Shown: in pieces, positions 1-64,000 of the stretch
How the letters are laid out: each line of letters opens with the position of its first letter
Position numbering within the stretch: position 1 is the stretch's first letter
From: Bradyrhizobium jicamae
Lineage (GTDB): Bacteria > Pseudomonadota > Alphaproteobacteria > Rhizobiales > Xanthobacteraceae
Length of the DNA: 64,000 bases
NCBI RefSeq assembly: GCF_001440395.1
Contig: NZ_LLXZ01000215.1
Location: 62,001-126,000, forward strand
Reading direction: 5' to 3'
Notes under the pieces: model-generated
What the model was told of the DNA's origin: nothing
The model's input: only the letters and a program-made list of their open reading frames with translations
Database searches by the model: none
Program-made: the position numbers and the translations under genes

Positions 1-1858
1 TCCGACGCGTCTCGAACAGCTTTTGATCGTCAATATCGATTCGTCCCTCGGCCTTGGCGTCGATCCCTTCCATCAGATACGCAATGGCCTTCGGATTTTC
101 GAACCGGCGCATCGCGGTATATCCCGCGTCGATCGTGGCCCGAGCCGGCAATTGTCCACGGGCATGCGCGCGATCGAAGCGAGCCAGAGCTATCTCGTCA
201 TTGCCGACGGCGACGGCGAGGTAGCCAATGTCGGCATCCCGAATGGAACCCAATCTGCCCTGCGCGATCGCTTGATCGAACAGGACGCGGGCTTCGGGTT
301 TGCGTTCCAACTCGACCAGCGTGTTGATCTGCGCGCGTAACGCGCCGTCGCTTTGCATAGCGGTCTTTGCGAGCCGTTCCGCTGTCCTGAACTCGGCCAG
401 CGATTCTTCCTTTCGCCCGAGCGCCTGGAGTGCATACGCCTTGCGGATTGCGGTTTCATAGCTGACGGACAATTTCTGAAGCGCGCGCAATGCCCGCATC
501 GGATCGTTGGAAGCCAGGGCGGCGTCGGCGAGGGCGAGCCGAACGTCGTGCGCCTGAGTGGGCGGGAGGCCTCGCTTCAGGGCGGTTTCCCAGTCAGACA
601 TCGCACCACTGAATTTCCTGAGCTTGCTGCGCGCATAACCGCGCTGCGCATGGATTTCGGCGCTTGAGTGCCCGGCTTCGATAGCTTTGGTCGCTTCGGC
701 CTCAGCTTCCCCGGGGCGGCCGGCAGCCATCAGGATATTGACCAGCAGGAGCCGGCTTGCGGCGACTTCGGGCTCAAGTTGCACGGCCTTGCGTGCCTCG
801 ACGATGGCCAAGCTGTAGTCCTTGTCCCGTTCGGCCCGATAGGCACGTTCCTTCGCTTCAAAGACTTCCTTTGCTGCCTTTTCTTCCGGCGATGCACCAG
901 GGATCAATGTGCTCAGAACGGCTGGCGCTTCGAGTTCGCAGACAACACCGTTGACGGTGGTTGAACATTCCTGCACCGGCGTCGGCATATTATTACTGTT
1001 GTTCGGAAGCGTGCCCCTTTGCTGTCTTGCGCCTTCCGCGTCGGCGAGGCGGGTAATGACCTTGGGGTCGGTTCGCGAATAGCTGCCCAACAATTCGATC
1101 GCGGCGTTGAAATCGCTTGACGCCAAGGCCGCATCTGCGGCGATCAGACGGATGTTCTTCTGCTGGGTCGCAGTCAGGCCTGGGATCGCCAGGGCGGCGT
1201 TGAAGTCGGAGACGGCATCCGCGCGCTTCCCCAGTCGCTGGTTGATATAGCCGCGCCATACCAACGGAACATAATTCGCCCGGTCGCGCGCAATTGCTTC
1301 GGTGGCCGTCGCCAACGCCGCCGGCAAATCATTGTCAGCGAGCTGGGCACTCAGCAACAACAGGCGGTAGGAGATCGAATCCGGCGCGTATTCGACGGCG
1401 CTACGGGCCGCCCGGACCGCTGCCTTCGCATCCCGCCTTTCGAGCGCCTTGTAGCCCTCGCTGGCCGGTTGCTGGGCCAGGCGCTGACGAATATTCGCTT
1501 GCCGGCCTTCGAGCTCCTGGCTGCCGGTAAAAGCCGCAGATGCGGTCTTGGTGGCCTGCTCAGCCCTGGTGAGGTCGCCGGCGGCGATCAGCGAGTCGAT
1601 CAGGAGCAGGTGCAAGCGGAGGAGGTCAGGACGGAGGGCCACAGCTTCTGCGGAGCTTGCTGCGGAAGCCTTGTAGTCGCCCTGGCCGAATGCCTTGTAG
1701 GCGGTCTCGGCCGCCGTATAGGCATCACCCTCCAGCGGAGGACCGCTTTCGGCGACCTGGGCGCTGGCCCCCGAGCAAAGGACCGCCAGGAGCAAAAGCG
1801 CAGTCAGCGCCGCCCGCAAAGCCGTCTGGCCCAGGTAATTTCCGCCCCACTTGCCCAT
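1..1858 (-). CDS. TPR-repeat secreted protein, NfrA-like (partial, runs off left edge)
   Basis: A minus-strand reading frame stays open from the ATG whose first base is 1858 down to base 1, giving about 619 residues with no stop, so the gene is truncated by the window edge. The N-terminus has a signal peptide (hydrophobic residues about 12-33, ending ASA-Q). The rest is almost entirely tetratricopeptide-type helical repeats (repeated A-x-x-x-A-x-x-L-x-P patterns) in two blocks, joined near residues 280-310 by a linker with two cysteines. The visible end (YTAMRRFENPKAIAYLMEG and following) resembles the region before the C-terminal domain of proteins annotated as bacteriophage N4 adsorption protein A (NfrA) in Bradyrhizobium. 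An exported or outer-membrane exopolysaccharide-export role is inferred. The C-terminal barrel or NfrA_C domain is outside the window, so BcsC-like alternatives remain possible. Confidence 0.8.
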   Translation of the reverse strand, partial: MGKWGGNYLGQTALRAALTALLLLAVLCSGASAQVAESGPPLEGDAYTAAETAYKAFGQGDYKASAASSAEAVALRPDLLRLHLLLIDSLIAAGDLTRAEQATKTASAAFTGSQELEGRQANIRQRLAQQPASEGYKALERRDAKAAVRAARSAVEYAPDSISYRLLLLSAQLADNDLPAALATATEAIARDRANYVPLVWRGYINQRLGKRADAVSDFNAALAIPGLTATQQKNIRLIAADAALASSDFNAAIELLGSYSRTDPKVITRLADAEGARQQRGTLPNNSNNMPTPVQECSTTVNGVVCELEAPAVLSTLIPGASPEEKAAKEVFEAKERAYRAERDKDYSLAIVEARKAVQLEPEVAASRLLLVNILMAAGRPGEAEAEATKAIEAGHSSAEIHAQRGYARSKLRKFSGAMSDWETALKRGLPPTQAHDVRLALADAALASNDPMRALRALQKLSVSYETAIRKAYALQALGRKEESLAEFRTAERLAKTAMQSDGALRAQINTLVELERKPEARVLFDQAIAQGRLGSIRDADIGYLAVAVGNDEIALARFDRAHARGQLPARATIDAGYTAMRRFENPKAIAYLMEGIDAKAEGRIDIDDQKLFETRR

Positions 1859-2254
1859 GCAACCAGTGCTACGCCAATCCCGTTAAATTTTAACGCTGAA
1901 CTGTAACCGAGACGACGATTCAGCGGAACCGAGAACTGGCATTTCGGCAGCTTGGCGGGTCTTGATGTTATTCATTTTTCTCACTTTTTTGGGGAATGTG
2001 ATGTTTTTGCTGCGAAAGGTCCGTCGCGGCGCGGGGTAACCATTTTGCTCGTTAGGCACAGCGCCTTTGATACGCGCGTTCCAATTGGCAGCGTGCCGCT
2101 CAAGGGTTAGGGTTAAATGCGATCGCCCGTTGCAGAGACCAGCAGGATTCTGAATTTGCTGGTTCCGAGCGGCGGCCCAGGCGGCGCTCAATTGATGCGT
2201 TTTCAATCTTTCATTATTTCAGTTTGCTGAAGTCCAGACCGATGGATTTTTAAT
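1859..2254. other. Intergenic region upstream of the TPR gene
   Basis: About 400 bases without a convincing gene. It is AT-richer than its surroundings and contains T- and A-rich stretches around 1965-2010, which suits a promoter region for the minus-strand TPR gene. A 107-codon open frame on the minus strand here has no recognisable product and composition unlike its neighbours, so I did not call it. Confidence 0.4.
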
Positions 2255-2464
2255 ATGGATATTGAGACAGGCGTGATTCTGAAAGACAGGCAAGCCTTCA
2301 AGCTGGTTTGCGAGCAATGCGGGAGCCTGACGGTTGCGTTGCCGGTCGAGGCCCAGCCGGATCCATGCTCCATCCTCAAATGCGGCCGGTGCGGCTCTCC
2401 AAGAGGAACGCTTCAGTCGCTGCGCGATACGTCAATTCAGGCGGGCCTTCGGTATCCGGCGTAG
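2255..2464 (+). CDS. Small zinc-ribbon protein of unknown function
   Basis: Encodes 69 residues with two CxxC knuckles (CEQC at about 19-22 and CGRC at about 43-46), the spacing of a small zinc ribbon. Short proteins of this shape are common orphans in Bradyrhizobium. No strong Shine-Dalgarno precedes the ATG (a GGAT lies 10-12 bases upstream), so the start is uncertain. It stands alone, reading away from the TPR gene. Function unknown; nucleic-acid binding or a protein-protein zinc knuckle are possibilities. Confidence 0.55.
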   Translation: MDIETGVILKDRQAFKLVCEQCGSLTVALPVEAQPDPCSILKCGRCGSPRGTLQSLRDTSIQAGLRYPA

Positions 2465-2675
2465 CGGCAACGTCCGGGATAATGGAAGCGTGGTCGCCGA
2501 ACCCGCGGACGCCGATTGTCATGTGAATTCCGGGTGTTGCTGGAAAATCAGGGTGGGAGGCCTAGTCAGCATCCGGTCAAGCGGATAGGCTCGGGCGAGG
2601 AACCAGTTTTTGTTTGTCTGTATGGGCTTCGTATTTTCGGAGCAGCAGCTAGTTAATTCGCGAGGGGGACGAGAC

Positions 2676-2951
2676 ATGCGAACGATCTGTGCGTCGGTGC
2701 TGGCGACCAGTTTCTTGATTGCCTCCAACGCCGGTGCGGCGCCGTTGCTGAGCCATATGCAGCCTGCTCCGGATTCGCTCATCACGGCCGCGAAGGTGAT
2801 CTGCGACGAGGCGGGCAATTGCTACCGGCCGGATCGGCGCCGGCCGGTCGCCCGGTGGGTCTATGGCGACAAGAATTTCTACGGGCCGTACGCTGGACCC
2901 GGCTACTACGGCAATCCGCGCTATCGCTATAACTGGTGGCCCTGGTACTGA
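2676..2951 (+). CDS. Small secreted glycine/tyrosine/arginine-rich protein
   Basis: 91 residues starting at the ATG at 2676, chosen because a purine-rich CGAGGGGG lies 8-15 bases upstream and the signal peptide begins there; an upstream in-frame ATG at 2610 would put an unrelated leader before it. The signal peptide covers residues 1-22 (ends SNAGA-A). The mature part has a CDEAGNC motif, a basic RPDRRRP stretch, and a tail rich in Gly, Tyr, Asn and Trp ending WWPWY. Proteins of this type are frequent lineage-specific periplasmic orphans in Bradyrhizobium. Function unknown. Confidence 0.6.
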   Translation: MRTICASVLATSFLIASNAGAAPLLSHMQPAPDSLITAAKVICDEAGNCYRPDRRRPVARWVYGDKNFYGPYAGPGYYGNPRYRYNWWPWY

Positions 2952-3486
2952 TCGCGGGCCCAAGATTCTGGCAGACGAAGATCTGGCCGACGAAGATCTG
3001 CCAGACTTCGTAGATGCGTGGGCCGTTAGCCCGCCGAAAGCCAATGCAGGAATGTAGCGCAGCCGCAAATGAGCTGCGACGCCAGCATCAAAACGGCCCA
3101 TGAAACGAACAGGATACGAATCATCCCCCGCGCTCCCGACCGACTGCAGATCGCTAATCGGTCGGGCATAACGCTCTAGATTCGAATTTGTTCATCATCA
3201 CAGAGCGCAAAGGCTGGTCTTGCTTGGCTCTCAATAGGAGCGAAGCGCTCCCTGGAAGTTGTTCTCGCATGAACTAGCGCCACCATTCATGGTCGCGGCT
3301 ATCGTGAGCGAAGCTTTGCTGCGAATTGCAATTATATCTCCACATCCGGATTTCCGTGGAACCCAAATAAAGCCGGTTTCGCTCTATAAGCCGTATCAAA
3401 TCGCTGCTATAGGATCGCGCAACGCTGCCGATACTGGCGGTAAGTCTGCGATCCCGGTTTTAAGATAATCACGCTGTTTAATTATC
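2952..3486. other. Intergenic region with a short tandem repeat
   Basis: About 535 bases without a supported gene. At 2971-3003 an 11-base unit ACGAAGATCTG occurs twice, 15 bases apart. The rest shows no clear structure. A 69-codon plus-strand frame at 3259-3468 has no ribosome binding site or family resemblance and was not called. Confidence 0.35.
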
Positions 3487-3879
3487 ATGGCCGTTAAAAT
3501 GAATGATGCGGTTACGTGGACTGAGCGTCCTCGAAACGTCGGGTTAAGTGACAGGCCCGACCAGGCTGACATCTCCAAGCCCGTACGGCGCGAACCGGAA
3601 TTCGATGGCGTCGATTGGTCGGCTGCTGCTCCTGACTGGCTTTCAATATTCACCGGGCTCTTTCTGCCGTTGCTGGCTGTCGTTTTGCTGGTCGTTTCCG
3701 TCGACCTTGCGTTGGTTTGGTTGTTTGAAAGATGGATTGACCCTTCATCGAGCATGTCGCCTTTGCTGCTTGCGACGATCATGTTCCCGCCGGCGCTGAT
3801 GAGCGTTTTTTGCGGCTTCAAGCTTTACCTCCATTTCAGGGATGCGAGAACGACGACTGCGCGATCCCGCAAGCAATAG
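3487..3879 (+). CDS. Hypothetical membrane protein with two helices
   Basis: 130 residues. The N-terminal 45 are polar. Two hydrophobic segments follow, at about residues 52-82 (FTGLFLPLLAVVLLVVSVDL) and 91-113, with a short basic tail (RDARTTTARSRKQ). This predicts a small inner-membrane protein. No family is recognised. The start is uncertain: a second ATG lies four codons in, and neither has a strong ribosome binding site. No operon partner is obvious; the next gene begins about 180 bases downstream. Confidence 0.5.
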   Translation: MAVKMNDAVTWTERPRNVGLSDRPDQADISKPVRREPEFDGVDWSAAAPDWLSIFTGLFLPLLAVVLLVVSVDLALVWLFERWIDPSSSMSPLLLATIMFPPALMSVFCGFKLYLHFRDARTTTARSRKQ

Positions 3880-4059
3880 AGCACGCTAATCTGAGCGGAT
3901 TGATCGCCTGCTGCATCTTCTGACGGCTTCCACGTTTGTGTGAAGTCGAGCGTTAAGTCAGCACCCGGCGCCTCCCTTGATATCAGCCTCGTGTGCGGCG
4001 ATGATTTCTGCTGGGAAGTCCGTCCCGGCAATTCTCGCCGGGATACGAAAGGGGCCTTC

Positions 4060-5217
4060 ATGAGCGCTGAAATCAAACCCTACCGCATTTCCATCGGCGA
4101 TGACGTCCTCCACGACCTCAAGTCACGGTTGCGCAACACGCGCTGGCCGGAGGCCGAACTGGTCGATGACTGGAGCCAGGGCGCCCCGCTGAAATGGATC
4201 AAGGACGTCTGCCGCTACTGGGCCGAGGAGTACGATTGGCGCGCGCGCGAGGCTAGGCTCAATCGCTTTGCGCAGTTCATTACCGAAATCGATGGGCTCG
4301 ATATTCACTTTCTGCATGTGCGCTCGCCGCACCCGGAAGCGATGCCGCTCGTCGTCACGCATGGCTGGCCGGGCTCAGTGGTCGAATTTCACAAGGTGAT
4401 CGAACCGCTGACTGATCCGACCGCGCATGGCGGCAACGCTGCCGACGCGTTTCACGTCATTTGCCCGTCGCTGCCCGGCTTCGGCTTTTCAGGGAAGCCG
4501 AAGACAACCGGCTGGGGCATCGATCGCATTGCGTCGAGCTGGGCGGCGCTGATGGACCGCCTTGGATATGCGCGATACGGCGCGCAGGGCGGTGATTGGG
4601 GATCGGCAATCACCACCGCGCTCGGCGCGCAGGACCCGGAACACTGCGCCGGCATCCACATCACGCTGGCGATGTCGGCGCGTCCCAATGTGGAGGGACA
4701 GCCGACGCCGGAAGAGGCGCGGGCCTTGAAGGGCATCCAGTATTACGCCGATTGGGATTCCGGCTATTCCAAGCAGCAGTCCACCCGACCGCAAACGCTT
4801 GGTTACGGCTTGACGGATTCGCCGAGTGGGCAGGCGGCGTGGATCCTGGAAAAGTTCTGGGCCTGGACCGATTGCGACGGACATCCCGAAAACATCCTCG
4901 GCCGCGACGAACTGCTCGACAATGTCATGCTCTATTGGGTGACGGCGACGGCCGCTTCGTCGGCGCGCCTCTATTGGGAAAGTTTTGGCCCGAAGCGCCG
5001 GACGCCTCACAAGGTAACGGTGCCGACCGGTGTTGCCGTCTTCCCCAAGGAGATCGTCACGCCGGTGCGAAAGTGGATGGAAGCGGGCTACACGAACATC
5101 CAGCACTGGAGCGAAATGCCGAAGGGCGGCCACTTCGCGGCGTTCGAGCAACCGGACCTGTTCGTGCGGGAGGTGCGGAACTACTTCCGGACGCTGCGCA
5201 AGCCGCCTGTTTCCTGA
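4060..5217 (+). CDS. Epoxide hydrolase, microsomal (EPHX1) type
   Basis: 385 residues of the alpha/beta-hydrolase fold with the N-terminal epoxide hydrolase (EHN) domain at about 1-110. HGWPGS at 101-106 supplies the oxyanion region, the nucleophile is Asp179 in GGDWGS, and the catalytic His is in GGHFAA near the C-terminus. Length fits the family. The start at 4060 is preferred over an upstream in-frame ATG (3940) because homologous sequence begins at the EIKPYRI segment and AAAGGGG lies upstream. It would hydrolyse an epoxide to a vicinal diol in the cytosol. It converges on the GAF-like gene and sits next to a minus-strand oxidation cluster, so it may handle an epoxide from the same pathway (inference). 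Confidence 0.9.
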   Translation: MSAEIKPYRISIGDDVLHDLKSRLRNTRWPEAELVDDWSQGAPLKWIKDVCRYWAEEYDWRAREARLNRFAQFITEIDGLDIHFLHVRSPHPEAMPLVVTHGWPGSVVEFHKVIEPLTDPTAHGGNAADAFHVICPSLPGFGFSGKPKTTGWGIDRIASSWAALMDRLGYARYGAQGGDWGSAITTALGAQDPEHCAGIHITLAMSARPNVEGQPTPEEARALKGIQYYADWDSGYSKQQSTRPQTLGYGLTDSPSGQAAWILEKFWAWTDCDGHPENILGRDELLDNVMLYWVTATAASSARLYWESFGPKRRTPHKVTVPTGVAVFPKEIVTPVRKWMEAGYTNIQHWSEMPKGGHFAAFEQPDLFVREVRNYFRTLRKPPVS

Positions 5218-5218
5218 T

Positions 5219-5241
5219 CAGTGGGACCCACGCGCCCACTG
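5219..5241. terminator. Inverted repeat between convergent genes
   Basis: CAGTGGG (5219-5225) and CCCACTG (5235-5241) form a perfect 7-bp stem with a 9-base loop, exactly between the stop codons of the convergent epoxide hydrolase and GAF-like genes. There is no U-tract, so a bidirectional terminator is only probable. Confidence 0.45.
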
Positions 5242-5242
5242 T

Positions 5243-6184
5243 CTAGAGATACCAGGCGAGCACGGCCTTGAGCATCGCGTTTTCGATTACGGGAAGAACG
5301 ACGATCTGGTTCATGCCGGCTGCGCGGGCGAGCTGCGCCGCAATCGATTCATCGACCTTCAGATGCTCGTTGATGGCGGGCATGCCCGTCGCCCAGGCGC
5401 CGCCGATTGAGCCTTCGCCCTTGCGTATGGTCTTCGACGCATAAAGCGAGGTGAGATCGGCATTCTTGCTGCAGTCGCCGGACTGAAACACCAGTTCTGT
5501 TCGCGACGGGTCCGGCACCCAGATCTCAAAGCGTCTCGCAATCGGCGTTGCCTGCGCGGACAGGAAGGTCATGACCCAGGTCCGATCCGGAGCCGTTGTG
5601 TAGGGAATGCCGACGCCGCAATTGATTCCGATTTCGCTCGCTTCCTCCCAGCGCAGGAAGCTCTTGGCGTTGTGCAGATCCTTGATAATCAGCGGCATGC
5701 CGGCTTTCCAGGCGCGGCCGGGCAGGCCGAAGCCGCGCGGGAATTTGGTGTGGCGCGAATTGAACTCGAACATATCGGCGGTGCCGTAATAGCCGTCGAC
5801 CAGGCCCATCTCATGGGACTTCTCGGGATCGTTGTGCCAGAGTTCGATGGCGCCGACGTGCTTTTCGTCGTCGCCGCAGAACAGCACCATCACCGCCATC
5901 AGGAATTCGCCGGCAAAGACCGGCAGCGCGACGCCGCAGGTCAATCCGGCCTCGACCGCCTCGTCCGTGCGCTTGAAATAGGAGTTTGCGAATTCCGTGA
6001 GAATGACGGGATGGCCGGCGGCCCAGGCCTTGCCCGGCAGGCCTTCGTCATAGGCGAACAGCGCGTTCTCGCTGACGGCCTTGAACTCCGAATATTCGTC
6101 GCTGCAAAGGCAGCCGCCGAATTCCAGGCGGGTGCGGGTTCGGTCGGGCACCCACAATTCAACCACGCGAATGAATGTCTTCAT
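5243..6184 (-). CDS. GAF-like protein made of three tandem repeats
   Basis: 313 residues from the ATG at 6184 (AGG eight bases upstream); a GTG at 6193 is the alternative. The protein consists of three repeats of about 105 residues. E-[LI]-W-x-x-D occurs at 9, 114 and 220, and a [LI]-x-G-x-AW-x-x-G-x-P motif occurs at about 49, 154 and 260. CGVxxP follows at about 83 and 189, with a degenerate third copy near 297. This pattern belongs to GAF-type ligand-binding modules. No kinase, cyclase or HTH output domain is present, so it would be a stand-alone sensor or binding protein. No transmembrane segment is seen. It is the last gene of the minus-strand group; function is unknown. Confidence 0.75.
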   Translation of the reverse strand: MKTFIRVVELWVPDRTRTRLEFGGCLCSDEYSEFKAVSENALFAYDEGLPGKAWAAGHPVILTEFANSYFKRTDEAVEAGLTCGVALPVFAGEFLMAVMVLFCGDDEKHVGAIELWHNDPEKSHEMGLVDGYYGTADMFEFNSRHTKFPRGFGLPGRAWKAGMPLIIKDLHNAKSFLRWEEASEIGINCGVGIPYTTAPDRTWVMTFLSAQATPIARRFEIWVPDPSRTELVFQSGDCSKNADLTSLYASKTIRKGEGSIGGAWATGMPAINEHLKVDESIAAQLARAAGMNQIVVLPVIENAMLKAVLAWYL

Positions 6185-6302
6185 TGGACGCACCTGTCGC
6201 TACGCCTGACAGCAGCATCGGCGATTTAGCGGCGATAGGTGCGATCAAATTGCAGGCAGGCTCCGCCCAAAGATCGTGCGGAGGTCTGGCGTGCCCAGTA
6301 GC

Positions 6303-7097
6303 TCAGTTCCGATAGGACGGATCAGTGCGGTCGAGCTTGCGCAACAGCGCCGGCCAGGCGAGCTCACCGTTCCGAGCGGGTCGATCGGTCCGCGGCCGCA
6401 TCTTGTCGTAGGTTTCTTCCAGCACGTTCTGCGGCGGGTAGATCAGCTTGGTGTTGCACGACAGCGCCATGACCTGCACCTGGCAGGCGCGCTCGAGGCG
6501 GAACAGCACGTTGAAGGCCGCAGGCACGGTGCGGCCGACGACGAGCAGGCCGTGGTTGCGCAGGATCATGGCTTCGTGATCACCGAGATCCCTGACCAGC
6601 CGCGCGCGCTCATCGACATCATCGGCGATGCCTTCGAAGTCGTGATAGGCGATGTGAAGAAACCGCATCGAGGTCTGCGCCAGCGGCAGCAATCCGCATT
6701 CCATCGCCGAGACCGCCATGCCGGCCGGCGTATGGGTGTGCGCCACGCAATCCATGTCGTGCTTGGCCATGTGGATCGCGCTGTGGATGACGAAGCCCGC
6801 GACGTTGACGTCATAGTCGGAGGCGTTGAACAGCGTGTTGCCTTCGACATCGACCTTGATCAGGCTGGATGCGTCGATTTCCTCGTAGAGCATCCCGTAG
6901 GGATTGATCAGGAACTGATCGGTCGTCCCCGGCACGCGGCAGGAGATGTGGTTCGCCACCATCTCGGTCATGCCGTACATCGCGGTGAGGCGGTAGCAGG
7001 CCGCAAGATCGACCCGCGCCTGCCATTCCTCCGCGCTCACCTGTTCGCGAACCGATTTCACGACCTTGACGGCAGGCGAACTGACGGGGGGATTCAT
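6303..7097 (-). CDS. Class II aldolase/adducin family protein
   Basis: 264 residues. The zinc-site histidines are visible in HTHTP (mid-protein) and NHG near residue 190, the family signature of fuculose-phosphate aldolase, L-ribulose-phosphate epimerase and the decarboxylase-like subgroup. Length matches the roughly 250-residue family. In catabolic clusters such proteins often cleave or decarboxylate hydroxy-acid intermediates. The exact reaction cannot be read from the sequence. It lies between the GAF-like gene and the isomerase gene on the same strand and probably belongs to the same degradation group. Confidence 0.85.
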   Translation of the reverse strand: MNPPVSSPAVKVVKSVREQVSAEEWQARVDLAACYRLTAMYGMTEMVANHISCRVPGTTDQFLINPYGMLYEEIDASSLIKVDVEGNTLFNASDYDVNVAGFVIHSAIHMAKHDMDCVAHTHTPAGMAVSAMECGLLPLAQTSMRFLHIAYHDFEGIADDVDERARLVRDLGDHEAMILRNHGLLVVGRTVPAAFNVLFRLERACQVQVMALSCNTKLIYPPQNVLEETYDKMRPRTDRPARNGELAWPALLRKLDRTDPSYRN

Positions 7098-7396
7098 GGA
7101 CGTTTCTCCGCGGAGAGGAATTTATCCGGCCCGCTGGGGCCGATCTTTGTTCGGCAGGATAGCTGCATTTCGCTGCGCGGCAAGGCGAGCACCGAAGGCG
7201 TTATTGCAGGTCTGGCGGGTGAAAATCGAATGCGCTATGGCAGCAGGGTGCTGGCGCCGTTCAAATATCGGGTGAAGTGCCTCACGCTGCTTCGCGACAG
7301 GTTTTCAGCACTGGTTGCGGACAGCCGGACTACGTTGCGGCCGGTGTTGGAGCGCACCGGATGCTCGCAGCATTTGACCACCGGCCAAGCGCGGCC
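7098..7396. other. Intergenic gap between the aldolase-like and isomerase genes
   Basis: About 300 bases with no supported coding sequence on either strand. I saw no clear hairpin or operator; it probably holds the promoter of the aldolase-like gene. Confidence 0.3.
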
Positions 7397-8053
7397 TCAC
7401 GGCCGATGCCGGCTGCCCAGCGCCTTTGCGATCGATTCCGGACTCTGAATGCGCTCGATCAGCATGTCGATGCGATCGCCGCCCCAGAACAATTCACCGT
7501 TGAAAACCATGGTCGGTACGCCGAACACGCCGAGCGCCTCCGCCTCGTCGATGATGCGGTCGTGCTCCGCCCGCGCCGGGCCGTGGACGTATGCCTCGAA
7601 TTGTTGTGACGAGCCGCCGATCGATGCGATCACGCCCGAGATCTCAGACAGCTCGTCGATTTCGAGATCATGGCTCCAGAACCGCCGGAACACCGTGTCG
7701 TGATAGGGCCGGAACAGGCCGTGGCGCTGTGCGAACAACATGCCGGCGCTGGCATAGAAGGCATCGTAGATGCGCCGCGGCCCCTTCATGGTGAGGCCCT
7801 GCGCATTGGCGTGACGGCGTGCGTCCATATAGGCGTAGCGTACCTTGCGCCAGAAATGCGGCGTGCGCTCTTCTACAGTCCCCATGAATTCGGGAATGCG
7901 CAGCGTATAGGGCAGCCATTCCAGTTCGATGCCGTAAGCTTCCTCGAGCTCGAACAGCCGCTTGTTAGCGACGAACGCGTAGGGGCTTTTGTAATCGGTG
8001 TAGATTCGTACGCGGGGCGTTTCCATCGCATGTCTCTGTTCGATTGAGGTCAT
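7397..8053 (-). CDS. 2-hydroxychromene-2-carboxylate isomerase / DsbA-family protein
   Basis: 218 residues with a thioredoxin-like fold carrying a helical insertion. The N-terminus reads RIYTDYKSPYAFVANKRLF (the D-x-x-SPYxF motif of HCCA isomerases and kappa-class GSTs), and FGVPTMVFNGELFWGGDR is the conserved C-terminal segment with the cis-Pro. There is no CxxC, so it is not a thiol oxidase. Members use glutathione to isomerise aromatic-ring-cleavage products. The start is ambiguous: 8053 has GAGG very close to ATG, and METPR at 8026 is a good alternative. It is separated by a 500-bp non-coding stretch from the monooxygenase gene upstream. Confidence 0.85.
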   Translation of the reverse strand: MTSIEQRHAMETPRVRIYTDYKSPYAFVANKRLFELEEAYGIELEWLPYTLRIPEFMGTVEERTPHFWRKVRYAYMDARRHANAQGLTMKGPRRIYDAFYASAGMLFAQRHGLFRPYHDTVFRRFWSHDLEIDELSEISGVIASIGGSSQQFEAYVHGPARAEHDRIIDEAEALGVFGVPTMVFNGELFWGGDRIDMLIERIQSPESIAKALGSRHRP

Positions 8054-8556
8054 TATCCTCGATCCAAACCGAGCATGGAACCATGCGGTGCGATTGTGAT
8101 GTCAGAAAAACGAATGGGCCCCGGTGCATTAGAGCATCGCGGGGCCCGACATCTTCGTTATAGGCGAAGGATTTCTGGTAGACACCAGTATTTATCTCAG
8201 GATCCGGCAGCGCGTGGCCTTGGCGCTCCAGTCCCGCGTATGTGTTCGATTTGTCGAAAGGCGCAATGAGGCTGGCAGCTGCTATGACCTCAACTGCGCC
8301 TGGACCTTGCGCTGAGCAAGGTCACCGGATAACCCGGTGGCGTCATGCTCCTCTCCAAGAGTTGGCCAACGGACTATGTCCGCCTTCTCTGCTTGTCGTC
8401 TCGATCATGTAACCGGGGCGCCAATGCCTGCAAAGCGGGGAGCTGACGCTCCGTGACTCCTGCAGGTGCAGTGGCGCAAATGCTGCGGCAGATAAAGCCA
8501 CGTGTCAAGTAAACCTAGGTTTGTTGTTCCGCCGGGTTCCAGCGCCCGCTGGTATG
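8054..8556. other. 500-bp non-coding region with several perfect hairpins
   Basis: No supported gene. Perfect inverted repeats are crowded between 8106 and 8339: GGGCCCC 8116-8122 with GGGGCCC 8141-8147, CTTCG 8153-8157 with CGAAG 8165-8169, CTGGT 8175-8179 with ACCAG 8184-8188, GACCTTGC 8303-8310 with GCAAGGTC 8316-8323, and CACCGG 8323-8328 with CCGGTG 8334-8339. It lies between two minus-strand genes and may be a structured leader or a trailing transcript. Confidence 0.45.
8106..8147 (-). terminator. Rho-independent-type terminator on the minus strand
   Basis: On the minus strand a 7-bp G/C stem (arms 8141-8147 and 8116-8122) with an 18-base loop is followed by ATTCG and five Ts (bases 8106-8110). 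It lies about 410 bases beyond the monooxygenase stop and 50 bases before the isomerase start, so it may separate the two transcription units. Confidence 0.45.
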
Positions 8557-10461
8557 TCAGGCTTTTGTGTGGCGGTAATCTTGTAAATCAGGATCGTGGG
8601 TCATCGCCCAGTAGTCTACGAAACGCCATGGCATCGCCGAGAAAACCCGGCCCTGCTTGTTGCGGTAGTAGGTCGTCATGCCGGGATGCGTCCAGATCAA
8701 TTGCTCATGCTCGGTGTCTACTTTCTCGATGTATCGATCGTGCGCTTCCTGCCGAACGTCGATTGCAGCGATGCCTTGCTCGATCATTTCGACGAGGCAC
8801 GCAGAGATGTAGCGGCTCTGGCATTCCGACTGGAAGATCACGCTGCCGCCATGCGCCGGGCCTGAATTGGGGCCGAGCATCACGAAGAGATTTGGAAAGT
8901 CCGGCACGGTGAGGCCGAGATAGGCGGTCGGGTTGTCGTTGGCCCAGGCCGTCTTCAGATTTTTTCCATCGCGTCCCGTGATGTTGAGGCGTGCCGCCAT
9001 CTCCGTGACCTTGAAGCCGGTGGAGATGACGATGATATCCGCGGGCCGCAGCTTGCCGTCGGCAGCGACGATGCCGTCGGTCGCGAAATGGTCGATCGTG
9101 TCCGTGACCAGTTCGACATTCGGTTTCGTCAGCGTCTTGAACCAGTTGTTGTCGAGCAGGATGCGCTTGCCATAGGGCGGGTAGGTCGGCACGCATTTCT
9201 CGATCAGATCGGGACGGTCCTTCAACTCCGACAGGATGAACTCGGTCAGTTCCTCGCGATGCCGGTCGTTGCCCTTGTTGACGGCGCGGTCGGGATGCGG
9301 CCACGCCGGGTCCTTGCGCAGGAATGGCAGCAAGCCGTCGCCATAGCGCCAGAACATGTTGAAGCGATACCACTGCACATAAAACGGCAAATGCGCGAGC
9401 AGCCACTGCGCGCCCTCGGTAATCGGATCGGAATAGCCTGCAACCGGCCGCGCCCATTGCGCGGTGCGCTGGTAAACGGTGACCGACGCGACGCGATCGG
9501 CGATCGACGGCACGAGTTGCATGGCAGTGGCGCCGGTGCCGATCACGGCAACGCGCTTGCCGTCGAGATTGATGTCGTCGGACCACAGGGCGGAGTGCAG
9601 CATCAGCCCCTTGAAGCTTTCCTTGCCCTTAAAGTTTGCGGGGTGGGGGTCGTTGAGCTGACCGATCGCGCTGACCAGCGTGGTCGATTCAAACGTCTCT
9701 TCGCCGCTGGCGGTCTGCAGCGTCGAAATCCAGCGCCGCTTGCTCTCGTCCCAGCGTGACGATGTCAGTTCGGTGTTGAGGCGCAGATGCTTCCGGATGT
9801 CGTGTTCCAGCGCCACTTTCTTGAGGTAGTCGAGCAATTCCTGGCGCTGGGCGAAATAGCGCGTCCATGGGTTCCGTTTTCCGAACGAGAACGAATAGGA
9901 ATGGTTCGGCGTATCGACGCCACAACCGGGATAGCGATTGACATACCAGGTGCCGCCGAGTTCGTCGTTCTTCTCGACGATGGTGTAGGGAATGCCGAGC
10001 CGGCCCAGTGCGACACCGAGCGCAATCGCGCAGACGCCGGCGCCGACGATCAGCACATGCTGCTGCGCCTCGTTTGATGGCGGCTTGGTCCAGCGCGCCT
10101 CCCGGGGGATGAAGCCCATTTCCTCGCGCATCAGCGGCGCATATTCCGGGGCCACGTTCTCACCCAGCGTCGCGCGCATCATCTTCAGCATCAATTCATT
10201 GCCGGGGTCGGTGATGATCGGCTTCGGTTCGCCGTTCGCAAACAGCTTCAGCACGGCCGCGCGGATCTCAGCCTGGATCTCCTCCGGCACGCCGGCGTGC
10301 GGATCCGGAATCAGGCGGACGTCGCGCTTGGGCTTGTAAGGTTGCTCCAGCCAGCGTTCATCGCCGGTCATGTGCACCAGGACCATCAGCAGGACGCGGA
10401 TATCGCCCTCGGCGATGGCCGATGACAGATCGAGTTTCTTGCGCGGCAGCTCGATATTCAT
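8557..10461 (-). CDS. Flavin-containing Baeyer-Villiger-type monooxygenase
   Basis: 634 residues. The N-terminal roughly 130 residues form an extension seen in larger BVMOs. The FAD Rossmann motif is GAGVCAIALG near 138. The Baeyer-Villiger fingerprint F-x-G-x-x-x-H-x-x-x-W appears exactly as FKGLMLHSALW. A second dinucleotide-binding motif is GTGATAMQ (NADPH). The family inserts an oxygen next to a ketone using FAD, NADPH and O2, turning cyclic ketones into lactones. The SDR gene lies 14 bases upstream in the same direction, so an alcohol-to-ketone-to-lactone order is a natural inference. The substrate is unknown. The presence of both GxGxxG motifs and the fingerprint makes the class assignment firm. 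Confidence 0.93.
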   Translation of the reverse strand: MNIELPRKKLDLSSAIAEGDIRVLLMVLVHMTGDERWLEQPYKPKRDVRLIPDPHAGVPEEIQAEIRAAVLKLFANGEPKPIITDPGNELMLKMMRATLGENVAPEYAPLMREEMGFIPREARWTKPPSNEAQQHVLIVGAGVCAIALGVALGRLGIPYTIVEKNDELGGTWYVNRYPGCGVDTPNHSYSFSFGKRNPWTRYFAQRQELLDYLKKVALEHDIRKHLRLNTELTSSRWDESKRRWISTLQTASGEETFESTTLVSAIGQLNDPHPANFKGKESFKGLMLHSALWSDDINLDGKRVAVIGTGATAMQLVPSIADRVASVTVYQRTAQWARPVAGYSDPITEGAQWLLAHLPFYVQWYRFNMFWRYGDGLLPFLRKDPAWPHPDRAVNKGNDRHREELTEFILSELKDRPDLIEKCVPTYPPYGKRILLDNNWFKTLTKPNVELVTDTIDHFATDGIVAADGKLRPADIIVISTGFKVTEMAARLNITGRDGKNLKTAWANDNPTAYLGLTVPDFPNLFVMLGPNSGPAHGGSVIFQSECQSRYISACLVEMIEQGIAAIDVRQEAHDRYIEKVDTEHEQLIWTHPGMTTYYRNKQGRVFSAMPWRFVDYWAMTHDPDLQDYRHTKA

Positions 10462-10475
10462 GCTGATGTCCTCGT

Positions 10476-11249
10476 TTACGCGCCTGATGTTTCCGGCAGG
10501 CCGCCATAGGCGGCCCAGGTGGTGCCGGCGATATAGCCGGCATCGACGGGAAGATTGATGCCGGTGACGCCGCTGCTCAGCGGCGAAAGCAGCCAGGCGA
10601 TAGCCTGGGCAACCTCGATCGGCTCGACCAACCGGTTCATCGCGGTTGGGCTTTCAAGCCACTTCTTGTTCAGCGCGCCCGAGTCGATGCCAGCCTCCAA
10701 CGCGACGGTGCGGGTGAAGCCGGGCGAGACGGCGTTGACGCGCACACCGCTGCGGCCCCATTCGGCAGCCAGCGTCTGGGTGATCTGAATGACGCCGGCC
10801 TTGGCGGCGGTATAGGCATGGATGGGACCTGACGTCATGCCGGCAACGGAGGCGACGTTGACGATCGCGCCATGCCGGCGCTCGGCCATCTTCACGCCGA
10901 CGCTGCGGGCGACCAGAAAGGTGCCGCGCAGGTCAATATTGACCTCGCGGTCCCATTGATCCATCCGCACGCGTTCGATTCTGTGCATCTTGCCGAACAC
11001 GCCGGCGGCGTTGACCAGGCCGGTGATCGGGCCGTGCGCCGCCTCGATATCGGCGATGCCGCCGACAACGGCGCTTTCGCTCGCGACATCGAACGGGGCA
11101 GGCCACAGGATCGTTTGCGTGTTCACCAGCGGTTCCGGTGAGATGTCGACAATAACGACGTTGCGGCCTTGTTCGGCAAGAAGCGTTGCGGTCGCGGCGC
11201 CAATGCCGCGGCTGCCGCCCGTGACGAGGATGATCCCTTCAGCGGTCAT
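10476..11249 (-). CDS. Short-chain dehydrogenase/reductase (SDR)
   Basis: 257 residues, classical SDR: TGGSRGIG cofactor motif near residue 10, NAAG near 83, catalytic Ser in NVASVAG and Y-x-x-x-K in YTAAK. The acidic residue after beta-2 (VDIS) favours NAD(H). The start at 11249 is chosen because the Rossmann fold begins right after it and it overlaps the end of the TetR gene by 11 bases, showing translational coupling. It probably oxidises an alcohol to the ketone used by the adjacent Baeyer-Villiger enzyme (inference from order). Confidence 0.92.
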   Translation of the reverse strand: MTAEGIILVTGGSRGIGAATATLLAEQGRNVVIVDISPEPLVNTQTILWPAPFDVASESAVVGGIADIEAAHGPITGLVNAAGVFGKMHRIERVRMDQWDREVNIDLRGTFLVARSVGVKMAERRHGAIVNVASVAGMTSGPIHAYTAAKAGVIQITQTLAAEWGRSGVRVNAVSPGFTRTVALEAGIDSGALNKKWLESPTAMNRLVEPIEVAQAIAWLLSPLSSGVTGINLPVDAGYIAGTTWAAYGGLPETSGA

Positions 11250-11895
11250 GGCCGTTCTTCCTCTCCGGTACGAACAGGCCGCGCGTGACCAGTTTCTGGT
11301 AGGCGGAAATGACGTGCTCGGGGGCTGCCGTGACGTTGCCGCCAACGTAGGAATAGCGGCGGCTTAGATAACCTCGCGCGCCCATCAGCATGTGAACGAT
11401 GGCTTCGAACTCCTCGTCGCTATAGTCGATGATCGCGCCGGCGTGACGGGCACGCCGGAGGATGCGGACATAGGCGGTCGCGATATTGTCGAGATGCTTC
11501 TGGTAGCCGATCGGCGCGAAATATTCGGCCTCGTTGAGGATGCGCAAAAACTCCGGCACCTCGCGGATGAAGTCGAAGAAGGCGCTGAAACGCTCGATCT
11601 CCTGCCGTGCGGCGTGCGCAGTGCCGGTGCGCTCGCGGATGAAATGAACCATGTCGATGCCGATCTTGGGCAGCAATTGATCGAGCAGTTCCTGGCGGTT
11701 CTCGAAATGATTGTAGAACGTGCCCTGCGCGACGCCGGCTTCCTCGGTGATGCGGGCGACCGAGGCTTCGGCGTAACCATACTTGCCGACGACCTTGGTG
11801 GCGGCGTCGAATATCTTGCGCTTGGTCCAGGCGTTCCGCTCGACACGGTTGAGTTTTGTCACTTTGCCCGATGCGGCCTGCGATGATTGCGTCAT
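11239..11895 (-). CDS. TetR family transcriptional regulator
   Basis: 218 residues with the TetR N-terminal HTH: KIFDAATKVVGKYGYAEAS, then ITEEAGVAQGTFYNHFENR (the usual recognition helix ending in YxHF). The C-terminal ligand domain begins near residue 80. The ATG at 11895 overlaps the ligase stop codon as ATGA, so the regulator is co-transcribed with the genes it probably controls. The likely effector is an acyl-CoA or substrate of the pathway. A candidate operator lies at 13431-13453 in the divergent promoter region. Confidence 0.93.
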   Translation of the reverse strand: MTQSSQAASGKVTKLNRVERNAWTKRKIFDAATKVVGKYGYAEASVARITEEAGVAQGTFYNHFENRQELLDQLLPKIGIDMVHFIRERTGTAHAARQEIERFSAFFDFIREVPEFLRILNEAEYFAPIGYQKHLDNIATAYVRILRRARHAGAIIDYSDEEFEAIVHMLMGARGYLSRRYSYVGGNVTAAPEHVISAYQKLVTRGLFVPERKNGHDR

Positions 11896-13388
11896 GCGTG
11901 GAATTCCAGTTCGGCGCGCAGCACGCGCTTGAGGACTTTGCCGGAGGGGTTGCGTGGCAGGCTGTCGCGGATGATGAGTTGTTTCGGCACCTTGAAGCCG
12001 GCGAGCTGCGTCCGGCAATGATCGACGAGATCGGGCAAGTTCAGCGTGGCGCCATCCCCGAGCACGACCACTGCGACCGGCTTCTCGCCCCAGCGCTTGT
12101 CGGGTAGGCCAACGACGGCGACTTCACGCACCTGCGGCAATTCGTAGATGACGCGCTCGACCTCGGAGGAGGCGATGTTCTCGCCGCCGGAGATGATCAT
12201 GTCCTTCTTGCGGTCGGTCAGATAGAGGAAGCCGTCTTCGTCGAGATAGCCGACGTCGCCAGTGCGGAACCAGTCACCGAAAAAGGCTGCTGCGGTCTTT
12301 TCGGGATCCTTCCAGTAGCCTTGCGTCACTTTCGGTCCGCGCAGGCAGATTTCACCGTTCTCGCCCGACGGCAGTCGGTTGCCGGCATCGTCGCGGATCT
12401 CGATCTCGACATGGGCGATGGCGCGGCCGGTCGAGCCGATCTTTTCGATCTCGCGGCCGGCTTCCATGAAGGTGTCGCCGCCGCAGGTCTCCGTCAGCCC
12501 ATAGGCGTCGATGTAGCGGGCATTCTTGAAATATTCGGAGAAGGCGCGGATGCGAACTTCCGGCGTTTTCTCGCCGCCGCCGATGGCCCACCGAAGGCTC
12601 GATACATCGTAGCGGTCTCGCGCTGGGCAGGTGAGCATCGCTGTCGTCATGACAGGGGCAAACCATGCGGCGTTGAGTTTCTCCGCTTCGATCGCCGCGA
12701 GCGCGTGCTCGGGCTCGAAGTTGCGGTGGATGCAAAGCATGCCGCCGTGCCAAAGCACCGCGATCCCCGGCAGATCGAGCGCGCCGACATGGTAGAGCGG
12801 GCCGACCACCAGCAATCGCGTTTCCGCATTCAATCCGAGCACGAGCGTCTGATCGGTCGATTTCCAGTAGATGTTCTCGTAACTCAGCATCACGCCCTTG
12901 GGACGGTCGGTCGTGCCTGAGGTGTACATCAGCCGCATCAGGTCGCGCGGCTGCTTCACATGAACAGGGGCAGGGGCGATATCGGGCGCAAGACGGGTTG
13001 CGTTGGATTGCGCGGCGTCATCGAGCAGCACCACCGGCGCGCCGCCGGCCGCGATGCCCGCAAGCTCCTCATCCGCAATCAGGATGCGCGCGCCGGAATT
13101 GGCGACGATGTAGCCGACCTCGTCGGCGGAGAGACGAAAATTGATCGGCAGAAACACCGCGCCGATATGGCTGGTCGCAAAAACCAGCTCGAGAAACGCC
13201 GTGCTGTTCTTCATCAGCACGGCAACGACGTCGCTGGGGCCGATCCCGCGCGAGAGGAGCCAGCCGCCGACCCGCCGAATACGGTCGTCGAATTGGCCGT
13301 AGGTGATGTCCTCGCCGCGATATTTCAGCGCACAGCGATCCGGCGTCCGCCTGGCGTGAAACGCGATGAAGCTCGAAAGATTGATCAT
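11892..13388 (-). CDS. Acyl-CoA synthetase / AMP-dependent ligase
   Basis: 498 residues. The ANL superfamily motifs are all present: YTSGTTDRPKG (P-loop), YGLTETCG, the RTGD-containing segment, and the C-terminal PSGKVLKR lysine motif. It activates a carboxylic acid with ATP to an acyl-AMP and then a CoA thioester. Relatedness looks closest to FadD-type and aryl/alkanoate ligases; the substrate cannot be told. It is the first gene of the minus-strand operon (ligase, TetR, SDR, BVMO) and is divergent from the importer operon at 13.5 kb, which fits uptake followed by CoA activation. Confidence 0.93.
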   Translation of the reverse strand: MINLSSFIAFHARRTPDRCALKYRGEDITYGQFDDRIRRVGGWLLSRGIGPSDVVAVLMKNSTAFLELVFATSHIGAVFLPINFRLSADEVGYIVANSGARILIADEELAGIAAGGAPVVLLDDAAQSNATRLAPDIAPAPVHVKQPRDLMRLMYTSGTTDRPKGVMLSYENIYWKSTDQTLVLGLNAETRLLVVGPLYHVGALDLPGIAVLWHGGMLCIHRNFEPEHALAAIEAEKLNAAWFAPVMTTAMLTCPARDRYDVSSLRWAIGGGEKTPEVRIRAFSEYFKNARYIDAYGLTETCGGDTFMEAGREIEKIGSTGRAIAHVEIEIRDDAGNRLPSGENGEICLRGPKVTQGYWKDPEKTAAAFFGDWFRTGDVGYLDEDGFLYLTDRKKDMIISGGENIASSEVERVIYELPQVREVAVVGLPDKRWGEKPVAVVVLGDGATLNLPDLVDHCRTQLAGFKVPKQLIIRDSLPRNPSGKVLKRVLRAELEFHA

Positions 13389-13430
13389 TTCCCGTTCAAA
13401 AGGCCCGACTCCGAGGCCCTTTCCCGTTTT

Positions 13431-13453
13431 ATGAATTCTGACTCGTAATTCAT
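13431..13453. promoter_or_regulatory. Candidate TetR operator (inverted repeat)
   Basis: ATGAATT (13431-13437) and AATTCAT (13447-13453) form a perfect 7-bp inverted repeat with a 9-base spacer. It sits 43 bases upstream of the ligase start and about 105 bases upstream of the binding-protein start, so one bound dimer could control both divergent operons. Downstream, TTGACG at 13461-13466 may be a -35 box for the plus-strand operon. Binding is inferred. Confidence 0.45.
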
Positions 13454-13557
13454 CTTTCGCTTGACGTCACCCCCTTTGCTCTGAAATTCTTTGGGCGTAC
13501 GGAGACGACACGATCTCCGGCTGGGACTTGGGAACGCCAACCCATAGGGAGGAAGCA

Positions 13558-14817
13558 ATGACGAGAACCCGCAAACCGGGCGTAAGCCGACGTGCGACGT
13601 TGGCAATGATGGGCGCCGGTGCCGTAACATTCGCGACGCCCTGGGTGGCGCGCGCGCAAGCCAAGACTATCAAGGTCGGCATGCCGACCATTCTCTCCGG
13701 ACGCGTCGCGCAGCTTGGCACTTCCTCGCGCAATGCGGTGATGCTGGAAGTCGAGAAGGTCAATGCCGCCGGCGGTCTTGCCGGCCGGCAGATCGAGATG
13801 GTGATCCGCGACTCCAAGGGGCAGCCGCAGGAAGCGGCCCGCGTCGCGCGCGAACTCGTCAACACCGATGGGTGCGAAATTCTGATCGACGCGGAAGCCT
13901 CATCGGGTGCGTTCGCAGTGCACGAGGTGGCGCGCGATCTCGGCGTGCTCTGCATTCACACCAATTCGGAAACGTCGTCGCTCACCGCCGATCCGAAACA
14001 GCACATTCCCAATGCGTTCCGCACCGCGCGGCAGGGCGTGCACGACTCGATTGTCGGAGGCAGCTACGCAGCGGCGATCGCGAAAGCCAAGGGCCTGAAG
14101 AAGTGGGCTACCTGTTCGCCCGACTATGCCTATGGCCGCGACACCACCGGCGAATATGTGACCTATCTGAAGCGCTTCGCGCCTGATGTCGAGATCATCA
14201 GCGAGTCCTGGCCAAAGCTGTTCCAGCCTGATTACACCGAGGTGGTGACAAAAATCCTGCAGGCCAAGCCGCAGGCGCTGTACTCCTGTCTCTGGGGCGG
14301 CGACCTGACCTCCTACATCGATCAGGCCAACATCTACGCGCTGTTCAGCCAGATGGAGGTGTTTGCGGTCAACATGGCCGACTACACCGCGCTGACCGTG
14401 GTGAAGAACCTGCCGAAGGGCATTCATTCCGGCAACCGCTACATCAAGACCTATCCGGCAACACCGGAGAACGCGGCGTGGGGTGACGCCTACAAGGCGA
14501 AGTATAACGAATATCCCACCAACTGGTCGTGGGAGAATGCCACGGCCATCATGCTGCTGGCTGAAGCGTCCAAGAAGGCGAATTCGGCCGACGGCAAGAA
14601 GATCGCCGAGGCACTGCGCGGCCTGAAGATCAAGTCCCCCTTCGGCGCCGACGGCACTGTCACCATGCGCGCCGAGGACCAGACGCTGGTCGGCTATGCG
14701 ATCGGCTGGGGAACGACGATCCCGCAGGAGCCCTATGTGCCACAGGTGCAGGCGGGTGACTGGAAGACGATCTTCGAACTCGAAGCCGAGTGGAAGAAGA
14801 GCAAGGGTTACACCTGA
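13558..14817 (+). CDS. ABC transporter substrate-binding protein, LivK-like (HAAT family), Tat-exported
   Basis: 419 residues starting at 13558 with GGGAGGA five to eleven bases upstream. The N-terminus has a twin-arginine signal (SRRATLAMMGAGAV) cleaved near ARA-Q. The mature part is a periplasmic binding protein type 1 (Peripla_BP_6): KTIKVGMPTILSG at the start and DSKGQPQEAARVARELV in the first lobe. It binds the transported solute in the periplasm and delivers it to the LivHM-like permeases encoded next. These systems carry amino acids but also many carboxylates and aromatic acids; the catabolic context favours the latter (inference). Confidence 0.92.
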   Translation: MTRTRKPGVSRRATLAMMGAGAVTFATPWVARAQAKTIKVGMPTILSGRVAQLGTSSRNAVMLEVEKVNAAGGLAGRQIEMVIRDSKGQPQEAARVARELVNTDGCEILIDAEASSGAFAVHEVARDLGVLCIHTNSETSSLTADPKQHIPNAFRTARQGVHDSIVGGSYAAAIAKAKGLKKWATCSPDYAYGRDTTGEYVTYLKRFAPDVEIISESWPKLFQPDYTEVVTKILQAKPQALYSCLWGGDLTSYIDQANIYALFSQMEVFAVNMADYTALTVVKNLPKGIHSGNRYIKTYPATPENAAWGDAYKAKYNEYPTNWSWENATAIMLLAEASKKANSADGKKIAEALRGLKIKSPFGADGTVTMRAEDQTLVGYAIGWGTTIPQEPYVPQVQAGDWKTIFELEAEWKKSKGYT

Positions 14818-14831
14818 TCGATCGGCGGAGG

Positions 14832-14856
14832 CGGAGGCAGTCGCAAGCTGCCTCCG
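14832..14856 (+). terminator. Hairpin between binding-protein and permease genes
   Basis: CGGAGGCAG (14832-14840), a 7-base loop and CTGCCTCCG (14848-14856) form a perfect 9-bp stem followed by only TTTG. Its place just after the binding-protein stop suggests mRNA stabilisation or partial termination, which would yield more binding protein than permease. Confidence 0.55.
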
Positions 14857-14907
14857 TTTGCTGCCGAATGTTTTTCGCGCGCCGTTCATTGTGGCGCGCC
14901 ATAATGG

Positions 14908-15819
14908 ATGCTTCCCTTGGACCTCGATGCGCTTACAGGCTGTCTTGCCAGTTCCGCCTGCCTGGTGACGCAAACCACCAGCGGCTTCATCATCGGCATG
15001 TTGCTGTTTCTCGTCGCCGTCGGGCTGACGCTGATTTTCGGCGTGCTCAAGGTCGTCAACTTCAGCCACGGCGCCTTCTATATGTTCGGCGCCTATTTCG
15101 CGATGACGGCCTATCAGCTTACCGGCAGCTTTGCGCTGGCGATGCTGTGCGGGGCAGCCGGCACGGCCATCCTTGGCCTCGTCTTCGAACGCGGTTTCAT
15201 GAGCCGTGTCTACGGCGCAGACGTGCTGATGCAGCTTCTCGTCTGCTACGCCTTCGTGCTGATCTTCGACGATGTGGTGCGGATGATCTGGGGCCCCGAA
15301 TTCAAGTCGATGGGCATGCCGGCGGCGTTCCAGGTGGCGCCGCTGTTCATCGCCGGCGGGGTGGTTCCGCCCTATTATCTGCTGCTGATCAGTGTCGCGC
15401 TGGCGGCTGCGGCGGTGCTCGGGCTGGGATTGGCGCGTACGCGAATTGGCAAGGTGATCCGGGCGGCCGCGCATAATCCGGGCATGGTGTCCGCGCTCGG
15501 CATCAACACCGGCCTGATCTATGGCGGCGTGTTTGCGCTCGGCGGGATGCTGGCGGGCCTGGCCGGGGCGCTCGCCGCGCCGGTGCGTTCGTTGACGCCG
15601 GGCATGGGATTTTCGGTCCTGATCGAATCCTTCATCGTCACCGTAATCGGCGGCATGGGCTCGATCCTCGGCGCGCTGATCGGGGCGCTGCTGATCGGCA
15701 TGATCCGCTCGTTCGGATCGCTCGGCTTCCCGCTGTTTACCGAAGGGCTGATGTATCTCTTCATGGTGATCGTCCTGGTGTCGCGGCCGACCGGCCTGTT
15801 CGGCAAGGAGGTCGCATGA
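14908..15819 (+). CDS. Branched-chain-amino-acid-type ABC permease, LivH-like
   Basis: 303 residues, strongly hydrophobic with about eight membrane segments. The family motif after the first helices (TLIFGVLKVVNFSHGAFYMF) and the conserved RAAAHNPGMVSALGIN cytoplasmic loop that contacts the ATPases are both present. It forms the inner-membrane channel with the LivM-like partner. The gene ends in an ATGA overlap with the next. Confidence 0.94.
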   Translation: MLPLDLDALTGCLASSACLVTQTTSGFIIGMLLFLVAVGLTLIFGVLKVVNFSHGAFYMFGAYFAMTAYQLTGSFALAMLCGAAGTAILGLVFERGFMSRVYGADVLMQLLVCYAFVLIFDDVVRMIWGPEFKSMGMPAAFQVAPLFIAGGVVPPYYLLLISVALAAAAVLGLGLARTRIGKVIRAAAHNPGMVSALGINTGLIYGGVFALGGMLAGLAGALAAPVRSLTPGMGFSVLIESFIVTVIGGMGSILGALIGALLIGMIRSFGSLGFPLFTEGLMYLFMVIVLVSRPTGLFGKEVA

Positions 15820-16835
15820 GCGAGCTGCAGGCCGATCAGGGCGCGCAGGCACTCGACGTCCCCCAGCCCCACGCCAAGACCCGGCGCAATCGGGATGTTC
15901 TGATTGCGTTGGCGGCCTTTGTCGTTCTTGCGCTGTTGCCGATGGTCTTCAGCAGCAAATTTCTGCTCGACTTCGTGATCCGCTGCGCGGCCTACGGGCT
16001 GTTCGCGACGTCCCTCAACCTTCTGGTCGGTTACACCGGCCTGACTTCGTTCGGCCATGGCATGTTCTTCGGCCTCGGCGCCTATGGCTTCGGGTTGATG
16101 ATGCAGAAGACCGGCGTTTCCGTCCCGGTGGCTTTCGTTGCCACGCTCGCAATCACGTTTGTCACAGCTCTCGTCATTGGCGCTATCTGCGTGCGGCTGA
16201 AGGAAATCTATTTCGCCTTCGTGACGCTGGCGTTCCAGATGCTGATCCACTCGACCATCCTGTCGTGGGTATCGCTGACCGGCGGCGATCAGGGATTGCG
16301 CGGCGGCATCCCGCGGCCGCCATTTTGGGGCATTGACCTGTCGAACCATTTGCATCTCTACGTCACGAGCTGCGCGCTGCTGGTGATCGGGTTGTTCCTG
16401 ATGCATCAGATCGCGCAGTCGCCGTTCGGCTACACGCTGCGCATGATCCGCGACAACGCCACGCGCGCGAGCTTCATCGGCATCGACGTCTGGCGTGCCA
16501 AGTTGACGATCTTCGTGCTCGCGGCGCTGTTCGCCTCGACCGGCGGGGTCATCATGGCGCTGTTCGTCTCAGGGGCCTATCCGGAATTCGCTTATTGGAC
16601 CATTTCGGGCGAGGGCATCTTCATCAACATGCTCGGCGGCGTGACCACGTTCCTGGGGCCGATGGTCGGCACCGTGCTGCTCCTGATCCTCAACGACACC
16701 GTCACCCGGCTGACCGAATATCACGGGCTCGTGCTGGGGATCGTGATCCTGTTCTTCGCGATCGGCCTGCGGAAGGGCCTGATGGATTTCGTCATCGAGT
16801 GGTACGCGCAACGCCGCGATGCGCGCGGGAAGTAG
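15816..16835 (+). CDS. Branched-chain-amino-acid-type ABC permease, LivM-like
   Basis: 339 residues with a roughly 25-residue polar N-terminus followed by about nine membrane helices. Signatures include NLLVGYTGLTSFGHGMFFGL and the coupling loop YTLRMIRDNATRASFIGID. It pairs with the LivH-like permease. It overlaps the preceding gene by four bases and ends two bases before the LivG-like ATPase, so all are translated from one message. Confidence 0.94.
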   Translation: MSELQADQGAQALDVPQPHAKTRRNRDVLIALAAFVVLALLPMVFSSKFLLDFVIRCAAYGLFATSLNLLVGYTGLTSFGHGMFFGLGAYGFGLMMQKTGVSVPVAFVATLAITFVTALVIGAICVRLKEIYFAFVTLAFQMLIHSTILSWVSLTGGDQGLRGGIPRPPFWGIDLSNHLHLYVTSCALLVIGLFLMHQIAQSPFGYTLRMIRDNATRASFIGIDVWRAKLTIFVLAALFASTGGVIMALFVSGAYPEFAYWTISGEGIFINMLGGVTTFLGPMVGTVLLLILNDTVTRLTEYHGLVLGIVILFFAIGLRKGLMDFVIEWYAQRRDARGK

Positions 16836-16837
16836 CC

Positions 16838-17596
16838 ATGCTGGAGATACGCTCCCTTTCGAAATCATTCGGCGGTGTCAAGGCGACGGACAATGTCACG
16901 CTCGACTTCGCCGACGGTTCGCTTACCGCCGTGATCGGCCCCAATGGCGCCGGCAAGAGCACGTTCTTCAACCTGATCACGGGCGCGTTGACGCCTGATG
17001 CCGGCCAGATCCTGCTCAACGGCGTCGATCTGGCCGGGCGCACGCCGCCTGAGATCGTGCGCCACGGCATCGGCCGCGCGTTCCAGGTTGCAAGCATCTT
17101 TCCGTCGCTGACGGTGCAGGAGACGATGCTGGCGGCGGTGTGCGCCGATCAGCGCAAGGCGAGCGTCCTGCATCGTCGCTTTCCCTTGTCTGAGACGCGC
17201 GACCGCGCCGAGCATGCGATGGAGCTGTTGGGCCTGGCCAGCAAGCGGAACCGGACTGCGGCGACGCTGTCGCATGGCGACCAGAAGCTGCTCGATATCG
17301 CGCTGGCGCTGGTCCTCGATCCCAAAGTGCTGCTGCTCGACGAGCCGACCGCCGGGATGGGCACCGAAGAGCGCTGGCGGATGATCGACAAGGTGAGGGA
17401 GCTCTGGGAGAAGCAGAAGATCACGGTGGTGTTCATCGAGCACGACATGGATATCGTGTTCAAGATCGCGCCTGCGATCGTGGTGTTGTGTTACGGGCGC
17501 ATTCTCGCGACCGGCACGCCGGATGCGATCCGGCGCAATGAAGCGGTGATCGAGGCCTATCTCGGCACCGAACATCACGCGGGGGCCGCCGTATGA
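16838..17596 (+). CDS. ABC transporter ATP-binding protein, LivG-like
   Basis: 252 residues: Walker A GPNGAGKST near residue 36, degenerate signature LSHGDQKLLDIALAL, Walker B KVLLLDEPTAGM, and switch His in FIEHDMD. The BCA_ABC_TP_C-like tail is EAYLG. The start is the ATG at 16838, directly after the LivM-like stop. It powers the importer with the LivF-like subunit and overlaps it by ATGA. Confidence 0.94.
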   Translation: MLEIRSLSKSFGGVKATDNVTLDFADGSLTAVIGPNGAGKSTFFNLITGALTPDAGQILLNGVDLAGRTPPEIVRHGIGRAFQVASIFPSLTVQETMLAAVCADQRKASVLHRRFPLSETRDRAEHAMELLGLASKRNRTAATLSHGDQKLLDIALALVLDPKVLLLDEPTAGMGTEERWRMIDKVRELWEKQKITVVFIEHDMDIVFKIAPAIVVLCYGRILATGTPDAIRRNEAVIEAYLGTEHHAGAAV

Positions 17597-18309
17597 GTGC
17601 GCAGCCAATCGTGCAGGTCGAGGACCTCGACGTCTATTACGGCACCAGCCAGATCCTGTTTGGCGTCGGTTTGTCGGTGCGGCAGGGCGAGACGATGGCG
17701 CTGCTCGGCCGCAACGGCGCCGGCAAGTCGACCACCATGAAGGCGATCATGGGTCTTGCGCCGGCCCGCCGCGGCACGGTCAGCCTGCGGGGCAGGGTTG
17801 TCTCCGGGCTGAAACCACATCGCATCGCGCGAGCCGGTCTCGGCTTCGTGCCTGAGGATCGCCAGATCTTCCCGGAGCATACGGTCGAGGACAATCTGGT
17901 CATCGGTGCCAAGAAGGGACCGAACGGCGAGGACGAGTGGCCGATCCGGCGCATCTATGACGTGTTTCCGTTGCTGGAACCGCTGCGCCACAGGATCGCG
18001 GGGCGGTTGTCCGGCGGCGAACAGCAGATGCTGGCGATTGCGCGGACGCTGATGGGTAATCCAGCGCTGCTGCTTCTCGATGAGCCGAGCGAGGGACTGG
18101 CGCCGATCATCGTGCAGCGGATCGGCGAATTGCTGCGGCAGCTTCGCGGCACCGGCGCCACGGTGCTGATCGCCGAACAGAACATGCATTTTTGCCTTGG
18201 CCTTGCGAGCCACGCGACGGTTATCGACAAGGGCCAGATCGTCTACACATCCGGGATCGAAGAGCTGAAAGCCAACGAAAACATTCGTCAGCGCTATCTC
18301 GCGCTGTAG
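17593..18309 (+). CDS. ABC transporter ATP-binding protein, LivF-like
   Basis: 238 residues: Walker A GRNGAGKST, signature LSGGEQQMLAIARTL, Walker B LLLLDEPSEGLAP, and the LivF-typical loop VPEDRQIFPEHTVEDNL. It ends with the usual RYLAL. It completes the five-gene importer that starts at the Tat-exported binding protein; catabolic genes follow after 25 bases. Confidence 0.94.
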   Translation: MSAQPIVQVEDLDVYYGTSQILFGVGLSVRQGETMALLGRNGAGKSTTMKAIMGLAPARRGTVSLRGRVVSGLKPHRIARAGLGFVPEDRQIFPEHTVEDNLVIGAKKGPNGEDEWPIRRIYDVFPLLEPLRHRIAGRLSGGEQQMLAIARTLMGNPALLLLDEPSEGLAPIIVQRIGELLRQLRGTGATVLIAEQNMHFCLGLASHATVIDKGQIVYTSGIEELKANENIRQRYLAL

Positions 18310-18334
18310 CTTTCGGCCCGACCCGGGGGACGAA

Positions 18335-19549
18335 ATGGCCATCGAACGCAAGTTATCGCCGACGCATGAGGCGCCGTATCGCGGCCTGCGCGTGCTGGAT
18401 TTCGGGCAGGGCATCGCCTCGCCCTATTGCGCGATGCTGCTTGGCGTGTACGGGGCCGATGTCATCAAGGTTGAGCCACCGGAGGGCGACTGGTCGCGTT
18501 TTCTCGGCACGACCTATGGAAGCCATACCACGCTGTCGGCGGTCTATAACCGCGGCAAGCGCAGCCTTTGCCTCGACATGAAGCACAAGGAAGGGATTGC
18601 CATCGCCCGAAGGCTGGCGAGGGATTGCGACGTGCTGATCGAAGGCTTTCGGCCGGGCGTCGCCGCGCGGCTCGGGATCGGTTACGAGGAGTTGTCGCGC
18701 GACAATCCGGGGCTGATCTACCTGTCGGTCAGCGCGTTCGGGCAGAGCGGTCCCTATTCGAAACGGCCTGGCTCCGATTCCGTGGCGCAGGCCTTCTCCG
18801 GCTTTGTATCGATCAACGTCGGCAACGACGGCACTCCACACCGGGCCGGCACCACGATCTCGGACGTCGTGACCGGCGTCTATGCCTTCCAGGCGATCGC
18901 GACGACGCTGTTCGCGCGCGCAACCGTCGGCACCGGGCGCTGGATCGATGTCAATCTCTGCCAGTCGACGTCCGCGCTGCTGGGCCACAAGGTCGCCGAA
19001 CATATTCTGGAAGGCGGTGCGCCGCGCGCGCTCAACGTTCCGGCGGGCTCATACCAGACGGCCGACGGCTGGATGATGGTCACGCTGGTGAACGAGCCGC
19101 AATACAAGCGCCTGTGCGCGGCGATCGGCCGCGACGATCTCGCCACTGATCCGCGCTTTGCCGATTTTGCGCGACGCGCCGACGCCGTGGATGCACTGAT
19201 CCCGCAGTTGCGGGGGGTGTTTTTGACGGAGCCGACGGATGCGTGGCTTGCCCGGCTGCATGCTGCCGATCTCATTGCCGAACGGATACTCAATCCCGGA
19301 GAATGGCTCCGCAACGTCCATGTCGAGGCGACGAGGGCAGCGGTATGCCAGGACACGCCGGGCATGGGTGCGGTGTACTCACCGCGGACGCCGGGCATTG
19401 CGAGCTTTTCCGAGGATGACTTGTGCCCCGCACCTGATATAGGCCAGGACAGTTACGAGGTGCTGCTCGAAGCGGGTTTCGAGCGCTGCGCCATCGATGA
19501 TCTGGTTGAGGCCGGCGCAGTGCGTCAGGCCAGGGGAGGCAAGGCATGA
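18335..19549 (+). CDS. CaiB/BaiF family CoA-transferase (class III)
   Basis: 404 residues. The N-terminus YRGLRVLDFGQGIASPYC and GADVIKVEPPEGD are class III CoA-transferase hallmarks. The catalytic Asp is in RPGSDSVAQA near residue 150. It would move CoA from a donor such as succinyl-CoA to a carboxylic acid, forming a mixed anhydride on that Asp. It follows the LivF-like gene by 25 bases and overlaps the enoyl-CoA hydratase gene by ATGA, so imported acid may be activated here as well as by the ligase on the other strand. Confidence 0.92.
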   Translation: MAIERKLSPTHEAPYRGLRVLDFGQGIASPYCAMLLGVYGADVIKVEPPEGDWSRFLGTTYGSHTTLSAVYNRGKRSLCLDMKHKEGIAIARRLARDCDVLIEGFRPGVAARLGIGYEELSRDNPGLIYLSVSAFGQSGPYSKRPGSDSVAQAFSGFVSINVGNDGTPHRAGTTISDVVTGVYAFQAIATTLFARATVGTGRWIDVNLCQSTSALLGHKVAEHILEGGAPRALNVPAGSYQTADGWMMVTLVNEPQYKRLCAAIGRDDLATDPRFADFARRADAVDALIPQLRGVFLTEPTDAWLARLHAADLIAERILNPGEWLRNVHVEATRAAVCQDTPGMGAVYSPRTPGIASFSEDDLCPAPDIGQDSYEVLLEAGFERCAIDDLVEAGAVRQARGGKA

Positions 19550-20322
19550 GCATCGATCTCGTTCGTTATTCCGTTTCGGGAAATATTGCCGAGATCATGC
19601 TGGATCGAGGGCCGGTCAATGCGCTCAGCATGGACCTGATCGACGCACTGCTGGCGGCGCTGGCAAAGGCGAGAGACGACGAAGCGGTGCGAGCCGTCAT
19701 CATCGGCAGTGCGCATAAGGTGTTTTGTGCCGGCCTCGATCTCGACATCGTCCGTGGCAAACCCGGGATCGAGACCAAGAAATTCCTCGAACGGTTGTAT
19801 TTCGCACTCAACGATACGCAGTATCGCATGGGCAAGCCGACCATCGCCGCCGTGGACGGCGCGGTGCGGGCCGGCGGCATGACGATCGCAATTTCCTGCG
19901 ACATGATCATTGCTGGCGACGCCTGTACCTTTGGCTATCCGGAGATCGATGTCGGTTTGATTCCGGCCATTCACTTCGTGCAACTGCCGCGGCTGGTCGG
20001 CAAGCACCAGGCGTTCGGCCCGCTGTTTCTGGGCGAACCTTTCGATGCCGCGACCGCTTTTCGCATGGGCCTGCTCAGCGAAGTGGTGCCGAAGGGCACC
20101 GCGCTTGAGCGTGCGCGGGAGATTGCGCGCAAGCTCACCACCAAATCACCCGTTGTCATGAAAATCGGGCGCGATGCCTTCATGCGGGCCGTCGATGCCG
20201 ATTTCCGCCGCTCGGTCGAGAACGCTGCAGAGAGCTTTGCGCTCGTCGCCACGACTGAGGATTGTCAGGAAGGCCTGAATGCGTTTGTCGAAAAGCGGAC
20301 GCCAAACTACAGGGGGCGGTGA
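19546..20322 (+). CDS. Enoyl-CoA hydratase/isomerase family protein
   Basis: 258 residues of the crotonase fold. The oxyanion-hole segments are visible as VFCAGLDLD and AVDGAVRAGGMTIAISCDM. The position of the second catalytic Glu is occupied by other residues (LIPAIHFVQL), so the chemistry may be isomerase, hydrolase or lyase-like rather than classical hydration. It overlaps the CoA-transferase by four bases and the MaoC gene by one. Confidence 0.9.
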   Translation: MSIDLVRYSVSGNIAEIMLDRGPVNALSMDLIDALLAALAKARDDEAVRAVIIGSAHKVFCAGLDLDIVRGKPGIETKKFLERLYFALNDTQYRMGKPTIAAVDGAVRAGGMTIAISCDMIIAGDACTFGYPEIDVGLIPAIHFVQLPRLVGKHQAFGPLFLGEPFDAATAFRMGLLSEVVPKGTALERAREIARKLTTKSPVVMKIGRDAFMRAVDADFRRSVENAAESFALVATTEDCQEGLNAFVEKRTPNYRGR

Positions 20323-20777
20323 TGGCGGGATTGTATTTTGAAGAATTCGAGGTCGGCCGGGAATTCCATCACGAGTTCAGCCGCACGGTGACCGAGATGG
20401 ACAACACCATGTTCAGCCTGCTGACCATGAACCCGCAGCCGCTGCATATCGATGCCCATTTTTCTGAAGGCACCGAGTTCGGGCAACGGCTGTTCAACAG
20501 TATCTATACGCTCGGCATCATGATCGGCATGAGCGTCTACGATACGACGCTCGGCACCACGATCGGCAATCTCGGCATGACCGACGTCAAGTTTCCCAAG
20601 CCGGTGTTCCACGGCGATACGCTGAAGGCGCATACCAGGATCATTTCGAAACGCGAGAGCAAGTCGAGGCCGAACCAGGGCATCGTGGAATTCGAGCACA
20701 CCATGACCAATCAGCGCGGCGAGGTGGTGGCAAGCTGCCGCCGCACCGGCCTGATGCACTGCAAGCCGAAGGCGTGA
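20322..20777 (+). CDS. MaoC family dehydratase (hotdog fold)
   Basis: 151 residues, single hotdog domain with the hydratase-2 motif N-P-x-P-L-H-x-D (NPQPLHID) near residue 43. The ATG shares its A with the TGA of the enoyl-CoA hydratase gene (TGATG). It probably adds or removes water on an acyl-CoA double bond. It is half the length of the double-hotdog mesaconyl-CoA hydratases and would need to dimerise. The order MaoC then CitE is typical of short dicarboxylyl-CoA breakdown. Confidence 0.9.
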   Translation: MAGLYFEEFEVGREFHHEFSRTVTEMDNTMFSLLTMNPQPLHIDAHFSEGTEFGQRLFNSIYTLGIMIGMSVYDTTLGTTIGNLGMTDVKFPKPVFHGDTLKAHTRIISKRESKSRPNQGIVEFEHTMTNQRGEVVASCRRTGLMHCKPKA

Positions 20778-20781
20778 GGCG

Positions 20782-21639
20782 ATGCGATCGTTCCTGTTCG
20801 TTCCCGGCGACAGTCAGCGCAAGTTCGAAAGCGCGAAGAAGACCGCAGCCGACGCGCTGATCCTCGACCTCGAGGATTCGATTGCGCCGGACGAGAAGGT
20901 CGGTGCGCGACGTACGGTGCGCGAGATGCTCGACGTCCGGAAGCCGGACCAGAAGATGTATGTCCGCGTCAATGCGCTCGACACCGGAATGACGCTTGGC
21001 GATCTTGCGGCCGTCATGCCCGGCCGACCGGACGGGATCGTGCTGCCGAAATGCGCCGGCGCCGCCGACGTCAACCGTCTCTCGCTCTATCTCGATGCCT
21101 TCGAGGCCGCGGCCGGGATCGAACAGGGCACGACGCGAATAGTCACAGTGGCGACGGAGACAGCGAGGGCCGTGCTCAAGCTGCTCGATTTCGAGAGCAT
21201 GAGCCCGCGGCTGTGGGGCATGATGTGGGGCGCCGAGGATCTCGCGGCCTCGCTCGGCGCGTCGCGAAACCGGACCGCCGGCCGCTTTCACGGGCCGCTC
21301 CTGCTGGCGCGCGACCTCTGCCTGATCAGCGCGGCTGCGGCCGGCGTTGTCGCGATCGATACCATCGCGACCGATATCAATGATCTGGATGCGGTACGGG
21401 AAGAGGCGATCGCGGCAAGGCAGGACGGGTTCCTGGCCAAGGCGGTGATCCATCCCAAGCATGTCGACGTCGTCAATGCCGCCTTCATGCCGACGGATGA
21501 GGAAATCACCTGGTCGGAGAAGGTCGTCAAAGCGTTCAACGACAATCCGACGTCGGGTGTCGTGAAGATCGACGGCAAGATGATCGACAAGCCGCATCTG
21601 CGCGCCGCGGAGAAGATCCTGGCGCTGCGCGGGCGGTAG
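20782..21639 (+). CDS. CoA ester lyase, CitE-like (HpcH/HpaI aldolase family)
   Basis: 285 residues. Family marks are RSFLFVPGDSQRKFESA at the start, LILDLEDSIAPDEK, YVRVNALDTG, IVLPKC, and MWGAEDLAASLGA. The lone CitE-like proteins of alphaproteobacteria act on malyl-CoA or citramalyl-CoA type thioesters with Mg2+ held by the acidic residues. Next to MaoC and CaiB genes it points to cleavage of a beta-hydroxy dicarboxylyl-CoA into acetyl-CoA and a keto acid. It starts four bases after the MaoC stop. Confidence 0.9.
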   Translation: MRSFLFVPGDSQRKFESAKKTAADALILDLEDSIAPDEKVGARRTVREMLDVRKPDQKMYVRVNALDTGMTLGDLAAVMPGRPDGIVLPKCAGAADVNRLSLYLDAFEAAAGIEQGTTRIVTVATETARAVLKLLDFESMSPRLWGMMWGAEDLAASLGASRNRTAGRFHGPLLLARDLCLISAAAAGVVAIDTIATDINDLDAVREEAIAARQDGFLAKAVIHPKHVDVVNAAFMPTDEEITWSEKVVKAFNDNPTSGVVKIDGKMIDKPHLRAAEKILALRGR

Positions 21640-21654
21640 TGACGTAATGATGAT

Positions 21655-21714
21655 GTAGCCCGGATGAGCCAACGGGTCGCGCGAATGCGCGCCCCGTTGG
21701 CTCATCCGGGCTAC
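21655..21714. repeat. 60-bp palindromic interspersed repeat
   Basis: Two perfect 22-base arms (21655-21676 beginning GTAGCCCGGATG, and 21693-21714) flank a core with its own hairpin (GCGCG 21679-21683, CGCGC 21688-21692). This type of GTAGCCCGG palindrome is recognised as a dispersed extragenic repeat in Bradyrhizobium and Rhodopseudomonas. It lies between the CitE-like and thiolase genes and could also act as a transcription attenuator. Confidence 0.85.
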
Positions 21715-21787
21715 GAGTTCACTGACCAGATTGACTTTGCTGCTTGATCGGCAGCAAATGCGGCAAAGCAACAAGAAGGAAAATACC

Positions 21788-23020
21788 ATGGTTGACGCGC
21801 TGATCATCGACGCATGCAGGACGCCGCGAGGCATCGGCAAAGCCGGCAAGGGCGCCTTGTCGGGCATCCATCCGCAGCAGCTCGGCGCAACGGTATTGCG
21901 CGCGCTGGCCGATCGGACCGGCATCAATACCGCAGACGTCGACGACATCGTCTGGGGCACCAGCTCACAACGTGGCCAGCAGAGCGGCGATCTCGGGCGT
22001 ATGTCGGCGCTCGACGCCGGCTATGACGACCGCGCCAGCGCAGTGACGCTGGACCGGTTCTGCGGCTCCGGCATCACCAGCGTCAACATGGCGGCCAATT
22101 CGATCATGTCGGGTTCGGAGGATCTTGTGATCGCCGGCGGCACCGAGATGATGTCGATGGAGGGCCGGCGCGGCGAGGGGCCGTTCATGATGGACAACGG
22201 CAATCTCCGCCTGCGTGTGCGGCATCCGCAATCGCATCAGGGCGTCTGCGCCGATGCGGTGGCGACGCTCGAAGGCATCACGCGGCAGGACGTCGATGAG
22301 CTCGGTCTCGAAAGCCAGAAGCGGGCGGCTGCGGCCATCAAAGGCGGGCATTTCGACAAGAGCCTCGTGCCTGTTTATCGCGAGGACGGCAGCCTCGCGC
22401 TCGATCGGGAAGAATATCCGCGGCCGCAAACCACGCTCGAGGGGCTGGCCGGGCTGAAGCCGGCGTTTCCGGCCATTGCGGATTATGCGCTCGACGACAA
22501 GGGCACGACCTATCGCAAGCTCATCCTGGACAAGTATCCCGATCTCGACATCAACTTTGTGCATCACGCCGGTAATTCCTCCGGCGTCGTCGACGGCTCG
22601 GCGGCCATCCTGCTGGCGTCGCCGGGTTACGCCAAGGCTCATGGCCTGAAACCGAGGGCCCGCGTCGTTGCGATGGCGAACATGGGCGACTCCCCGACCC
22701 TGATGTTGAATGCGCCGGTGCCGGCTGCCCGCAAAGTGTTGGCCAAGGCGGGTCTCACGCTCGACGACATCGACCTGTTCGAGATCAACGAAGCCTTTGC
22801 CGTCGTCGCCGAAAAATTCATCCGCGACCTCAAGCTTGATCGCGAGAAGGTCAACGTCAATGGCGGCTCGATCGCGCTTGGCCATCCCATCGGTGCGACC
22901 GGCTCCATCCTGATCGGTACCGTGCTCGACGAGCTGGAGCGGCGCGATCTCAAGCGCGGGCTGGTGACGATGTGCGCCGCCGGCGGCATGGCGCCAGCTA
23001 TCATTATCGAGCGCGTCTGA
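21788..23020 (+). CDS. Acetyl-CoA C-acyltransferase (thiolase)
   Basis: 410 residues from the ATG at 21788 (AAGGA eight bases upstream). The active-site Cys is in LDRFCGSGITS near residue 92, the His in GHPIGATGS, and the second Cys in CAAGGMAP. The C-terminal FEINEAFA motif is present. Thiolases cleave 3-ketoacyl-CoA with CoA to release acetyl-CoA (or run in reverse). It ends the plus-strand operon after the palindromic repeat and converges on the histidine kinase gene with a 7-base gap. Confidence 0.93.
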   Translation: MVDALIIDACRTPRGIGKAGKGALSGIHPQQLGATVLRALADRTGINTADVDDIVWGTSSQRGQQSGDLGRMSALDAGYDDRASAVTLDRFCGSGITSVNMAANSIMSGSEDLVIAGGTEMMSMEGRRGEGPFMMDNGNLRLRVRHPQSHQGVCADAVATLEGITRQDVDELGLESQKRAAAAIKGGHFDKSLVPVYREDGSLALDREEYPRPQTTLEGLAGLKPAFPAIADYALDDKGTTYRKLILDKYPDLDINFVHHAGNSSGVVDGSAAILLASPGYAKAHGLKPRARVVAMANMGDSPTLMLNAPVPAARKVLAKAGLTLDDIDLFEINEAFAVVAEKFIRDLKLDREKVNVNGGSIALGHPIGATGSILIGTVLDELERRDLKRGLVTMCAAGGMAPAIIIERV

Positions 23021-23027
23021 CGGAAGA

Positions 23028-24620
23028 CTAGGCGGCCGGAAACTCGAGTTCGAACGCCACGCCCTTCTCGGACGGCAGGAGCCGGATCGATCCGCCATGG
23101 CTGGTCATGATCGCCTGGACGATCGAGAGCCCCATTCCCGTGCCGCCGGTATCGCGGCGCGTGGTGAAGAAGGCGTCGAAGATCTTCTCGCGGTTCGCTT
23201 CGGATATGGGATCGCCGTCGTTGCTGACGGTCATTCTGACGGAGGCGTTTTCCGCGGCGGCTTCCAGCCGCACGCTCCTTGCGTTGTGACGGATGGCGTT
23301 GTCGGTCAGATGCGACAACACGATCAGCGCTTTTTCGCTGGACATCCCGATCGAGCGCTCGAGGTCGCCGGTGGCCTCGATCGCCCGGGTCGGGAACCGG
23401 CTCTTCAGTCCGCCTATCACTTGAGATAGTTCGGTTTGCTCATTCTGCGGTGCGGTTTCGGCGCGCGCCAGTTCGCGTAAGCGCTGGGTCATGGCTTCCA
23501 GGCGCCCGGTGTCACCTAGAATGTTCGATATGAAATTCTTCTGCTCCATCCGCGTGAGCGTGTCGGACTTGCTTTGCAGGGAATCCAGCAGGAGTTCAGC
23601 GGCACCCTTGATCGACGTCAGCGGCGACTTCAATTCATGGGTAAGGTGCGACGAAAACGTCGCGATGTAATCCGACCGCCGCGACAATTGCTCCGCCATG
23701 TCGAGGAAGCTGTGCGACAACTGGGCGAACTCGCGCGTGCCGTAATGGGCGAGCGGTCTAAACGCATCGCGGTCGCCGCGGCTGATGCGCGCGGCGCGAT
23801 CGACCAGTTCGCGCATCGGGCGGGTGATGGTCCGGGAGAAAACCAGGCCGATGATGATCGTCGCGACAATGACCGCAAGTCCCGCCAGGATAAACTTGCC
23901 GCGCTCCTGATAGAGATGGTCGAAGATGTTGCTCGGCGTCCTCGACGTATAGACCACGCCTGCGACGCGGTTGTTGACGACGACTGGCATGGCCGAGAAT
24001 ACGTGGACGCCGACGCCGCGGCTGATCGAGTAGATCGGAGGCGGCGGCTTGTCAGGTTTGCGAATGCGCAAGGCTGCCCGGTATTGTCCCTGAAGCGCGG
24101 TGGCGATCTCCTCGATATGGGCGAGCGATTGGCCGACCTCGTCGCGGCCGGCAATCACGACGCCGCGGGGATCGAGGATGCGAAAACCGGCCAGCGTGAC
24201 CTTCTGGGTTTCCCGGATGATCGGCATCAGCCGCGCGCCGATCTCGACATAGGGCTGCGACGCGGGCGCGCTTGCCGGAAGCGCATCGGGCCGCCGCCGA
24301 AGCAGGTCGGCGCCGGCGGCGAGATCGAGCGCGGGCCGGATCGGCGTGAGCTCGTCTTCCCGGCCTGCTCGGGCCTCGGGCGGAATTTCAGCGCCGAGCG
24401 TAATTCCGGCACCGAGACGGGATTCCACTTCCCGCGCATAGACGGCGGCGAGCACCCGGCTTTGCGCGATCAGCTCCGCCTGGGTTTGGTGAATGAGCTG
24501 GTTGTCATAGAGGCGGAAGAAGAACAGCCCGACCAGCGGCAGCGTCGCCGCAGCGGCGAGCGCGGTAAAAATGACCTGGCCTACCGACGGTCGCCATTTC
24601 TCGGCCCTGTGGGGCATCAT
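23028..24620 (-). CDS. Sensor histidine kinase, CreC-like
   Basis: 530 residues. Membrane helices lie at about 13-36 and 243-264, flanking a roughly 200-residue periplasmic sensor domain. Next come a HAMP-like region (about 262-315) and HisKA with the phospho-acceptor His328 in SSHLTHELKSPLTSI. The C-terminal HATPase has the N box (LTDNAIRHNA) and G box (DTGGTGMGLS). The ATG at 24620 overlaps the regulator stop as ATGA, so the pair is co-translated. The HisKA segment resembles CreC. The stimulus is unknown. Confidence 0.92.
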   Translation of the reverse strand: MMPHRAEKWRPSVGQVIFTALAAAATLPLVGLFFFRLYDNQLIHQTQAELIAQSRVLAAVYAREVESRLGAGITLGAEIPPEARAGREDELTPIRPALDLAAGADLLRRRPDALPASAPASQPYVEIGARLMPIIRETQKVTLAGFRILDPRGVVIAGRDEVGQSLAHIEEIATALQGQYRAALRIRKPDKPPPPIYSISRGVGVHVFSAMPVVVNNRVAGVVYTSRTPSNIFDHLYQERGKFILAGLAVIVATIIIGLVFSRTITRPMRELVDRAARISRGDRDAFRPLAHYGTREFAQLSHSFLDMAEQLSRRSDYIATFSSHLTHELKSPLTSIKGAAELLLDSLQSKSDTLTRMEQKNFISNILGDTGRLEAMTQRLRELARAETAPQNEQTELSQVIGGLKSRFPTRAIEATGDLERSIGMSSEKALIVLSHLTDNAIRHNARSVRLEAAAENASVRMTVSNDGDPISEANREKIFDAFFTTRRDTGGTGMGLSIVQAIMTSHGGSIRLLPSEKGVAFELEFPAA

Positions 24621-25321
24621 GCCTGCGGCTCGCATCGTCCAAGCTTGAAGCCGACGCCGTGAATGGTTTCGATGACATTGTCGCAATTCACGGCGGACAG
24701 CTTGGCGCGGATATTTCGGATGTGGCTGTCAATGGTGCGATCCGATACCTGGATGTTGAGCTGGTAGGCCGCGCTCATGATCTGCTCGCGGCTGAAGACG
24801 AGCGTCGGCCGCGTCAGGAAAGCCCTGAGGATTCCGAACTCGATGGCCGTCAGCCGAAGCGGCGTGCCGGCAAACTCTGCGACATGCTGGTCCGGATCGA
24901 CGGACAGCCTGCCTTGCGAAAGCGCAGCCTGGGACGCTTTCGCATCCTGCCCGCGCGAGGCGATGCGGCGCAGGATGACGTTCACGCGGGCGACGAGTTC
25001 GCGCGGGCTGAAGGGCTTGGTGACGTAATCGTCGCCGCCGATCTCCAGGCCCAGCACCCGATCGATCTCATCGTCGCGCGCGGAGAGGAACAGGATCGGC
25101 ACATCAGACGATTTTCGAATTTCCCGGCAGACGTCCAGCCCGTCGAATTCCGGCATGCCGATATCGAGAATGATCAGATCGGGCTTGTCGGCGGCGAAGC
25201 GGGTCAAGGCTTCCTTGCCGTCGCGCGCCTCGAAGATGGCCATTCCGGCCTTCTTCAGTGCGACACGGATGACCTCGCGGATGTGAAGATCGTCGTCAAC
25301 GATGAGAATGCGGTGCGTCAA
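24617..25321 (-). CDS. OmpR-family response regulator
   Basis: About 234 residues. Receiver domain 1-120 has acidic VDDD at 8-11, phospho-acceptor Asp53 (LIILDIGMPEFD) and Lys102 (DDYVTKPF). The winged-helix DNA-binding domain ends with TIDSHIRNIRAKL and IETIHGVGFKL. I chose a TTG start at 25321 because GGGAGAG precedes it and the receiver begins at once; no suitable ATG exists nearby, and an ATG at 25387 would add an unrelated 22-residue leader. It pairs with the downstream kinase and probably regulates envelope genes (inference from neighbours). Confidence 0.9.
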   Translation of the reverse strand: MTHRILIVDDDLHIREVIRVALKKAGMAIFEARDGKEALTRFAADKPDLIILDIGMPEFDGLDVCREIRKSSDVPILFLSARDDEIDRVLGLEIGGDDYVTKPFSPRELVARVNVILRRIASRGQDAKASQAALSQGRLSVDPDQHVAEFAGTPLRLTAIEFGILRAFLTRPTLVFSREQIMSAAYQLNIQVSDRTIDSHIRNIRAKLSAVNCDNVIETIHGVGFKLGRCEPQA

Positions 25322-25355
25322 ACGTCTCTCCCGGCGCAATCGGCTTGCAGTTGGA

Positions 25356-26846
25356 CTAGCCAGTGGTCGAACTCTTTGGTTGGGCATCCAGGGCGCGCTG
25401 GAGGCGCCAGTTCCGAAAACCCCAGGAGCGCCAGGAAGCCGTTTCTTTCTTTTGCTGTTCTACAAGGCAACCACGGCGGGAAACAAGGGTCGGATCGAAC
25501 CCGCGAAGGGCAATAGCCCGGTCGACGGCCGGCAATGCCTGCGGTCCGAGCGACAACAGGTAGTTCATGTCGATCCACACTCCCTTGCCGCCGGCTTCGC
25601 GGCTGTGGCTGACATTGTAGTCAGCGATGATGGAGGCAAAATTGATCAGCGAACAGACGTAGAGCGTTGCCGTCAGGGTGATGAGGTTGGCGCGGATCAG
25701 CCAGGCGTTCGAGCGGTTCAGAATGATACGGGCGACGATGAGGACGAGTCCGAATGCAACCAGTATCATCCAGATGAACGCCGCGATGCGCCACCAGGTC
25801 AGTAGATAGATTTGAACGTAGAGATCGAGGCGCAGGATCGACGACATCACCAGCAGGACGTTTTGCGCCACCCAAAGATAGACCAGCGGCCGGATCACCC
25901 TCGATTGCTCGGCCGGGCCACCGGGTCTCATGGCGGCCAGGACGAAGCCTGCCGCCAACAGCGCCGTGACGATGAGGGGATAGGCGCCTCGATGCGCATA
26001 TGAAGCGTAACTGATATCGGAAGGTAGAGCCACGTTGCCCCAAAGATAGATCGCGTCGAGGACGGTCTGAACGGCGAACAGCAAATTGAACAGGATCAGC
26101 GAACGAAGGATCGTGGCAACACCGAAGAAGTGATTCTGGCCCGATGGTATTCCCTGCGCCAGTGCTGCCGCTTCAGCCAAAGCTGCCGGCATCTCCCGCT
26201 TGCTGCTCCACCGGACGTGGATAAAGGGCCATACGATCGACAGCGCCACAGTCCAGAACAGTATGCGCCCGAGGCTCAGATACGAAGCCGTGTTACCCGG
26301 ATTCAGCAGGCTGATCCACTTCTCGAGCAGTGGATTGGCCGATACCAGCAGAAACAAGAAGATGCCGCTGAGCACTACGGGAATGAGCCACACGGCAAAG
26401 CCGGTCTTCAGTGCCGGTAGATTGAACGCACTGATGGCATCGCGGAGAAATCTGAACGGGCCGACCAGATAGAGATCGCATAACCCCGCAGCTCGCTCGC
26501 CGAGATCGTGCCGGTCGCGATTGGTTGTCAGCAGCAGGCCTATGCCGAGGGCCAGCACCATGAAGGTCAGAGACGCGACATTGAAATCCTCGATGGCGGG
26601 CACAAGGGCGAACAGCAGGAGGACGCCGGCCAGCAGCACTTGCTTTCGGTTTAGAGTTGCGACGTTGGCGAGTATCGAGCCACAGGCTACGGCGACCGCA
26701 AAGATGACGGCCGATATTCCGATGCCGTGTCCGTAAAACAGCCAGTCGGCCAGCGCAGCCAATGCCAGAACAATTGCTGCTTTGATGGAAAGGGGGCCTT
26801 CCTGAACGGAGCCAGCATCGGATGCCGGCGTGGTGAGATCGGTCAT
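25356..26846 (-). CDS. Multi-pass membrane protein, DUF4173-like
   Basis: 496 residues with about 11-12 hydrophobic segments. The first half has GIGISAVIFAVAVACGS and the middle SANPLLEKWISLLN. The loop with SYASYAHRGAYPLIVTALLA and the later VQNVLLVMSSILRLDLYV-like region are typical of the DUF4153/DUF4173 group. The start at 26846 (AGGTAG upstream) is preferred over an upstream in-frame ATG. Function is unknown in this family. It lies directly upstream of the two-component genes in the same direction (about 35 bases), so they may form one operon. Confidence 0.75.
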   Translation of the reverse strand: MTDLTTPASDAGSVQEGPLSIKAAIVLALAALADWLFYGHGIGISAVIFAVAVACGSILANVATLNRKQVLLAGVLLLFALVPAIEDFNVASLTFMVLALGIGLLLTTNRDRHDLGERAAGLCDLYLVGPFRFLRDAISAFNLPALKTGFAVWLIPVVLSGIFLFLLVSANPLLEKWISLLNPGNTASYLSLGRILFWTVALSIVWPFIHVRWSSKREMPAALAEAAALAQGIPSGQNHFFGVATILRSLILFNLLFAVQTVLDAIYLWGNVALPSDISYASYAHRGAYPLIVTALLAAGFVLAAMRPGGPAEQSRVIRPLVYLWVAQNVLLVMSSILRLDLYVQIYLLTWWRIAAFIWMILVAFGLVLIVARIILNRSNAWLIRANLITLTATLYVCSLINFASIIADYNVSHSREAGGKGVWIDMNYLLSLGPQALPAVDRAIALRGFDPTLVSRRGCLVEQQKKETASWRSWGFRNWRLQRALDAQPKSSTTG

Positions 26847-27142
26847 TATCGCGCTACCTGCCTGGATGGGAAAATTGCAAACCAGTGCGGTCGCGGGGCG
26901 CTCGCATAGCCACCACCCGTCGTTCGCTAGTCTTGTCGGAATAGGCATTCGTTGATCGCCTGCTGGTTTGCAGGGCGAACTATCGGGTGCGCTTGTGCAG
27001 TTGCTTGGAGCGTCGTCTGCAAGACTTCAGGATTCTTATGCAGTTTCCGTGCAGGTGCGGTTATGCGCTCGCGCCGGCGAGGCAAGTTTGATACGGGCAA
27101 TGGTCTCGTTCGATCTCCTCGCGCAAGCCGCCATCCATTCCC

Positions 27143-28444
27143 ATGAAAATTCTCAAACGTATTGGCCTCATCCTGCTCTGGCTCGCCGGAGCTGTCTTCG
27201 TTTTCGCCGCAGCCAACAAGAACGATCCCTATTTGATTTCCCTGCGTGGGTCCGGGAACATCGTTCTAGCGGTGGCGAGCGTCATCGTTGCCGCGATCCT
27301 TTTCCGTCGCGGTTACTGGAGGAGGGGTATCGCGGGGAAGGCACTCTTTCTGCTGTGGTGTCTGCCATCGCTATCGATGCTCGGTGCACATGCTTCGTTT
27401 GAATGGCGCAAGCAGCGGGTTCTCCAAGTTGATGCCGCGCAGACAAGAAGCCTTGGGCGCCACTTTATCGTTGGATACTCATCATTTGCCGAAGTGGCCG
27501 TTCTGGCCGAGAAGGGCCTGATCGCCGGCGTCTACATCACCAGGCACAACGTCGTGGGATCTACGGCAGCCCGTCTGAAGGAAGAGATCGCGGCGCTGCA
27601 GGAGAAGCGGCGCGCTGCCAGCCTGCCACCCCTGATCGTTGCGGCCGACCAGGAAGGCGGCATCGTCTCGCATCTGGCGCCGCCCTTGACCAAGTTGCCA
27701 GCGCTATCGACGCTTGCGGATCTTGCACCGGAAGTTCGCGCCGAGAAGGCGCAGGCGTTCGGACGTATTCACGGGCAGGAGTTGGCGGCGCTCGGCGTCA
27801 ACCTCAACTTTGCGCCGGTGCTGGATTTGCGGCCCGAAGCGAAGCGCAACCGATTCGACTTCAACACGCTGATCGGCCGCCGCGCGATCTCCGACGATCC
27901 GGCGATCGTCGCTGATATCGCGCAAGCTTATGTGAGCGGCCTCGAAGCGTCCGGCGTTGGAGCAACCGTCAAGCATTTTCCGGGGCTCGGCCGCGTACGG
28001 ACCGATACCCATCATTTCAGCGCCGACCTCGATACGCCGCTCGACGAACTCGAGGCGTCGGACTGGATCCCGTTCAGGAAGGTGCTGGCCGGCTCGAAAG
28101 CGCAACTGATGATCGGGCATGTGGCGCTGACCTCCGTCGATCCGGACCGTCCCGCGTCGCATTCCAAGCGGGTCGTCGACGGCATCATTCGCAACAAGTG
28201 GAACCATCAAGGCGTCGTCATAACCGACGACCTCGTGATGGGGGCGATCTACCAACGCAATGTCTGCACGGCGGTGGTCGAAGCGCTCAATGCCGGTGTT
28301 GATCTCCTGCTGGTCGCGTTCGACGGGTCGCAATTTTACCGCATCTTCACCTGCGCCATGGCGGCCTCGGCCGCGGGAAGGCTCGATGCGGCCATGCTGC
28401 GCGATAGTGAGACGCGGTTGAAGGCGGCTTTCCCGGTGGACTGA
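27143..28444 (+). CDS. Glycoside hydrolase family 3 protein, membrane-anchored NagZ-like
   Basis: 433 residues. Three hydrophobic segments occupy residues 1-90, so the enzyme is membrane-tethered. The GH3 barrel follows: VAADQEGGIVSHL, NLNFAPVLDL, KHFPGLGRVRTDTHH and the nucleophile Asp in VVITDDLVMGAI. NagZ enzymes remove N-acetylglucosamine from muropeptides in the cytosol and have no such anchor. The His in the DTHH loop could serve as the general acid. Substrate could be peptidoglycan fragments or glucans; the OpgC gene beyond it leans toward envelope polysaccharide. Confidence 0.85.
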   Translation: MKILKRIGLILLWLAGAVFVFAAANKNDPYLISLRGSGNIVLAVASVIVAAILFRRGYWRRGIAGKALFLLWCLPSLSMLGAHASFEWRKQRVLQVDAAQTRSLGRHFIVGYSSFAEVAVLAEKGLIAGVYITRHNVVGSTAARLKEEIAALQEKRRAASLPPLIVAADQEGGIVSHLAPPLTKLPALSTLADLAPEVRAEKAQAFGRIHGQELAALGVNLNFAPVLDLRPEAKRNRFDFNTLIGRRAISDDPAIVADIAQAYVSGLEASGVGATVKHFPGLGRVRTDTHHFSADLDTPLDELEASDWIPFRKVLAGSKAQLMIGHVALTSVDPDRPASHSKRVVDGIIRNKWNHQGVVITDDLVMGAIYQRNVCTAVVEALNAGVDLLLVAFDGSQFYRIFTCAMAASAAGRLDAAMLRDSETRLKAAFPVD

Positions 28445-28475
28445 GGGCGACACGTGGAGAGCAGGCCGGCCCGAA

Positions 28476-29663
28476 CTACTTCGCGAATCGGCCTTCCTCC
28501 GATAGTCGCGTCATTGCCTGAGCTCGAAATGCCGGCTTTTGATCCTGCCGCTTGGACCACGACACATAATATGCCACGCCCGTCATGATTGAAATTCCGG
28601 CGAAGCTGACCAGGATTTGCATCAGAAGCGAATCCGGGCCCGTGATCAGGACGAGGTGCCCGGCAAACGAAAGAAACACACCGGCGCAGAACACCGCCAG
28701 CCATTCCTGACCGCATGTGATGATCGGCTGCAACGCGGGCCATCGGAATCCGGACCAGTCCCGCGGCACCATATAGGCAAAGAGGAAAGCCAGCGCGAGG
28801 AAGTGAATCACCCTGTGCGGGGCGAGGTTGTCCTTGTCATCCGGCAGAAGGACGTGGCGCAGAAGGTCCGGGATAAGACCGGCCTGAGGAAACTTCGCCG
28901 CCACCGTTAGCACTAACGCAAGGAGCAGATACAGCCACGCAGCCGCGCGCAGGGCCGCGAACTCCTGAAGTGTACGCAGCATACGCATTTGATTCGCTCC
29001 GCTTAAGGCAAACCAGGCGCCGAGCACAAACAGGAGTTGCCAGCAGAACGGGTTGAGATACCATTTTCCATCAGGAAACGAAGACAGATTCCAGTCGAAC
29101 TGGCGAGCGGCCGCGTAGAGCCCGATCGACCCCGCCATCGTGACGTTCGGCCGGCGGACCAGACCGAGCAGAACGAGCGGGAAGATCGCCATCAACACGA
29201 TGAGCAGTTGAAGCACATCGAGGTTGAGCGGCTTGGCCTGCAGCAGCAGGCCATGAATCAGCGTCCGGATCGTATGGTCGACGATTCCCGTGACGTTGAA
29301 ATCGCCGATGAGTTCGGATGCCCGAGACTTGCGCGCGACATATCCGATCAGATCGATATAGATCACGAACAGGACGATATACGCGGCGTAGAGCTGCCAC
29401 AGTCGCTTGAAGATGCGGGTAGCCGTCACGATGAAGCCGCGCTCCAGCATCATCCTTCCATAGAGGACCGCGGCAGTGTAGCCGCCGACGAACACGAACA
29501 GGTCAGTAGCGCCGCTGAAGCCGAAATTGCGCATGGTCAGCAGGCTGACCGCATTGTGGGGGACGTGATCCAGAAAAAGAAACCAGGCCGCGATACCAAG
29601 CAGCAGACAGAGCCGGAGATCGCCGTCGCGCGCAGCGAGCTCAGTCTTCATTGACGGAGGCAT
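28476..29663 (-). CDS. OpgC family protein (glucan succinyltransferase-like)
   Basis: 395 residues with about ten membrane helices. Characteristic OpgC segments are near the start (FLDHVPHNAVSLLTMRNFGF), in FVFVGGYTAAVLYGR, and in the middle (NPFCWQLLFVLGAW). OpgC adds succinyl groups to periplasmic or cyclic glucans in the inner membrane. The start is uncertain: ATG at 29663 or four codons later at 29651. It converges on the GH3 gene with a 31-base gap. Confidence 0.88.
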   Translation of the reverse strand: MPPSMKTELAARDGDLRLCLLLGIAAWFLFLDHVPHNAVSLLTMRNFGFSGATDLFVFVGGYTAAVLYGRMMLERGFIVTATRIFKRLWQLYAAYIVLFVIYIDLIGYVARKSRASELIGDFNVTGIVDHTIRTLIHGLLLQAKPLNLDVLQLLIVLMAIFPLVLLGLVRRPNVTMAGSIGLYAAARQFDWNLSSFPDGKWYLNPFCWQLLFVLGAWFALSGANQMRMLRTLQEFAALRAAAWLYLLLALVLTVAAKFPQAGLIPDLLRHVLLPDDKDNLAPHRVIHFLALAFLFAYMVPRDWSGFRWPALQPIITCGQEWLAVFCAGVFLSFAGHLVLITGPDSLLMQILVSFAGISIMTGVAYYVSWSKRQDQKPAFRAQAMTRLSEEGRFAK

Positions 29664-29819
29664 TGTGAATCAAGAACTTTGCAAGTCGGAGGAATCGAAT
29701 CGCGACAATAGCGCGACTGTCCGCACAGTCGGAATAGACTTTGCGTGAAGAATATTTAAGCAAGGCCTCGGCGATTGAAGCGGCTCAACGATCACAATGT
29801 TTTGACGGAATAGCGAAGC

Positions 29820-30095
29820 TCAGGCGCGCTCATGCTTGCGCAAGTCGCGGAGATGATCGAAATGGCTGGCTTGCAGATCGGCGCCGGTCGCAGCGATGTC
29901 GGGCAGGGACGCCTCGCTGAGAATCTCGGCGGTGATGTCCTCGACCGAGCAATCGGCGATTTCATGAACGAAGCTGATATTCCTGTACTCACCCGAAGCG
30001 ACCCGGGAAATGACCTCGCGCCTGGTGATTTCCGGATCGACAATGGCCTCGCGGCCGCGTCGGCCGTAGTCGATCATCACGACGAAATACTGCAT
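29820..30095 (-). CDS. Small protein of unknown function under the S24-repressor-type operator
   Basis: 91 residues, soluble, acidic in the second half. It begins MQYFVVMIDYGRRGREAI and has the segment RREVISRVASGEYRNISFV. I recognise no domain; such proteins recur beside phage-like regulators in Bradyrhizobium. It has a good promoter (TTGACA, 17 bases, AATACT; 30166 to 30138 on the minus strand) with a palindromic operator in the spacer, so it is probably repressed by the S24 protein encoded next to it on the same strand. Confidence 0.6.
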   Translation of the reverse strand: MQYFVVMIDYGRRGREAIVDPEITRREVISRVASGEYRNISFVHEIADCSVEDITAEILSEASLPDIAATGADLQASHFDHLRDLRKHERA

Positions 30096-30137
30096 GCTGG
30101 CAATCTGACCTCAATCCGCCCCCTGAAATCGACGGGT

Positions 30138-30166
30138 AGTATTTCTGAAAATCAGAAGTTTGTCAA
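30138..30166 (-). promoter_or_regulatory. Promoter of the 91-aa gene
   Basis: On the minus strand TTGACA (30166-30161), a 17-base spacer, and AATACT (30143-30138). The -35 box is a perfect consensus. The spacer is filled by the operator at 30141-30159. The 5' untranslated leader to the ATG at 30095 would be about 35 bases. Confidence 0.6.
30141..30159. promoter_or_regulatory. Operator-like palindrome, copy 1
   Basis: ATTTCTGA-AAA-TCAGAAGT: two 8-base half-sites matching at 7 of 8 positions with a 3-base centre. The same 19-base design recurs at 30935-30953, 30968-30986 and 44189-44207, which supports one shared DNA-binding protein, most likely the adjacent S24 repressor. Confidence 0.65.
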
Positions 30167-30171
30167 GGCGA

Positions 30172-30190
30172 AATTCGGAAAAGCAGAAAT
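30172..30190. promoter_or_regulatory. Operator-like palindrome, weak copy
   Basis: AATTCGGA-AAA-GCAGAAAT, a degenerate copy of the 19-base site, centred 31 bases (about three helical turns) from copy 1, upstream of the -35 box. It suits cooperative binding of two dimers. Confidence 0.45.
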
Positions 30191-30262
30191 TGTGCCGCCG
30201 CCGACGAGGCGATGGCAGCTCCGCCAATATCGCTTTGATCCGGAAATCGCGAGCCGTGGTGG

Positions 30263-30901
30263 CTATTTCTCCGACGTACGGCCACCCGTCGTCCTTGCCG
30301 CCTTGCGTGCCCGGGCGGCTGCCTTGTTACGCAATCGCTCGATCTGCCCCCGGGGCAGCGTGACGCAGATCTCGCCGATCCACTCAAGCTTGACGCCGGT
30401 GATCGGCTTGGCATTGAAACTCGTGAGGTTGACCGAGGTCGGGGATTTTCCGCGCTCGATCGTCTTCAGATAGCGCTCACCCGTCTTCAGGCGAACGGCG
30501 GCTTCCTCGCCGTAAAAGCTCGACAGCGGGTGGCGCTGCTCGCGATAGACCACGATAATATCGCCATTCTCGTACTTCGGCAGCATGGAATCGCCTGATA
30601 CCTCGAAGGCGATGGTTTCTTCGGCGATCGGGAAGGGTAGCTTTACCTCGCCGAGGCCTTCCGGCGGCACCTGTTCGTGTTCCGGTTCGATCGAGGCGCC
30701 GGCGCCGACCCGGCCCATGATCGGCACCGAGTTCAGTTCGAGATACTCCATGATAGGGGCGATTTCAGAGGCCTTGATCAGGCGTATCCCGGACAGGATC
30801 TCGGAAACCGCGCCAGGACGAACGCCCATCGCGGCCGCCAGCCCGCCCTTGGTCTTGCCCGGCTTTTCCAGGCCCCGCTCGATCAATCTGACGTCCAGCA
30901 T
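30263..30901 (-). CDS. Phage-type repressor: HTH plus S24 (LexA-like) peptidase domain
   Basis: 212 residues from the ATG at 30901 (an in-frame ATG 30 bases upstream, at 30931, is disfavoured because it lies inside the -10 and operator region). N-terminal HTH: KGGLAAAMGVRPGAVSEILSG (about residues 18-38). A linker with a cleavage-type site (IMGRVGAGA) follows. The peptidase S24 domain has catalytic Ser in GDSMLP and Lys in AAVRLKTGERYLK. Such proteins bind operators as dimers and cleave themselves when RecA filaments form, linking their genes to DNA damage. Three operator-like sites lie between it and the divergent GcrA-like gene, and its own promoter overlaps two of them, indicating autoregulation. 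Confidence 0.92.
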   Translation of the reverse strand: MLDVRLIERGLEKPGKTKGGLAAAMGVRPGAVSEILSGIRLIKASEIAPIMEYLELNSVPIMGRVGAGASIEPEHEQVPPEGLGEVKLPFPIAEETIAFEVSGDSMLPKYENGDIIVVYREQRHPLSSFYGEEAAVRLKTGERYLKTIERGKSPTSVNLTSFNAKPITGVKLEWIGEICVTLPRGQIERLRNKAAARARKAARTTGGRTSEK

Positions 30902-30909
30902 GGTCGAAT

Positions 30910-30928
30910 CCTTCCGAATTTCAGGAAT
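30910..30928. promoter_or_regulatory. Operator-like palindrome nearest the repressor gene
   Basis: CCTTCCGA-ATT-TCAGGAAT, a degenerate copy of the 19-base palindrome, centred 25 bases from the next site. It lies over the -10 region and start of the repressor transcript, so occupancy would shut the repressor promoter. Confidence 0.45.
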
Positions 30929-30956
30929 CATAGCAGTTCCGATTATCCGAAATCAA
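30927..30956 (-). promoter_or_regulatory. Promoter of the repressor gene
   Basis: On the minus strand TTGATT (30956-30951), an 18-base spacer and TATGAT (30932-30927). The spacer is occupied by the operator at 30935-30953 and the -10 abuts the one at 30910-30928, the arrangement of an autoregulated phage repressor promoter. Confidence 0.55.
30935..30953. promoter_or_regulatory. Operator-like palindrome, middle copy
   Basis: AGTTCCGA-TTA-TCCGAAAT. Half-sites agree at 6 of 8 positions. It sits in the spacer of the repressor promoter and 33 bases (centre to centre) from the copy at 30968-30986. Confidence 0.6.
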
Positions 30957-30958
30957 GC

Positions 30959-30988
30959 TTGACTTGCATTTCGGAATATCAGAAATTA
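30959..30988 (+). promoter_or_regulatory. Promoter of the GcrA-like gene
   Basis: TTGACT (30959-30964) is a good -35 box; the best -10 candidates (AAATTA or ATTACT, 30983-30990) are weak and slightly far. The operator at 30968-30986 fills the spacer, as at the 91-aa gene promoter, so repression by steric exclusion is likely. Confidence 0.45.
30968..30986. promoter_or_regulatory. Operator-like palindrome, copy nearest the GcrA-like gene
   Basis: ATTTCGGA-ATA-TCAGAAAT, half-sites matching at 7 of 8. It is 17 of 19 bases identical or better when aligned with the distant copy at 44189-44207. Confidence 0.7.
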
Positions 30989-31032
30989 CTCGCCGGCGTC
31001 GGGCGGCGTTGACAAGAGCAAGGATAACAAAA

Positions 31033-31734
31033 ATGGAACTGTCGAACTGGGCGCCCGAGCACTCGGACGCGCTGCGGGAATTTATTGCCAAAGGCTTGAG
31101 CTTTTCGGAGGCCGCGCAGGCGATCAACTCACGATTCAATACGTCCTATTCTCGCAATGCTGCGCTCGGGCGCGCCAGGCGGCTTGGGCTGGGGGCGGAT
31201 GATCGTCGGCAGCCGTCGATGCCCGCCCAACCGGCAGATCTGCGCGACATCGCAGTGCCTCGTGCCAGCGATTCCAGGACGTCTACGCTCATCTGGCCGG
31301 TGCCGCTGTTCAAGGAGGTCAAGCCGCTCAAGCTGCGCTGCGTAGAGATCGAGCCGCGGCACCTCTCAGTGATCGAGCTGGAGAGGGAGGACTGCCGCTA
31401 CCCGTACGGCGGCGACGAAGAGAACGAGGCCATCACTTTCTGCGGTCATCCGCGCCGCCCGGGTTCGGCTTACTGCACGCCGCATTTTCATTTGAGCAGG
31501 AATCCGGTGGTGCCAGCCGAACGCGCGGTGAGTTCCGTCGCGCTGCGGGTGGTTCGAGGCGGCATGAAGAATGCTGATGTCACTGATGTAGCCGACCGGC
31601 TGAAGCGGCTGCCGCGCCGACATCGGATCGCACATCTGCGCGCGCTGATCGGGCTTGAGCCGGAGGGCGGCGACATCAGGCACAAACTGTCCGAATTACT
31701 AAGCGACGAGATATCGGACGCGCCAATCGAATAG
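31033..31734 (+). CDS. GcrA-like regulator (accessory, phage-type)
   Basis: 233 residues from the ATG at 31033 (AAGGA upstream). Residues 1-55 match the GcrA N-terminal HTH layout: W-x-x-E in NWAPEHSDALREFIAKGLSF and a GRARRLGLG helix end. The C-terminal half carries the Cys/His region typical of GcrA (CRYPYGG, then TFCGHPRRPGSAYC and H). True cell-cycle GcrA is about 170 residues; this one is longer, with a 70-residue tail. GcrA proteins bind sigma70 and methylated GANTC sites to activate transcription. Divergent from the S24 repressor and controlled by its operators, this copy is probably an activator of a phage-like or SOS-type gene set (inference). Confidence 0.75.
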   Translation: MELSNWAPEHSDALREFIAKGLSFSEAAQAINSRFNTSYSRNAALGRARRLGLGADDRRQPSMPAQPADLRDIAVPRASDSRTSTLIWPVPLFKEVKPLKLRCVEIEPRHLSVIELEREDCRYPYGGDEENEAITFCGHPRRPGSAYCTPHFHLSRNPVVPAERAVSSVALRVVRGGMKNADVTDVADRLKRLPRRHRIAHLRALIGLEPEGGDIRHKLSELLSDEISDAPIE

Positions 31735-31781
31735 ACCTTCCGGTCAAGCCCGAATTCCACTGCTTTCAAGGAGTCCATCAG

Positions 31782-32357
31782 ATGCCGAGAGCCAAACGCC
31801 GAAAGCCGTACGATCCCGCCAAGGTGCATGACCGGAGGCCCCGCGACTTGCTACGCAACGTGGAAGTTGCGACCGTCGAGGTCGATAATCCCCTGGCGCT
31901 AGAGCCGGGCGAGAAGATCGTTGCCCTGCGTTCGATCCGCAACGATCCACTCGCTCGCCTGCATTCCCATCGTCAGATCGATGAGGCCCAGTTTCAGGCG
32001 GGCAGGGCGTTCCAGAGCGATTGGGAGAAGGCCGAGCGCGGACCACGCGCGGTCGATCCTAGCAGGGACTATGTGGATGGAGGGCAGCGGCGCGAACCGA
32101 TCACCGAGGGCCAGCGCAAGGCGGTACTGCGGTTGAACCGGGCCGAGCGCGAACTTGGCGCGGATGGTTCGGCGTTGGTGCACGACGTTCTGGTCCACGG
32201 ATTGACCATGGAGCAGGTCGGCCAGCGGAGGGGTCTGCATACCGGGCGCTGGAAAGACTACTTTTCAAAGCGATTCCGCGAGTGCCTCGACCGGCTGGCG
32301 CTGTTGTACGGGTTCGCGACGGAGCATCCCGTTCCCGTCAGAAGCCTCCAGCGCTGA
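31782..32357 (+). CDS. DUF6456-like protein
   Basis: 191 residues, very basic N-terminus (PRAKRRKPYDPAK). The middle has NDPLARLHSHRQIDEAQFQAG and a tail with LVHGLTMEQVGQRRGL and FRECLDRLALLYG. This is the shape of the alphaproteobacterial DUF6456 domain, which carries a C-terminal helix-turn-helix-like region resembling a sigma-4 or replication-type HTH. It follows the GcrA-like gene by 47 bases and is probably in its operon. The 3' end overlaps the end of the convergent BamA gene by 20 bases. Function unknown; a DNA-binding partner of the GcrA-like protein is a guess. Confidence 0.65.
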   Translation: MPRAKRRKPYDPAKVHDRRPRDLLRNVEVATVEVDNPLALEPGEKIVALRSIRNDPLARLHSHRQIDEAQFQAGRAFQSDWEKAERGPRAVDPSRDYVDGGQRREPITEGQRKAVLRLNRAERELGADGSALVHDVLVHGLTMEQVGQRRGLHTGRWKDYFSKRFRECLDRLALLYGFATEHPVPVRSLQR

Positions 32358-34692
32358 ATCGCAGAGGTTGCACGACGTCGTAGGCCGCCTTGGTCAACGG
32401 TACGGCGTAGTCGACGGTGAGGTTGCCGAATGGCGAGGCCCAGGTCAGGCCGGCGCCGACCGACGAGCGCACGACGTTCTTGTTGGCAACCTGAAGCCCT
32501 GCCGTCGAGCCGCTGTAGCGGAATACGCTGCCGGCATCGACGAAGGCCGTGGCCCTGAGGCCGTATTCGTTGGGTATGCCGGGGATCGCGCTCTGCAATT
32601 CGGCGGTCGTTGCCCAATAGGCGCTGCCGCCGACATTATCCATCGTGGTGCCGGGCGTCAGGTCGCGCGGGCCAAATCCGTTCGGGGCAAAGCCGCGCAC
32701 CATGGTCGGGCCGCCGAAGAAATTGTTCATCAGCGGCACCTGCTGGCCACCCCAGCCGGTGACGTAGCCGCCCTGGGCGCGCACCATGCCGACCAGATCG
32801 CTGCTGAGCGATCTGTAGTAGCGCACGTCTTCCGTCGTCTTGAGGAATTTCACGTCGCCGCCAAGGCCCGCCAGATCCTGGCTGAGCTGCGACCTGATTC
32901 CACTGGTCGGGCTCTTTATGTTGTCGAGCGTGCTGTAGGTCGTCACGCTGCCGGGAGCGGAGACCCAGGTCGGACCGGCGGCCGCCGCCTCCCGGACGGC
33001 CAGCGAAGACGTCAGGCCTGAGCTGTTCGGCGATAGCGTGATGTCCTGATTGTAGATCGAGTAGCGCCACTGGACGCCGAGTTCCTCGGTAATGGGTGTA
33101 CCGAGCTGCAGTCTCGCACCGTAGGTGGTGCTGCCGTAGGACTGGTAGCTGCTGGCATCGGTTTGGCGGCCGAAGAGTTCGATTCCAGCCGCGACTTTTG
33201 TGCCGAGGAAATAAGGTTCGGACGCGGCCAGGTTGATCCCGCGCGCATATTGGCCGTAGGTGAAAACGGATTGCACGTTCGTGCCCGTGCCGTAGAAATT
33301 GCGCTCGCCCAGCTTGATCTCGACCAACGCGCCGTCGACGGTTGAGTAACCGCCGGCGATGTTGAAATCGCCGGTGGCCTGGTCAACCGCCTCGACGCCG
33401 AGGATGACATGATCCGGCGCCGAGCCCGGCCGGTTCGATATTTTCACCGTCTTGAAGTAGTTCAAGTTCTTCAGGCGCCGTTCGGCCCGGTCGATCAGCG
33501 TCTTGTTGTAAGGATCGCCTTCCGCGATATCGAATTCGCGCCGGATCACGTAGTCGCGGGTGCGCGTGTTGCCGCGAATTTCGATCCGTTCGACGTAGGC
33601 GCGAAGGCCTTGTTCGATCACGAAGGCAACGTCGATGCGTTGCGTGGCGGCATCGCGGGTGAGGCGAGCGGTCGCCTCGGCAAAGGGATAGCCGAGCTTT
33701 GCCATTTCGATGGCCAGAAGTTCGGTAGTCTTGTCCAGGGCATTGCCGTCGAATACCGCGCCCGCGCGGGCGGTGGGAAGGGCGCGAAGCTTGTCGCATT
33801 CCATGCCGGGAACGTTGCAGGTGACGGTGACGTCGCGGAAGCGATAGAGCGGGCCTTCGTCGATGGTGAAGTTCAGCGTGAAGCCCTTTGCCGCCGGGAC
33901 GTACTCGGCCTTGGCCGAGGGGATGCTGACATCGGCATAACCCTTGCTGCGGTAGTAACGCCGCAGCTGTTCCTGGTCCTGCGCGACACGGTCGGGATCG
34001 TAGACGTTACCGCCGGTCAGGAAACTCAGCATATGCGTGGCGGAGGTCTTGATCACCGCGCTGAGCTGCCGTTTGCCAAAAGCCTTGTTGCCGGTGAAAT
34101 CGATCTGCCGCACCGGAGTCTTGGCGCCCTCCGTTATGGCGTAGACGAGGTCGACCCGGCCGTTACCGCGGTCGATGATCTGCGGATCGACGCGGACCTC
34201 AGAACGGCCGGCACGCCGGTAGGCCTCGATGATACGGCCGACGTCGGACTGCACGGTAGCGCGCTGCAGCGAGCCGCGCGCCTTGGATTCGATGGCGGCG
34301 GCAAGGTCGGCGTCCTTGACCTTCTTGTTGCCTTCGAATGCGACGCGGTCGAGCACGGGTGCTTCGGACAGGCGCACCAGGAGCCGCTCGCCGGCGCGCT
34401 CGATGGAAACCTTTTCGAACAGTCCCGTTGCAATCAGCGCCTTCAGCGCCGTGTCACGCGCGGCCTCATCGAAACGCCCGTCGGGATTCGCCTTGAAGTA
34501 GGAGCGTACGGTCTCGGCATCGACGCGGCGGTTGCCTTCGACGATGATCGATCCTTGCGGTGGCGGCGCGATTTCGGCGACGACAGGTGTCGCGAAAGTC
34601 AATCCGAGGGCGCCGGCAATTCGACAAGCGACCAGTCCCGATCGGGACGATCGGTTGTGTTGCGTGATGCGTCTAATCGCTCTGATCCCCAC
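32338..34692 (-). CDS. BamA-like outer-membrane assembly protein (extra copy)
   Basis: About 784 residues from a GTG at 34692 (AGGAG upstream), which puts a signal peptide (SGLVACRIAGALGLTFATPVVA) at the front; no downstream ATG gives one. Five POTRA domains are predicted over about 45-400 (IIVEGNRRVDAETVRSYF begins POTRA1). The 16-strand barrel has the V-R-G-F motif (MVRGFAPNGFGPRD) and a C-terminal Phe. The usual bamA neighbours (rseP, skp, lpxD) are absent, so this is probably a second copy, as found in Bradyrhizobium. It would insert outer-membrane proteins, perhaps a special set. Confidence 0.9.
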   Translation of the reverse strand: MGIRAIRRITQHNRSSRSGLVACRIAGALGLTFATPVVAEIAPPPQGSIIVEGNRRVDAETVRSYFKANPDGRFDEAARDTALKALIATGLFEKVSIERAGERLLVRLSEAPVLDRVAFEGNKKVKDADLAAAIESKARGSLQRATVQSDVGRIIEAYRRAGRSEVRVDPQIIDRGNGRVDLVYAITEGAKTPVRQIDFTGNKAFGKRQLSAVIKTSATHMLSFLTGGNVYDPDRVAQDQEQLRRYYRSKGYADVSIPSAKAEYVPAAKGFTLNFTIDEGPLYRFRDVTVTCNVPGMECDKLRALPTARAGAVFDGNALDKTTELLAIEMAKLGYPFAEATARLTRDAATQRIDVAFVIEQGLRAYVERIEIRGNTRTRDYVIRREFDIAEGDPYNKTLIDRAERRLKNLNYFKTVKISNRPGSAPDHVILGVEAVDQATGDFNIAGGYSTVDGALVEIKLGERNFYGTGTNVQSVFTYGQYARGINLAASEPYFLGTKVAAGIELFGRQTDASSYQSYGSTTYGARLQLGTPITEELGVQWRYSIYNQDITLSPNSSGLTSSLAVREAAAAGPTWVSAPGSVTTYSTLDNIKSPTSGIRSQLSQDLAGLGGDVKFLKTTEDVRYYRSLSSDLVGMVRAQGGYVTGWGGQQVPLMNNFFGGPTMVRGFAPNGFGPRDLTPGTTMDNVGGSAYWATTAELQSAIPGIPNEYGLRATAFVDAGSVFRYSGSTAGLQVANKNVVRSSVGAGLTWASPFGNLTVDYAVPLTKAAYDVVQPLRFSAGGF

Positions 34693-34928
34693 GTCCCGCG
34701 GGGCTCCTGTTGATCGCCTGAGATCGAATTGCCCGCGCGGGGCAAAAAAATGTCTGGGATAAGGTGAGTTGCAGGCGAGTTTTTCGTGAGGTGCCACAAT
34801 TTCGACGTCTTTTGTTAAGGTCGATTTTCTCAGAATTGTCGCAATGCGCGCTTCATGCTTCCTCATCGAGAGCGCTTGGGCGCATGTGCCGGAACCTTGG
34901 CATGCGTCTGCGTTCGCAGGAGCATCAC

Positions 34929-35981
34929 ATGCGATATGCCGCCTTCATTGCCGCCGCGCTCATGCTGATTCAACCAGCACATGCAGAGAAGACGCCGGAG
35001 GTCGATCCGCGCGCCTCGCTCGGGGTCGTCCAGCAATGGATCTATAACTACCGGGCCAAGCCGGACTACGCCCATGTCCCGGCAGCTGTGCGTGTGCTGT
35101 TTCACTCGCAGACGTTCAAGGAGCCGGAGAATGCCGGCATCTATCTCGGCTTTATCGCCGGTGCGATCAGCTCCAATCCGGCCAAGGCCGAGCAGCTCAT
35201 TGCCAGTTTCTTCCCCGTGCGGCCGGACGATGAATGGGTGATCGTCCGCGCCATCGCCTATTCGGGGCTGCCCGACTGGAGAAACGTGCTGCGTCGGGTC
35301 GCGCCACGAATGCCGGGCCGGCGGGTCATGATCGACAGCTACCTGGCCGGCAAGCTGCCGACCTTGACCGATATCCCGCTGGAAGAAGTAAAGCCCGGCA
35401 TGATGGAGAAGATGCGCGGAGCCTTCACGAAGAATCCCTTCGCCAAGGACGAGCGCAAGCTGAACACGACGCTGACGTTCGCGGGCAACCAGGATTTGCT
35501 GGATACGCTCTGGGGCTACTATTTCGCGACCGGCTCGCATGCACCGATCCAGCGCATCGTGCAGATGCTGCCATGGAGCAAGAGCCGCGACACGATCGAC
35601 AAGCTGACGGTCGGAAGCATGGCGCGCTATACGCTGGCAAGCTACGCCATCCGCGATGCCAGTTTGCGCGAATATCTCCGCAGCGAGCTTGCAAGGCAAT
35701 CGGCGGCGGTCAAGGCGCCGCTTGCCGAAGTCGTCGAAGCGGCGGACACGGTGCAGATCGCAGCGCTGCGCAAGGATGCGCTGGCCGCCGTTGAGGAACT
35801 CAAGACCAAGGGCTCTGATAGCCGCCGCGACCTCAGCTTCTGGGGCCAGGTCGGCGTCGGCGCGGTCGCGCTCGGCTGTGTCTCCGCGGCTGCGCTGGGG
35901 CAGGTGGCGGTCGGCATTCCCTGCGTAATTGGCGGCTCGGCCTCACAGGGTCTGCTGTCCTTCTGGGAAAAGCAGCAGTAA
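34929..35981 (+). CDS. Secreted protein of unknown function
   Basis: 350 residues from the ATG at 34929 (AGGAG eight bases upstream). Signal peptide 1-18 (ends PAHA-E). The mature part is helical with conserved-looking segments FIAGAISSNPAKAEQLI and IAYSGLPDWR. A hydrophobic Gly/Ala-rich stretch lies near the C-terminus (VGVGAVALGCVSAAALGQVA), possibly a membrane anchor. No family is recognised; similar proteins occur in Bradyrhizobium. It is divergent from the BamA-like gene across about 240 bases, so an envelope role is plausible. Confidence 0.75.
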   Translation: MRYAAFIAAALMLIQPAHAEKTPEVDPRASLGVVQQWIYNYRAKPDYAHVPAAVRVLFHSQTFKEPENAGIYLGFIAGAISSNPAKAEQLIASFFPVRPDDEWVIVRAIAYSGLPDWRNVLRRVAPRMPGRRVMIDSYLAGKLPTLTDIPLEEVKPGMMEKMRGAFTKNPFAKDERKLNTTLTFAGNQDLLDTLWGYYFATGSHAPIQRIVQMLPWSKSRDTIDKLTVGSMARYTLASYAIRDASLREYLRSELARQSAAVKAPLAEVVEAADTVQIAALRKDALAAVEELKTKGSDSRRDLSFWGQVGVGAVALGCVSAAALGQVAVGIPCVIGGSASQGLLSFWEKQQ

Positions 35982-36002
35982 CTCAGGTCAGGTCGCCGGA
36001 GT

Positions 36003-37568
36003 TCATTCCAGTCCCGCGCGGCGAAAGCCTTCGAGATAATGCTCGCGATCGGCGTCGTGCTTCCAGGGTAGCTGCGTCGCGATCCAGGCGAGGGAAATAT
36101 TCGGCTGGGTCCGGCGCAATTCCGCAAGTGCGGAGCGCGCGAGTTCGATCTGGCCGGTCATTCCGGCCGCGACCGTCAGCACCCGGTAGGCGCCGGTGAG
36201 ATCGCCGCGCTGACGGGTTGCCTCGCGCGCCAGCGCGATCGCTTCCTCATAATTTCTGCCGACGAACTGGGCGTAGGCCGCAACGCCGTGATAGATCGCG
36301 GATGAGGGATCGCGGGGGCTTTGGCGGATGGCGCGTTGCGTCGCCGCAAAGGCATCCTCCCACCGCCCGGTATAGGTCAAGGCCAAGGCATAGTATCCCT
36401 GCGCCAGCGAGAAGTTCGGGTTGAGCTGGAGCGCCAACTCAAACTCGGCCAGCGAATGATCGAGGCGGCGCGTGGAGAAATACACGCTGCCGAGGGCGGT
36501 ATGCGCCCAGGCATCCTCGCTGTCGGCGCCAATCGCCGCCAATGCCGCTTGCTCCGCAATGGGCGCCGCGGTTGCAATATCCCTCCAGCCCAGATGCACG
36601 CCGAACATGTGATTGGTTGCGAACAGGGCCAGCGCCTGACCGTAGTTCGGATCGATCGCAATTGCTTTTTCCAGCAGCTCCTGCGCGGCGAGGCTGTCGG
36701 GCCGCGTCACCCGCCAATGGTGGGACAACGCCCGCATCACCAAATCCCATGCATCGACGCTGTTGGGCGGCTTGCGCCGGCTGCGAAAATTCTCGGCGGC
36801 GTAGATCTGCGGCTCGATGGCGGTGACGATGGCGTCGGTGATTTCGTCCTGCACGGCGAAGACGTCCGTCAGCTCGCGGTCGTAATGCTCCGCCCAGATG
36901 TGGCTGCCGGTCGCGGTGTCGTTGAGCTGCGCGGTGATGCGGACGCGATCGCCGCTCCTTCGCACGCTGCCTTCGACCACGTAGCGCACGCCAAGCTCGG
37001 CGGCGACTTGCCTCATGTGCACAGGCTTGCCCTTGTAGGTGAATGACGAATTGCGCGCGATCACGAAGAACCAGCGCAGTTTTGACAGCGCGGTGATGAT
37101 GTCTTCGCTGATTCCGTCGGAGAAATACTCCTGCTCCCGGTCGCCGCTCATGTTGTCGAACGGCAGCACGGCTATCGCCGGACGGTCAGGAAGCGCGAGC
37201 GCCGCACGGGGCTGTTCTGCTTCTGAAGACGATGCGGGACGCGCGTCGCATGGGCTCTTCACGTCGCCGACGAAGCGAATCCCCTTGCGCGGAATGGTGC
37301 GGATGAGCCTCTGCTCCTTGCCGTTGTCGCCGATCGCGCTGCGGGCAGCGTTGATCCGGCTGTCCAGCGTGGAGTCCGAGACGATCCGTCCACCCCACAC
37401 CAGCGCAATGAGATCGTCGCGGCTGACCACGCGATGTCGGTGCTTCAGCAGGTGAACCAGCAAGTCGAATACCTGGGGCTGCATCGCAACCAGATCACTG
37501 CCACGGCGCAGCTCACGGCGATCAGTATCCAGGATGTGATTATCGAAGTTGAATTTCACTTGCCCCAT
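36003..37568 (-). CDS. CadC-like winged-helix regulator with TolB-N-like and TPR domains
   Basis: 521 residues. Residues about 5-95 are an OmpR-type DNA-binding domain (LVAMQPQVFDLLVHLLKH; STLDSRINAARSAIGD; IRTIPRKGIRFVG). A middle domain of about 120 residues (IAVLPFDNMSGDREQEYFSDGISEDI) is the TolB_N/adenylate-cyclase-associated module, and TPR repeats fill the rest. There is no transmembrane segment, unlike classical CadC, so it is a cytoplasmic one-component regulator. The second ATG (37568) fits AGGAAAG spacing better than 37571. Target genes are unknown; the divergent neighbour is mddA. Confidence 0.88.
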   Translation of the reverse strand: MGQVKFNFDNHILDTDRRELRRGSDLVAMQPQVFDLLVHLLKHRHRVVSRDDLIALVWGGRIVSDSTLDSRINAARSAIGDNGKEQRLIRTIPRKGIRFVGDVKSPCDARPASSSEAEQPRAALALPDRPAIAVLPFDNMSGDREQEYFSDGISEDIITALSKLRWFFVIARNSSFTYKGKPVHMRQVAAELGVRYVVEGSVRRSGDRVRITAQLNDTATGSHIWAEHYDRELTDVFAVQDEITDAIVTAIEPQIYAAENFRSRRKPPNSVDAWDLVMRALSHHWRVTRPDSLAAQELLEKAIAIDPNYGQALALFATNHMFGVHLGWRDIATAAPIAEQAALAAIGADSEDAWAHTALGSVYFSTRRLDHSLAEFELALQLNPNFSLAQGYYALALTYTGRWEDAFAATQRAIRQSPRDPSSAIYHGVAAYAQFVGRNYEEAIALAREATRQRGDLTGAYRVLTVAAGMTGQIELARSALAELRRTQPNISLAWIATQLPWKHDADREHYLEGFRRAGLE

Positions 37569-37700
37569 CATCTTTCCTAAAGAAACAATCAAGTCCGTCT
37601 AATGAAGAGCTGAAGCGTAAGGCAAAGTTTCGTGGCCGCTTTTGCGGCATCCTGAAAGAATCAGGAGTTGCGATTCATTGCCTGTAGCGGAGCCAATTTC

Positions 37701-38477
37701 ATGACGGAAGCTCAAGTCATCCGCCCGGCGATGCCGGGCAACGGAGCGCTAAGATTCACTGCATTTCTGTTCGGAGGTGTGGCCTATCTCACATTTCTGT
37801 TCACGATTATGTACGCCATCGGGTTCATATCGGGCTTCGCCGTGCCGAAGGCGATCGATACCGGCCCGAAATCGGGGGTATTCGAGGCAATTGTCGTCAA
37901 TCTCGCACTGATGGCGTTATTTGCCATCCAACATAGCGTCATGGCGCGTAAATCATTCAAACACTGGTGGACGCAGTTTATTCCGCAGTCGGTGGAGCGC
38001 AGTACCTATGTGCTTTGTGCAAGCCTGACGCTGTTGTTGCTGTTCTGGCAATGGCGTCCAATGCCGGATCTGATCTGGAGCGTCCAGGAGCCCGACTTGG
38101 CCGTGGTGATCGCGACATTGTCGTTTGTCGGTTGGGTGATCGTGTTCACGAGCACGTTCCTGATCAATCATTTCGAGCTGTTCGGATTGCACCAGGTCGC
38201 CAACAATCTCGCAGGCCGCGAGATGCCGGCGCCGGTCTTCCGGACGCCGTTCCTATACCGCTTTGTGCGGCACCCGATCTATCTCGGTTTCATCATCGCC
38301 TTCTGGGCGACGCCGACGATGAGCGCGGGTCATCTGTTGTTCGCCATTGTGACCACGGCCTACATCTTCATCGGCATCATGTTGGAAGAGCGCGATCTCG
38401 TTGACATGTTCGGCGACGAGTATCGCCGTTACCGGGAGCGCGTTTCAATGCTGTTCCCCTGGCGCAAGCTGACCTGA
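37701..38477 (+). CDS. mddA: Methanethiol S-methyltransferase
   Basis: 258 residues, five or six membrane helices, in the isoprenylcysteine methyltransferase/NnrU superfamily. Segments diagnostic for MddA are LFAIQHSVMARKSFKHWW, the RSTYVL motif, and LFWQWRPMP. The C-terminal SAM-binding signature is RHPIYLGFIIAFWATP with EERDLVDMFGDEYRRY. MddA methylates methanethiol to dimethyl sulfide. The start at 37701 lies after an in-frame ATG at 37668, which would add 11 unrelated residues. It is divergent from the CadC-like regulator, which might control it. Confidence 0.9.
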   Translation: MTEAQVIRPAMPGNGALRFTAFLFGGVAYLTFLFTIMYAIGFISGFAVPKAIDTGPKSGVFEAIVVNLALMALFAIQHSVMARKSFKHWWTQFIPQSVERSTYVLCASLTLLLLFWQWRPMPDLIWSVQEPDLAVVIATLSFVGWVIVFTSTFLINHFELFGLHQVANNLAGREMPAPVFRTPFLYRFVRHPIYLGFIIAFWATPTMSAGHLLFAIVTTAYIFIGIMLEERDLVDMFGDEYRRYRERVSMLFPWRKLT

Positions 38478-38513
38478 TCACTTCGTACTTGCCTGCAAGG
38501 AGAGGGAAGAATC

Positions 38514-38936
38514 ATGAAACACACTGGAAGCTGTTTTTGCGGCGCGGTCGAGGTAGAGGTCACCGGTGCGCCGGAAGGCATGGGTTATTGCCATTGCCGT
38601 TCCTGCCGTTCGTGGTCCGGCGGGCCGGTGAACGCGTTCACCCTGTGGAAGCCGGAGGCGGTACGAGTCACGGCAGGAGCGCAACACGTTGCAACCTTCG
38701 AGAAGACGCCGATGAGTCAGCGCAAGTACTGCAAGGAGTGCGGTGGTCATCTGATGACCAATCATCCAACGCTCGGGCTGGTCGACGTCTTCGCCGCAAC
38801 TCTCCCGACACTTCCTTTCACGCCCGGCGTGCACGTCAACTACGCCGAGACAGTGCTGCCGATGCGGGACGGGTTGCCCAAGCTCAAGGATTTTCCTGCC
38901 GAGCTTGGCGGCTCCGGTGAGATGATTACTGAATAG
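38514..38936 (+). CDS. GFA-family zinc protein (glutathione-dependent formaldehyde-activating-like)
   Basis: 140 residues. The zinc-binding cysteines lie in GSCFCGAVEV, CHCRSCR and CKECGGHL, the full GFA (Mss4-like) pattern. AAGGAGAGG precedes the ATG. The founding member speeds the joining of glutathione and formaldehyde, but most homologues have no proven reaction. It follows mddA by 36 bases and may be co-transcribed. Confidence 0.9.
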   Translation: MKHTGSCFCGAVEVEVTGAPEGMGYCHCRSCRSWSGGPVNAFTLWKPEAVRVTAGAQHVATFEKTPMSQRKYCKECGGHLMTNHPTLGLVDVFAATLPTLPFTPGVHVNYAETVLPMRDGLPKLKDFPAELGGSGEMITE

Positions 38937-39258
38937 GGAAAACAAGCTTCGACTGAGGTAACGACGCAGCGAACGCCGCTCGCGGCGCGTTCCTCGCCAA
39001 GCCGCCGCTCGACTCCCGGACCAGCCCGGGGTCGGGCGGCGGTCCTTTGATGAATCGACGGTCCGGCCCCACCCTGCAGCATGGCTGCGAGGGCACTGCT
39101 GCGGGCTCGTGCACCGTCTTCAGAGCTATGTCAGCGGAAGGTCCCGCCCTGCAAAATCGGGGTTTGGCGTTGCCCGCCCGGTTCCGGTAAGAAAGCCTTG
39201 AAGTCGCGGCGAAAAGCCTTTGTTTCGCCAGGCAGAATAACAAGGGGAAACGCCGGAA
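38937..39258. other. Intergenic region upstream of the second CaiB gene
   Basis: About 320 bases, GC-rich, with CCCGG-type short inverted repeats around 39015-39040. No supported gene, clear operator or terminator was found. Confidence 0.3.
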
Positions 39259-40521
39259 ATGACTGCCAAGCCGCAATTGCCGGAGCGAATGCCGCGCGCC
39301 AAGGGACAGCCGACTGCCCTGGATGGTCTATTGGTCGTCGATTTCACCCGGGTCGTGGCAGGTCCGGCCTGCACGCAGACGCTGGCCGATTTCGGCGCTG
39401 AAGTGATCAAGGTCGAGAACCCCGACGGCGGCGACGATACCCGCCACTATGAGCATGCGGAAATCGGCGGCGAGAGCGCGGCCTTCCTCAGCCTCAATCG
39501 CAACAAGCGTGGCATTGCGCTCGACTTCAACAATCCGGCGGCGCTTGAAGTCGCCCGCGAACTGATCGCGAAAGCGGATGTCGTCGTGGAGAATTTCTCC
39601 GGCGGCGTGATGAAGAAATTCGGTCTCGATTATGCTTCCGTCGCGCCGACCAATCCTCGGCTGATCTATTGCTCGATCTCCGCCTATGGCCGCAAGGGCG
39701 ACTTCGCCTTGCGCCCGGGCTTCGATCCGATCACGCAGGCCGAAAGCGGCTTCATGTCGCTGAACGGGTTTCCGGACGGCGAGCCGGTGCGAACCGGTCC
39801 GCCGATCGTCGACATGGCGACGGGGATGTCGGCATGCAACGCGATCCTGCTGGCGCTGATCGCCCGCGACCGACTGGGCCGCGGCCAGCAGGTCGAAGTG
39901 GCGCTGATCGATACAGCCGTGTCGATGACCGGCTTTTACGGCATGGCCTATCTGATCAGTGGCGCGAATCCGGGCCGCTTCGGAAATTCACCGAACGGCT
40001 CGCCCACCGTCGGCCTCTACCAAGCATCCGATGGGCCGCTCTACATGGCCTGCGCCAATGACCGGCTGTATCGCCGGCTCGTGGTCGATGTGCTCGATCG
40101 GCCGGATCTCGTCACCGATCCCCGGTTCGCGCACCGGAAAGACCGAACCGCCAACAAGGAAAAGCTGCGCGCCATCATCGCCGGCGTTTTTGCCAGCGAC
40201 AGCCTTGAGCACTGGATGGCGAAGATGAAGAAGGCCAACATACCGGTCGGCTATCTGCGCACCGTCGAGGAAGGCTTCAACGCGCCGGAAGTGCGCGACC
40301 GCCATCGTCTCAGCCGGATTCCGCATCCGACCGCGGGCGCGGTCCCCAATATTGAAACGCCGCTGCAGATGAGCTTGACGCCAACCATCGATCCGGTGGC
40401 GGCGCCGCTGCTCGGCGAGCATACCAGGGAAGTGCTCCGAAAGACCCTCGGCTATGATGAGCGACGTATGGCTGAACTGGCCGAGGCGGGGGCTTTCGGG
40501 AAGGTGGGCAATATGGCCTGA
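39259..40521 (+). CDS. CaiB/BaiF family CoA-transferase (second copy)
   Basis: 420 residues. It has LDGLLVVDFTRVVAGPACTQ, GAEVIKVENPDGGD and the catalytic Asp in RPGFDPITQAESG, followed by MTGFYGMAYL and GNSPNGSPTVGLYQ. It is a class III CoA-transferase, closer in layout to formyl/succinyl-CoA-dependent enzymes than the copy at 18.3 kb. It precedes the FMN hydroxy-acid dehydrogenase gene by 141 bases; a hydroxy- or keto-acid substrate would fit (inference). Confidence 0.92.
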   Translation: MTAKPQLPERMPRAKGQPTALDGLLVVDFTRVVAGPACTQTLADFGAEVIKVENPDGGDDTRHYEHAEIGGESAAFLSLNRNKRGIALDFNNPAALEVARELIAKADVVVENFSGGVMKKFGLDYASVAPTNPRLIYCSISAYGRKGDFALRPGFDPITQAESGFMSLNGFPDGEPVRTGPPIVDMATGMSACNAILLALIARDRLGRGQQVEVALIDTAVSMTGFYGMAYLISGANPGRFGNSPNGSPTVGLYQASDGPLYMACANDRLYRRLVVDVLDRPDLVTDPRFAHRKDRTANKEKLRAIIAGVFASDSLEHWMAKMKKANIPVGYLRTVEEGFNAPEVRDRHRLSRIPHPTAGAVPNIETPLQMSLTPTIDPVAAPLLGEHTREVLRKTLGYDERRMAELAEAGAFGKVGNMA

Positions 40522-40662
40522 GCGGTGCTGGCCTTCCGCACCGCCGCATCTCGCAAACGAATAACATCCCTGCGTTTGCATGACGCCTAACCTGTTCAAG
40601 GCGGTAGCTTTTTCCGCTTGTCTGCGGCTAAGGTGCAGCCAAGGTGATGGGAGAGGAACAGC

Positions 40663-41796
40663 ATGAATGACGGCACCCCCACGCGTCCGGCGAGGAATGT
40701 CGAACTCGGCGCCAGCGGCGAGGAATTCCAGAATCTCCACGAATTCATTCGAAAGGCCCGCGCCCGGCTGAACCAGAACGCATGGGACTATATCGTCGGC
40801 GCTTCCGAGACCGAGACCACGATGCGCCGCAACCGGATGGCGCTCGACGAGATCGCATTCCGGCCGCGGGTGTTGCGCAACGTCGCTAGCGTCGATGCTT
40901 CCACCGAGGTCTTCGGACGCCGGCTGCGATTGCCTGTGATGATTGCGCCGGTCGGCGCGCTCGAGATTTTCGATCCTGATTCAGGCGCCGCCGTCGCGCG
41001 CGGAGCAGGGCAGTTCGGTGCCTCTCACATGCTGAGCTCGGTGTCCGAGCCGGGGCTAGAGGCGACCGCCAAGGCTGCACCCGATGCGTTGCGCATCTAT
41101 CAGCTCTATGTCCGCGGTGATGATGCCTTTGTCGAGGATGTTGTCAGCCGCACCATCGATAATGGCTACACCGCGTTCTGCCTGACCGTCGACACGGCGC
41201 ATTACAGCCGGCGCGAGCGCGATATCGCCAAGCGCTATGTTCGCGAAAGCCGCATCCGCGCCACCGGCGGCGACTTCCAGAAGGGGCTGGATTGGCGCAC
41301 GGTGAAGCTGATCAAGGACAAGTATAAAATTCCGCTGGTCATCAAGGGCATCGCCACGGCGGAAGACGCCGCCATCGCGCTCGACCATGGCGTGGACTGG
41401 ATCTATGTGTCGAACCATGGCGGCCGCCAGCTCGACCATGGACGCGGCGCAATGCACGTCCTGCCGGAAATCGTCGACGCGGTCGCCGGTCGCGCCAGGA
41501 TCATGGTCGATGGCTCGTTCAGCCGTGGCACGGACATCGTGAAGGCAATCGCCTCCGGCGCCGATCTGGTCGGCATTGGCCGGCTGCAATGCTGGGCGCT
41601 GGCGGCCGCGGGCGAGGCCGGCATCGTGCGGATGCTGGAGCTTCTCGAAGACGAGGTTATCCGTTGCCTGGGATTACTCGGCGTCACCCGCTTTGCAGAA
41701 CTCGATAAATCCTATCTGCATGCGGCGACCGCGACCAATCCGCCTGGCGTGTTCAGCGCCTTTCCGCTGCTGGACATCGAGCCCTATCGCTATTGA
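40663..41796 (+). CDS. FMN-dependent alpha-hydroxy-acid dehydrogenase
   Basis: 377 residues of the lactate/glycolate/mandelate dehydrogenase family. Marks: DYIVGASETETTMRRN near the start, RPRVLRNV, LPVMIAPVG, LVIKGIAT (active-site Lys), the catalytic His in VSNHGGRQLDHG, and VDGSFSRGTDIVKAIASGA (FMN phosphate). It oxidises a 2-hydroxy acid to a keto acid. The loop after LDHG carries an unusual RGAMHVLPEIV. It is preceded by GGGAGAGG and followed by a pair of hairpins. Confidence 0.9.
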   Translation: MNDGTPTRPARNVELGASGEEFQNLHEFIRKARARLNQNAWDYIVGASETETTMRRNRMALDEIAFRPRVLRNVASVDASTEVFGRRLRLPVMIAPVGALEIFDPDSGAAVARGAGQFGASHMLSSVSEPGLEATAKAAPDALRIYQLYVRGDDAFVEDVVSRTIDNGYTAFCLTVDTAHYSRRERDIAKRYVRESRIRATGGDFQKGLDWRTVKLIKDKYKIPLVIKGIATAEDAAIALDHGVDWIYVSNHGGRQLDHGRGAMHVLPEIVDAVAGRARIMVDGSFSRGTDIVKAIASGADLVGIGRLQCWALAAAGEAGIVRMLELLEDEVIRCLGLLGVTRFAELDKSYLHAATATNPPGVFSAFPLLDIEPYRY

Positions 41797-41803
41797 GAAG
41801 GAC

Positions 41804-41832
41804 GGCTGCGCCAGGTCTTTGACCTGACAGCC
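41804..41832 (+). terminator. Terminator-like hairpin after the hydroxy-acid dehydrogenase
   Basis: GGCTG (41804-41808) and CAGCC (41828-41832) enclose CAGGTC (41812-41817), TTT and GACCTG (41821-41826). It lies eight bases past the stop codon. Only weak T-richness follows (CTGTTGTT), so termination is probable but unproven. Confidence 0.5.
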
Positions 41833-41850
41833 CTGTTGTTCCCGGAATTG

Positions 41851-41876
41851 GTCCTCGCCAGGGAACCTGGCGGGAC
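41851..41876. terminator. Second strong hairpin
   Basis: CGCCAGG (41856-41862), GAA, CCTGGCG (41866-41872) is a perfect 7-bp stem, extended by GTCC (41851-41854) with GGAC (41873-41876) past a one-base bulge. It has no U-tract. It directly follows the hairpin at 41804-41832. Confidence 0.45.
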
Positions 41877-41956
41877 GTCTGTGCATTTATCAGCTGCGCC
41901 GCGGACGGCGCCGTGAAACACAAATCTGATTTCCAAGGTCTTGTAGTCTTAAGCGA

Positions 41957-42163
41957 ATGACGGAAAATCCTTTCGCTCAATTCAGCCTCGAGAAGGCGAT
42001 CGGTCTCCGCTGGACGTTGCGGGATATTCAAGCTCGCCGACTGAAATTGTCGCCGGTCAGCGATGAAGATCTGCGAACGTTGACGGACCTCGGCCTGGTC
42101 GAAGCGCGCGAGGAGGGCCTTGTGCTGACGCCGGCCGGAACGGCCGTCGTGAACGGGCCGTAG
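41957..42163 (+). CDS. Small conserved orphan protein
   Basis: 68 residues, soluble: TENPFAQFSLEKAIGLRWTL at the start and a VSDEDLRTLTDLGLVEA segment like the end of a small winged helix. I recall similar small proteins from Bradyrhizobium but no function. It ends one base before the end of the convergent zinc-ribbon gene. Confidence 0.6.
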   Translation: MTENPFAQFSLEKAIGLRWTLRDIQARRLKLSPVSDEDLRTLTDLGLVEAREEGLVLTPAGTAVVNGP

Positions 42164-42349
42164 TCAGCGCGCCTTGAGGAAGCTCTCGCCGGAGTCGCAG
42201 GGCGTGCAACGGTAGGTCAACACGTCGTAATGCTGGTCGCGCGGCTCGATCGTGGCCAGTCTCATCTGCGCGCCGCATTTCATGCAGGGCATTTCTATGC
42301 TGGTCTGAAATCGCGTGCAGGTGGGTGTCGGTCGAAACGTTTGCAGCAT
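42164..42349 (-). CDS. Small zinc-ribbon-like protein
   Basis: 61 residues from the ATG at 42349 (GGGGATACG upstream). Two CxxC pairs, CMKC and CTPC, about 26 residues apart, suggest a zinc ribbon. A few family traits (IEPRDQHYDVLTYRC) match uncharacterised Bradyrhizobium proteins. It converges directly on the 68-aa gene. Confidence 0.6.
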   Translation of the reverse strand: MLQTFRPTPTCTRFQTSIEMPCMKCGAQMRLATIEPRDQHYDVLTYRCTPCDSGESFLKAR

Positions 42350-42622
42350 CGTATCCCCATGTCCCAAGAGAGACTTAAAAACCAGAGACGCAACGCCACC
42401 TAACCCGAATCACTATGCCACACTGTTGCCACCATTGGAATCCTGCGTCACCTCCGTACGGTTACGGGCCGCAGCTTAAGGAAATCATTCCTTTGACTAT
42501 TGGCTGGGATCAGGGGGCTGATGCCGACGCGGAGGTCCATGACCGGCGAAGGCCGGTCAATACGACGCAGACGCAGACGGGAATTGTGCTAACCTGCCAA
42601 CGTCGACACTGGAGAAGCGACC

Positions 42623-42976
42623 ATGACTGAACCGAAACTCGAAGTCCCGGCCGAACTGCGTGATCTGGCCGAGAAAACCATCGATCAGGCGGAAAAGGCG
42701 TTCGGCATGTTCTTCGACGCCGCCGGCAAGTCCATGACGTCGATGCCCGGCGCGGGTACGGAAATTTCCAGGCAGGCGCTGTCGTTTACCGAGCAGAACA
42801 TGAAGGCTGCGTTCGAGCATGCCCGCAAGCTGGTCCACGCGACCGACCTTCAGGAGGCGATGCGGATCCAGTCCGAATTCCTGCGCAGCCAGTTCACCAA
42901 CGCCGGTGAACATATGCGACAGATCACCGGCGGCGTCATGTCAGCCGCAAAGGATTCGGCGAAAGGCAAGTTCTGA
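42623..42976 (+). CDS. Phasin family protein
   Basis: 117 residues, helical and amphipathic, with the phasin pattern LRDLAEKTIDQAEKAFGMFF and LVHATDLQEAMRIQSEFLR. Phasins coat polyhydroxyalkanoate granules. CACTGGAGAAG precedes the ATG. It converges on a small membrane protein gene. Confidence 0.88.
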   Translation: MTEPKLEVPAELRDLAEKTIDQAEKAFGMFFDAAGKSMTSMPGAGTEISRQALSFTEQNMKAAFEHARKLVHATDLQEAMRIQSEFLRSQFTNAGEHMRQITGGVMSAAKDSAKGKF

Positions 42977-42985
42977 GAAGGCTCG

Positions 42986-43243
42986 CTAGCGGCGTCGCGC
43001 AATCGCGACGCCGAACAGAAAGGCGACGAACAGGCTGGCCAGCGGCGCTTCGCGGGTAATTGCGCTGATGGTTGCGAGCGGCATGCCGGGCTTCCGTGCT
43101 GCGGTGATCGCGTCGCTGAGACGCCCGACCGCGGTTTGCAGCGCGGCGGACACTTCCGTCAGCGTGCGTGACACATCGGTCGCGGTGTCGATTGCGCGTT
43201 CTGCCATCCCGGGTTGCGATGGCCCTGAGTTTTCGATTTCCAC
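42986..43243 (-). CDS. Small one-helix membrane protein
   Basis: 85 residues. A polar helical N-terminal part with TATDVSRTLTEVSAALQTAV precedes a C-terminal hydrophobic segment (PLASLFVAFLFGVAIA) ending RRR. The layout resembles ElaB/DUF883 proteins, which tether to the inner membrane. Function unknown. Its 3' end contains a perfect inverted repeat near the phasin stop. Confidence 0.6.
   Translation of the reverse strand: MEIENSGPSQPGMAERAIDTATDVSRTLTEVSAALQTAVGRLSDAITAARKPGMPLATISAITREAPLASLFVAFLFGVAIARRR
42991..43012. terminator. Perfect inverted repeat at convergent gene ends
   Basis: GGCGTCGCG (42991-42999), loop CAAT and CGCGACGCC (43004-43012) form a perfect 9-bp stem just past the phasin stop, inside the last codons of the opposite gene. 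It could stop transcripts from both sides, though no U-tract follows. Confidence 0.4.
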
Positions 43244-43401
43244 GTTATCAACTCACTCGATCGCCTGGCAATTGCCGGGACGGGGCTAATGTGTCGACAA
43301 CGCGCTGACAAGACGTTTGTTCCAGTGGATTATCGCTTCCTTGATGGATCAGGCGGAACCTTCGTCGTCGCCGGGATTTGATTTTGTCTGAGGAGGACAA
43401 C

Positions 43402-43698
43402 ATGGATTTTCCGATGACGAGGGAATTGACCGAGGATCAGTCGACCCGGCGCGGCGGCGCGCCGCTGAAGGTTGCGATTGCGGTCGCAGTTCTCGGCGTG
43501 CTCGGCATGCTGATCTTCGACCATGGGCCATGGAATAAGCCGAAGATGCAGCACCCCGTGATTGCGAACTACAGCACCACTGGCGAGGCTGCCCGGGCAG
43601 CCGGTGCGGATGTCATTCCGACCGAGCCGAAGCTGCAGGTCGAGCCTAGTCCACCAGTGCCAAAGCCCGTTCACCCGGTGAACCCGCCGCCGCAGTAG
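43402..43698 (+). CDS. Small membrane protein with a proline-rich tail
   Basis: 98 residues from the ATG at 43402 (GAGGAGGAC upstream, optimal spacing). One membrane helix (VAIAVAVLGVLGMLIF, about 30-45) and a periplasmic tail ending in VEPSPPVPKPVHPVNPPPQ. Function unknown. It stands alone. Confidence 0.65.
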   Translation: MDFPMTRELTEDQSTRRGGAPLKVAIAVAVLGVLGMLIFDHGPWNKPKMQHPVIANYSTTGEAARAAGADVIPTEPKLQVEPSPPVPKPVHPVNPPPQ

Positions 43699-43778
43699 AG
43701 CGCGCCGTTTGACACGTCGGGCAAATCACCGGCACAACGGCATCATCACACGACTTCGCAGGCCCCTCAGCGAGCGCG

Positions 43779-43964
43779 TCAGCGCACGCTGACAAATGCG
43801 CCCCAGCACGCAGCCAATCCTGCGGCGACCAGTACAAGCAGTGGATTGTCGCAGAACGGACTGCCGTATTGGCACATCGCGACACCCAGCGAGCCGATCT
43901 CGTGACGGCCGGCCGCGTAGAACAAGCCCGATAGAATTGTGAGCACGGCAGCAACGAAAAACAT
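43779..43964 (-). CDS. Very small two-helix membrane protein
   Basis: 61 residues from the ATG at 43964, chosen because AAGGAGG lies eight to nine bases upstream; the longer in-frame extension has no ribosome binding site. Two hydrophobic segments, FFVAAVLTILSGLFYAAGR and LLVLVAAGLAACWGAFV, flank a loop with two cysteines (CQYGSPFC). No known family. Confidence 0.65.
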   Translation of the reverse strand: MFFVAAVLTILSGLFYAAGRHEIGSLGVAMCQYGSPFCDNPLLVLVAAGLAACWGAFVSVR

Positions 43965-44188
43965 CTGACAGCCTCCTTGCGCTCTATTGGGCCGCAGGTT
44001 GCGCCATCCACGGCCCAACAATTTCGTTTCGATGTCGCTGCGCTCTATCTGATTCTGTTGCAAAGCACGACCGGGCAAGTAGCCGTCGAAGACGCAAAAA
44101 CCTTTCCAATTGGCACCCGGGTTGCCATGACGCTCTTTCGCAACGACGAAACAAGCTGGGCCGTTTCACGAAAGCAGGATTAGCTTCA

Positions 44189-44207
44189 TTTCGGAAAATC
44201 AGAAATT
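44189..44207. promoter_or_regulatory. Distant operator-like palindrome of the S24 repressor regulon
   Basis: ATTTCGGA-AAA-TCAGAAAT. It differs from the site at 30968-30986 only in the 3-base centre (AAA for ATA), although it lies 13 kb away. It ends five bases upstream of a -35 box, so a bound dimer would block the promoter of the 71-aa membrane protein. Confidence 0.7.
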
Positions 44208-44211
44208 AAGT

Positions 44212-44240
44212 TGACTTTTCTCCCAAATCAGTTGTCTATG
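44212..44240 (+). promoter_or_regulatory. Promoter of the 71-aa membrane protein gene
   Basis: TTGACT (44212-44217), 17 bases, TCTATG (44235-44240). The leader to the ATG at 44275 would be about 28 bases and contains CAGGAGG. The -10 is only a partial match. Confidence 0.5.
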
Positions 44241-44274
44241 GAGCACCTGGTTCTTCTTTCCAGGAGGCGCTGCA

Positions 44275-44490
44275 ATGTTCGACCAATCTTCTGAGCTTGT
44301 CGAGATATCGAAGCTCAATGGCGAGTTCAGAAAAAATTACGGCAAGCTGATCGGCGCGTTCCTCTATCTACGCTCTGTTAGTGCCGCGCGCGGCCGTTCC
44401 TGGTTTTGGGCCGGCCTAGTTTACCTCGCTTGTTCGGGCGCGTTGGCTTGGCTGGCGCGGCATAATTGGCCGCTATCATCCTCGCCTTGA
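44275..44490 (+). CDS. 71-aa one-helix membrane protein under repressor-type operator
   Basis: 71 residues: a polar, charged first half (SSELVEISKLNGEFRKNYGKL), then a basic turn RSVSAARGRS and a hydrophobic segment WFWAGLVYLACSGALAWLA. A strong CAGGAGG precedes the ATG by eight bases. No family is recognised. The near-identical copy of the operator found around the S24 repressor puts it in the same regulon. If that repressor is cleaved in the SOS response, this would be a DNA-damage-induced membrane protein (inference). Confidence 0.65.
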   Translation: MFDQSSELVEISKLNGEFRKNYGKLIGAFLYLRSVSAARGRSWFWAGLVYLACSGALAWLARHNWPLSSSP

Positions 44491-44760
44491 TCTCTCTGTC
44501 CAGGCTATCGAAGTGCACTGCGTTTGACAGCCCAACGTCGCGTCGGAAAGCCTTACGTACTGCCTGGTTCTTCCCGAAGCGGCTAAGACGCCCGGATGGC
44601 TTTATTCGCTTTGCTCAATCTAAGTATCACTAGGTGTGTCGAGAAGCACCATGGCGTCCCGGAAGATCTGTCAGCCAGCGGTAGCTCACTGTCCGACGAT
44701 CAACGACACGTGTTAGCGTATCGATTTGTCGCTTGCGGGGGCGGTCGCAAATATCGCGCA

Positions 44761-44826
44761 AGGCTTCTTTCAACAGAAACTCCCGCTCGGCTGCTGAAGT
44801 GGCTTATTAGCCACCGGGCTTTTTTG
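44761..44826 (+). ncRNA. Candidate small RNA
   Basis: From a promoter-like pair (TTGTCG 44726-44731, AAATAT 44749-44754) a transcript would begin near 44761 and end at the strong terminator at 44785-44825, giving a short RNA of about 65 bases. No known RNA family is recognised. The start could instead be far upstream. Confidence 0.3.
44785..44825 (+). terminator. Strong Rho-independent terminator not adjacent to a called gene
   Basis: GCTCGG (44785-44790) pairs with CCGGGC (44814-44819) around an inner perfect hairpin, TGGCT (44800-44804), TATT, AGCCA (44809-44813). Six Ts follow (44820-44825). Nothing called upstream on the plus strand ends nearby (the 71-aa gene stops 295 bases before). 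Confidence 0.75.
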
Positions 44827-44947
44827 CGTTTGGGGGTAGTGCTTTATGGCGAATTAGCCATGCTCGCCGTGCCTTGATCATTAACGGTCAACCGGTAGAC
44901 TAGCAGAGCCCGGGCGACGAAAAGCAGCGGAGTTGGCGAGGAAACAT

Positions 44948-46174
44948 ATGGCGGAACACAGCGTCAGGCCGGATGCAGGTTCGCCCGGAGCACCGGGTAC
45001 GGCCGGCTATGCCGCCATGGTCGCGCGAGCCAAGGCCCTGATTCCAGAGCTGCGCGATCGCGCTTCAAGAACAGAAGAGCTGCGGCGCCTGCCGCCGGAG
45101 ACTGAACGCGATCTGCATGATGCCGGCTTGTTCCGGATCGTGCAGCCCAAGCGCGTCGGGGGCGCGGAGCTGGACTATGTTGCTCTGGTTGATTGCGCCG
45201 ACGCGCTGGGGCAGGCGGATGCTTCCGTCTCGTGGAATTTCGCCAATCTTGCCAGCCATCACTGGATGCTCGGCATGTTTGACAAACAGGCGCAGGATGC
45301 GGTCTGGGACAGGAATGCCGATGCGTTGATCGCGTCGTCCTTTATCTTTCCGGCCGGCCGCGCGAGGAAGGCGGATGGAGGATATGTCCTGCGCGGTCAT
45401 TGGCCGTTCTCATCGGGCGTCGAGTCTTGTGACTGGAACATGCTTGCGGGCGTGGTGGCTTCGGACGATGAGGCCGATGGCATCGAGTATCGACTATTCC
45501 TGCTCAATAGGAGCCAGTACAGGATCAACGACACCTGGAACGCGACGGGGTTATGCGGTACCGGGTCGAACGACGTATGGGTCGAGGATGTCTTTGTTGC
45601 GGAGAACATGACGGTCGCGGTCAGCGATCTGACCGGCGGGCCGACGCCGGGAAGTGTCGTCAATCCAAACGCGCTGTATGCGCTGCCGGTCTTCTCTCTC
45701 TTTCCTTACGTGTTGTCGGGTGTCGGTTTGGGCAACGCCCAGGCCTGTCTGAATGACTATGTCGAACTCGCACGACATCGGGCGTCGACTTACAACCGAG
45801 CCAAGCTCAGCGATTTGCAGACGACCCAAATCAAGATCGCGGAGGCATCCGCCAAGATCGACGCGGCCCGCCTCGTCATGCGCACGAACTGCATCGATGC
45901 GATGGCTGACGCGAGGCGGGGCTATATCCCCGATCTGGCGGGAAAGACCACACTGCGGCGGGATGGCGCCTTCGCGGTGAACCTCTGCACCGAAGCAGTT
46001 TCGCTGTTGTTTGCGGCAAGCGGCGCGCGCAGCCTGTTCACGTCAGGAGCGCTGCAGCGGCAGTTCCGCGACGCGCACGCGGTGAATTCGCACCTCGCAT
46101 TCAATTTCGATGCGGCGGGAACCAACTATGGACGCGTGGCGCTTGGCCTGCCGTCCGAAAATCTGACGCTCTGA
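44948..46174 (+). CDS. Flavin-dependent monooxygenase, oxygenase component (acyl-CoA dehydrogenase fold)
   Basis: 408 residues from the ATG at 44948 (GAGGAAAC upstream). The fold is that of acyl-CoA dehydrogenases, but the motifs ETERDLHDAGLFRIVQPKRVGG, GQADASVSWNFANLASHHW and GHWPFSSGVESCDW belong to the class D two-component monooxygenases (HsaA/HpaB2 type), which use reduced flavin from a partner. The partner reductase is the next gene. They hydroxylate phenols or N-heterocycles. The substrate is unknown; neighbours suggest ring degradation. Confidence 0.88.
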   Translation: MAEHSVRPDAGSPGAPGTAGYAAMVARAKALIPELRDRASRTEELRRLPPETERDLHDAGLFRIVQPKRVGGAELDYVALVDCADALGQADASVSWNFANLASHHWMLGMFDKQAQDAVWDRNADALIASSFIFPAGRARKADGGYVLRGHWPFSSGVESCDWNMLAGVVASDDEADGIEYRLFLLNRSQYRINDTWNATGLCGTGSNDVWVEDVFVAENMTVAVSDLTGGPTPGSVVNPNALYALPVFSLFPYVLSGVGLGNAQACLNDYVELARHRASTYNRAKLSDLQTTQIKIAEASAKIDAARLVMRTNCIDAMADARRGYIPDLAGKTTLRRDGAFAVNLCTEAVSLLFAASGARSLFTSGALQRQFRDAHAVNSHLAFNFDAAGTNYGRVALGLPSENLTL

Positions 46175-46184
46175 GGCCTGGTGG

Positions 46185-46739
46185 ATGTCTGACGCACCCA
46201 AACATCCGGCCGATCCCGCCAACGAGCTTGCTAGCGACAACTCGGCGATCGACCCACGCGATTTTCGCAATGCGCTTGGCACGTTCGCCACGGGCGTCAC
46301 CATCGTCACCGCGATGGCCGCGGATGGAAGGCCCTATGGCGTGACCTGCAATTCCTTTGCTTCGGTCTCGCTCAATCCGCCGCTGGTGTTGTGGAGCCTG
46401 GGGATGTTTTCGCAAGGGCTTACGATCTTCCAGAACGCCAGCCATTTCACGGTCAATGTTCTCGGAGCTTCCCAACAGGCGCTGGCGTCGCAGTTTGCAA
46501 AATCGTCGGAGGACAAGTTCGCCGGTGTGAGTTGGACACCGGGGCTTGGCAACGCGCCGGTGTTGACCGACAGCGTCGCGAATTTCCAATGCCGCGCGGC
46601 CAATCGGTATTACGGCGGCGACCACATCATCTTCCTCGGCGCGGTCGAATCCTACGCCTATAATCGGCAGGAGCCCTTGCTATTTGCGCGCGGTGGCTTC
46701 GGTCGGTTTCTTGCCGGAGATGGCAACAAACCCTCGTGA
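46185..46739 (+). CDS. Flavin reductase component
   Basis: 184 residues with the flavin-reductase-like split-barrel fold: FRNALGTFATGVTIVTA, CNSFASVSLNPPLVLWSL and NVLGASQQALASQFA are diagnostic of HpaC/HsaB-type NADH:flavin reductases. It supplies FMNH2 or FADH2 to the oxygenase encoded 10 bases upstream. Confidence 0.92.
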   Translation: MSDAPKHPADPANELASDNSAIDPRDFRNALGTFATGVTIVTAMAADGRPYGVTCNSFASVSLNPPLVLWSLGMFSQGLTIFQNASHFTVNVLGASQQALASQFAKSSEDKFAGVSWTPGLGNAPVLTDSVANFQCRAANRYYGGDHIIFLGAVESYAYNRQEPLLFARGGFGRFLAGDGNKPS

Positions 46740-46793
46740 GCGGACCGCCGACCTCTCGTTGAAGCTATCGCGGCCGCGCGATAGGGCGCAACT

Positions 46794-47669
46794 CTAGGTC
46801 TTCGTCATCTCTGCGCGGTACCAGTCGCCAATCTCGCTCGCCGTCATCAGCGCCACGCCGTCGTGACCGAGGACATAATCGAGCAGTGTCTCCAGATATC
46901 TGATGCGGTGCGGCACGCCTGTAATATAGGGGTGGATCGAGATCGCCATGATCCGCGCGTTCGATGCGCCTTCAAGATACAGCCGGTCGAACTGATCGGT
47001 GCAGCGTTTCAGGAATTGCTCGGAGGGCAGGTGCTGCAGCGCATGGATGACGATGTCGTTGGTTTCGACCGAGTAGGGGATCGTCGTCACGGTGCCGTGA
47101 GGGGTGGCGATATCCTGCGGGAGATCGTCGATGACCCAGTCCGCGACATACTCGATGCCGTTGAGGCGCAGCAGATCGAGGGTTTCCTCGGTCTCCGTTA
47201 GGCCGGGGCTCTCCCACGACCGTGGCGCCTTTCCAGTAAATTTCGAAATCGTCTCGACCGATCGTTTGATGGCATCCGCCTGGTTTTCGACCTTGTGCAT
47301 TGGGCTCTGCACGAAACCGTGGCCCATGAATTCAAATCCGGCTTCGAGCGCAGCGGAGGTGACGCGCGGGTAGGTGTTGCAAACGTTGGCGTTGAGCGCC
47401 AATGTCACGGGCATTCTGCGGTCGGTCAGTGCCTTGAACTGTCGCCAGAAGCCGGCGCGCATTCCGTACTCATGCCAGGACCAGTTCGGCACGTCGGGCA
47501 GCAGCGGTTGGCCCATCGGTGGGCTCAGCACCGTGCGAGGCATCGCGCTCTCGATCCTCCACTCCTCGACATTGAGGATGACCCATACCGCGAGCTTCTT
47601 GCCGCCAGGCAGCGTCAGCTTGGGCCGGTCGACCTGTGCCTGATAGGGGATGCGATCACTCAGCGCCAC
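46794..47669 (-). CDS. Polysaccharide-deacetylase-family protein, PuuE-like cyclic-amide hydrolase candidate
   Basis: About 291 residues from a GTG at 47669 (GAGG ten bases upstream); an ATG at 47726 would overlap the LLM gene end by 38 bases. The NodB-homology domain is visible (LALNANVCNTYP, FEFMGHGFVQSP, SWESPGLTETEETLDLL, IHPYITG). The subgroup with the WVILNVEEW start is the PuuE/allantoinase-like branch, whose members hydrolyse cyclic amides rather than sugars. It lies 19 bases after the LLM oxidoreductase gene. Confidence 0.85.
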   Translation of the reverse strand: MALSDRIPYQAQVDRPKLTLPGGKKLAVWVILNVEEWRIESAMPRTVLSPPMGQPLLPDVPNWSWHEYGMRAGFWRQFKALTDRRMPVTLALNANVCNTYPRVTSAALEAGFEFMGHGFVQSPMHKVENQADAIKRSVETISKFTGKAPRSWESPGLTETEETLDLLRLNGIEYVADWVIDDLPQDIATPHGTVTTIPYSVETNDIVIHALQHLPSEQFLKRCTDQFDRLYLEGASNARIMAISIHPYITGVPHRIRYLETLLDYVLGHDGVALMTASEIGDWYRAEMTKT

Positions 47670-47688
47670 GGCAAGAATACCTCTCGGA

Positions 47689-48795
47689 TCATTCAGCGGC
47701 TTTGGAGTCGCTGGAGGCCCCGGCATTGAGCCTCGGCATGACCTGTTCGGCCATCAGGATCATGGACTGACGCCCCAGTTCGCGATCCTTCCAGTCCTTG
47801 CCCGCATAGAGCAATGTGCCGAACGGTCCGGTCTCTTCCTGAAAAGCCAGCAACTGATCCGCCACGCTCTCCGGCGTGCCATGAATGATCAGCTTGTCGC
47901 AGATCGATTCCAGCGTTACTTCGTCGTCGGGCTGATCGCGGCGCGTCTTGAACAGTTCGACGCGACCGCTGCGCTTCAGCTTGGTGAACAGCGAGCGATA
48001 GTAGTAGACATAGGGCCCGTTCGGATCGGTGGCATAGGCCTTTGCGGTAGCTGCGTCCTTGGCAACGAAGACACTCTTGGCAACGCGCCAATTCGCCGGA
48101 TCCGCGGGACGTCCGGCGCGTTCGCAACCCTCGACATATTTCGGCCAATGGCTTTTCACCCAGGCCGGCATCAGGAAGTTTGCCGAGATCGGATCCCAGC
48201 CGCGAGCGGCGGCTTCCGTCACGCCTTTTGAGAACGGTGCCACCGCGGTCACCACGATCGGCGGGTGCGGCCGTTGCAGGGGACGCGGGATGAAGCCCTG
48301 GCCGATATCCTCGATCAGAGTCTTCTGAATCGATATGTTCCAGAATTGGCCTCGAAGATTGTAGGGAGGCTCACTGGCCCAGATCTGAAGCACCTGATTG
48401 ATCGCCTCCAGGAACATGGCGTTCCTGTCCGCGTCGAGGTTGCCGAATACTTCCGCGTCCGATAACAGGCCGCCGGGGCTAATGCCGAAGATCAGGCGCC
48501 CGTCGAGCATATGATCGAGCATCGCGATCTCGGCTGCAATCGCCGCAGGATGGGCATTCGGCATGTTGACGGTGCCGGTCCCGAGCTTGATCTGCCTGGT
48601 TGCCGCCGCAAGCCATGCGATAAAAGCGACGCAGGACGTGATGTTCTCAGCTCTGTCGGTGGTGTGCTCGCCCACATAACCCTCGGTGTATCCGAGTTCA
48701 TCGGCCAGCAGGAAAGCCTCGCGATCCTCCTTGAGCGAAAGCCGCCAATCCTTGTCGACGGGATGGATGGGCATCGTAAAGAAGCCAAGCTTCAT
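47689..48795 (-). CDS. LLM-class flavin-dependent oxidoreductase (luciferase-like monooxygenase)
   Basis: 368 residues of the bacterial luciferase fold: MKLGFFTMPIHPVD at the start, GYTEGYVGEHTTDRAEN, GTGTVNMPNAHPAAIAAEIAMLD and FGISPGGLLSDAEVFG. These enzymes use FMNH2 and O2. It heads the minus-strand pair with the deacetylase-like gene and is divergent from the molybdenum hydroxylase operon. A flavin reductase for it could be the one at 46.2 kb. Confidence 0.92.
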   Translation of the reverse strand: MKLGFFTMPIHPVDKDWRLSLKEDREAFLLADELGYTEGYVGEHTTDRAENITSCVAFIAWLAAATRQIKLGTGTVNMPNAHPAAIAAEIAMLDHMLDGRLIFGISPGGLLSDAEVFGNLDADRNAMFLEAINQVLQIWASEPPYNLRGQFWNISIQKTLIEDIGQGFIPRPLQRPHPPIVVTAVAPFSKGVTEAAARGWDPISANFLMPAWVKSHWPKYVEGCERAGRPADPANWRVAKSVFVAKDAATAKAYATDPNGPYVYYYRSLFTKLKRSGRVELFKTRRDQPDDEVTLESICDKLIIHGTPESVADQLLAFQEETGPFGTLLYAGKDWKDRELGRQSMILMAEQVMPRLNAGASSDSKAAE

Positions 48796-48965
48796 GATCG
48801 CTCTTCCCCAAAGGCAGGCTTTTTGTTTGCACAGAACCTGCGTCGTTCGTCGTTCGAAAACAAGCGTAAACTCGAAAATAATCGCCCGATAACTTGACCT
48901 TTGCCGATCCGAGCCGTCTAATCCCGTGAAAACGCCGATAGTTGGCCGAGGAGGTCACGCCAAAA

Positions 48966-49847
48966 ATGAAAGCCTCGGCTTTCGATTACGCCCGCGCGAC
49001 CAGCGTCGCACATGCGCTGGAATTGCTTACCGCGCATGGCGAAAGGGCCAAGGTGTTGGCGGGTGGCCAGAGCCTGCTCCCGGCGATGAATCTGCGCTTG
49101 ATGGCACCGGAGTTCATTGTCGATATCGGCGAGCTCGCCGAATTGCGTGGAGTGACGGTGAAGGGCGACGTCCTCACCATCGGCGCGTTGACACGCCATG
49201 CCGATCTCCTGAAATCCCCGGAAATAGCGGCTCATGCTCCCTTGCTGAGGGACGCGGTCGCCCATGTTGCCCATCCCGCGATCCGCAACCGCGGCACCAT
49301 CGGCGGAAGCCTTGCCCAGGCAGATCCGGCATCGGAGCTGCCGGCCTGTATGCTGGCGCTTGATGCCACCATCATTGCGCGAGGGCCGCGCGGTGAGCGG
49401 AGAATTGCGGCTGATGAGTTCTTCGCCGGAATCTACGAAACCGCGCTTGCGCCGCAGGAGCTGCTGATCGCAGTTGAATTGCCGGTGCAGCCAAAAGACT
49501 CGACGCATTACTTTCACGAGTTCGCCCGCCGGCATGGCGACTACGCGATCGTCGGCCTAGCCGCCCAGGCTTTGGTCAGGGATGGACGGTTCGCGGATCT
49601 TCGCCTCGGTTTCTTTGCAGTGGGCGACCGCCCGTTATTGGCCAGGTCTGCCGGCGAACTGATTGACGTGGCCGTCACGCCTGCAGTCTTGGCCGAGGCG
49701 TCCTCCGCGCTGGATGAGGAGCTTAGTCCGCTCGAGGATCAACAGGCGACGCCGGCCATGCGCCGCCATCTGGCGAAGGTGCTGCTGATGCGTTGCGTAT
49801 CCTCGCTGCTTTCCCGCCCTGATCTCTGCACGGGAGTATCGGCGTGA
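48966..49847 (+). CDS. Molybdenum hydroxylase FAD subunit (CoxM/XdhB-like)
   Basis: 293 residues from the ATG at 48966 (GAGGAGG upstream). FAD motifs: VLAGGQSLLPAMNLRL, the AHPAIRNRGTIGGSLAQADPA loop and the PQELLIAVELPV segment. It passes electrons from the molybdenum and iron-sulfur subunits to the acceptor. The stop overlaps the GTG of the next gene by four bases. Confidence 0.93.
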   Translation: MKASAFDYARATSVAHALELLTAHGERAKVLAGGQSLLPAMNLRLMAPEFIVDIGELAELRGVTVKGDVLTIGALTRHADLLKSPEIAAHAPLLRDAVAHVAHPAIRNRGTIGGSLAQADPASELPACMLALDATIIARGPRGERRIAADEFFAGIYETALAPQELLIAVELPVQPKDSTHYFHEFARRHGDYAIVGLAAQALVRDGRFADLRLGFFAVGDRPLLARSAGELIDVAVTPAVLAEASSALDEELSPLEDQQATPAMRRHLAKVLLMRCVSSLLSRPDLCTGVSA

Positions 49848-50329
49848 CGGCTGCGGTTGCGATTTCGCTGAGTGTCAATGGCGAGCTTGTTGAAGCGAGT
49901 GTACTACCGCGTCTGAATTTGGCGGATTTTCTCCGTGAGCATCTCAAGCTGACCGGAACGCATGTCGGATGCGAGCACGGCGTGTGCGGCGCATGCACGG
50001 TCCGCGTCAATGGCGACATCATCCGTTCCTGCCTGATGCTTGCGGTGCAGATGCACAATGCAAAGGTCGAGACAATCGAGGGGGTTTCCGACAGCGGAGA
50101 GATCGCCGATTTGCAATCCGCATTCCGGGAGCGTAACGCGCTGCAATGCGGCTTCTGTACACCGGGAATGCTGATGGCGGCGCAGGATCTGCTGCAACAA
50201 TCGCCAACTCCGGATCGAGAGCAGATCCGCGAGCATCTTTCCGGTAATTATTGCCGCTGCACAGGGTACCAGGCGATCGTCGATGCCATCGAGACCACAG
50301 CGCGGGCGCGCGCCGGGCGCTCGCCATGA
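49844..50329 (+). CDS. Molybdenum hydroxylase [2Fe-2S] subunit (CoxS-like)
   Basis: 161 residues, GTG start at 49844. The plant-type cluster is CEHGVCGACTV plus a later Cys; the second cluster is in QCGFCTPGM and GNYCRCTGY. It links the molybdenum centre to the FAD subunit. ATGA overlap with the large subunit. Confidence 0.94.
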   Translation: MTAAVAISLSVNGELVEASVLPRLNLADFLREHLKLTGTHVGCEHGVCGACTVRVNGDIIRSCLMLAVQMHNAKVETIEGVSDSGEIADLQSAFRERNALQCGFCTPGMLMAAQDLLQQSPTPDREQIREHLSGNYCRCTGYQAIVDAIETTARARAGRSP

Positions 50330-52719
50330 CGTCGACATCGGCAAATCCCGAAACGCTTTCTGCGCTGGACCGTCCGAATTCCTATATCGGCAAGACGGTG
50401 CCGCGGCCAAATCTCGATCGTCTGATGCAGGGGCGCGGACTCTATGTCAGCGATATCGAACTGCCGCGCATGGTACATGTCGTGTTCGTACGATCGCCGC
50501 ACGCGCATGCGAAGATCATTGGCATTGATGCGTCTGCAGCCAAACAGATGCCAGGAGTGATTGCCATCGTCTCAGGCGGGGAGCTCGCGGCCGTCATCAC
50601 GCCGTGGGTCGGCGTGCTCTCGCATTTGAAGGGTATGAAATCCGCTCCGCAAAATGCGATCGCGATTGACCGGGTGTGCTGGCAGGGCGAAGCGGTTGCG
50701 GCCGTCGTGGCGAATAGTCGTGCTCAGGGCGAGGACGCAGCGGAGCTTGTTTCAGTCGACTATCAGGAGCTCGATGCCGTCACGGATATGCGCACCGCGC
50801 TCGATCCAACGACAGCCGTGATCCATGCTTCGCTTGGTGACAATCTGGCTTTTGAGCGCAATCACGATGCGGGCACGGTCGATCAGGCTCTTGCCGAATC
50901 CGACGAGGTGATCGAAGCAGAGTTCATTTTCGGGCGCCACACCGGCGTGACGCTGGAGCCGCGCGCGGTGGTAGCAGACTGGAACGCCGCGGAAGCGCGA
51001 CTGACCATCTATCAAGGCTCGCAGGCGCCACATATGGTGCAGAATATCGCGGCGCTTCATCTTGGCCTGAAGGAATCGCAGGTGCGAGTCGTCTGCAAGG
51101 ACGTCGGCGGTTCCTTCGGCATCAAGGTCCATATCTATGCCGATGAGATGGCGGCCTACGCGCTGTCCAAGCTGTTGCGGCGTCCGGTCAAGTTCGTGGC
51201 GGACCGGGTCGAGAGCTTCAATACCGATATTCATGCCCGCGATCATCGCTGCAAGGGAAAGATCGGCGTCAAGCGGGACGGCACCATCACGGCATTCGAG
51301 ATCGACGACCTTACGGGCATCGGGCCCTACTCGATGTATCCGCGCACCAGCGCGATCGAAGCCAATCAGGTCGTCAATCTTGTCGGTGGGCCCTATGTGA
51401 CCAGAAACTACCGCGCCCGGGCCCGCGTCGTGTTCCAGAACAAGAACGTGATGTGCCAGTACCGCGCCGTCGGCCATCCGATCGCCTGCTCGGTGACGGA
51501 AGGATTGGTCGATCTGGCGGCCATGAAGATCGGCATGGATCCGATCGAGATCCGCCGCCGCAATCTGATTGCGGATGATGCATATCCCTGCGCCTCACCG
51601 TCGGGCCTGCGGTTCGAGCAATTGTCGCACCACGCAGCTCTCGCCAAGCTTGTCCGGATGATGGACTATGACGCGTTGCGCGCCGAGCAGTCCGCCCTGC
51701 GGGCAAGAAACATCCATCGGGGTATAGGCATCGCCAGCTTCATCGAGGTCACCAATCCCAGCGCTGCGTTCTACGGTGTTGGTGGTGCGAAAATATCCTC
51801 CCAGGACGGTGTCGCGGTACGACTGGATGCGCAGGGCTCCGTCATCTGCCAAACGAGCATCACTGAGCAGGGTCAAGGATCTGAATCGCTCACGGCGCAG
51901 ATCGTTGGCAGCGTACTCGGCGTCTCGATGGATCGCGTTCGGGTGATTTTGGGCGACACCGACAATACGCCCTATGGCGGGGGCACCTGGGCTTCGCGCG
52001 GTGCCGGCATCGGCGGCGAGGCTGCGCTGCAGGCCACCAAGGTGCTGCGCAAGAACATACTCGACGTCGCAGCCGCCATCCTCCAGTCTACGGCGGGTGA
52101 GCTCGACATCGTCAACAACGTGGTGGTGACGGTGGTCGATGGCGCGCCGCGGATCGAGTTGAGCGAGCTTGCCCGCATCGTCTATTTCCGCCCGGACACG
52201 CTGCCACCGGGCATTCAGCCCGAGCTGATGGCCACAAGGCACTTTGTCCCGCGCGAATATCCCTTCGCGTTTACCAACGGCGTTCAGGCTTCGTGGCTTG
52301 ATGTTGATATCGACACCGGCTTTGTGAAGTTGCTGAAGCACTGGGTGGTCGAGGATTGCGGCACCATCATCAATCCACAGCTGGTCGATGAGCAGATCAG
52401 GGGTGGTGTGGTGCAGGGGCTTGGCGCGGCGTTGTTCGAGAAATGCGTCTATGACGAACGCGGCCAGCTAACCAACGCCAATATGGCCGACTATCTGGTT
52501 CCGATGTCCGGTGAGATGCCGGATATCGATGTCGGGCATGTGGTTTCGCCGACCTTGGAATCGGAGCTGGGCGCGAAGGGCGCAGGGGAGGCCGGCACGG
52601 CAGGCGCGGCCGCTGCCGTCACAAATGCGGTCAACGACGCACTCAAGCCATTTGGGGCGATCATCACGGAAATCCCCTTGACGCCCCAGATTATCCTGAC
52701 CGCCCTGGGACGAATCTGA
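50326..52719 (+). CDS. Molybdenum hydroxylase large subunit (xanthine-dehydrogenase family)
   Basis: 797 residues. N-terminal domain: RLMQGRGLYVSDIELP, VRSPHAHAKI. Cofactor-binding: KDVGGSFGIKVH, and the catalytic Glu in GAKGAGEAGTAG near the end. The loop that marks CO dehydrogenases (AYxCSFR) reads QYRAVGHP here, so it is not a form I CoxL; form II AYRGAGR is also not matched. It therefore probably hydroxylates an aromatic N-heterocycle or aldehyde. Molybdopterin-cytosine-dinucleotide type is usual for this group. Confidence 0.93.
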   Translation: MTSTSANPETLSALDRPNSYIGKTVPRPNLDRLMQGRGLYVSDIELPRMVHVVFVRSPHAHAKIIGIDASAAKQMPGVIAIVSGGELAAVITPWVGVLSHLKGMKSAPQNAIAIDRVCWQGEAVAAVVANSRAQGEDAAELVSVDYQELDAVTDMRTALDPTTAVIHASLGDNLAFERNHDAGTVDQALAESDEVIEAEFIFGRHTGVTLEPRAVVADWNAAEARLTIYQGSQAPHMVQNIAALHLGLKESQVRVVCKDVGGSFGIKVHIYADEMAAYALSKLLRRPVKFVADRVESFNTDIHARDHRCKGKIGVKRDGTITAFEIDDLTGIGPYSMYPRTSAIEANQVVNLVGGPYVTRNYRARARVVFQNKNVMCQYRAVGHPIACSVTEGLVDLAAMKIGMDPIEIRRRNLIADDAYPCASPSGLRFEQLSHHAALAKLVRMMDYDALRAEQSALRARNIHRGIGIASFIEVTNPSAAFYGVGGAKISSQDGVAVRLDAQGSVICQTSITEQGQGSESLTAQIVGSVLGVSMDRVRVILGDTDNTPYGGGTWASRGAGIGGEAALQATKVLRKNILDVAAAILQSTAGELDIVNNVVVTVVDGAPRIELSELARIVYFRPDTLPPGIQPELMATRHFVPREYPFAFTNGVQASWLDVDIDTGFVKLLKHWVVEDCGTIINPQLVDEQIRGGVVQGLGAALFEKCVYDERGQLTNANMADYLVPMSGEMPDIDVGHVVSPTLESELGAKGAGEAGTAGAAAAVTNAVNDALKPFGAIITEIPLTPQIILTALGRI

Positions 52720-52756
52720 TGCGAGCGCGATAGGATTCAGCAGAACAGGACGCCCC

Positions 52757-53572
52757 ATGGACCGAACCCAGCGCACGATGCAAACCGAATCCAACGAAGT
52801 TCTTTATGATGTGGCGGACCATATCGCGGTTATTACGCTCAACGCACCGGAGCGCATGAATACGATTTCGGGTCCCATGCTGAATGACCTGACGCGGCTC
52901 CTCGTCAGGGCAAACGAGGACCGCGACGTTCGTTGTGTGATCCTCACCGGGAACGGGCGCGCCTTTTGCGCCGGTCTGGATTTGCGGAAGGAGCGCAGCG
53001 GTGACGGCCTCAGCGCGGCTTCCTCCGCGACTTCGCTTGATTTGCGCAATACGCCGCCGACCGTTCTGCAGGCGATGGACAAGCCGACGATTTGTGCGGT
53101 GAACGGCGGCGCTGCGGGCTACGGCATGGACACGGCGCTCGGCTGCGACATTCGTATCATGGCTGAATCTGCGAAGCTGGCCGCGGCATTCGTCAAACGC
53201 GGTGTGGTACCGGAATCGGGAGGAACCTGGTTTCTGCCGCGGATGATCGGCTGGGCCAAGGCGTCGGAACTGATCTTTACCGGCCGCACGCTCTCAGCAC
53301 GGGAATCGCTCGCATGGGGCCTTGCCAATGAGGTCGTGCCGGACGCTGAGCTGATGGGACGGGCGCGCGAGATAGCACGCGAGATCGCTGCCAACGCGCC
53401 ACTGGCGGTTCAGGCCGCCAAGCGGATGATGCGAATGGGGCTCAACGAAACGTTCCCCGATCATGTGCACCATGTCTATCTGCAACTCCTGCCGCTATTC
53501 AAGACGCAGGACATGCAGGAGGGCATCAAGGCGTTCATGGAAAAGCGAGAACCGAAGTTCGAAGGACGGTGA
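52757..53572 (+). CDS. Enoyl-CoA hydratase/isomerase family protein
   Basis: 271 residues: crotonase fold with AFCAGLDL and NGGAAGYGMDTALGCDIRI forming the oxyanion hole. GVVPESGGTWFLPRMIG carries a Glu at the second catalytic site, so hydratase activity is plausible. It ends REPKFEGR like many hydratases. The gene lies 37 bases after the molybdenum hydroxylase and looks part of that operon. Confidence 0.92.
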   Translation: MDRTQRTMQTESNEVLYDVADHIAVITLNAPERMNTISGPMLNDLTRLLVRANEDRDVRCVILTGNGRAFCAGLDLRKERSGDGLSAASSATSLDLRNTPPTVLQAMDKPTICAVNGGAAGYGMDTALGCDIRIMAESAKLAAAFVKRGVVPESGGTWFLPRMIGWAKASELIFTGRTLSARESLAWGLANEVVPDAELMGRAREIAREIAANAPLAVQAAKRMMRMGLNETFPDHVHHVYLQLLPLFKTQDMQEGIKAFMEKREPKFEGR

Positions 53573-53588
53573 GTGCTGTCGCTCCGTG

Positions 53589-54742
53589 CTATTCGGCTGC
53601 CGTCCTCGTGATGGCGTCCGCCTTCCGATTGGTGACAACCACCTTGATCGCATCTTCGACGCGCTCGCGGGCATATCGCAGCGCGGTCGGCAGGTCGAGC
53701 AGCGGAAATGTGTGGGTGTGGATCTTCGTCGCGTCGAAGCGCTTTTCTGCCATCAGCGCCATGGCGCGGCGGGTGGCGCTGCGGCCTTCGCCGCGGATTC
53801 CGTAGGCATAGATATTGTTCTTCACGAGATGTGCGAGATCCATCACGACCGGATCGTGTGGAAATGCGCGAGACATATTTTCCCGCCGCGATTGGTCATG
53901 TGAATGGCCTGGTTGATTGTCGCCTCGTTGCCGGCACATTCGACCACATAGTCTGCGCCGATGCCGCCGGTGAGTTGTTTGACAACCGCAACCGCGTCTT
54001 CGTCGTTGATATTGATGACGCGGTCGGCCCCGAGTTCGCGGCCGATCGCGAGCCGTTTATCGCGCGTTCCGGTCAGGATGACCGGGCTGGCGCCCAGCGC
54101 CTTTGCGACGGCCACTGCGAGTAGTCCGATCGGCCCCGGGCCGATCACCACGACGCTCTCACCGGCAACCAATCCCCCCAACTCTGTCAGCCCGTACATC
54201 GAGGTGCCTGCGGTAACCACCAGCGTTGCCTCGGCATCGCTCATGGTATCGGGCACCCGCGCCAGCGTGTTGATGTGATTGATGGCGTATTCGGCAAAGC
54301 CGCCGTCCGTCGTGAAGCCGTTCGCGCGATGGCCCTTGTCCGGCTTCCCGTAGTTCAGGCATGACGTGTACATGCCCTGGCGGCAGCGCTTGCACTGGCC
54401 GCAGCCGGCGTGGATCTCCACGCTGATCCGCTCCCCAATCTGGAATTCGTCGACGTCGGGTCCGAGCGCGGCGACGGTCCCCATGTACTCATGCCCAGGC
54501 GTGAAATTCTTGTTGAAGGGCAGACCACCCTGGATGCTCGCCGGCGAGCCGGAATGAATGATTTCGAGGTCGGTGGCACATATCGCAACGGCATCAATCC
54601 GGACCAGCACTTCGGCGTGCGCGGGAACGGGTACCGGCTTTTCCCGCAGCTCAAGTTGATCCGGATCGCCCAATACCCAGGCTGTCATCCGATCGGGAAT
54701 GGGAAAGTCCGGCGAGGTTTTCACGCCTGAAGGTTGATACAT
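53589..54742 (-). pseudogene. Zinc-dependent alcohol dehydrogenase, frameshifted
   Basis: From the ATG at 54742 (GGAG six bases upstream) the protein reads normally for about 290 residues: catalytic-zinc Cys in ICATDLE, GHEYMG, structural-zinc cysteines in CGQCKRCRQGMYTSC, and Rossmann motif GPGPIGLLAV. Near 53862-53871 the frame breaks and ends at a TGA (53843-53845). The rest continues in another frame (AFPHDPVVMDLAHLVKN to the stop at 53589). Restoring one base (GCGCA to GCGGCA) joins the two parts into a complete MDR-family enzyme of about 383 residues. Either a real inactivating deletion or a sequence error. The intact form would oxidise an alcohol with NAD(P). Confidence 0.85.
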
Positions 54743-54923
54743 GAGCGTCTCCTCTCTCACCGGATGCTACCGGAAATCTCCAGCCGGCGAAATTGCCGGA
54801 TCGCGACAACGCGGTCCTACGTTTGCTGCATAGCAAAACGCTTCGTCGCAAAACCTTCATACGCGGCCTATACTTGCTGCCCGGTTGGTGTTGAAATCCT
54901 CATCTTTGAAGCCGGAGTGATCC

Positions 54924-55931
54924 ATGAAGACCGTTCGCTTTGTTCTTGCCTTGCTGTCGCTGTCGCTGATCGCGCCCGTGCAGTCCGCCAAAGCGGCCGA
55001 CGTCATTTGCTACAATTGTCCGCCGGAATGGGCGGACTGGGCTTCCATGCTCAAGGCGATCAAGGCCGACCTCAACTACGATATCCCGCACGACAACAAG
55101 AATTCCGGCCAGGCGCTGGCGCAGATTCTCGCCGAGAAAAACAACCCGGTCGGCGATATCGGCTATTTCGGCGTCACCTTCGGCATGAAGGCCAAGGCGC
55201 AGGACGCACTCGAGCCCTACAAGCCGGCTAAATCGGATCAGGTCTCCGCCGGCCTGAAGGATGCCGATGGTTACTGGACCACGATTCATTCCGGCACGCT
55301 GGGCCTGTTCGTGAACAAGGACGCGCTCGGCGGCAAGCCGGTACCGGCCTGTTGGAAGGATCTCCTGAAGCCCGATTACAAGGGCATGGTCGGCTATCTC
55401 GATCCGTCGTCGGCTGCGGTCGGCTATGTCGGCGCGGTCGCGATCAATTTGGCGCTCGGGGGGTCCGAAGCAAACTTCGATCCTGCCATCAACTTCTTCA
55501 AGGATCTGCGCAAGAACGATCCGATCGTTCCCAAGCAGACTTCCTATGCCCGCGTCGTCTCCGGCGAGATGCCTATCCTCTTCGACTATGATTTCAACGC
55601 CTATCGCGCGAAATACTCGGAGAAGGGAAACTTTGAGTTCGTGATCCCCTGCGAGGGATCGGTGGTGTTTCCGTATGTCGTCGGCCTCGTCAAGAACGCG
55701 CCCAACAAGGAGAAGGCCAAGAAGGTGCTGGACTATCTCCTGTCCGACAAGGGCCAGGCGATCTGGACCAACGCCTATCTCCGACCGGCGCGACCGATCG
55801 AGCTGCCCGAAGCCGTAAAGAAGAAGTTCCTGCCTGACAGCGATTACGCGCGCGCGAAGAATGTCGACTGGGGACAGATGGAAAACGTGCAAAAAGGCTT
55901 CGTCGACCGCTATCTCGCTGAGGTTCGCTAA
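54924..55931 (+). CDS. ABC transporter extracellular solute-binding protein (family 1)
   Basis: 335 residues with a signal peptide (1-24, ends AKA-A). The mature protein begins DVICYNCPPEWADW and has HSGTLGLFVNKDALGG, MVGYLDPSSAAVGYV and the C-terminal FLPDSDYARAKNVDW. This is the iron/putrescine/2-aminoethylphosphonate-type binding fold. The ligand is not identifiable. It begins a five-gene operon of importer plus metallophosphoesterase, preceded by a strong GAAGCCGGAGTG leader. Confidence 0.92.
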   Translation: MKTVRFVLALLSLSLIAPVQSAKAADVICYNCPPEWADWASMLKAIKADLNYDIPHDNKNSGQALAQILAEKNNPVGDIGYFGVTFGMKAKAQDALEPYKPAKSDQVSAGLKDADGYWTTIHSGTLGLFVNKDALGGKPVPACWKDLLKPDYKGMVGYLDPSSAAVGYVGAVAINLALGGSEANFDPAINFFKDLRKNDPIVPKQTSYARVVSGEMPILFDYDFNAYRAKYSEKGNFEFVIPCEGSVVFPYVVGLVKNAPNKEKAKKVLDYLLSDKGQAIWTNAYLRPARPIELPEAVKKKFLPDSDYARAKNVDWGQMENVQKGFVDRYLAEVR

Positions 55932-55968
55932 GGCAATATGGCGCCTCTCGCCGGGGCGCTGACTTCTG

Positions 55969-56784
55969 ATGTCACATAGGTCCTTTGTCTGGTTATGCCT
56001 GCTGCCGCTTGCGGTAGTGACAGCGGCATTTTTCCTGTTGCCCATGGTGCGGCTGGTCGTAACCGGGGCAGGGGGACCGCAGGGGCTCGCGGGATATCTC
56101 GCGATCCTGGTCGAGCCGCGTTACCGCGCGACCCTCGTCAACACGGTCCTGCTCGCCACCGCGACCACCATCGTAACCCTGGTCGTGGCGACGATCGCCG
56201 GGATGTTCCTGCAGCGGCATCGTTTCCCCGGCCGCGCCGTTCTGATTGCGATGCTGACCTTTCCGCTGGCGTTTCCCGGCGTCGTGGTCGGCTTCATGAT
56301 CATTCTCCTCGCCGGCCGACAGGGGTTGATCGGCGATTTCTCCAACCGCCTGTTCGGTGAAAAGCTGGTCTTTGCCTATTCGATCTACGGCCTGTTTCTC
56401 GGTTATCTCTATTTCTCCATCCCGCGCGTCATTCTCACGGTCATGGCAGCGGTGCAGAAGCTCGATGTCGGCCTGGAGGAAGCCGCGCGTTCGCTCGGCG
56501 CGGGCCCGTGGGCGGTGCAGCGCGACGTCGTTCTGCCGGCGCTGGCGCCAGCCTTCGTCGCCTCCGGTGCGATTGCGTTTGCGACCGCGATGGGCGCGTT
56601 CGGTACGGCGTTCACGCTGGCGACCAATATCGACGTGCTGCCGATGCTGATCTATACCGAGTTCACGCTGGCTGCGAATTTGTCGATTTCGGCCGCGCTG
56701 TCGGTCGGTCTTGGCATCATCACCTGGTTCATTCTTGCGCTTGCCCGTTCCTTCAGCGGAAGCGCCGTCGCGGCTGCCGGATGA
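55969..56784 (+). CDS. ABC transporter permease, first subunit
   Basis: 271 residues with six membrane helices. The EAA coupling loop is EEAARSLGAGPWAVQRDVVLP. The end of the first helix (FFLLPMVRLVVTGAG) is typical. It opens the inner-membrane channel with the second permease, whose gene starts four bases after its stop. Confidence 0.93.
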   Translation: MSHRSFVWLCLLPLAVVTAAFFLLPMVRLVVTGAGGPQGLAGYLAILVEPRYRATLVNTVLLATATTIVTLVVATIAGMFLQRHRFPGRAVLIAMLTFPLAFPGVVVGFMIILLAGRQGLIGDFSNRLFGEKLVFAYSIYGLFLGYLYFSIPRVILTVMAAVQKLDVGLEEAARSLGAGPWAVQRDVVLPALAPAFVASGAIAFATAMGAFGTAFTLATNIDVLPMLIYTEFTLAANLSISAALSVGLGIITWFILALARSFSGSAVAAAG

Positions 56785-56788
56785 AATC

Positions 56789-57574
56789 ATGCGCGACCGC
56801 CTGATCTTCACCGGCCAACTCGTCTTCACGCTGCTGGTCGCCTCCTTTCTGGTGGTGCCCGCGATCCTGTCGATCTCCGCCGGCGTCACGGTGAACTACT
56901 TTCGCGGTATCCAGTCCGGTGTGACCCTGCAATGGGTGATGCAGGTGTGGGAGCTTTATGCCGGCACCATCCTGCTGTCGTTTCTGATCGCCTTTGCGAC
57001 CCTTGCCGTGACGCTCGCTGTCGGCGTTCCAGCCGCCTATGCCCTGCATGTGCGGGGAGGGCGGCTGTCTCGGATCGTCGAGGAAATTATCACCCTGCCG
57101 TTGGCGATTCCAGGCCTTGCCATCGCACTGGCACTGCTCCTGACTTACGGAGGCTTTGGCAATTTTCGCCGCTCCTGGTTGTTCATTCTCGTAGGCCACG
57201 TCATCTTCACCATGCCCTTCATGGTGCGATCGGTCATGGCTGTCTTCGCGACCGTTGACATCAAAACGCTGGATGAGGGCGCGGCATCGCTTGGCGCATC
57301 GCCGTGGCGGCGCTTCCGCGACGTGATTGTGCCCAATGCTCTGCCCGGAATATTGGCGGGCAGCCTGATGGTGGTGACGCTGTCGCTCGGCGAGTTCAAC
57401 CTGACCTGGATGCTGCATACGCCCTTGACCAAGACGTTGCCGATCGGGCTTGCCGACAGCTATGCCTCGATGCGGCTTGAGGTCGCTTCCGCCTATACAC
57501 TGATCTTCTTCGTGATGATCATTCCGCTGCTGGTTGCGATGCAGTTGTTCGCCGAGAAGGATTTGAAGAAATGA
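56789..57574 (+). CDS. ABC transporter permease, second subunit
   Basis: 261 residues from the ATG at 56789. Six membrane helices; the EAA loop is DEGAASLGASPWRRFRDVIVP. It pairs with the previous permease; the heterodimer plus ATPase is the usual layout for spermidine, iron and phosphonate importers. ATGA overlap with the ATPase gene. Confidence 0.93.
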   Translation: MRDRLIFTGQLVFTLLVASFLVVPAILSISAGVTVNYFRGIQSGVTLQWVMQVWELYAGTILLSFLIAFATLAVTLAVGVPAAYALHVRGGRLSRIVEEIITLPLAIPGLAIALALLLTYGGFGNFRRSWLFILVGHVIFTMPFMVRSVMAVFATVDIKTLDEGAASLGASPWRRFRDVIVPNALPGILAGSLMVVTLSLGEFNLTWMLHTPLTKTLPIGLADSYASMRLEVASAYTLIFFVMIIPLLVAMQLFAEKDLKK

Positions 57575-58632
57575 GTGCGGAGGCCGGACACGGCGCCTCG
57601 GTGCGTATCGAGGCCTGCGGCAAGACGTTTGTCGACGGAACGCGCGCGCTCGAACCTGCAACGCTCGACATCGCCCGTGGCGAAACGCTGGTGCTGCTCG
57701 GCCCCTCCGGCTGCGGCAAGACCACCATGTTGCGTATCATCGCGGGGCTCGAAGCGCCCGATCCCGGCGGCAGGGTGCTGTTCGATAGCAAGGATATGAC
57801 GGCGGTGCCGATCGAGCGGCGCAATGTCGGCATGGTGTTTCAGTCCTACGCGCTTTTCCCCAACATGACCGTGGCAGACAATATCGGCTATGGCTTGAAG
57901 ATTCGCGGGATGCCGGACAAGGAGCGAGCGGCACGCGTTGCCGAACTGGTGGCGCTGACCAACATTTCCGGCCTTGAGAACCGCCGCATTGACCAGCTTT
58001 CCGGTGGCCAGCGTCAGCGCGTGGCGCTGGCGCGTGCGGTCGCGATCCGGCCAGGTATCCTGTTGCTGGACGAGCCTTTGACCGCGCTCGATGCTGCGTT
58101 GCGCGACCGGCTGCGCGGAGAGTTGAATCGCTTGCTGCGCGCGCTGGGTATCACGACGATTTACGTGACGCATGATCAGTCCGAGGCCATGGAACTCGGC
58201 GATCGCGTTGTCGTCATGCAGAAGGGAACGATTGCCCAGATCGGCACGCCGCGCGAAATCTACTTCACGCCGCGAAGTCGCTTCGTCGCCGAATTCATCG
58301 GTGCCGCGAATATCGTCGAGGCGGCCATCGAGGACGGTCATCTCGTGTTACCAGGCGGGCGGCAGCCGGTTCACTGCGATGGTGACATGTCGGCGGCCGT
58401 TGCGATGATCCGCCCGGAAACCATCCGCGTGGCGGCGGCCAAAGATGCGTCGCTCTCGGGCACGATCGACAGCGTCAGTTTCATCGGTGACAGGCAAAGG
58501 CTGGTCGTCAGCGGCGCGTCCAACAGGTTGCTCACGGTCGACGCACCGAATACGGTTCAAGCTAGGCCGGGTGAACGGATCGGACTATCGATTTCGCCGG
58601 ATGCTGTCCGTCTGCTGCCGCCCGAGTACTGA
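57571..58632 (+). CDS. ABC transporter ATP-binding protein (PotA/FbpC type with TOBE)
   Basis: 353 residues: Walker A GPSGCGKTT, Q loop VFQSYALFPNMTV, signature LSGGQRQRVALARA, Walker B ILLLDEPLTALD, and the H loop VTHDQSEAMEL. A C-terminal TOBE region of about 110 residues begins near 240 (EFIGAANIVEA). It powers the importer encoded just upstream. Confidence 0.94.
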   Translation: MSAEAGHGASVRIEACGKTFVDGTRALEPATLDIARGETLVLLGPSGCGKTTMLRIIAGLEAPDPGGRVLFDSKDMTAVPIERRNVGMVFQSYALFPNMTVADNIGYGLKIRGMPDKERAARVAELVALTNISGLENRRIDQLSGGQRQRVALARAVAIRPGILLLDEPLTALDAALRDRLRGELNRLLRALGITTIYVTHDQSEAMELGDRVVVMQKGTIAQIGTPREIYFTPRSRFVAEFIGAANIVEAAIEDGHLVLPGGRQPVHCDGDMSAAVAMIRPETIRVAAAKDASLSGTIDSVSFIGDRQRLVVSGASNRLLTVDAPNTVQARPGERIGLSISPDAVRLLPPEY

Positions 58633-58640
58633 GAAGGCCG

Positions 58641-59480
58641 ATGTCGCCACAGCCGATTCATATTGTCCAGATTTCCGACCTGCATATCAAGCCGCCGGGA
58701 TCGCTCGCCTATGGCCGAGTGGATACGGCAAAGGCGCTCGAACGCTGTGTCGCCGCCCTGAACGAGTTCGAGCCAGCACCCGATTTCGTCGTGATTTCCG
58801 GCGATCTGGCTGATACGCCGACGGCAGAGGAATATCAGTACCTCGAGCGGCTGCTGGCGCCGCTCAAACTTCCATTCGCAGCTATCCCCGGCAATCACGA
58901 TTCGCGCGAGTTGATGCGCGCGGCGTTCCCTTCCGCTTCGTACGCCTTCGTATCCGGACCACTCAACCAGAAGATCGAAGTGGCGGGGCTCGATCTGCTG
59001 TTGCTGGATTCAAGCGTAGACCGCAAGCCGCATGGTGAACTCGAAGAGGCAACACTGCAATGGCTTGACGCGACCCTGGCTTCGTCGCCCGACCGGCCGG
59101 CCCTGCTGTTTCTGCACCACCCGCCGTTCAAGGCAGGCATTTGGCACATGGACCGCCAGAATCTCCTCAACGCAAGCGACCTCGCGCCGATCGTGCGCCG
59201 CCATGCGCGCGTGCAACTGATCGCAACCGGGCATGTGCACCGCGCGGCGCTGACCATGTTTGCGGGCGTGCCGACTACAATCTGTCCGGCTCCGAATCAT
59301 GCGGTCGACCTTGATCTTGGCGAGCTGCGCGAGCCTTCCTTCAAGGTCGAGCCGCCGGCCTTCCATCTCCACAGCTGGTTTCCAGGTGAGGAGGGCGGCG
59401 CTATCGTCACCCACCAGGTCCCGATCGGGAGTTTCGACGGTCCGCATCCGTTTTTTGGGGCTGATGGAAAGTTGCTTTAG
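58641..59480 (+). CDS. Metallophosphoesterase, CpdA/GpdQ-like
   Basis: 279 residues with all five metal-binding blocks: QISDLHI, SGDLAD, GNHD, LHHPPFK and ATGHVH. No signal peptide, so it is cytosolic. Members hydrolyse cAMP (CpdA) or glycerophosphodiesters (GpdQ). It follows the ATPase by eight bases and is surely in the same operon, which suggests that the transporter brings in a phosphodiester that this enzyme cuts (inference). Confidence 0.9.
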   Translation: MSPQPIHIVQISDLHIKPPGSLAYGRVDTAKALERCVAALNEFEPAPDFVVISGDLADTPTAEEYQYLERLLAPLKLPFAAIPGNHDSRELMRAAFPSASYAFVSGPLNQKIEVAGLDLLLLDSSVDRKPHGELEEATLQWLDATLASSPDRPALLFLHHPPFKAGIWHMDRQNLLNASDLAPIVRRHARVQLIATGHVHRAALTMFAGVPTTICPAPNHAVDLDLGELREPSFKVEPPAFHLHSWFPGEEGGAIVTHQVPIGSFDGPHPFFGADGKLL

Positions 59481-59616
59481 CTCCTGCGTCTTGCCGGCTG
59501 GGCCATTTCGCTTCTGGGCCGATTGCAAAACGAGGCGTTCGCGCGCACACTTTCCCCCAAGAAAATCGCGGCTTCGATTATGCAAATTCGCCGCGGATAA
59601 GGTTTGGGGGACACAA

Positions 59617-60585
59617 ATGCGTTTGATCCATTTTCTGATTCCAGCGCTCGCGCTGTTTTCGAGCCACCAGGCGATCGCTCAAGCGAACTATCCGGACCGC
59701 CCGATCAAGATGATCGTGCCGCTCGCCGCGGCGAGCGCGGTCGATGTCGCTGCGCGGATTGTGACCCAGAAAATGGCCGACAATATGGGTCAGCAAATCG
59801 TGATCCTGAATCAGCCCGGTGCATCAGGGTTGATTGGCGCGGAGGCCGTCGCTCGGGCTGAACCGGATGGCTATACGATCGGCGGGTTCAACGACAGCAT
59901 CATGACCATGGTGCCGAACCTTCAGTCCAAGATGCGCTGGGATATTCTGAAGGACTTTGAACCGGTGTCGTTGGTCGCGACGGTGGAGTGGGGGCTGATT
60001 GCCAACAATCAGTCCAGCTTCAAGAGTGCAGCGGATCTGATCGCGGCTGCGAAGGCGGCGCCCGGCAAGATCGATTATGGCTCCGGTGGACCGGGAAGCC
60101 CGCAGCATCTGGCGATGGCGATGTTCGCGTCGGCTGCCGGCATCTCGTTGACGCATGTGCCTTACAAAGGGGCCACCCAGGCTGCAACCGACATTGCCGC
60201 AGGCCAGATTCCCGTCGGTTTCCAGGGGCTCGGCACCGTCGCAACGCTGGTGCGCGGCGGCCAGCTCAAGCTGATCGGGGTAACCACCGAAAAGAGATTG
60301 GCGCAATTCCCCGACGTGCCGACCGTCTCGGAATCTGGTTTGCCCGGCTTCTTCTTCAATTCATGGTTTGCGATTCTTGCCCCTGCTGGCACCCCGAAGA
60401 ATATTATTGCCCGGCTGAACGCCGAGGTGCTGAAGGCCGTCGTTGATCAGGATGTGCGCCGGAAGCTTGAAGAGCTGGGATTCGCGGTGCGCGGCAGTTC
60501 AGCCGAGGAGCTGCGCGCCATGACGCGCGATCAACTCGCGAAGTATGAGCGCGTGATCAAGGAAACGGGAATCGCCAAGGAATAG
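59617..60585 (+). CDS. Tripartite tricarboxylate transporter (TTT) substrate-binding protein, Bug family
   Basis: 322 residues from the ATG at 59617. Signal peptide 1-21 (ends AIA-Q). Family hallmarks: YPDRPIKMIVPLAAASAVDVAARI, GASGLIGAEAVARAEPDGYT, HVPYKGATQAATDIAAGQIP and PLGF-like end LEELGFAV. It binds carboxylates in the periplasm. No TctA/TctB permease genes are in the window, so it is an orphan. Confidence 0.93.
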   Translation: MRLIHFLIPALALFSSHQAIAQANYPDRPIKMIVPLAAASAVDVAARIVTQKMADNMGQQIVILNQPGASGLIGAEAVARAEPDGYTIGGFNDSIMTMVPNLQSKMRWDILKDFEPVSLVATVEWGLIANNQSSFKSAADLIAAAKAAPGKIDYGSGGPGSPQHLAMAMFASAAGISLTHVPYKGATQAATDIAAGQIPVGFQGLGTVATLVRGGQLKLIGVTTEKRLAQFPDVPTVSESGLPGFFFNSWFAILAPAGTPKNIIARLNAEVLKAVVDQDVRRKLEELGFAVRGSSAEELRAMTRDQLAKYERVIKETGIAKE

Positions 60586-60629
60586 CCGCCGGCGCATGGT
60601 GCGACAGGCGCCAGCAGCCAGTCTCGTAA

Positions 60630-60902
60630 TCAATAGCAGGCGTAACGGCGTCCGCCGCGGCCGACATAGTAATCAGCGCCCATCGCACAGGGACTGACCC
60701 CCCACGCATAAGCTCCGCGAATCTGGTTGCGCCGCTGGTAGTCGCCGGTATAGGGGCTGTTGGCTCCCTTGTTCTGGCAGTTAGCGTTCGGATAGAACTG
60801 CGCGCAGTAGCCGGGATTGTAGACGACCTCCTGCGCGGCAGCTGGCGCTGCGACCGCAGCGGATAAGAGGGCGGCAACGCCCAGCAAAGCAAATTTGGTC
60901 AT
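60630..60902 (-). CDS. Small secreted cysteine- and tyrosine-containing protein
   Basis: 90 residues from the ATG at 60902 (AAGGAGAA upstream). Signal peptide 1-23 (ends AAAQ). The mature part has YNPGYCAQFYPNANCQNKG, tandem Tyr/Gly residues and a C-terminal YACY. Four cysteines may form disulfides. Orphan periplasmic proteins of this type are common in Bradyrhizobium. Function unknown. Confidence 0.7.
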   Translation of the reverse strand: MTKFALLGVAALLSAAVAAPAAAQEVVYNPGYCAQFYPNANCQNKGANSPYTGDYQRRNQIRGAYAWGVSPCAMGADYYVGRGGRRYACY

Positions 60903-61249
60903 GGATATTCTCCTTAAAAGACAGATCAAAGGGCGCCGGCTCAGGCCTATTCGGTCCCGTGCGCGGGCGGGTACAACGGTCAATCTGAGCCGTTAGTGCC
61001 GCGCATGGAGGAAAGGTTCAGGGAGCCATGTGCGACATGGCGGGTTGTCCGGCATCCCCTAGTTGCATGGCATGTTATCTGCTAGGAGAACCCCGGTTAT
61101 GTTTGAATCAATTGTCTTCAGATCCCTCCGAGATCCAGTGCACCATGGCTTGCCCGTCCGAACGCCCACCGATCCCGACTGCCGACGTAAAGGCTTGTTC
61201 GCCAACGATCTTTCGCTAGTCTGAACAAGGTGGATGGAGGAAGCTGAGG
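60903..61249. other. Intergenic region before the cyclase-like gene
   Basis: About 350 bases between divergent genes. No supported coding sequence. GGAGG at 61236-61240 is the ribosome binding site of the next gene; no clear operator or hairpin was seen. Confidence 0.35.
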
Positions 61250-64000
61250 GTGTCTTGCCAGGTCTGTTCGTCGACGCTGAGAGCTGGCGACCTGTTTTGC
61301 TCTGCATGCGGCGCGGCCGCGCCCAACCATCCGGTGAGCCCGTCTGTTTCCGAAGCGCGTGGCCGTATTGCCGGCGAGCGGAAATTCCTCACCGTGCTTT
61401 GCTCCGATCTGCAGCGTTCGACCGATCTGATTTCGGAGCTCGACCCCGAAGAGGCGATTTCTCGCCTCGAACCGGCCCTGATCGCCATGCGCACGGCGGT
61501 TCGCCGCAGCCGCGGCATCGTCAGCAAGGAAGGTGGTGACGGGCTGATTGCCTTGTTCGGCGCACCGCACGCGGACGACAATCACGCCGTCCTGGCCTGT
61601 CATGCAGCCCTCGAGCTCGTCAGGCGTATCAAGCTGCTGAACGATCCGGAGCTTCACGTTCGGGTCGGCGTCCATTCCGGCTATGTCGTCGCGCATGTGA
61701 TCGAAGCGGATTTCTCGTCAATCTATGAAGCGGGCGGGCCGGCGGTCCATCTGGTGAAGCGGTTCGAGAGCACGGCGAATGCCGGGCAGATCCTTGCTTC
61801 GGAGTCCTGCCAGAGTCTGGCGACCGGAATCGTGACCTTCAAGGCCCTGCCGCCGAAACGGCTGGAGGGATTTCCTGCACTGGTACCTTGTTACGAGGTC
61901 GTCGAGATCAGTGGTCTCAGCCGCTGGCGAGCCCGGTCGACGAGTGGTCTTTCATCCTTCGTTGGCCGGAACGAGCAGATTTCGCAATTGGAGCGCGCGG
62001 CACAGCTAGTCGGCCCTTCCGGGAAGATCGCTGCCGTAGTGGGAACGGCCGGAATAGGGAAGTCCCGCGTAGTCCACGAATTCGTGGATGCGTTGCGGCA
62101 ACGTGATTGGCAGGTGATCGAAGCCGAGGGCAATCCGCTCGAACAAGCAGTTCCCTATGCCCTGCTAAAGAAGCTTCTTCAAAGCGCGCTGCAGCCAGAG
62201 AAGCCCGTCGTCGCCGATCAAGCAGGCTCAGGCGAAGCCCTTGCGTCGGCTGACGCTGAGCTTTGGCCCGCGGCACTCAATTCTGTTCTCGATCAGCCCG
62301 TCGCGGATCCGCGCTGGCGCGATCTTGAACCGCTGCTGCGACGGCGCGTAATTATTGATGCCGTTCGCAATATGCTGGATCGGGTGATCTCGTCGCGGCC
62401 CACGGTGTTGTTGTTGGAGGATTTGCATTGGATCGACGGCCAAAGCGAGACCGTCGTTGAGGCTCTGATGTCGCTTGCGGCAACCCGCCCGTTGCTGGTG
62501 CTGCTGACGTGGCGGACCGAACATACGCCGGAATGGCTTGAGCACCTCGACGTGCTGCGGATCTGGCTTCGATCGCTCGACGCTGCCTCGGCAAACATGT
62601 TGCTCGACAATTTGCTGGGAACTGCTCCCGATCTCGATGCGCTCAAGGCCCGTATCCTCCGCCACACCGGACAGATCCCACTCTTCATCGAGGAGGTTGC
62701 CCGGCAGTTCATCAGCCGGCGCGTCGCTGGGGAGACCGGAGACGCCGACGCGTCCTGGGACACTCTCGAAATTCCCCCCACTGTCCAGGGGGTAATTGCA
62801 TCGCGCATCGATCGTTTGCCGAAAGAAGACAAGGCGCTTCTGCAACTCGCTTCGGTTCTCGGACCGCGCGTGTCGCCAAATCTGCTCGCCGCTGTCACCG
62901 ACATGCCGACGGCGCAGTTGCAAAGCCGGCTTTGGTCGCTGGAGGTTTTCTCGAGGAGGTGCGGTCGGTCCCATCTGTCGAATACGTGTTTGCCCACGAC
63001 CTTATTCGCGAGGTTGCCTACGAGTCTATTCTCCGCTCGCAGCGCGAGGTGCTGCACCGCCGGATACTGACAGCTCTTGAAGCAACCTCGGCCGGACGCG
63101 AGGAGGATGTTGCTGAAGCGCTTTGCCATCACGCGATCAAGGCGCAGGACTGGAGCAAGGTTGACCGATATGGCCATTTGGCTGCGAGGAAGGCCTTTGC
63201 CAGATCGGCGTTCCGCGACGCTACGGAATATTTCAAGGCCGCCATGGATGCGGTGGACAAGCAGCCGGAATCGACGGCGCGTGAACAACGGGCGATCGAT
63301 CTGCGCATCGAAGCGCGGCTCTCGTTCGTGTCGTTTGGAAGCATCGAGGAATGGTTCAGCCTTGGTCAGGACAGCGAGGCGCGGTCCAGGAAGATCGGCG
63401 ATGAAAAGCGCCGGCTGGCATCTATCGCGATCAGGGCCGCGGCGCTGAATTTTTACGGGACGCCCTACGAAGCAATCGCGGTGGCGGAAGAGGCTGTCAC
63501 GCTGGCCAACCAGATGAACAACTCTCCCTGGCTTTGCTTTGTCGAATATGGCCTGGGCCAATCGTATTTTCTGGCCGGACGATTTCGGGATGCACAACGG
63601 CATCTCGCAAAGGCAACTGCATTGCTTGCGAGTGCGCCGAATAACGTCCCTCCGGGGACAACGGGATCCAGCCTCCTGGTGCTCTGCCGCATGATGAGCG
63701 CCATCGTTCATGCGTGGCTCGGCGAATTCGACGAGGCCGAACATTGCTCCGAGGAAGCGAGTATCCTGGCGGAAACGAACGACCGTCCTTACGACATGAT
63801 CGCGGCCGACTATGGACGCGGGGTCGTGCAGCTGATGCGCGGCGATTTTGAAGAGGCAGAAAGCGCCCTCGATCAGGCCCTTCGTGTTTCGCGCGAAAGT
63901 GAAGCGCGTCTATTTCAGCCCCTCATCATGAGCGCGCTCGGAAGCCTTTACTCGCAGCAGGGATATGCCGTGCGCGCGACAGAGATCTTGTTGCGGGCGA
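61250..64000 (+). pseudogene. Adenylate/guanylate cyclase-AAA ATPase-TPR protein, frameshifted and running off the right edge
   Basis: GTG start at 61250 with GGAGG nine bases upstream. Order: zinc ribbon (CQVC...CSAC, 2-20), class III cyclase domain (about 40-215; FLTVLCSDLQRSTDL, KEGGDGLIALFG, RVGVHSGYV), STAND-type AAA ATPase (about 235-560; GTAGIGKSR, LLLEDLHWID). At about 62942-62946 the frame breaks (CTGGAGGTTTTC). The downstream frame continues GFLEEVRSVPSVEYVFAHDL and TPR-rich sequence without stops to base 64000. One extra G (GGG for GG) restores a single protein. The original frame ends at 63070. Natural decay or sequence error. The Asp pair for metal binding is reduced (one at SDLQRS), so activity is uncertain. 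Confidence 0.8.

Follow-up and report, generated by a model that had tools for sequence, protein, structure and literature searches.

Four genes in a chromosomal setting

The window, a 64,000-nucleotide stretch of a Bradyrhizobium jicamae contig, carries between positions 29820 and 32357 four genes: sm91, encoding 91 amino acids, an S24 repressor gene, a divergent gene of the GcrA family and then a DUF6456 gene (Table 1). The preliminary description had read the S24 repressor and the divergent gene, with three operators between them, as the layout of a lambda-type switch, and this layout was borne out by Pfam and by the palindromes. It had also stated that no integrase or structural genes lie nearby. 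From the ORF list, eleven ORFs in the neighbourhood (23 to 40.5 kb) were chosen and searched with Pfam, and indeed none of them matched an integrase or a phage structural family. Ten of the eleven belong to ordinary chromosomal families (HK, RR, DUF4153, GH3, OpgC, Omp85, Trans_reg_C/TPR, NnrU, GFA and CoA-transferase); the ORF at 34764-35978 had no Pfam match.

Table 1. Genes, putative operators and promoter-like sites of the module, in window coordinates
Feature	Position	Strand	Evidence and remarks
sm91, 91-aa gene, leftward output of the proposed switch	29820..30095	-	homologs in temperate phages
sigma70-like promoter of sm91	30138..30166	-	TTGACA - 17 - AATACT; operator in spacer
putative operator	30143..30157		exact; between -35 and -10 of sm91; <=2 mismatches in 39/40 loci (absent L066)
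putative operator, second upstream of sm91	30174..30188		one mismatch
S24/HTH repressor	30263..30931	-	Pfam Peptidase_S24 and HTH_3; phrog_4 repressor, E 1e-15
putative operator 1, repressor 5' end	30912..30926		one mismatch
promoter-like site of repressor	30927..30956	-	TTGATT - 18 - TATGAT; overlaps operator 2; consensus match only
putative operator 2	30937..30951		exact; <=2 mismatches in 40/40 loci
putative operator 3, gcrA-proximal	30970..30984		exact; <=1 mismatch in 40/40 loci
GcrA-family gene	31033..31734	+	PF07750, E 1.7e-31; GcrA part about residues 1-175
C-terminal 56-aa part of gcrA frame	31564..31734	+	a separate gene in several relatives
DUF6456 gene (family of GafZ and GafA C-terminus)	31782..32357	+	PF20057, E 3.7e-8; phrog_21451, E 2.7e-21

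The order of the four genes was identical in all 40 Bradyrhizobium loci fetched, and at least one flanking gene of the window was retained in 34 of them, the other six having no annotated flanks. By this comparison of synteny, which had been proposed as a check, the module is kept outside prophages, and confinement to full prophages was not encountered. Flanks and synteny give no support to an active prophage, with no integrase or structural gene among the eleven scanned neighbours. In a named collection, 72 of 80 loci showed the full module order when scored by script; of the other eight, four have all four genes but an overlong sm91 frame, three are truncated where the contig stops and one, L186, has no full-length sm91. 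Ka/Ks values were 0.04-0.17 for the repressor (0.04-0.10), sm91 (0.04-0.17 in eight comparisons) and the DUF6456 gene (0.06-0.12), 0.13-0.27 for the GcrA part and 0.17-0.43 for the C-terminal 56-aa part (six comparisons); flanking genes gave 0.01-0.21. Selection on the module is purifying.

Operators and the S24 repressor

The palindromes between repressor and gcrA follow the pattern TTCNGAWWWTCNGAA. Their number, three, stood as described, but two further sites of this pattern at the sm91 promoter had been overlooked. Allowing at most one mismatch, TTCNGAWWWTCNGAA occurs at 47 sites in this genome, compared with 4 for the reversed pattern, and the same count over eight genomes gave 26-58 sites versus 3-10 for the reversed-pattern control; the operator palindromes exceed chance. 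If up to two mismatches are tolerated, the second site upstream of sm91 is kept in 36 of 40 loci (absent from L056, L059, L071 and L074), and operator 1 was absent, at the same tolerance, from part of the more distant of these loci. The sm91 promoter, a consensus match only, agrees with the consensus at 10 of 12 positions. A TTGACT hexamer resembling a -35 element was read in the sequence at 30959-30964, immediately upstream of operator 3; a promoter scan found no full promoter at this operator.

A dispersed repeat and a further mobile-looking element contain several exact operators. At Rfam gathering thresholds, neither the window nor five repeat-bearing loci gave a match. A further operator, at 44190 beside a 71-aa gene, was considered as a conserved target. 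It is present in this genome and in one other (G113), there at the same neighbour and once more, and was absent together with its gene from nine other regions searched. Five of these nine contain the neighbouring acyl-CoA dehydrogenase gene and thus include the place itself; the candidate was rejected.

The repressor matches Peptidase_S24 (E 2.7e-13) and HTH_3 (E 2.7e-5), and its start is likelier near 30901 because several orthologs begin at Met11. Ser115, Lys156, Ala77 and Gly78 are invariant in 15 of 15 sequences and likewise in a 41-row alignment. These residues are the putative equivalents of the LexA cleavage residues, so that the sequence has both the Ser-Lys pair and the Ala-Gly site expected of a self-cleaving S24 protein. 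Judged by these residues, induction by DNA damage is plausible. Neither the repressor alone (E 0.001) nor its profile (E 0.01) matched any PDB sequence. Among 50,697 phage records, 12 matched the repressor, the best with 41.5% identity over 82%; these phages are of other hosts, one being a Mesorhizobium phage.

The other module genes and their viral relatives

In the alphaproteobacterial cell cycle, GcrA serves as a cofactor of sigma70. The product of the divergent gene reaches 110 bits against the PF07750 cut-off of 26.9, and its profile matches the solved GcrA chain 7ye1 over both domains (E 3.9e-14, profile 5-168) and also 5yix and 5yiu. The description of this gene as GcrA-like is therefore confirmed, and the opposite outcome, no GcrA-fold match by HMM or structure, did not occur. 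With NCBIfam equivalog NF050816 the protein scored 43.1 bits against a cut-off of 280, and thus it is a paralog and not the cell-cycle GcrA; a separate 203-bit GcrA is encoded elsewhere in the same genome. The suggested link to GANTC methylation found no support: over 40 loci, GANTC was not enriched in the module's own two promoter regions (27 observed/25.9 expected and 19 observed/21.6 expected), a count that covers these promoters and not the targets of the GcrA-family protein, where GANTC would matter. A GcrA-family gene occupies the position beside DUF6456 in 40 of 40 loci, and a GcrA match was present in 80 of 80. The GcrA query had no match at E <= 1e-3 among the 50,697 phage records; IMG/VR contigs nevertheless contain GcrA-family genes.

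The separate small gene of the relatives overlaps the gcrA stop (ATGA). In two viral sequences that have DUF6456 relatives (L035 and L170), a DnaA-type gene, as GafY is, is followed with a 4-base overlap by a 60-aa gene, and these 60-aa genes match the gcrA-linked small gene (E 1.7e-6 for L035, 1.4e-11 for L170). Some members of the genus have a homolog of the viral gene downstream of gcrA; in the window this homolog is fused to gcrA. GcrA had been described as standing instead of Cro, but the gene directly preceding the 60-aa gene in both viral sequences is DnaA-type and not Cro. From gene order, GcrA thus seems to occupy the position of GafY rather than that of Cro. The DnaA-type GafY that stands beside gafZ in RogA-GafYZ systems is not found at the module, where GcrA is present instead. 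The neighbour was tested for two DUF6456-class relatives with strong matches, and was DnaA-type in L165 and a weak HTH in L163.

The gene after gcrA had been called DUF6456-like, and with 34 bits against the PF20057 cut-off of 26.3 it belongs to this family, as the only match in the genome. It is divergent, since stronger class members score 113-214 bits. Beyond the genus, its best hits were to viral sequences, and a phage homolog is 48.5% identical. GafZ and GafA, whose family is DUF6456, are activators of gene transfer agents; in the available portions of the literature, GafA homologs carry the DUF6456 annotation and GafZ is described as an antiterminator (PMC9638019, PMC9765227, PMC9632790, PMC11150451). 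The C-terminal half of the modelled DUF6456 protein resembles sigma region 4. The AlpA chains 7xya and 7xyb span model residues 72-180. For 7xya, Z is 6.5 and the rmsd over 105 residues is 7.0; for 7xyb, Z is 5.8 and the rmsd 6.5. Domains of sigma region 4 do equally well, and the fold backs an antiterminator only weakly. Foldseek returned nothing at E <= 0.001 for this model.

For sm91, no match was found in Pfam, PHROG, NCBIfam or plasmids. By tblastn, 2 of the 50,697 phage records matched, both Bradyrhizobium phages, and homologs occur in five IMG/VR contigs besides one bearing the chromosomal module. Confidence in the sm91 model extends over about residues 1-60. The model gave nothing in Foldseek at E <= 0.001, and a second fold comparison returned ERH-like chains with Z up to 5.7; the best PDB sequence match of the profile was FliG (E 8.5e-4). 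No function is claimed from either.

Viral homologs were found for each kind of module gene, but no phage with the whole module. Bradyrhizobium phage ppBeUSDA76-2 has homologs of sm91 and DUF6456, the latter shortly upstream of the terminase gene. DUF6456 is also present on IMG/VR contigs L170-L172, and L170 and L171 have a terminase downstream of it; GcrA and DUF6456 occur together in L171, and sm91 and GcrA in L174, L176 and L178. Of 120 module loci, 8 have a DUF1376-like gene that separates gcrA from DUF6456. It is 60-71% identical to the DUF1376 gene preceding DUF6456 in ppBeUSDA76-2, and is contained in the gap of seven loci with a long gcrA-DUF6456 distance. In the 37,142 bases of this phage that were searched, no operator match came closer than two mismatches; two-mismatch matches numbered 5, with 2.4 expected.

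A proposed switch and its possible targets

Taken together, the module is probably a temperate-phage control region that the Bradyrhizobium chromosome retained after loss of the remaining phage genes and that is selected as a switch owned by the cell. The S24 repressor would bind operators at three places and hold expression low at each: its own promoter, sm91 (in the position of the lambda N side) and the gcrA-DUF6456 operon. Repression would be lifted by an inducing signal, which is most probably DNA damage leading to RecA-aided self-cleavage. The GcrA-family protein would then act as a sigma70 cofactor where phages and gene transfer agents have the DnaA-type GafY. Jointly with the GcrA-family protein, the DUF6456 protein, as a GafZ-like, Q-like antiterminator, might let RNA polymerase read a distant operon. 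It is conceivable, and we put this forward tentatively, that such a damage-sensing switch controls an unrecognised Bradyrhizobium gene-transfer or self-lysis programme in which a GcrA paralog replaced the DnaA-type GafY.

The markers used for an RcGTA were GTA_TIM (PF13547) and DUF2460 (PF09343), and a capsid family was searched as well. GTA_TIM was found in 3 of 60 genomes of the genus, strongly in one (G034, 80% complete, 4% contamination). In the genome of the window, a draft of 235 contigs, neither PF13547 nor PF09343 was found, and by these two markers no RcGTA-like head-tail cluster was seen; RcGTA was therefore rejected as the target. A genus-wide HK97 particle was rejected as well, since an HK97-type capsid occurs in just 12 of 41 genomes. 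The sole locus of this type in the present genome adjoins an integrase and is therefore not taken as a gene transfer agent. The searches for these families thus yielded no target operon. Our literature search found no paper joining gene transfer agent, Bradyrhizobium and GafA.

That no particle genes were genus-wide among those searched would fit a self-lysis or stress switch of the AlpR/AlpA kind, in which a self-cleaving repressor frees an antiterminator for a lysis or stress operon and not for gene transfer. AlpR is a repressor that cleaves itself upon DNA damage, and AlpA acts as an antiterminator, according to the available text of two accounts (PMC7969949, PMC9371919), and AlpA is among the structural neighbours of the DUF6456 model. 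However, the superpositions have the high rmsd given above and are tied with sigma domains, no lysis family was seen among the neighbours scanned, and the same portions of these accounts mention no GcrA partner. We regard this explanation as possible at best. A regulator of a gene transfer agent or other particle of non-RcGTA type, for which a GafZ-family protein together with a RogA-like repressor speaks, appears unlikely given the distribution of HK97-type capsids, although phage reads from B. japonicum S06B were spread evenly over the host genome, a pattern that the authors, in the available part of the report, called reminiscent of gene transfer agents (PMC10127595). A prophage remnant that gives immunity against related phages or merely decays is improbable: a phage-type repressor, viral homologs, exact operators in repeat and mobile-looking element, and the phage gene order around DUF1376 partly seen in some strains would agree with it, but decay is at odds with Ka/Ks of 0.04-0.27 for the four genes and with wide presence, immunity alone leaves selection on gcrA and DUF6456 unexplained, and ppBeUSDA76-2 lacks close operator matches.

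Gene transfer agents and self-lysis switches illustrate how bacteria tame phages. If the tentative reading of an unrecognised programme with GafY replaced is correct, a family of cell-cycle sigma70 cofactors has been drawn into the control of phage late genes, in a genus mostly without the RcGTA marker tested, and the apparent exchange of a DnaA-type protein for GcrA would tie a cell-cycle protein family to such control. Since a phage-type switch is near-universal in an agriculturally important genus in which the usual particle markers are missing, its target is directly testable.

The lambda-type immunity region has the order pL - cI - pR. The module resembles it in a leftward gene that has two operators, a repressor likewise read leftward, then three operators and a rightward operon, but no Cro-like gene was seen in it, no phage genes were found around it, and the rightward operon is reduced to GcrA and DUF6456. 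Cell-cycle GcrA is matched by profile in both domains and differs by the equivalog score and by its separate presence in the genome. AlpR/AlpA of Pseudomonas aeruginosa resembles the module in a putatively self-cleaving repressor, an antiterminator-like partner and a host chromosomal location, whereas the module adds a GcrA partner and sm91. RogA-GafY/GafZ of Caulobacter, with GafA of Rhodobacter, likewise combines a LexA-like/S24 repressor with an activator operon containing DUF6456 (GafZ) on the chromosome. RogA represses gafYZ and is LexA-like according to the available portions of the reports (PMC9638019, PMC9765227, PMC9632790, PMC11150451), and it reportedly lacks key cleavage residues (PMC9632790, seen in part). 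By contrast, two RcGTA markers are missing from this genome, the repressor of the module is adjacent and divergent and keeps Ser, Lys and Ala-Gly, a GcrA-family protein stands in the position of the DnaA-type GafY, and sm91 is an additional gene.

Layout and conservation of the module

The draft genome that carries the module amounts to 8,733,502 bases, spread over 235 contigs. The lambda-type layout claimed in the preliminary description was borne out by the gene order and by operators flanking the repressor on both sides. The three operators reported there were all found (30912, 30937 and 30970), but the count was incomplete, with two more predicted at 30143 and 30174. In a promoter scan, one palindrome lay between the -35 and -10 elements of a promoter-like site of sm91, and one overlapped the promoter-like site of the repressor; before gcrA, one was found just downstream of a TTGACT hexamer. 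With up to one mismatch, the operator pattern occurred at 47 sites in this genome versus 4 for the reversed pattern, and at 26 to 58 versus 3 to 10 sites in eight genomes. Moreover, the two gcrA-side operators were kept with up to two mismatches in all 40 related loci. Judged by these counts, the predicted palindromes are not a chance occurrence. At the other end of the module, the DUF6456 gene overlaps the end of a convergent BamA-like (Omp85) gene by 20 bases.

Coordinates and loci of the module and associated elements
Feature	Position	Strand	Remark
sm91	29820-30095	-	Leftmost module gene, 91 aa
S24/HTH repressor	30263-30931	-	Second from left
GcrA-family gene	31033-31734	+	Divergent from repressor
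DUF6456 gene	31782-32357	+	After gcrA
Overlap with BamA-like gene	32338-32357		Convergent gene ends
Predicted operator palindromes, TTCNGAWWWTCNGAA	30143, 30174, 30912, 30937, 30970		Five sites, two with one mismatch
Operator and 71-aa ORF	44190-44490		Exact operator
Dispersed repeat, same genome	C4:124672, C38:13461, C174:6448, C185:18079, C232:1		L100, L102, L106, L107, L109
Dispersed repeat, related genome G113			L110-L115, L118, L119
DUF1376-like gene in module loci			L055, L065, L218, L237, L238, L240, L249, L252
Integrase and HK97-type capsid gene	10994-13841 of L078		Same genome, contig C12
HTH-regulator-like gene beside DUF6456	7293-8563 of L155, 7908-9239 of L158		Other Alphaproteobacteria

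Fourteen exact operator sites were present in the genome: three in the module, five in copies of a dispersed repeat, one at 44190 and five others. The repeat is about 500 bases long and carries at one end a TTGACA-like hexamer adjoining an exact copy of the switch operator; by reading, this promoter-like site points outward. In this genome, five of its 27 matching pieces reach the operator end, each with an exact operator. The operator at 44190 lies upstream of the 71-aa ORF, a combination shared with G113 in two copies; it was not seen in the regions of nine other relatives and is probably mobile.

A GcrA-like match was found in all 146 genus genomes, including this one, a count that takes in other paralogs, and the best match reached E ≤4.6e-26 in 138. 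The genome itself has three further GcrA-family genes, on contigs C191, C183 and C171 (203, 152 and 39 bits). Conservation of the module without a prophage was supported: in 40 genus loci chosen to span the identity range, the four genes were always in order, and at least one window flanking gene was kept within the fetched stretch in 34 (exceptions, L067, L068 and L072-L075), the sm91 match of L051 covering only 82%. From a named collection, 175 DUF6456 relatives were retrieved and 80 kept, mostly Bradyrhizobium with a few metagenome bins under other names (such as Reyranella or Alphaproteobacteria). A script detected the full order in 72; four of the remaining eight had all four genes but an overlong sm91 frame, three were cut by contig ends, and L186 (apparently the same contig as L051) lacked a full sm91. 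Among 198 family genomes, 191 had some S24 match, and matches above 400 bits were confined to genus members (16 of 16); two genomes of a neighbouring genus reached 257 and 159 bits and the other listed non-members at most 114.

Ka/Ks was 0.04 to 0.10 for the repressor, 0.04 to 0.17 for sm91, 0.06 to 0.12 for DUF6456 and 0.13 to 0.27 for the GcrA part (eight comparisons each), and 0.17 to 0.43 for the small C-terminal part of the gcrA frame (six comparisons), with 0.01 to 0.21 for five flanking genes as the yardstick. From these ranges, the GcrA part and the tail change more rapidly than the flanking genes, and the other three module genes do not. The low Ka/Ks speaks against decay of the module.

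Viral relatives

Homologs of sm91 were found in 2 of 50,697 phage records, both Bradyrhizobium phages, and in five IMG/VR contigs, besides one 4.5-kb contig resembling the chromosomal module. In the latter (IMGVR_UViG_3300020015_000012; L169/L173), which is filed as viral, sm91, the repressor, the operators and gcrA are present as they are in the chromosome; the contig probably derives from the chromosome of a Bradyrhizobium. The only phage record matching DUF6456 was ppBeUSDA76-2 (L035), in which two small genes separate the homolog from the terminase; further homologs occur in viral contigs L170-L172, with a terminase gene downstream in L170 and L171. L171 combines DUF6456 and GapR with a GcrA-family gene matching in the DNA-binding part only, and L174, L176 and L178 have GcrA-family genes together with sm91, that of L176 being a 64-aa fragment. 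ppBeUSDA76-2 has a leftward gene with a weak HTH hit (E 3.6e-4, short of the cut-off) that is divergent from the next gene; second past this leftward gene comes the sm91 homolog, whose position resembles that of sm91 in the window.

A DUF1376-like gene separates gcrA from DUF6456 in eight of 120 module loci. These genes were 60 to 71% identical over 98 to 126 residues to the DUF1376 gene preceding DUF6456 in ppBeUSDA76-2, and all six proteins run (five of the eight and the phage one) exceeded the Pfam cut-off. In these loci, the same phage region seems to have been reduced less. All four module genes were not found together in one phage. The repressor matched 12 phage records, the best in a Microcystis phage (41.5%), which do not point to a single source.

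GcrA and DUF6456 compared with GafY and GafZ

In both L035 and L170, a 60-aa gene overlaps by 4 bases the end of a gene for a Bac_DnaA_C protein (E 6.2e-28 and 1.3e-26, respectively); GapR (labelled DUF2312 in L035) and DUF6456 come further downstream. In some Bradyrhizobium loci, a homolog of the 60-aa gene likewise overlaps the gcrA stop (ATGA); in the window, it is fused to gcrA and extends the GcrA protein at its C-terminus. When 2,123 ORFs from ten viral loci were searched with a profile of the small gene, just two scored E <0.1, those of L170 (1.4e-11) and L035 (1.7e-6). A simple motif classed the small gene as separate in 12 of the 40 loci and 7 of the 80, and as fused to gcrA in 5 and 4, respectively, the rest not being recognised; this motif undercounts, as tblastn detected the gene in some missed loci, such as L041. 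In class relatives, the DUF6456 neighbour is Bac_DnaA_C in L165 (strong DUF6456); in L163, it has no more than weak HTH matches. According to passages of PMC11150451 and PMC9638019, GafY, an activator of gene transfer agents (GTAs), resembles the N-terminal portion of GafA, in which GafA is locally similar to DnaA. Because of the viral DnaA-type/60-aa pairs, the gcrA-linked homologs, the neighbour in L165 and the gene set of L171, our reading is that GcrA may have taken a GafY-like place in the switch. The earlier view of GcrA instead of Cro was not supported: a GcrA-family gene stands at the divergent position, but the viral gene pairs suggest that the place is GafY's. GafY contacts RpoD, as stated in part of PMC11150451, and GcrA recruits RNA polymerase, according to its NCBIfam name and a passage of PMC9836097.

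GafA homologs are annotated as DUF6456 in portions of PMC9638019 and PMC9765227, and passages of PMC11150451 and PMC9632790 have Caulobacter GafZ acting with GafY as an antiterminator. In a section of PMC9632790, gafYZ is repressed by the LexA-like RogA, reportedly without key cleavage residues. The DUF6456 protein of the window is divergent for the family, scoring 34 bits; in the class comparison of 144 genomes, 18 of the 31 with a match reached 113 to 214 bits. Its model had a mean pLDDT of 66, with blocks at 84 to 90 within residues 111-180. Foldseek gave no match at E 0.001, and in a second fold comparison the top matches were mostly sigma region 4 domains; AlpA scored Z 6.5 (rmsd 7.0). 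The model agrees with a role directed at RNA polymerase but does not prove it. The genes reading like HTH regulators that adjoin weak DUF6456 matches in L155 and L158 may form further repressor-GafZ pairs with them.

Inducing signal and target

Ser115, Lys156, Ala77 and Gly78 of the repressor were invariant in 15 of 15 aligned sequences and also in a 41-row alignment. From LexA/CI chemistry, we take Ser115 and Lys156 to be the catalytic pair and Ala77-Gly78 the cleavage bond. Because of these invariant residues, DNA damage would be the likeliest inducer of the switch. The proposed link to GcrA and methylation received no support, GANTC not being enriched in the module promoter regions of 40 loci.

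As to the target, two markers of the Rhodobacter-type GTA (RcGTA) were absent from the genome, one of them being rare in the genus, and HK97 capsids were patchy in the genus. In L078, an integrase adjoins an HK97-type capsid gene; the locus is a possible remnant or capsid-bearing satellite element. A passage of PMC10127595 reports that B. japonicum S06B phage reads cover the host genome evenly, a lead to the target of the switch.

The preliminary finding was confirmed, and there is more to it than was noted at first. As judged from its genes and sites, the module is best read as a domesticated phage switch with a new combination of parts, like lambda in having a leftward gene, a repressor, a rightward operon and operators on either side.
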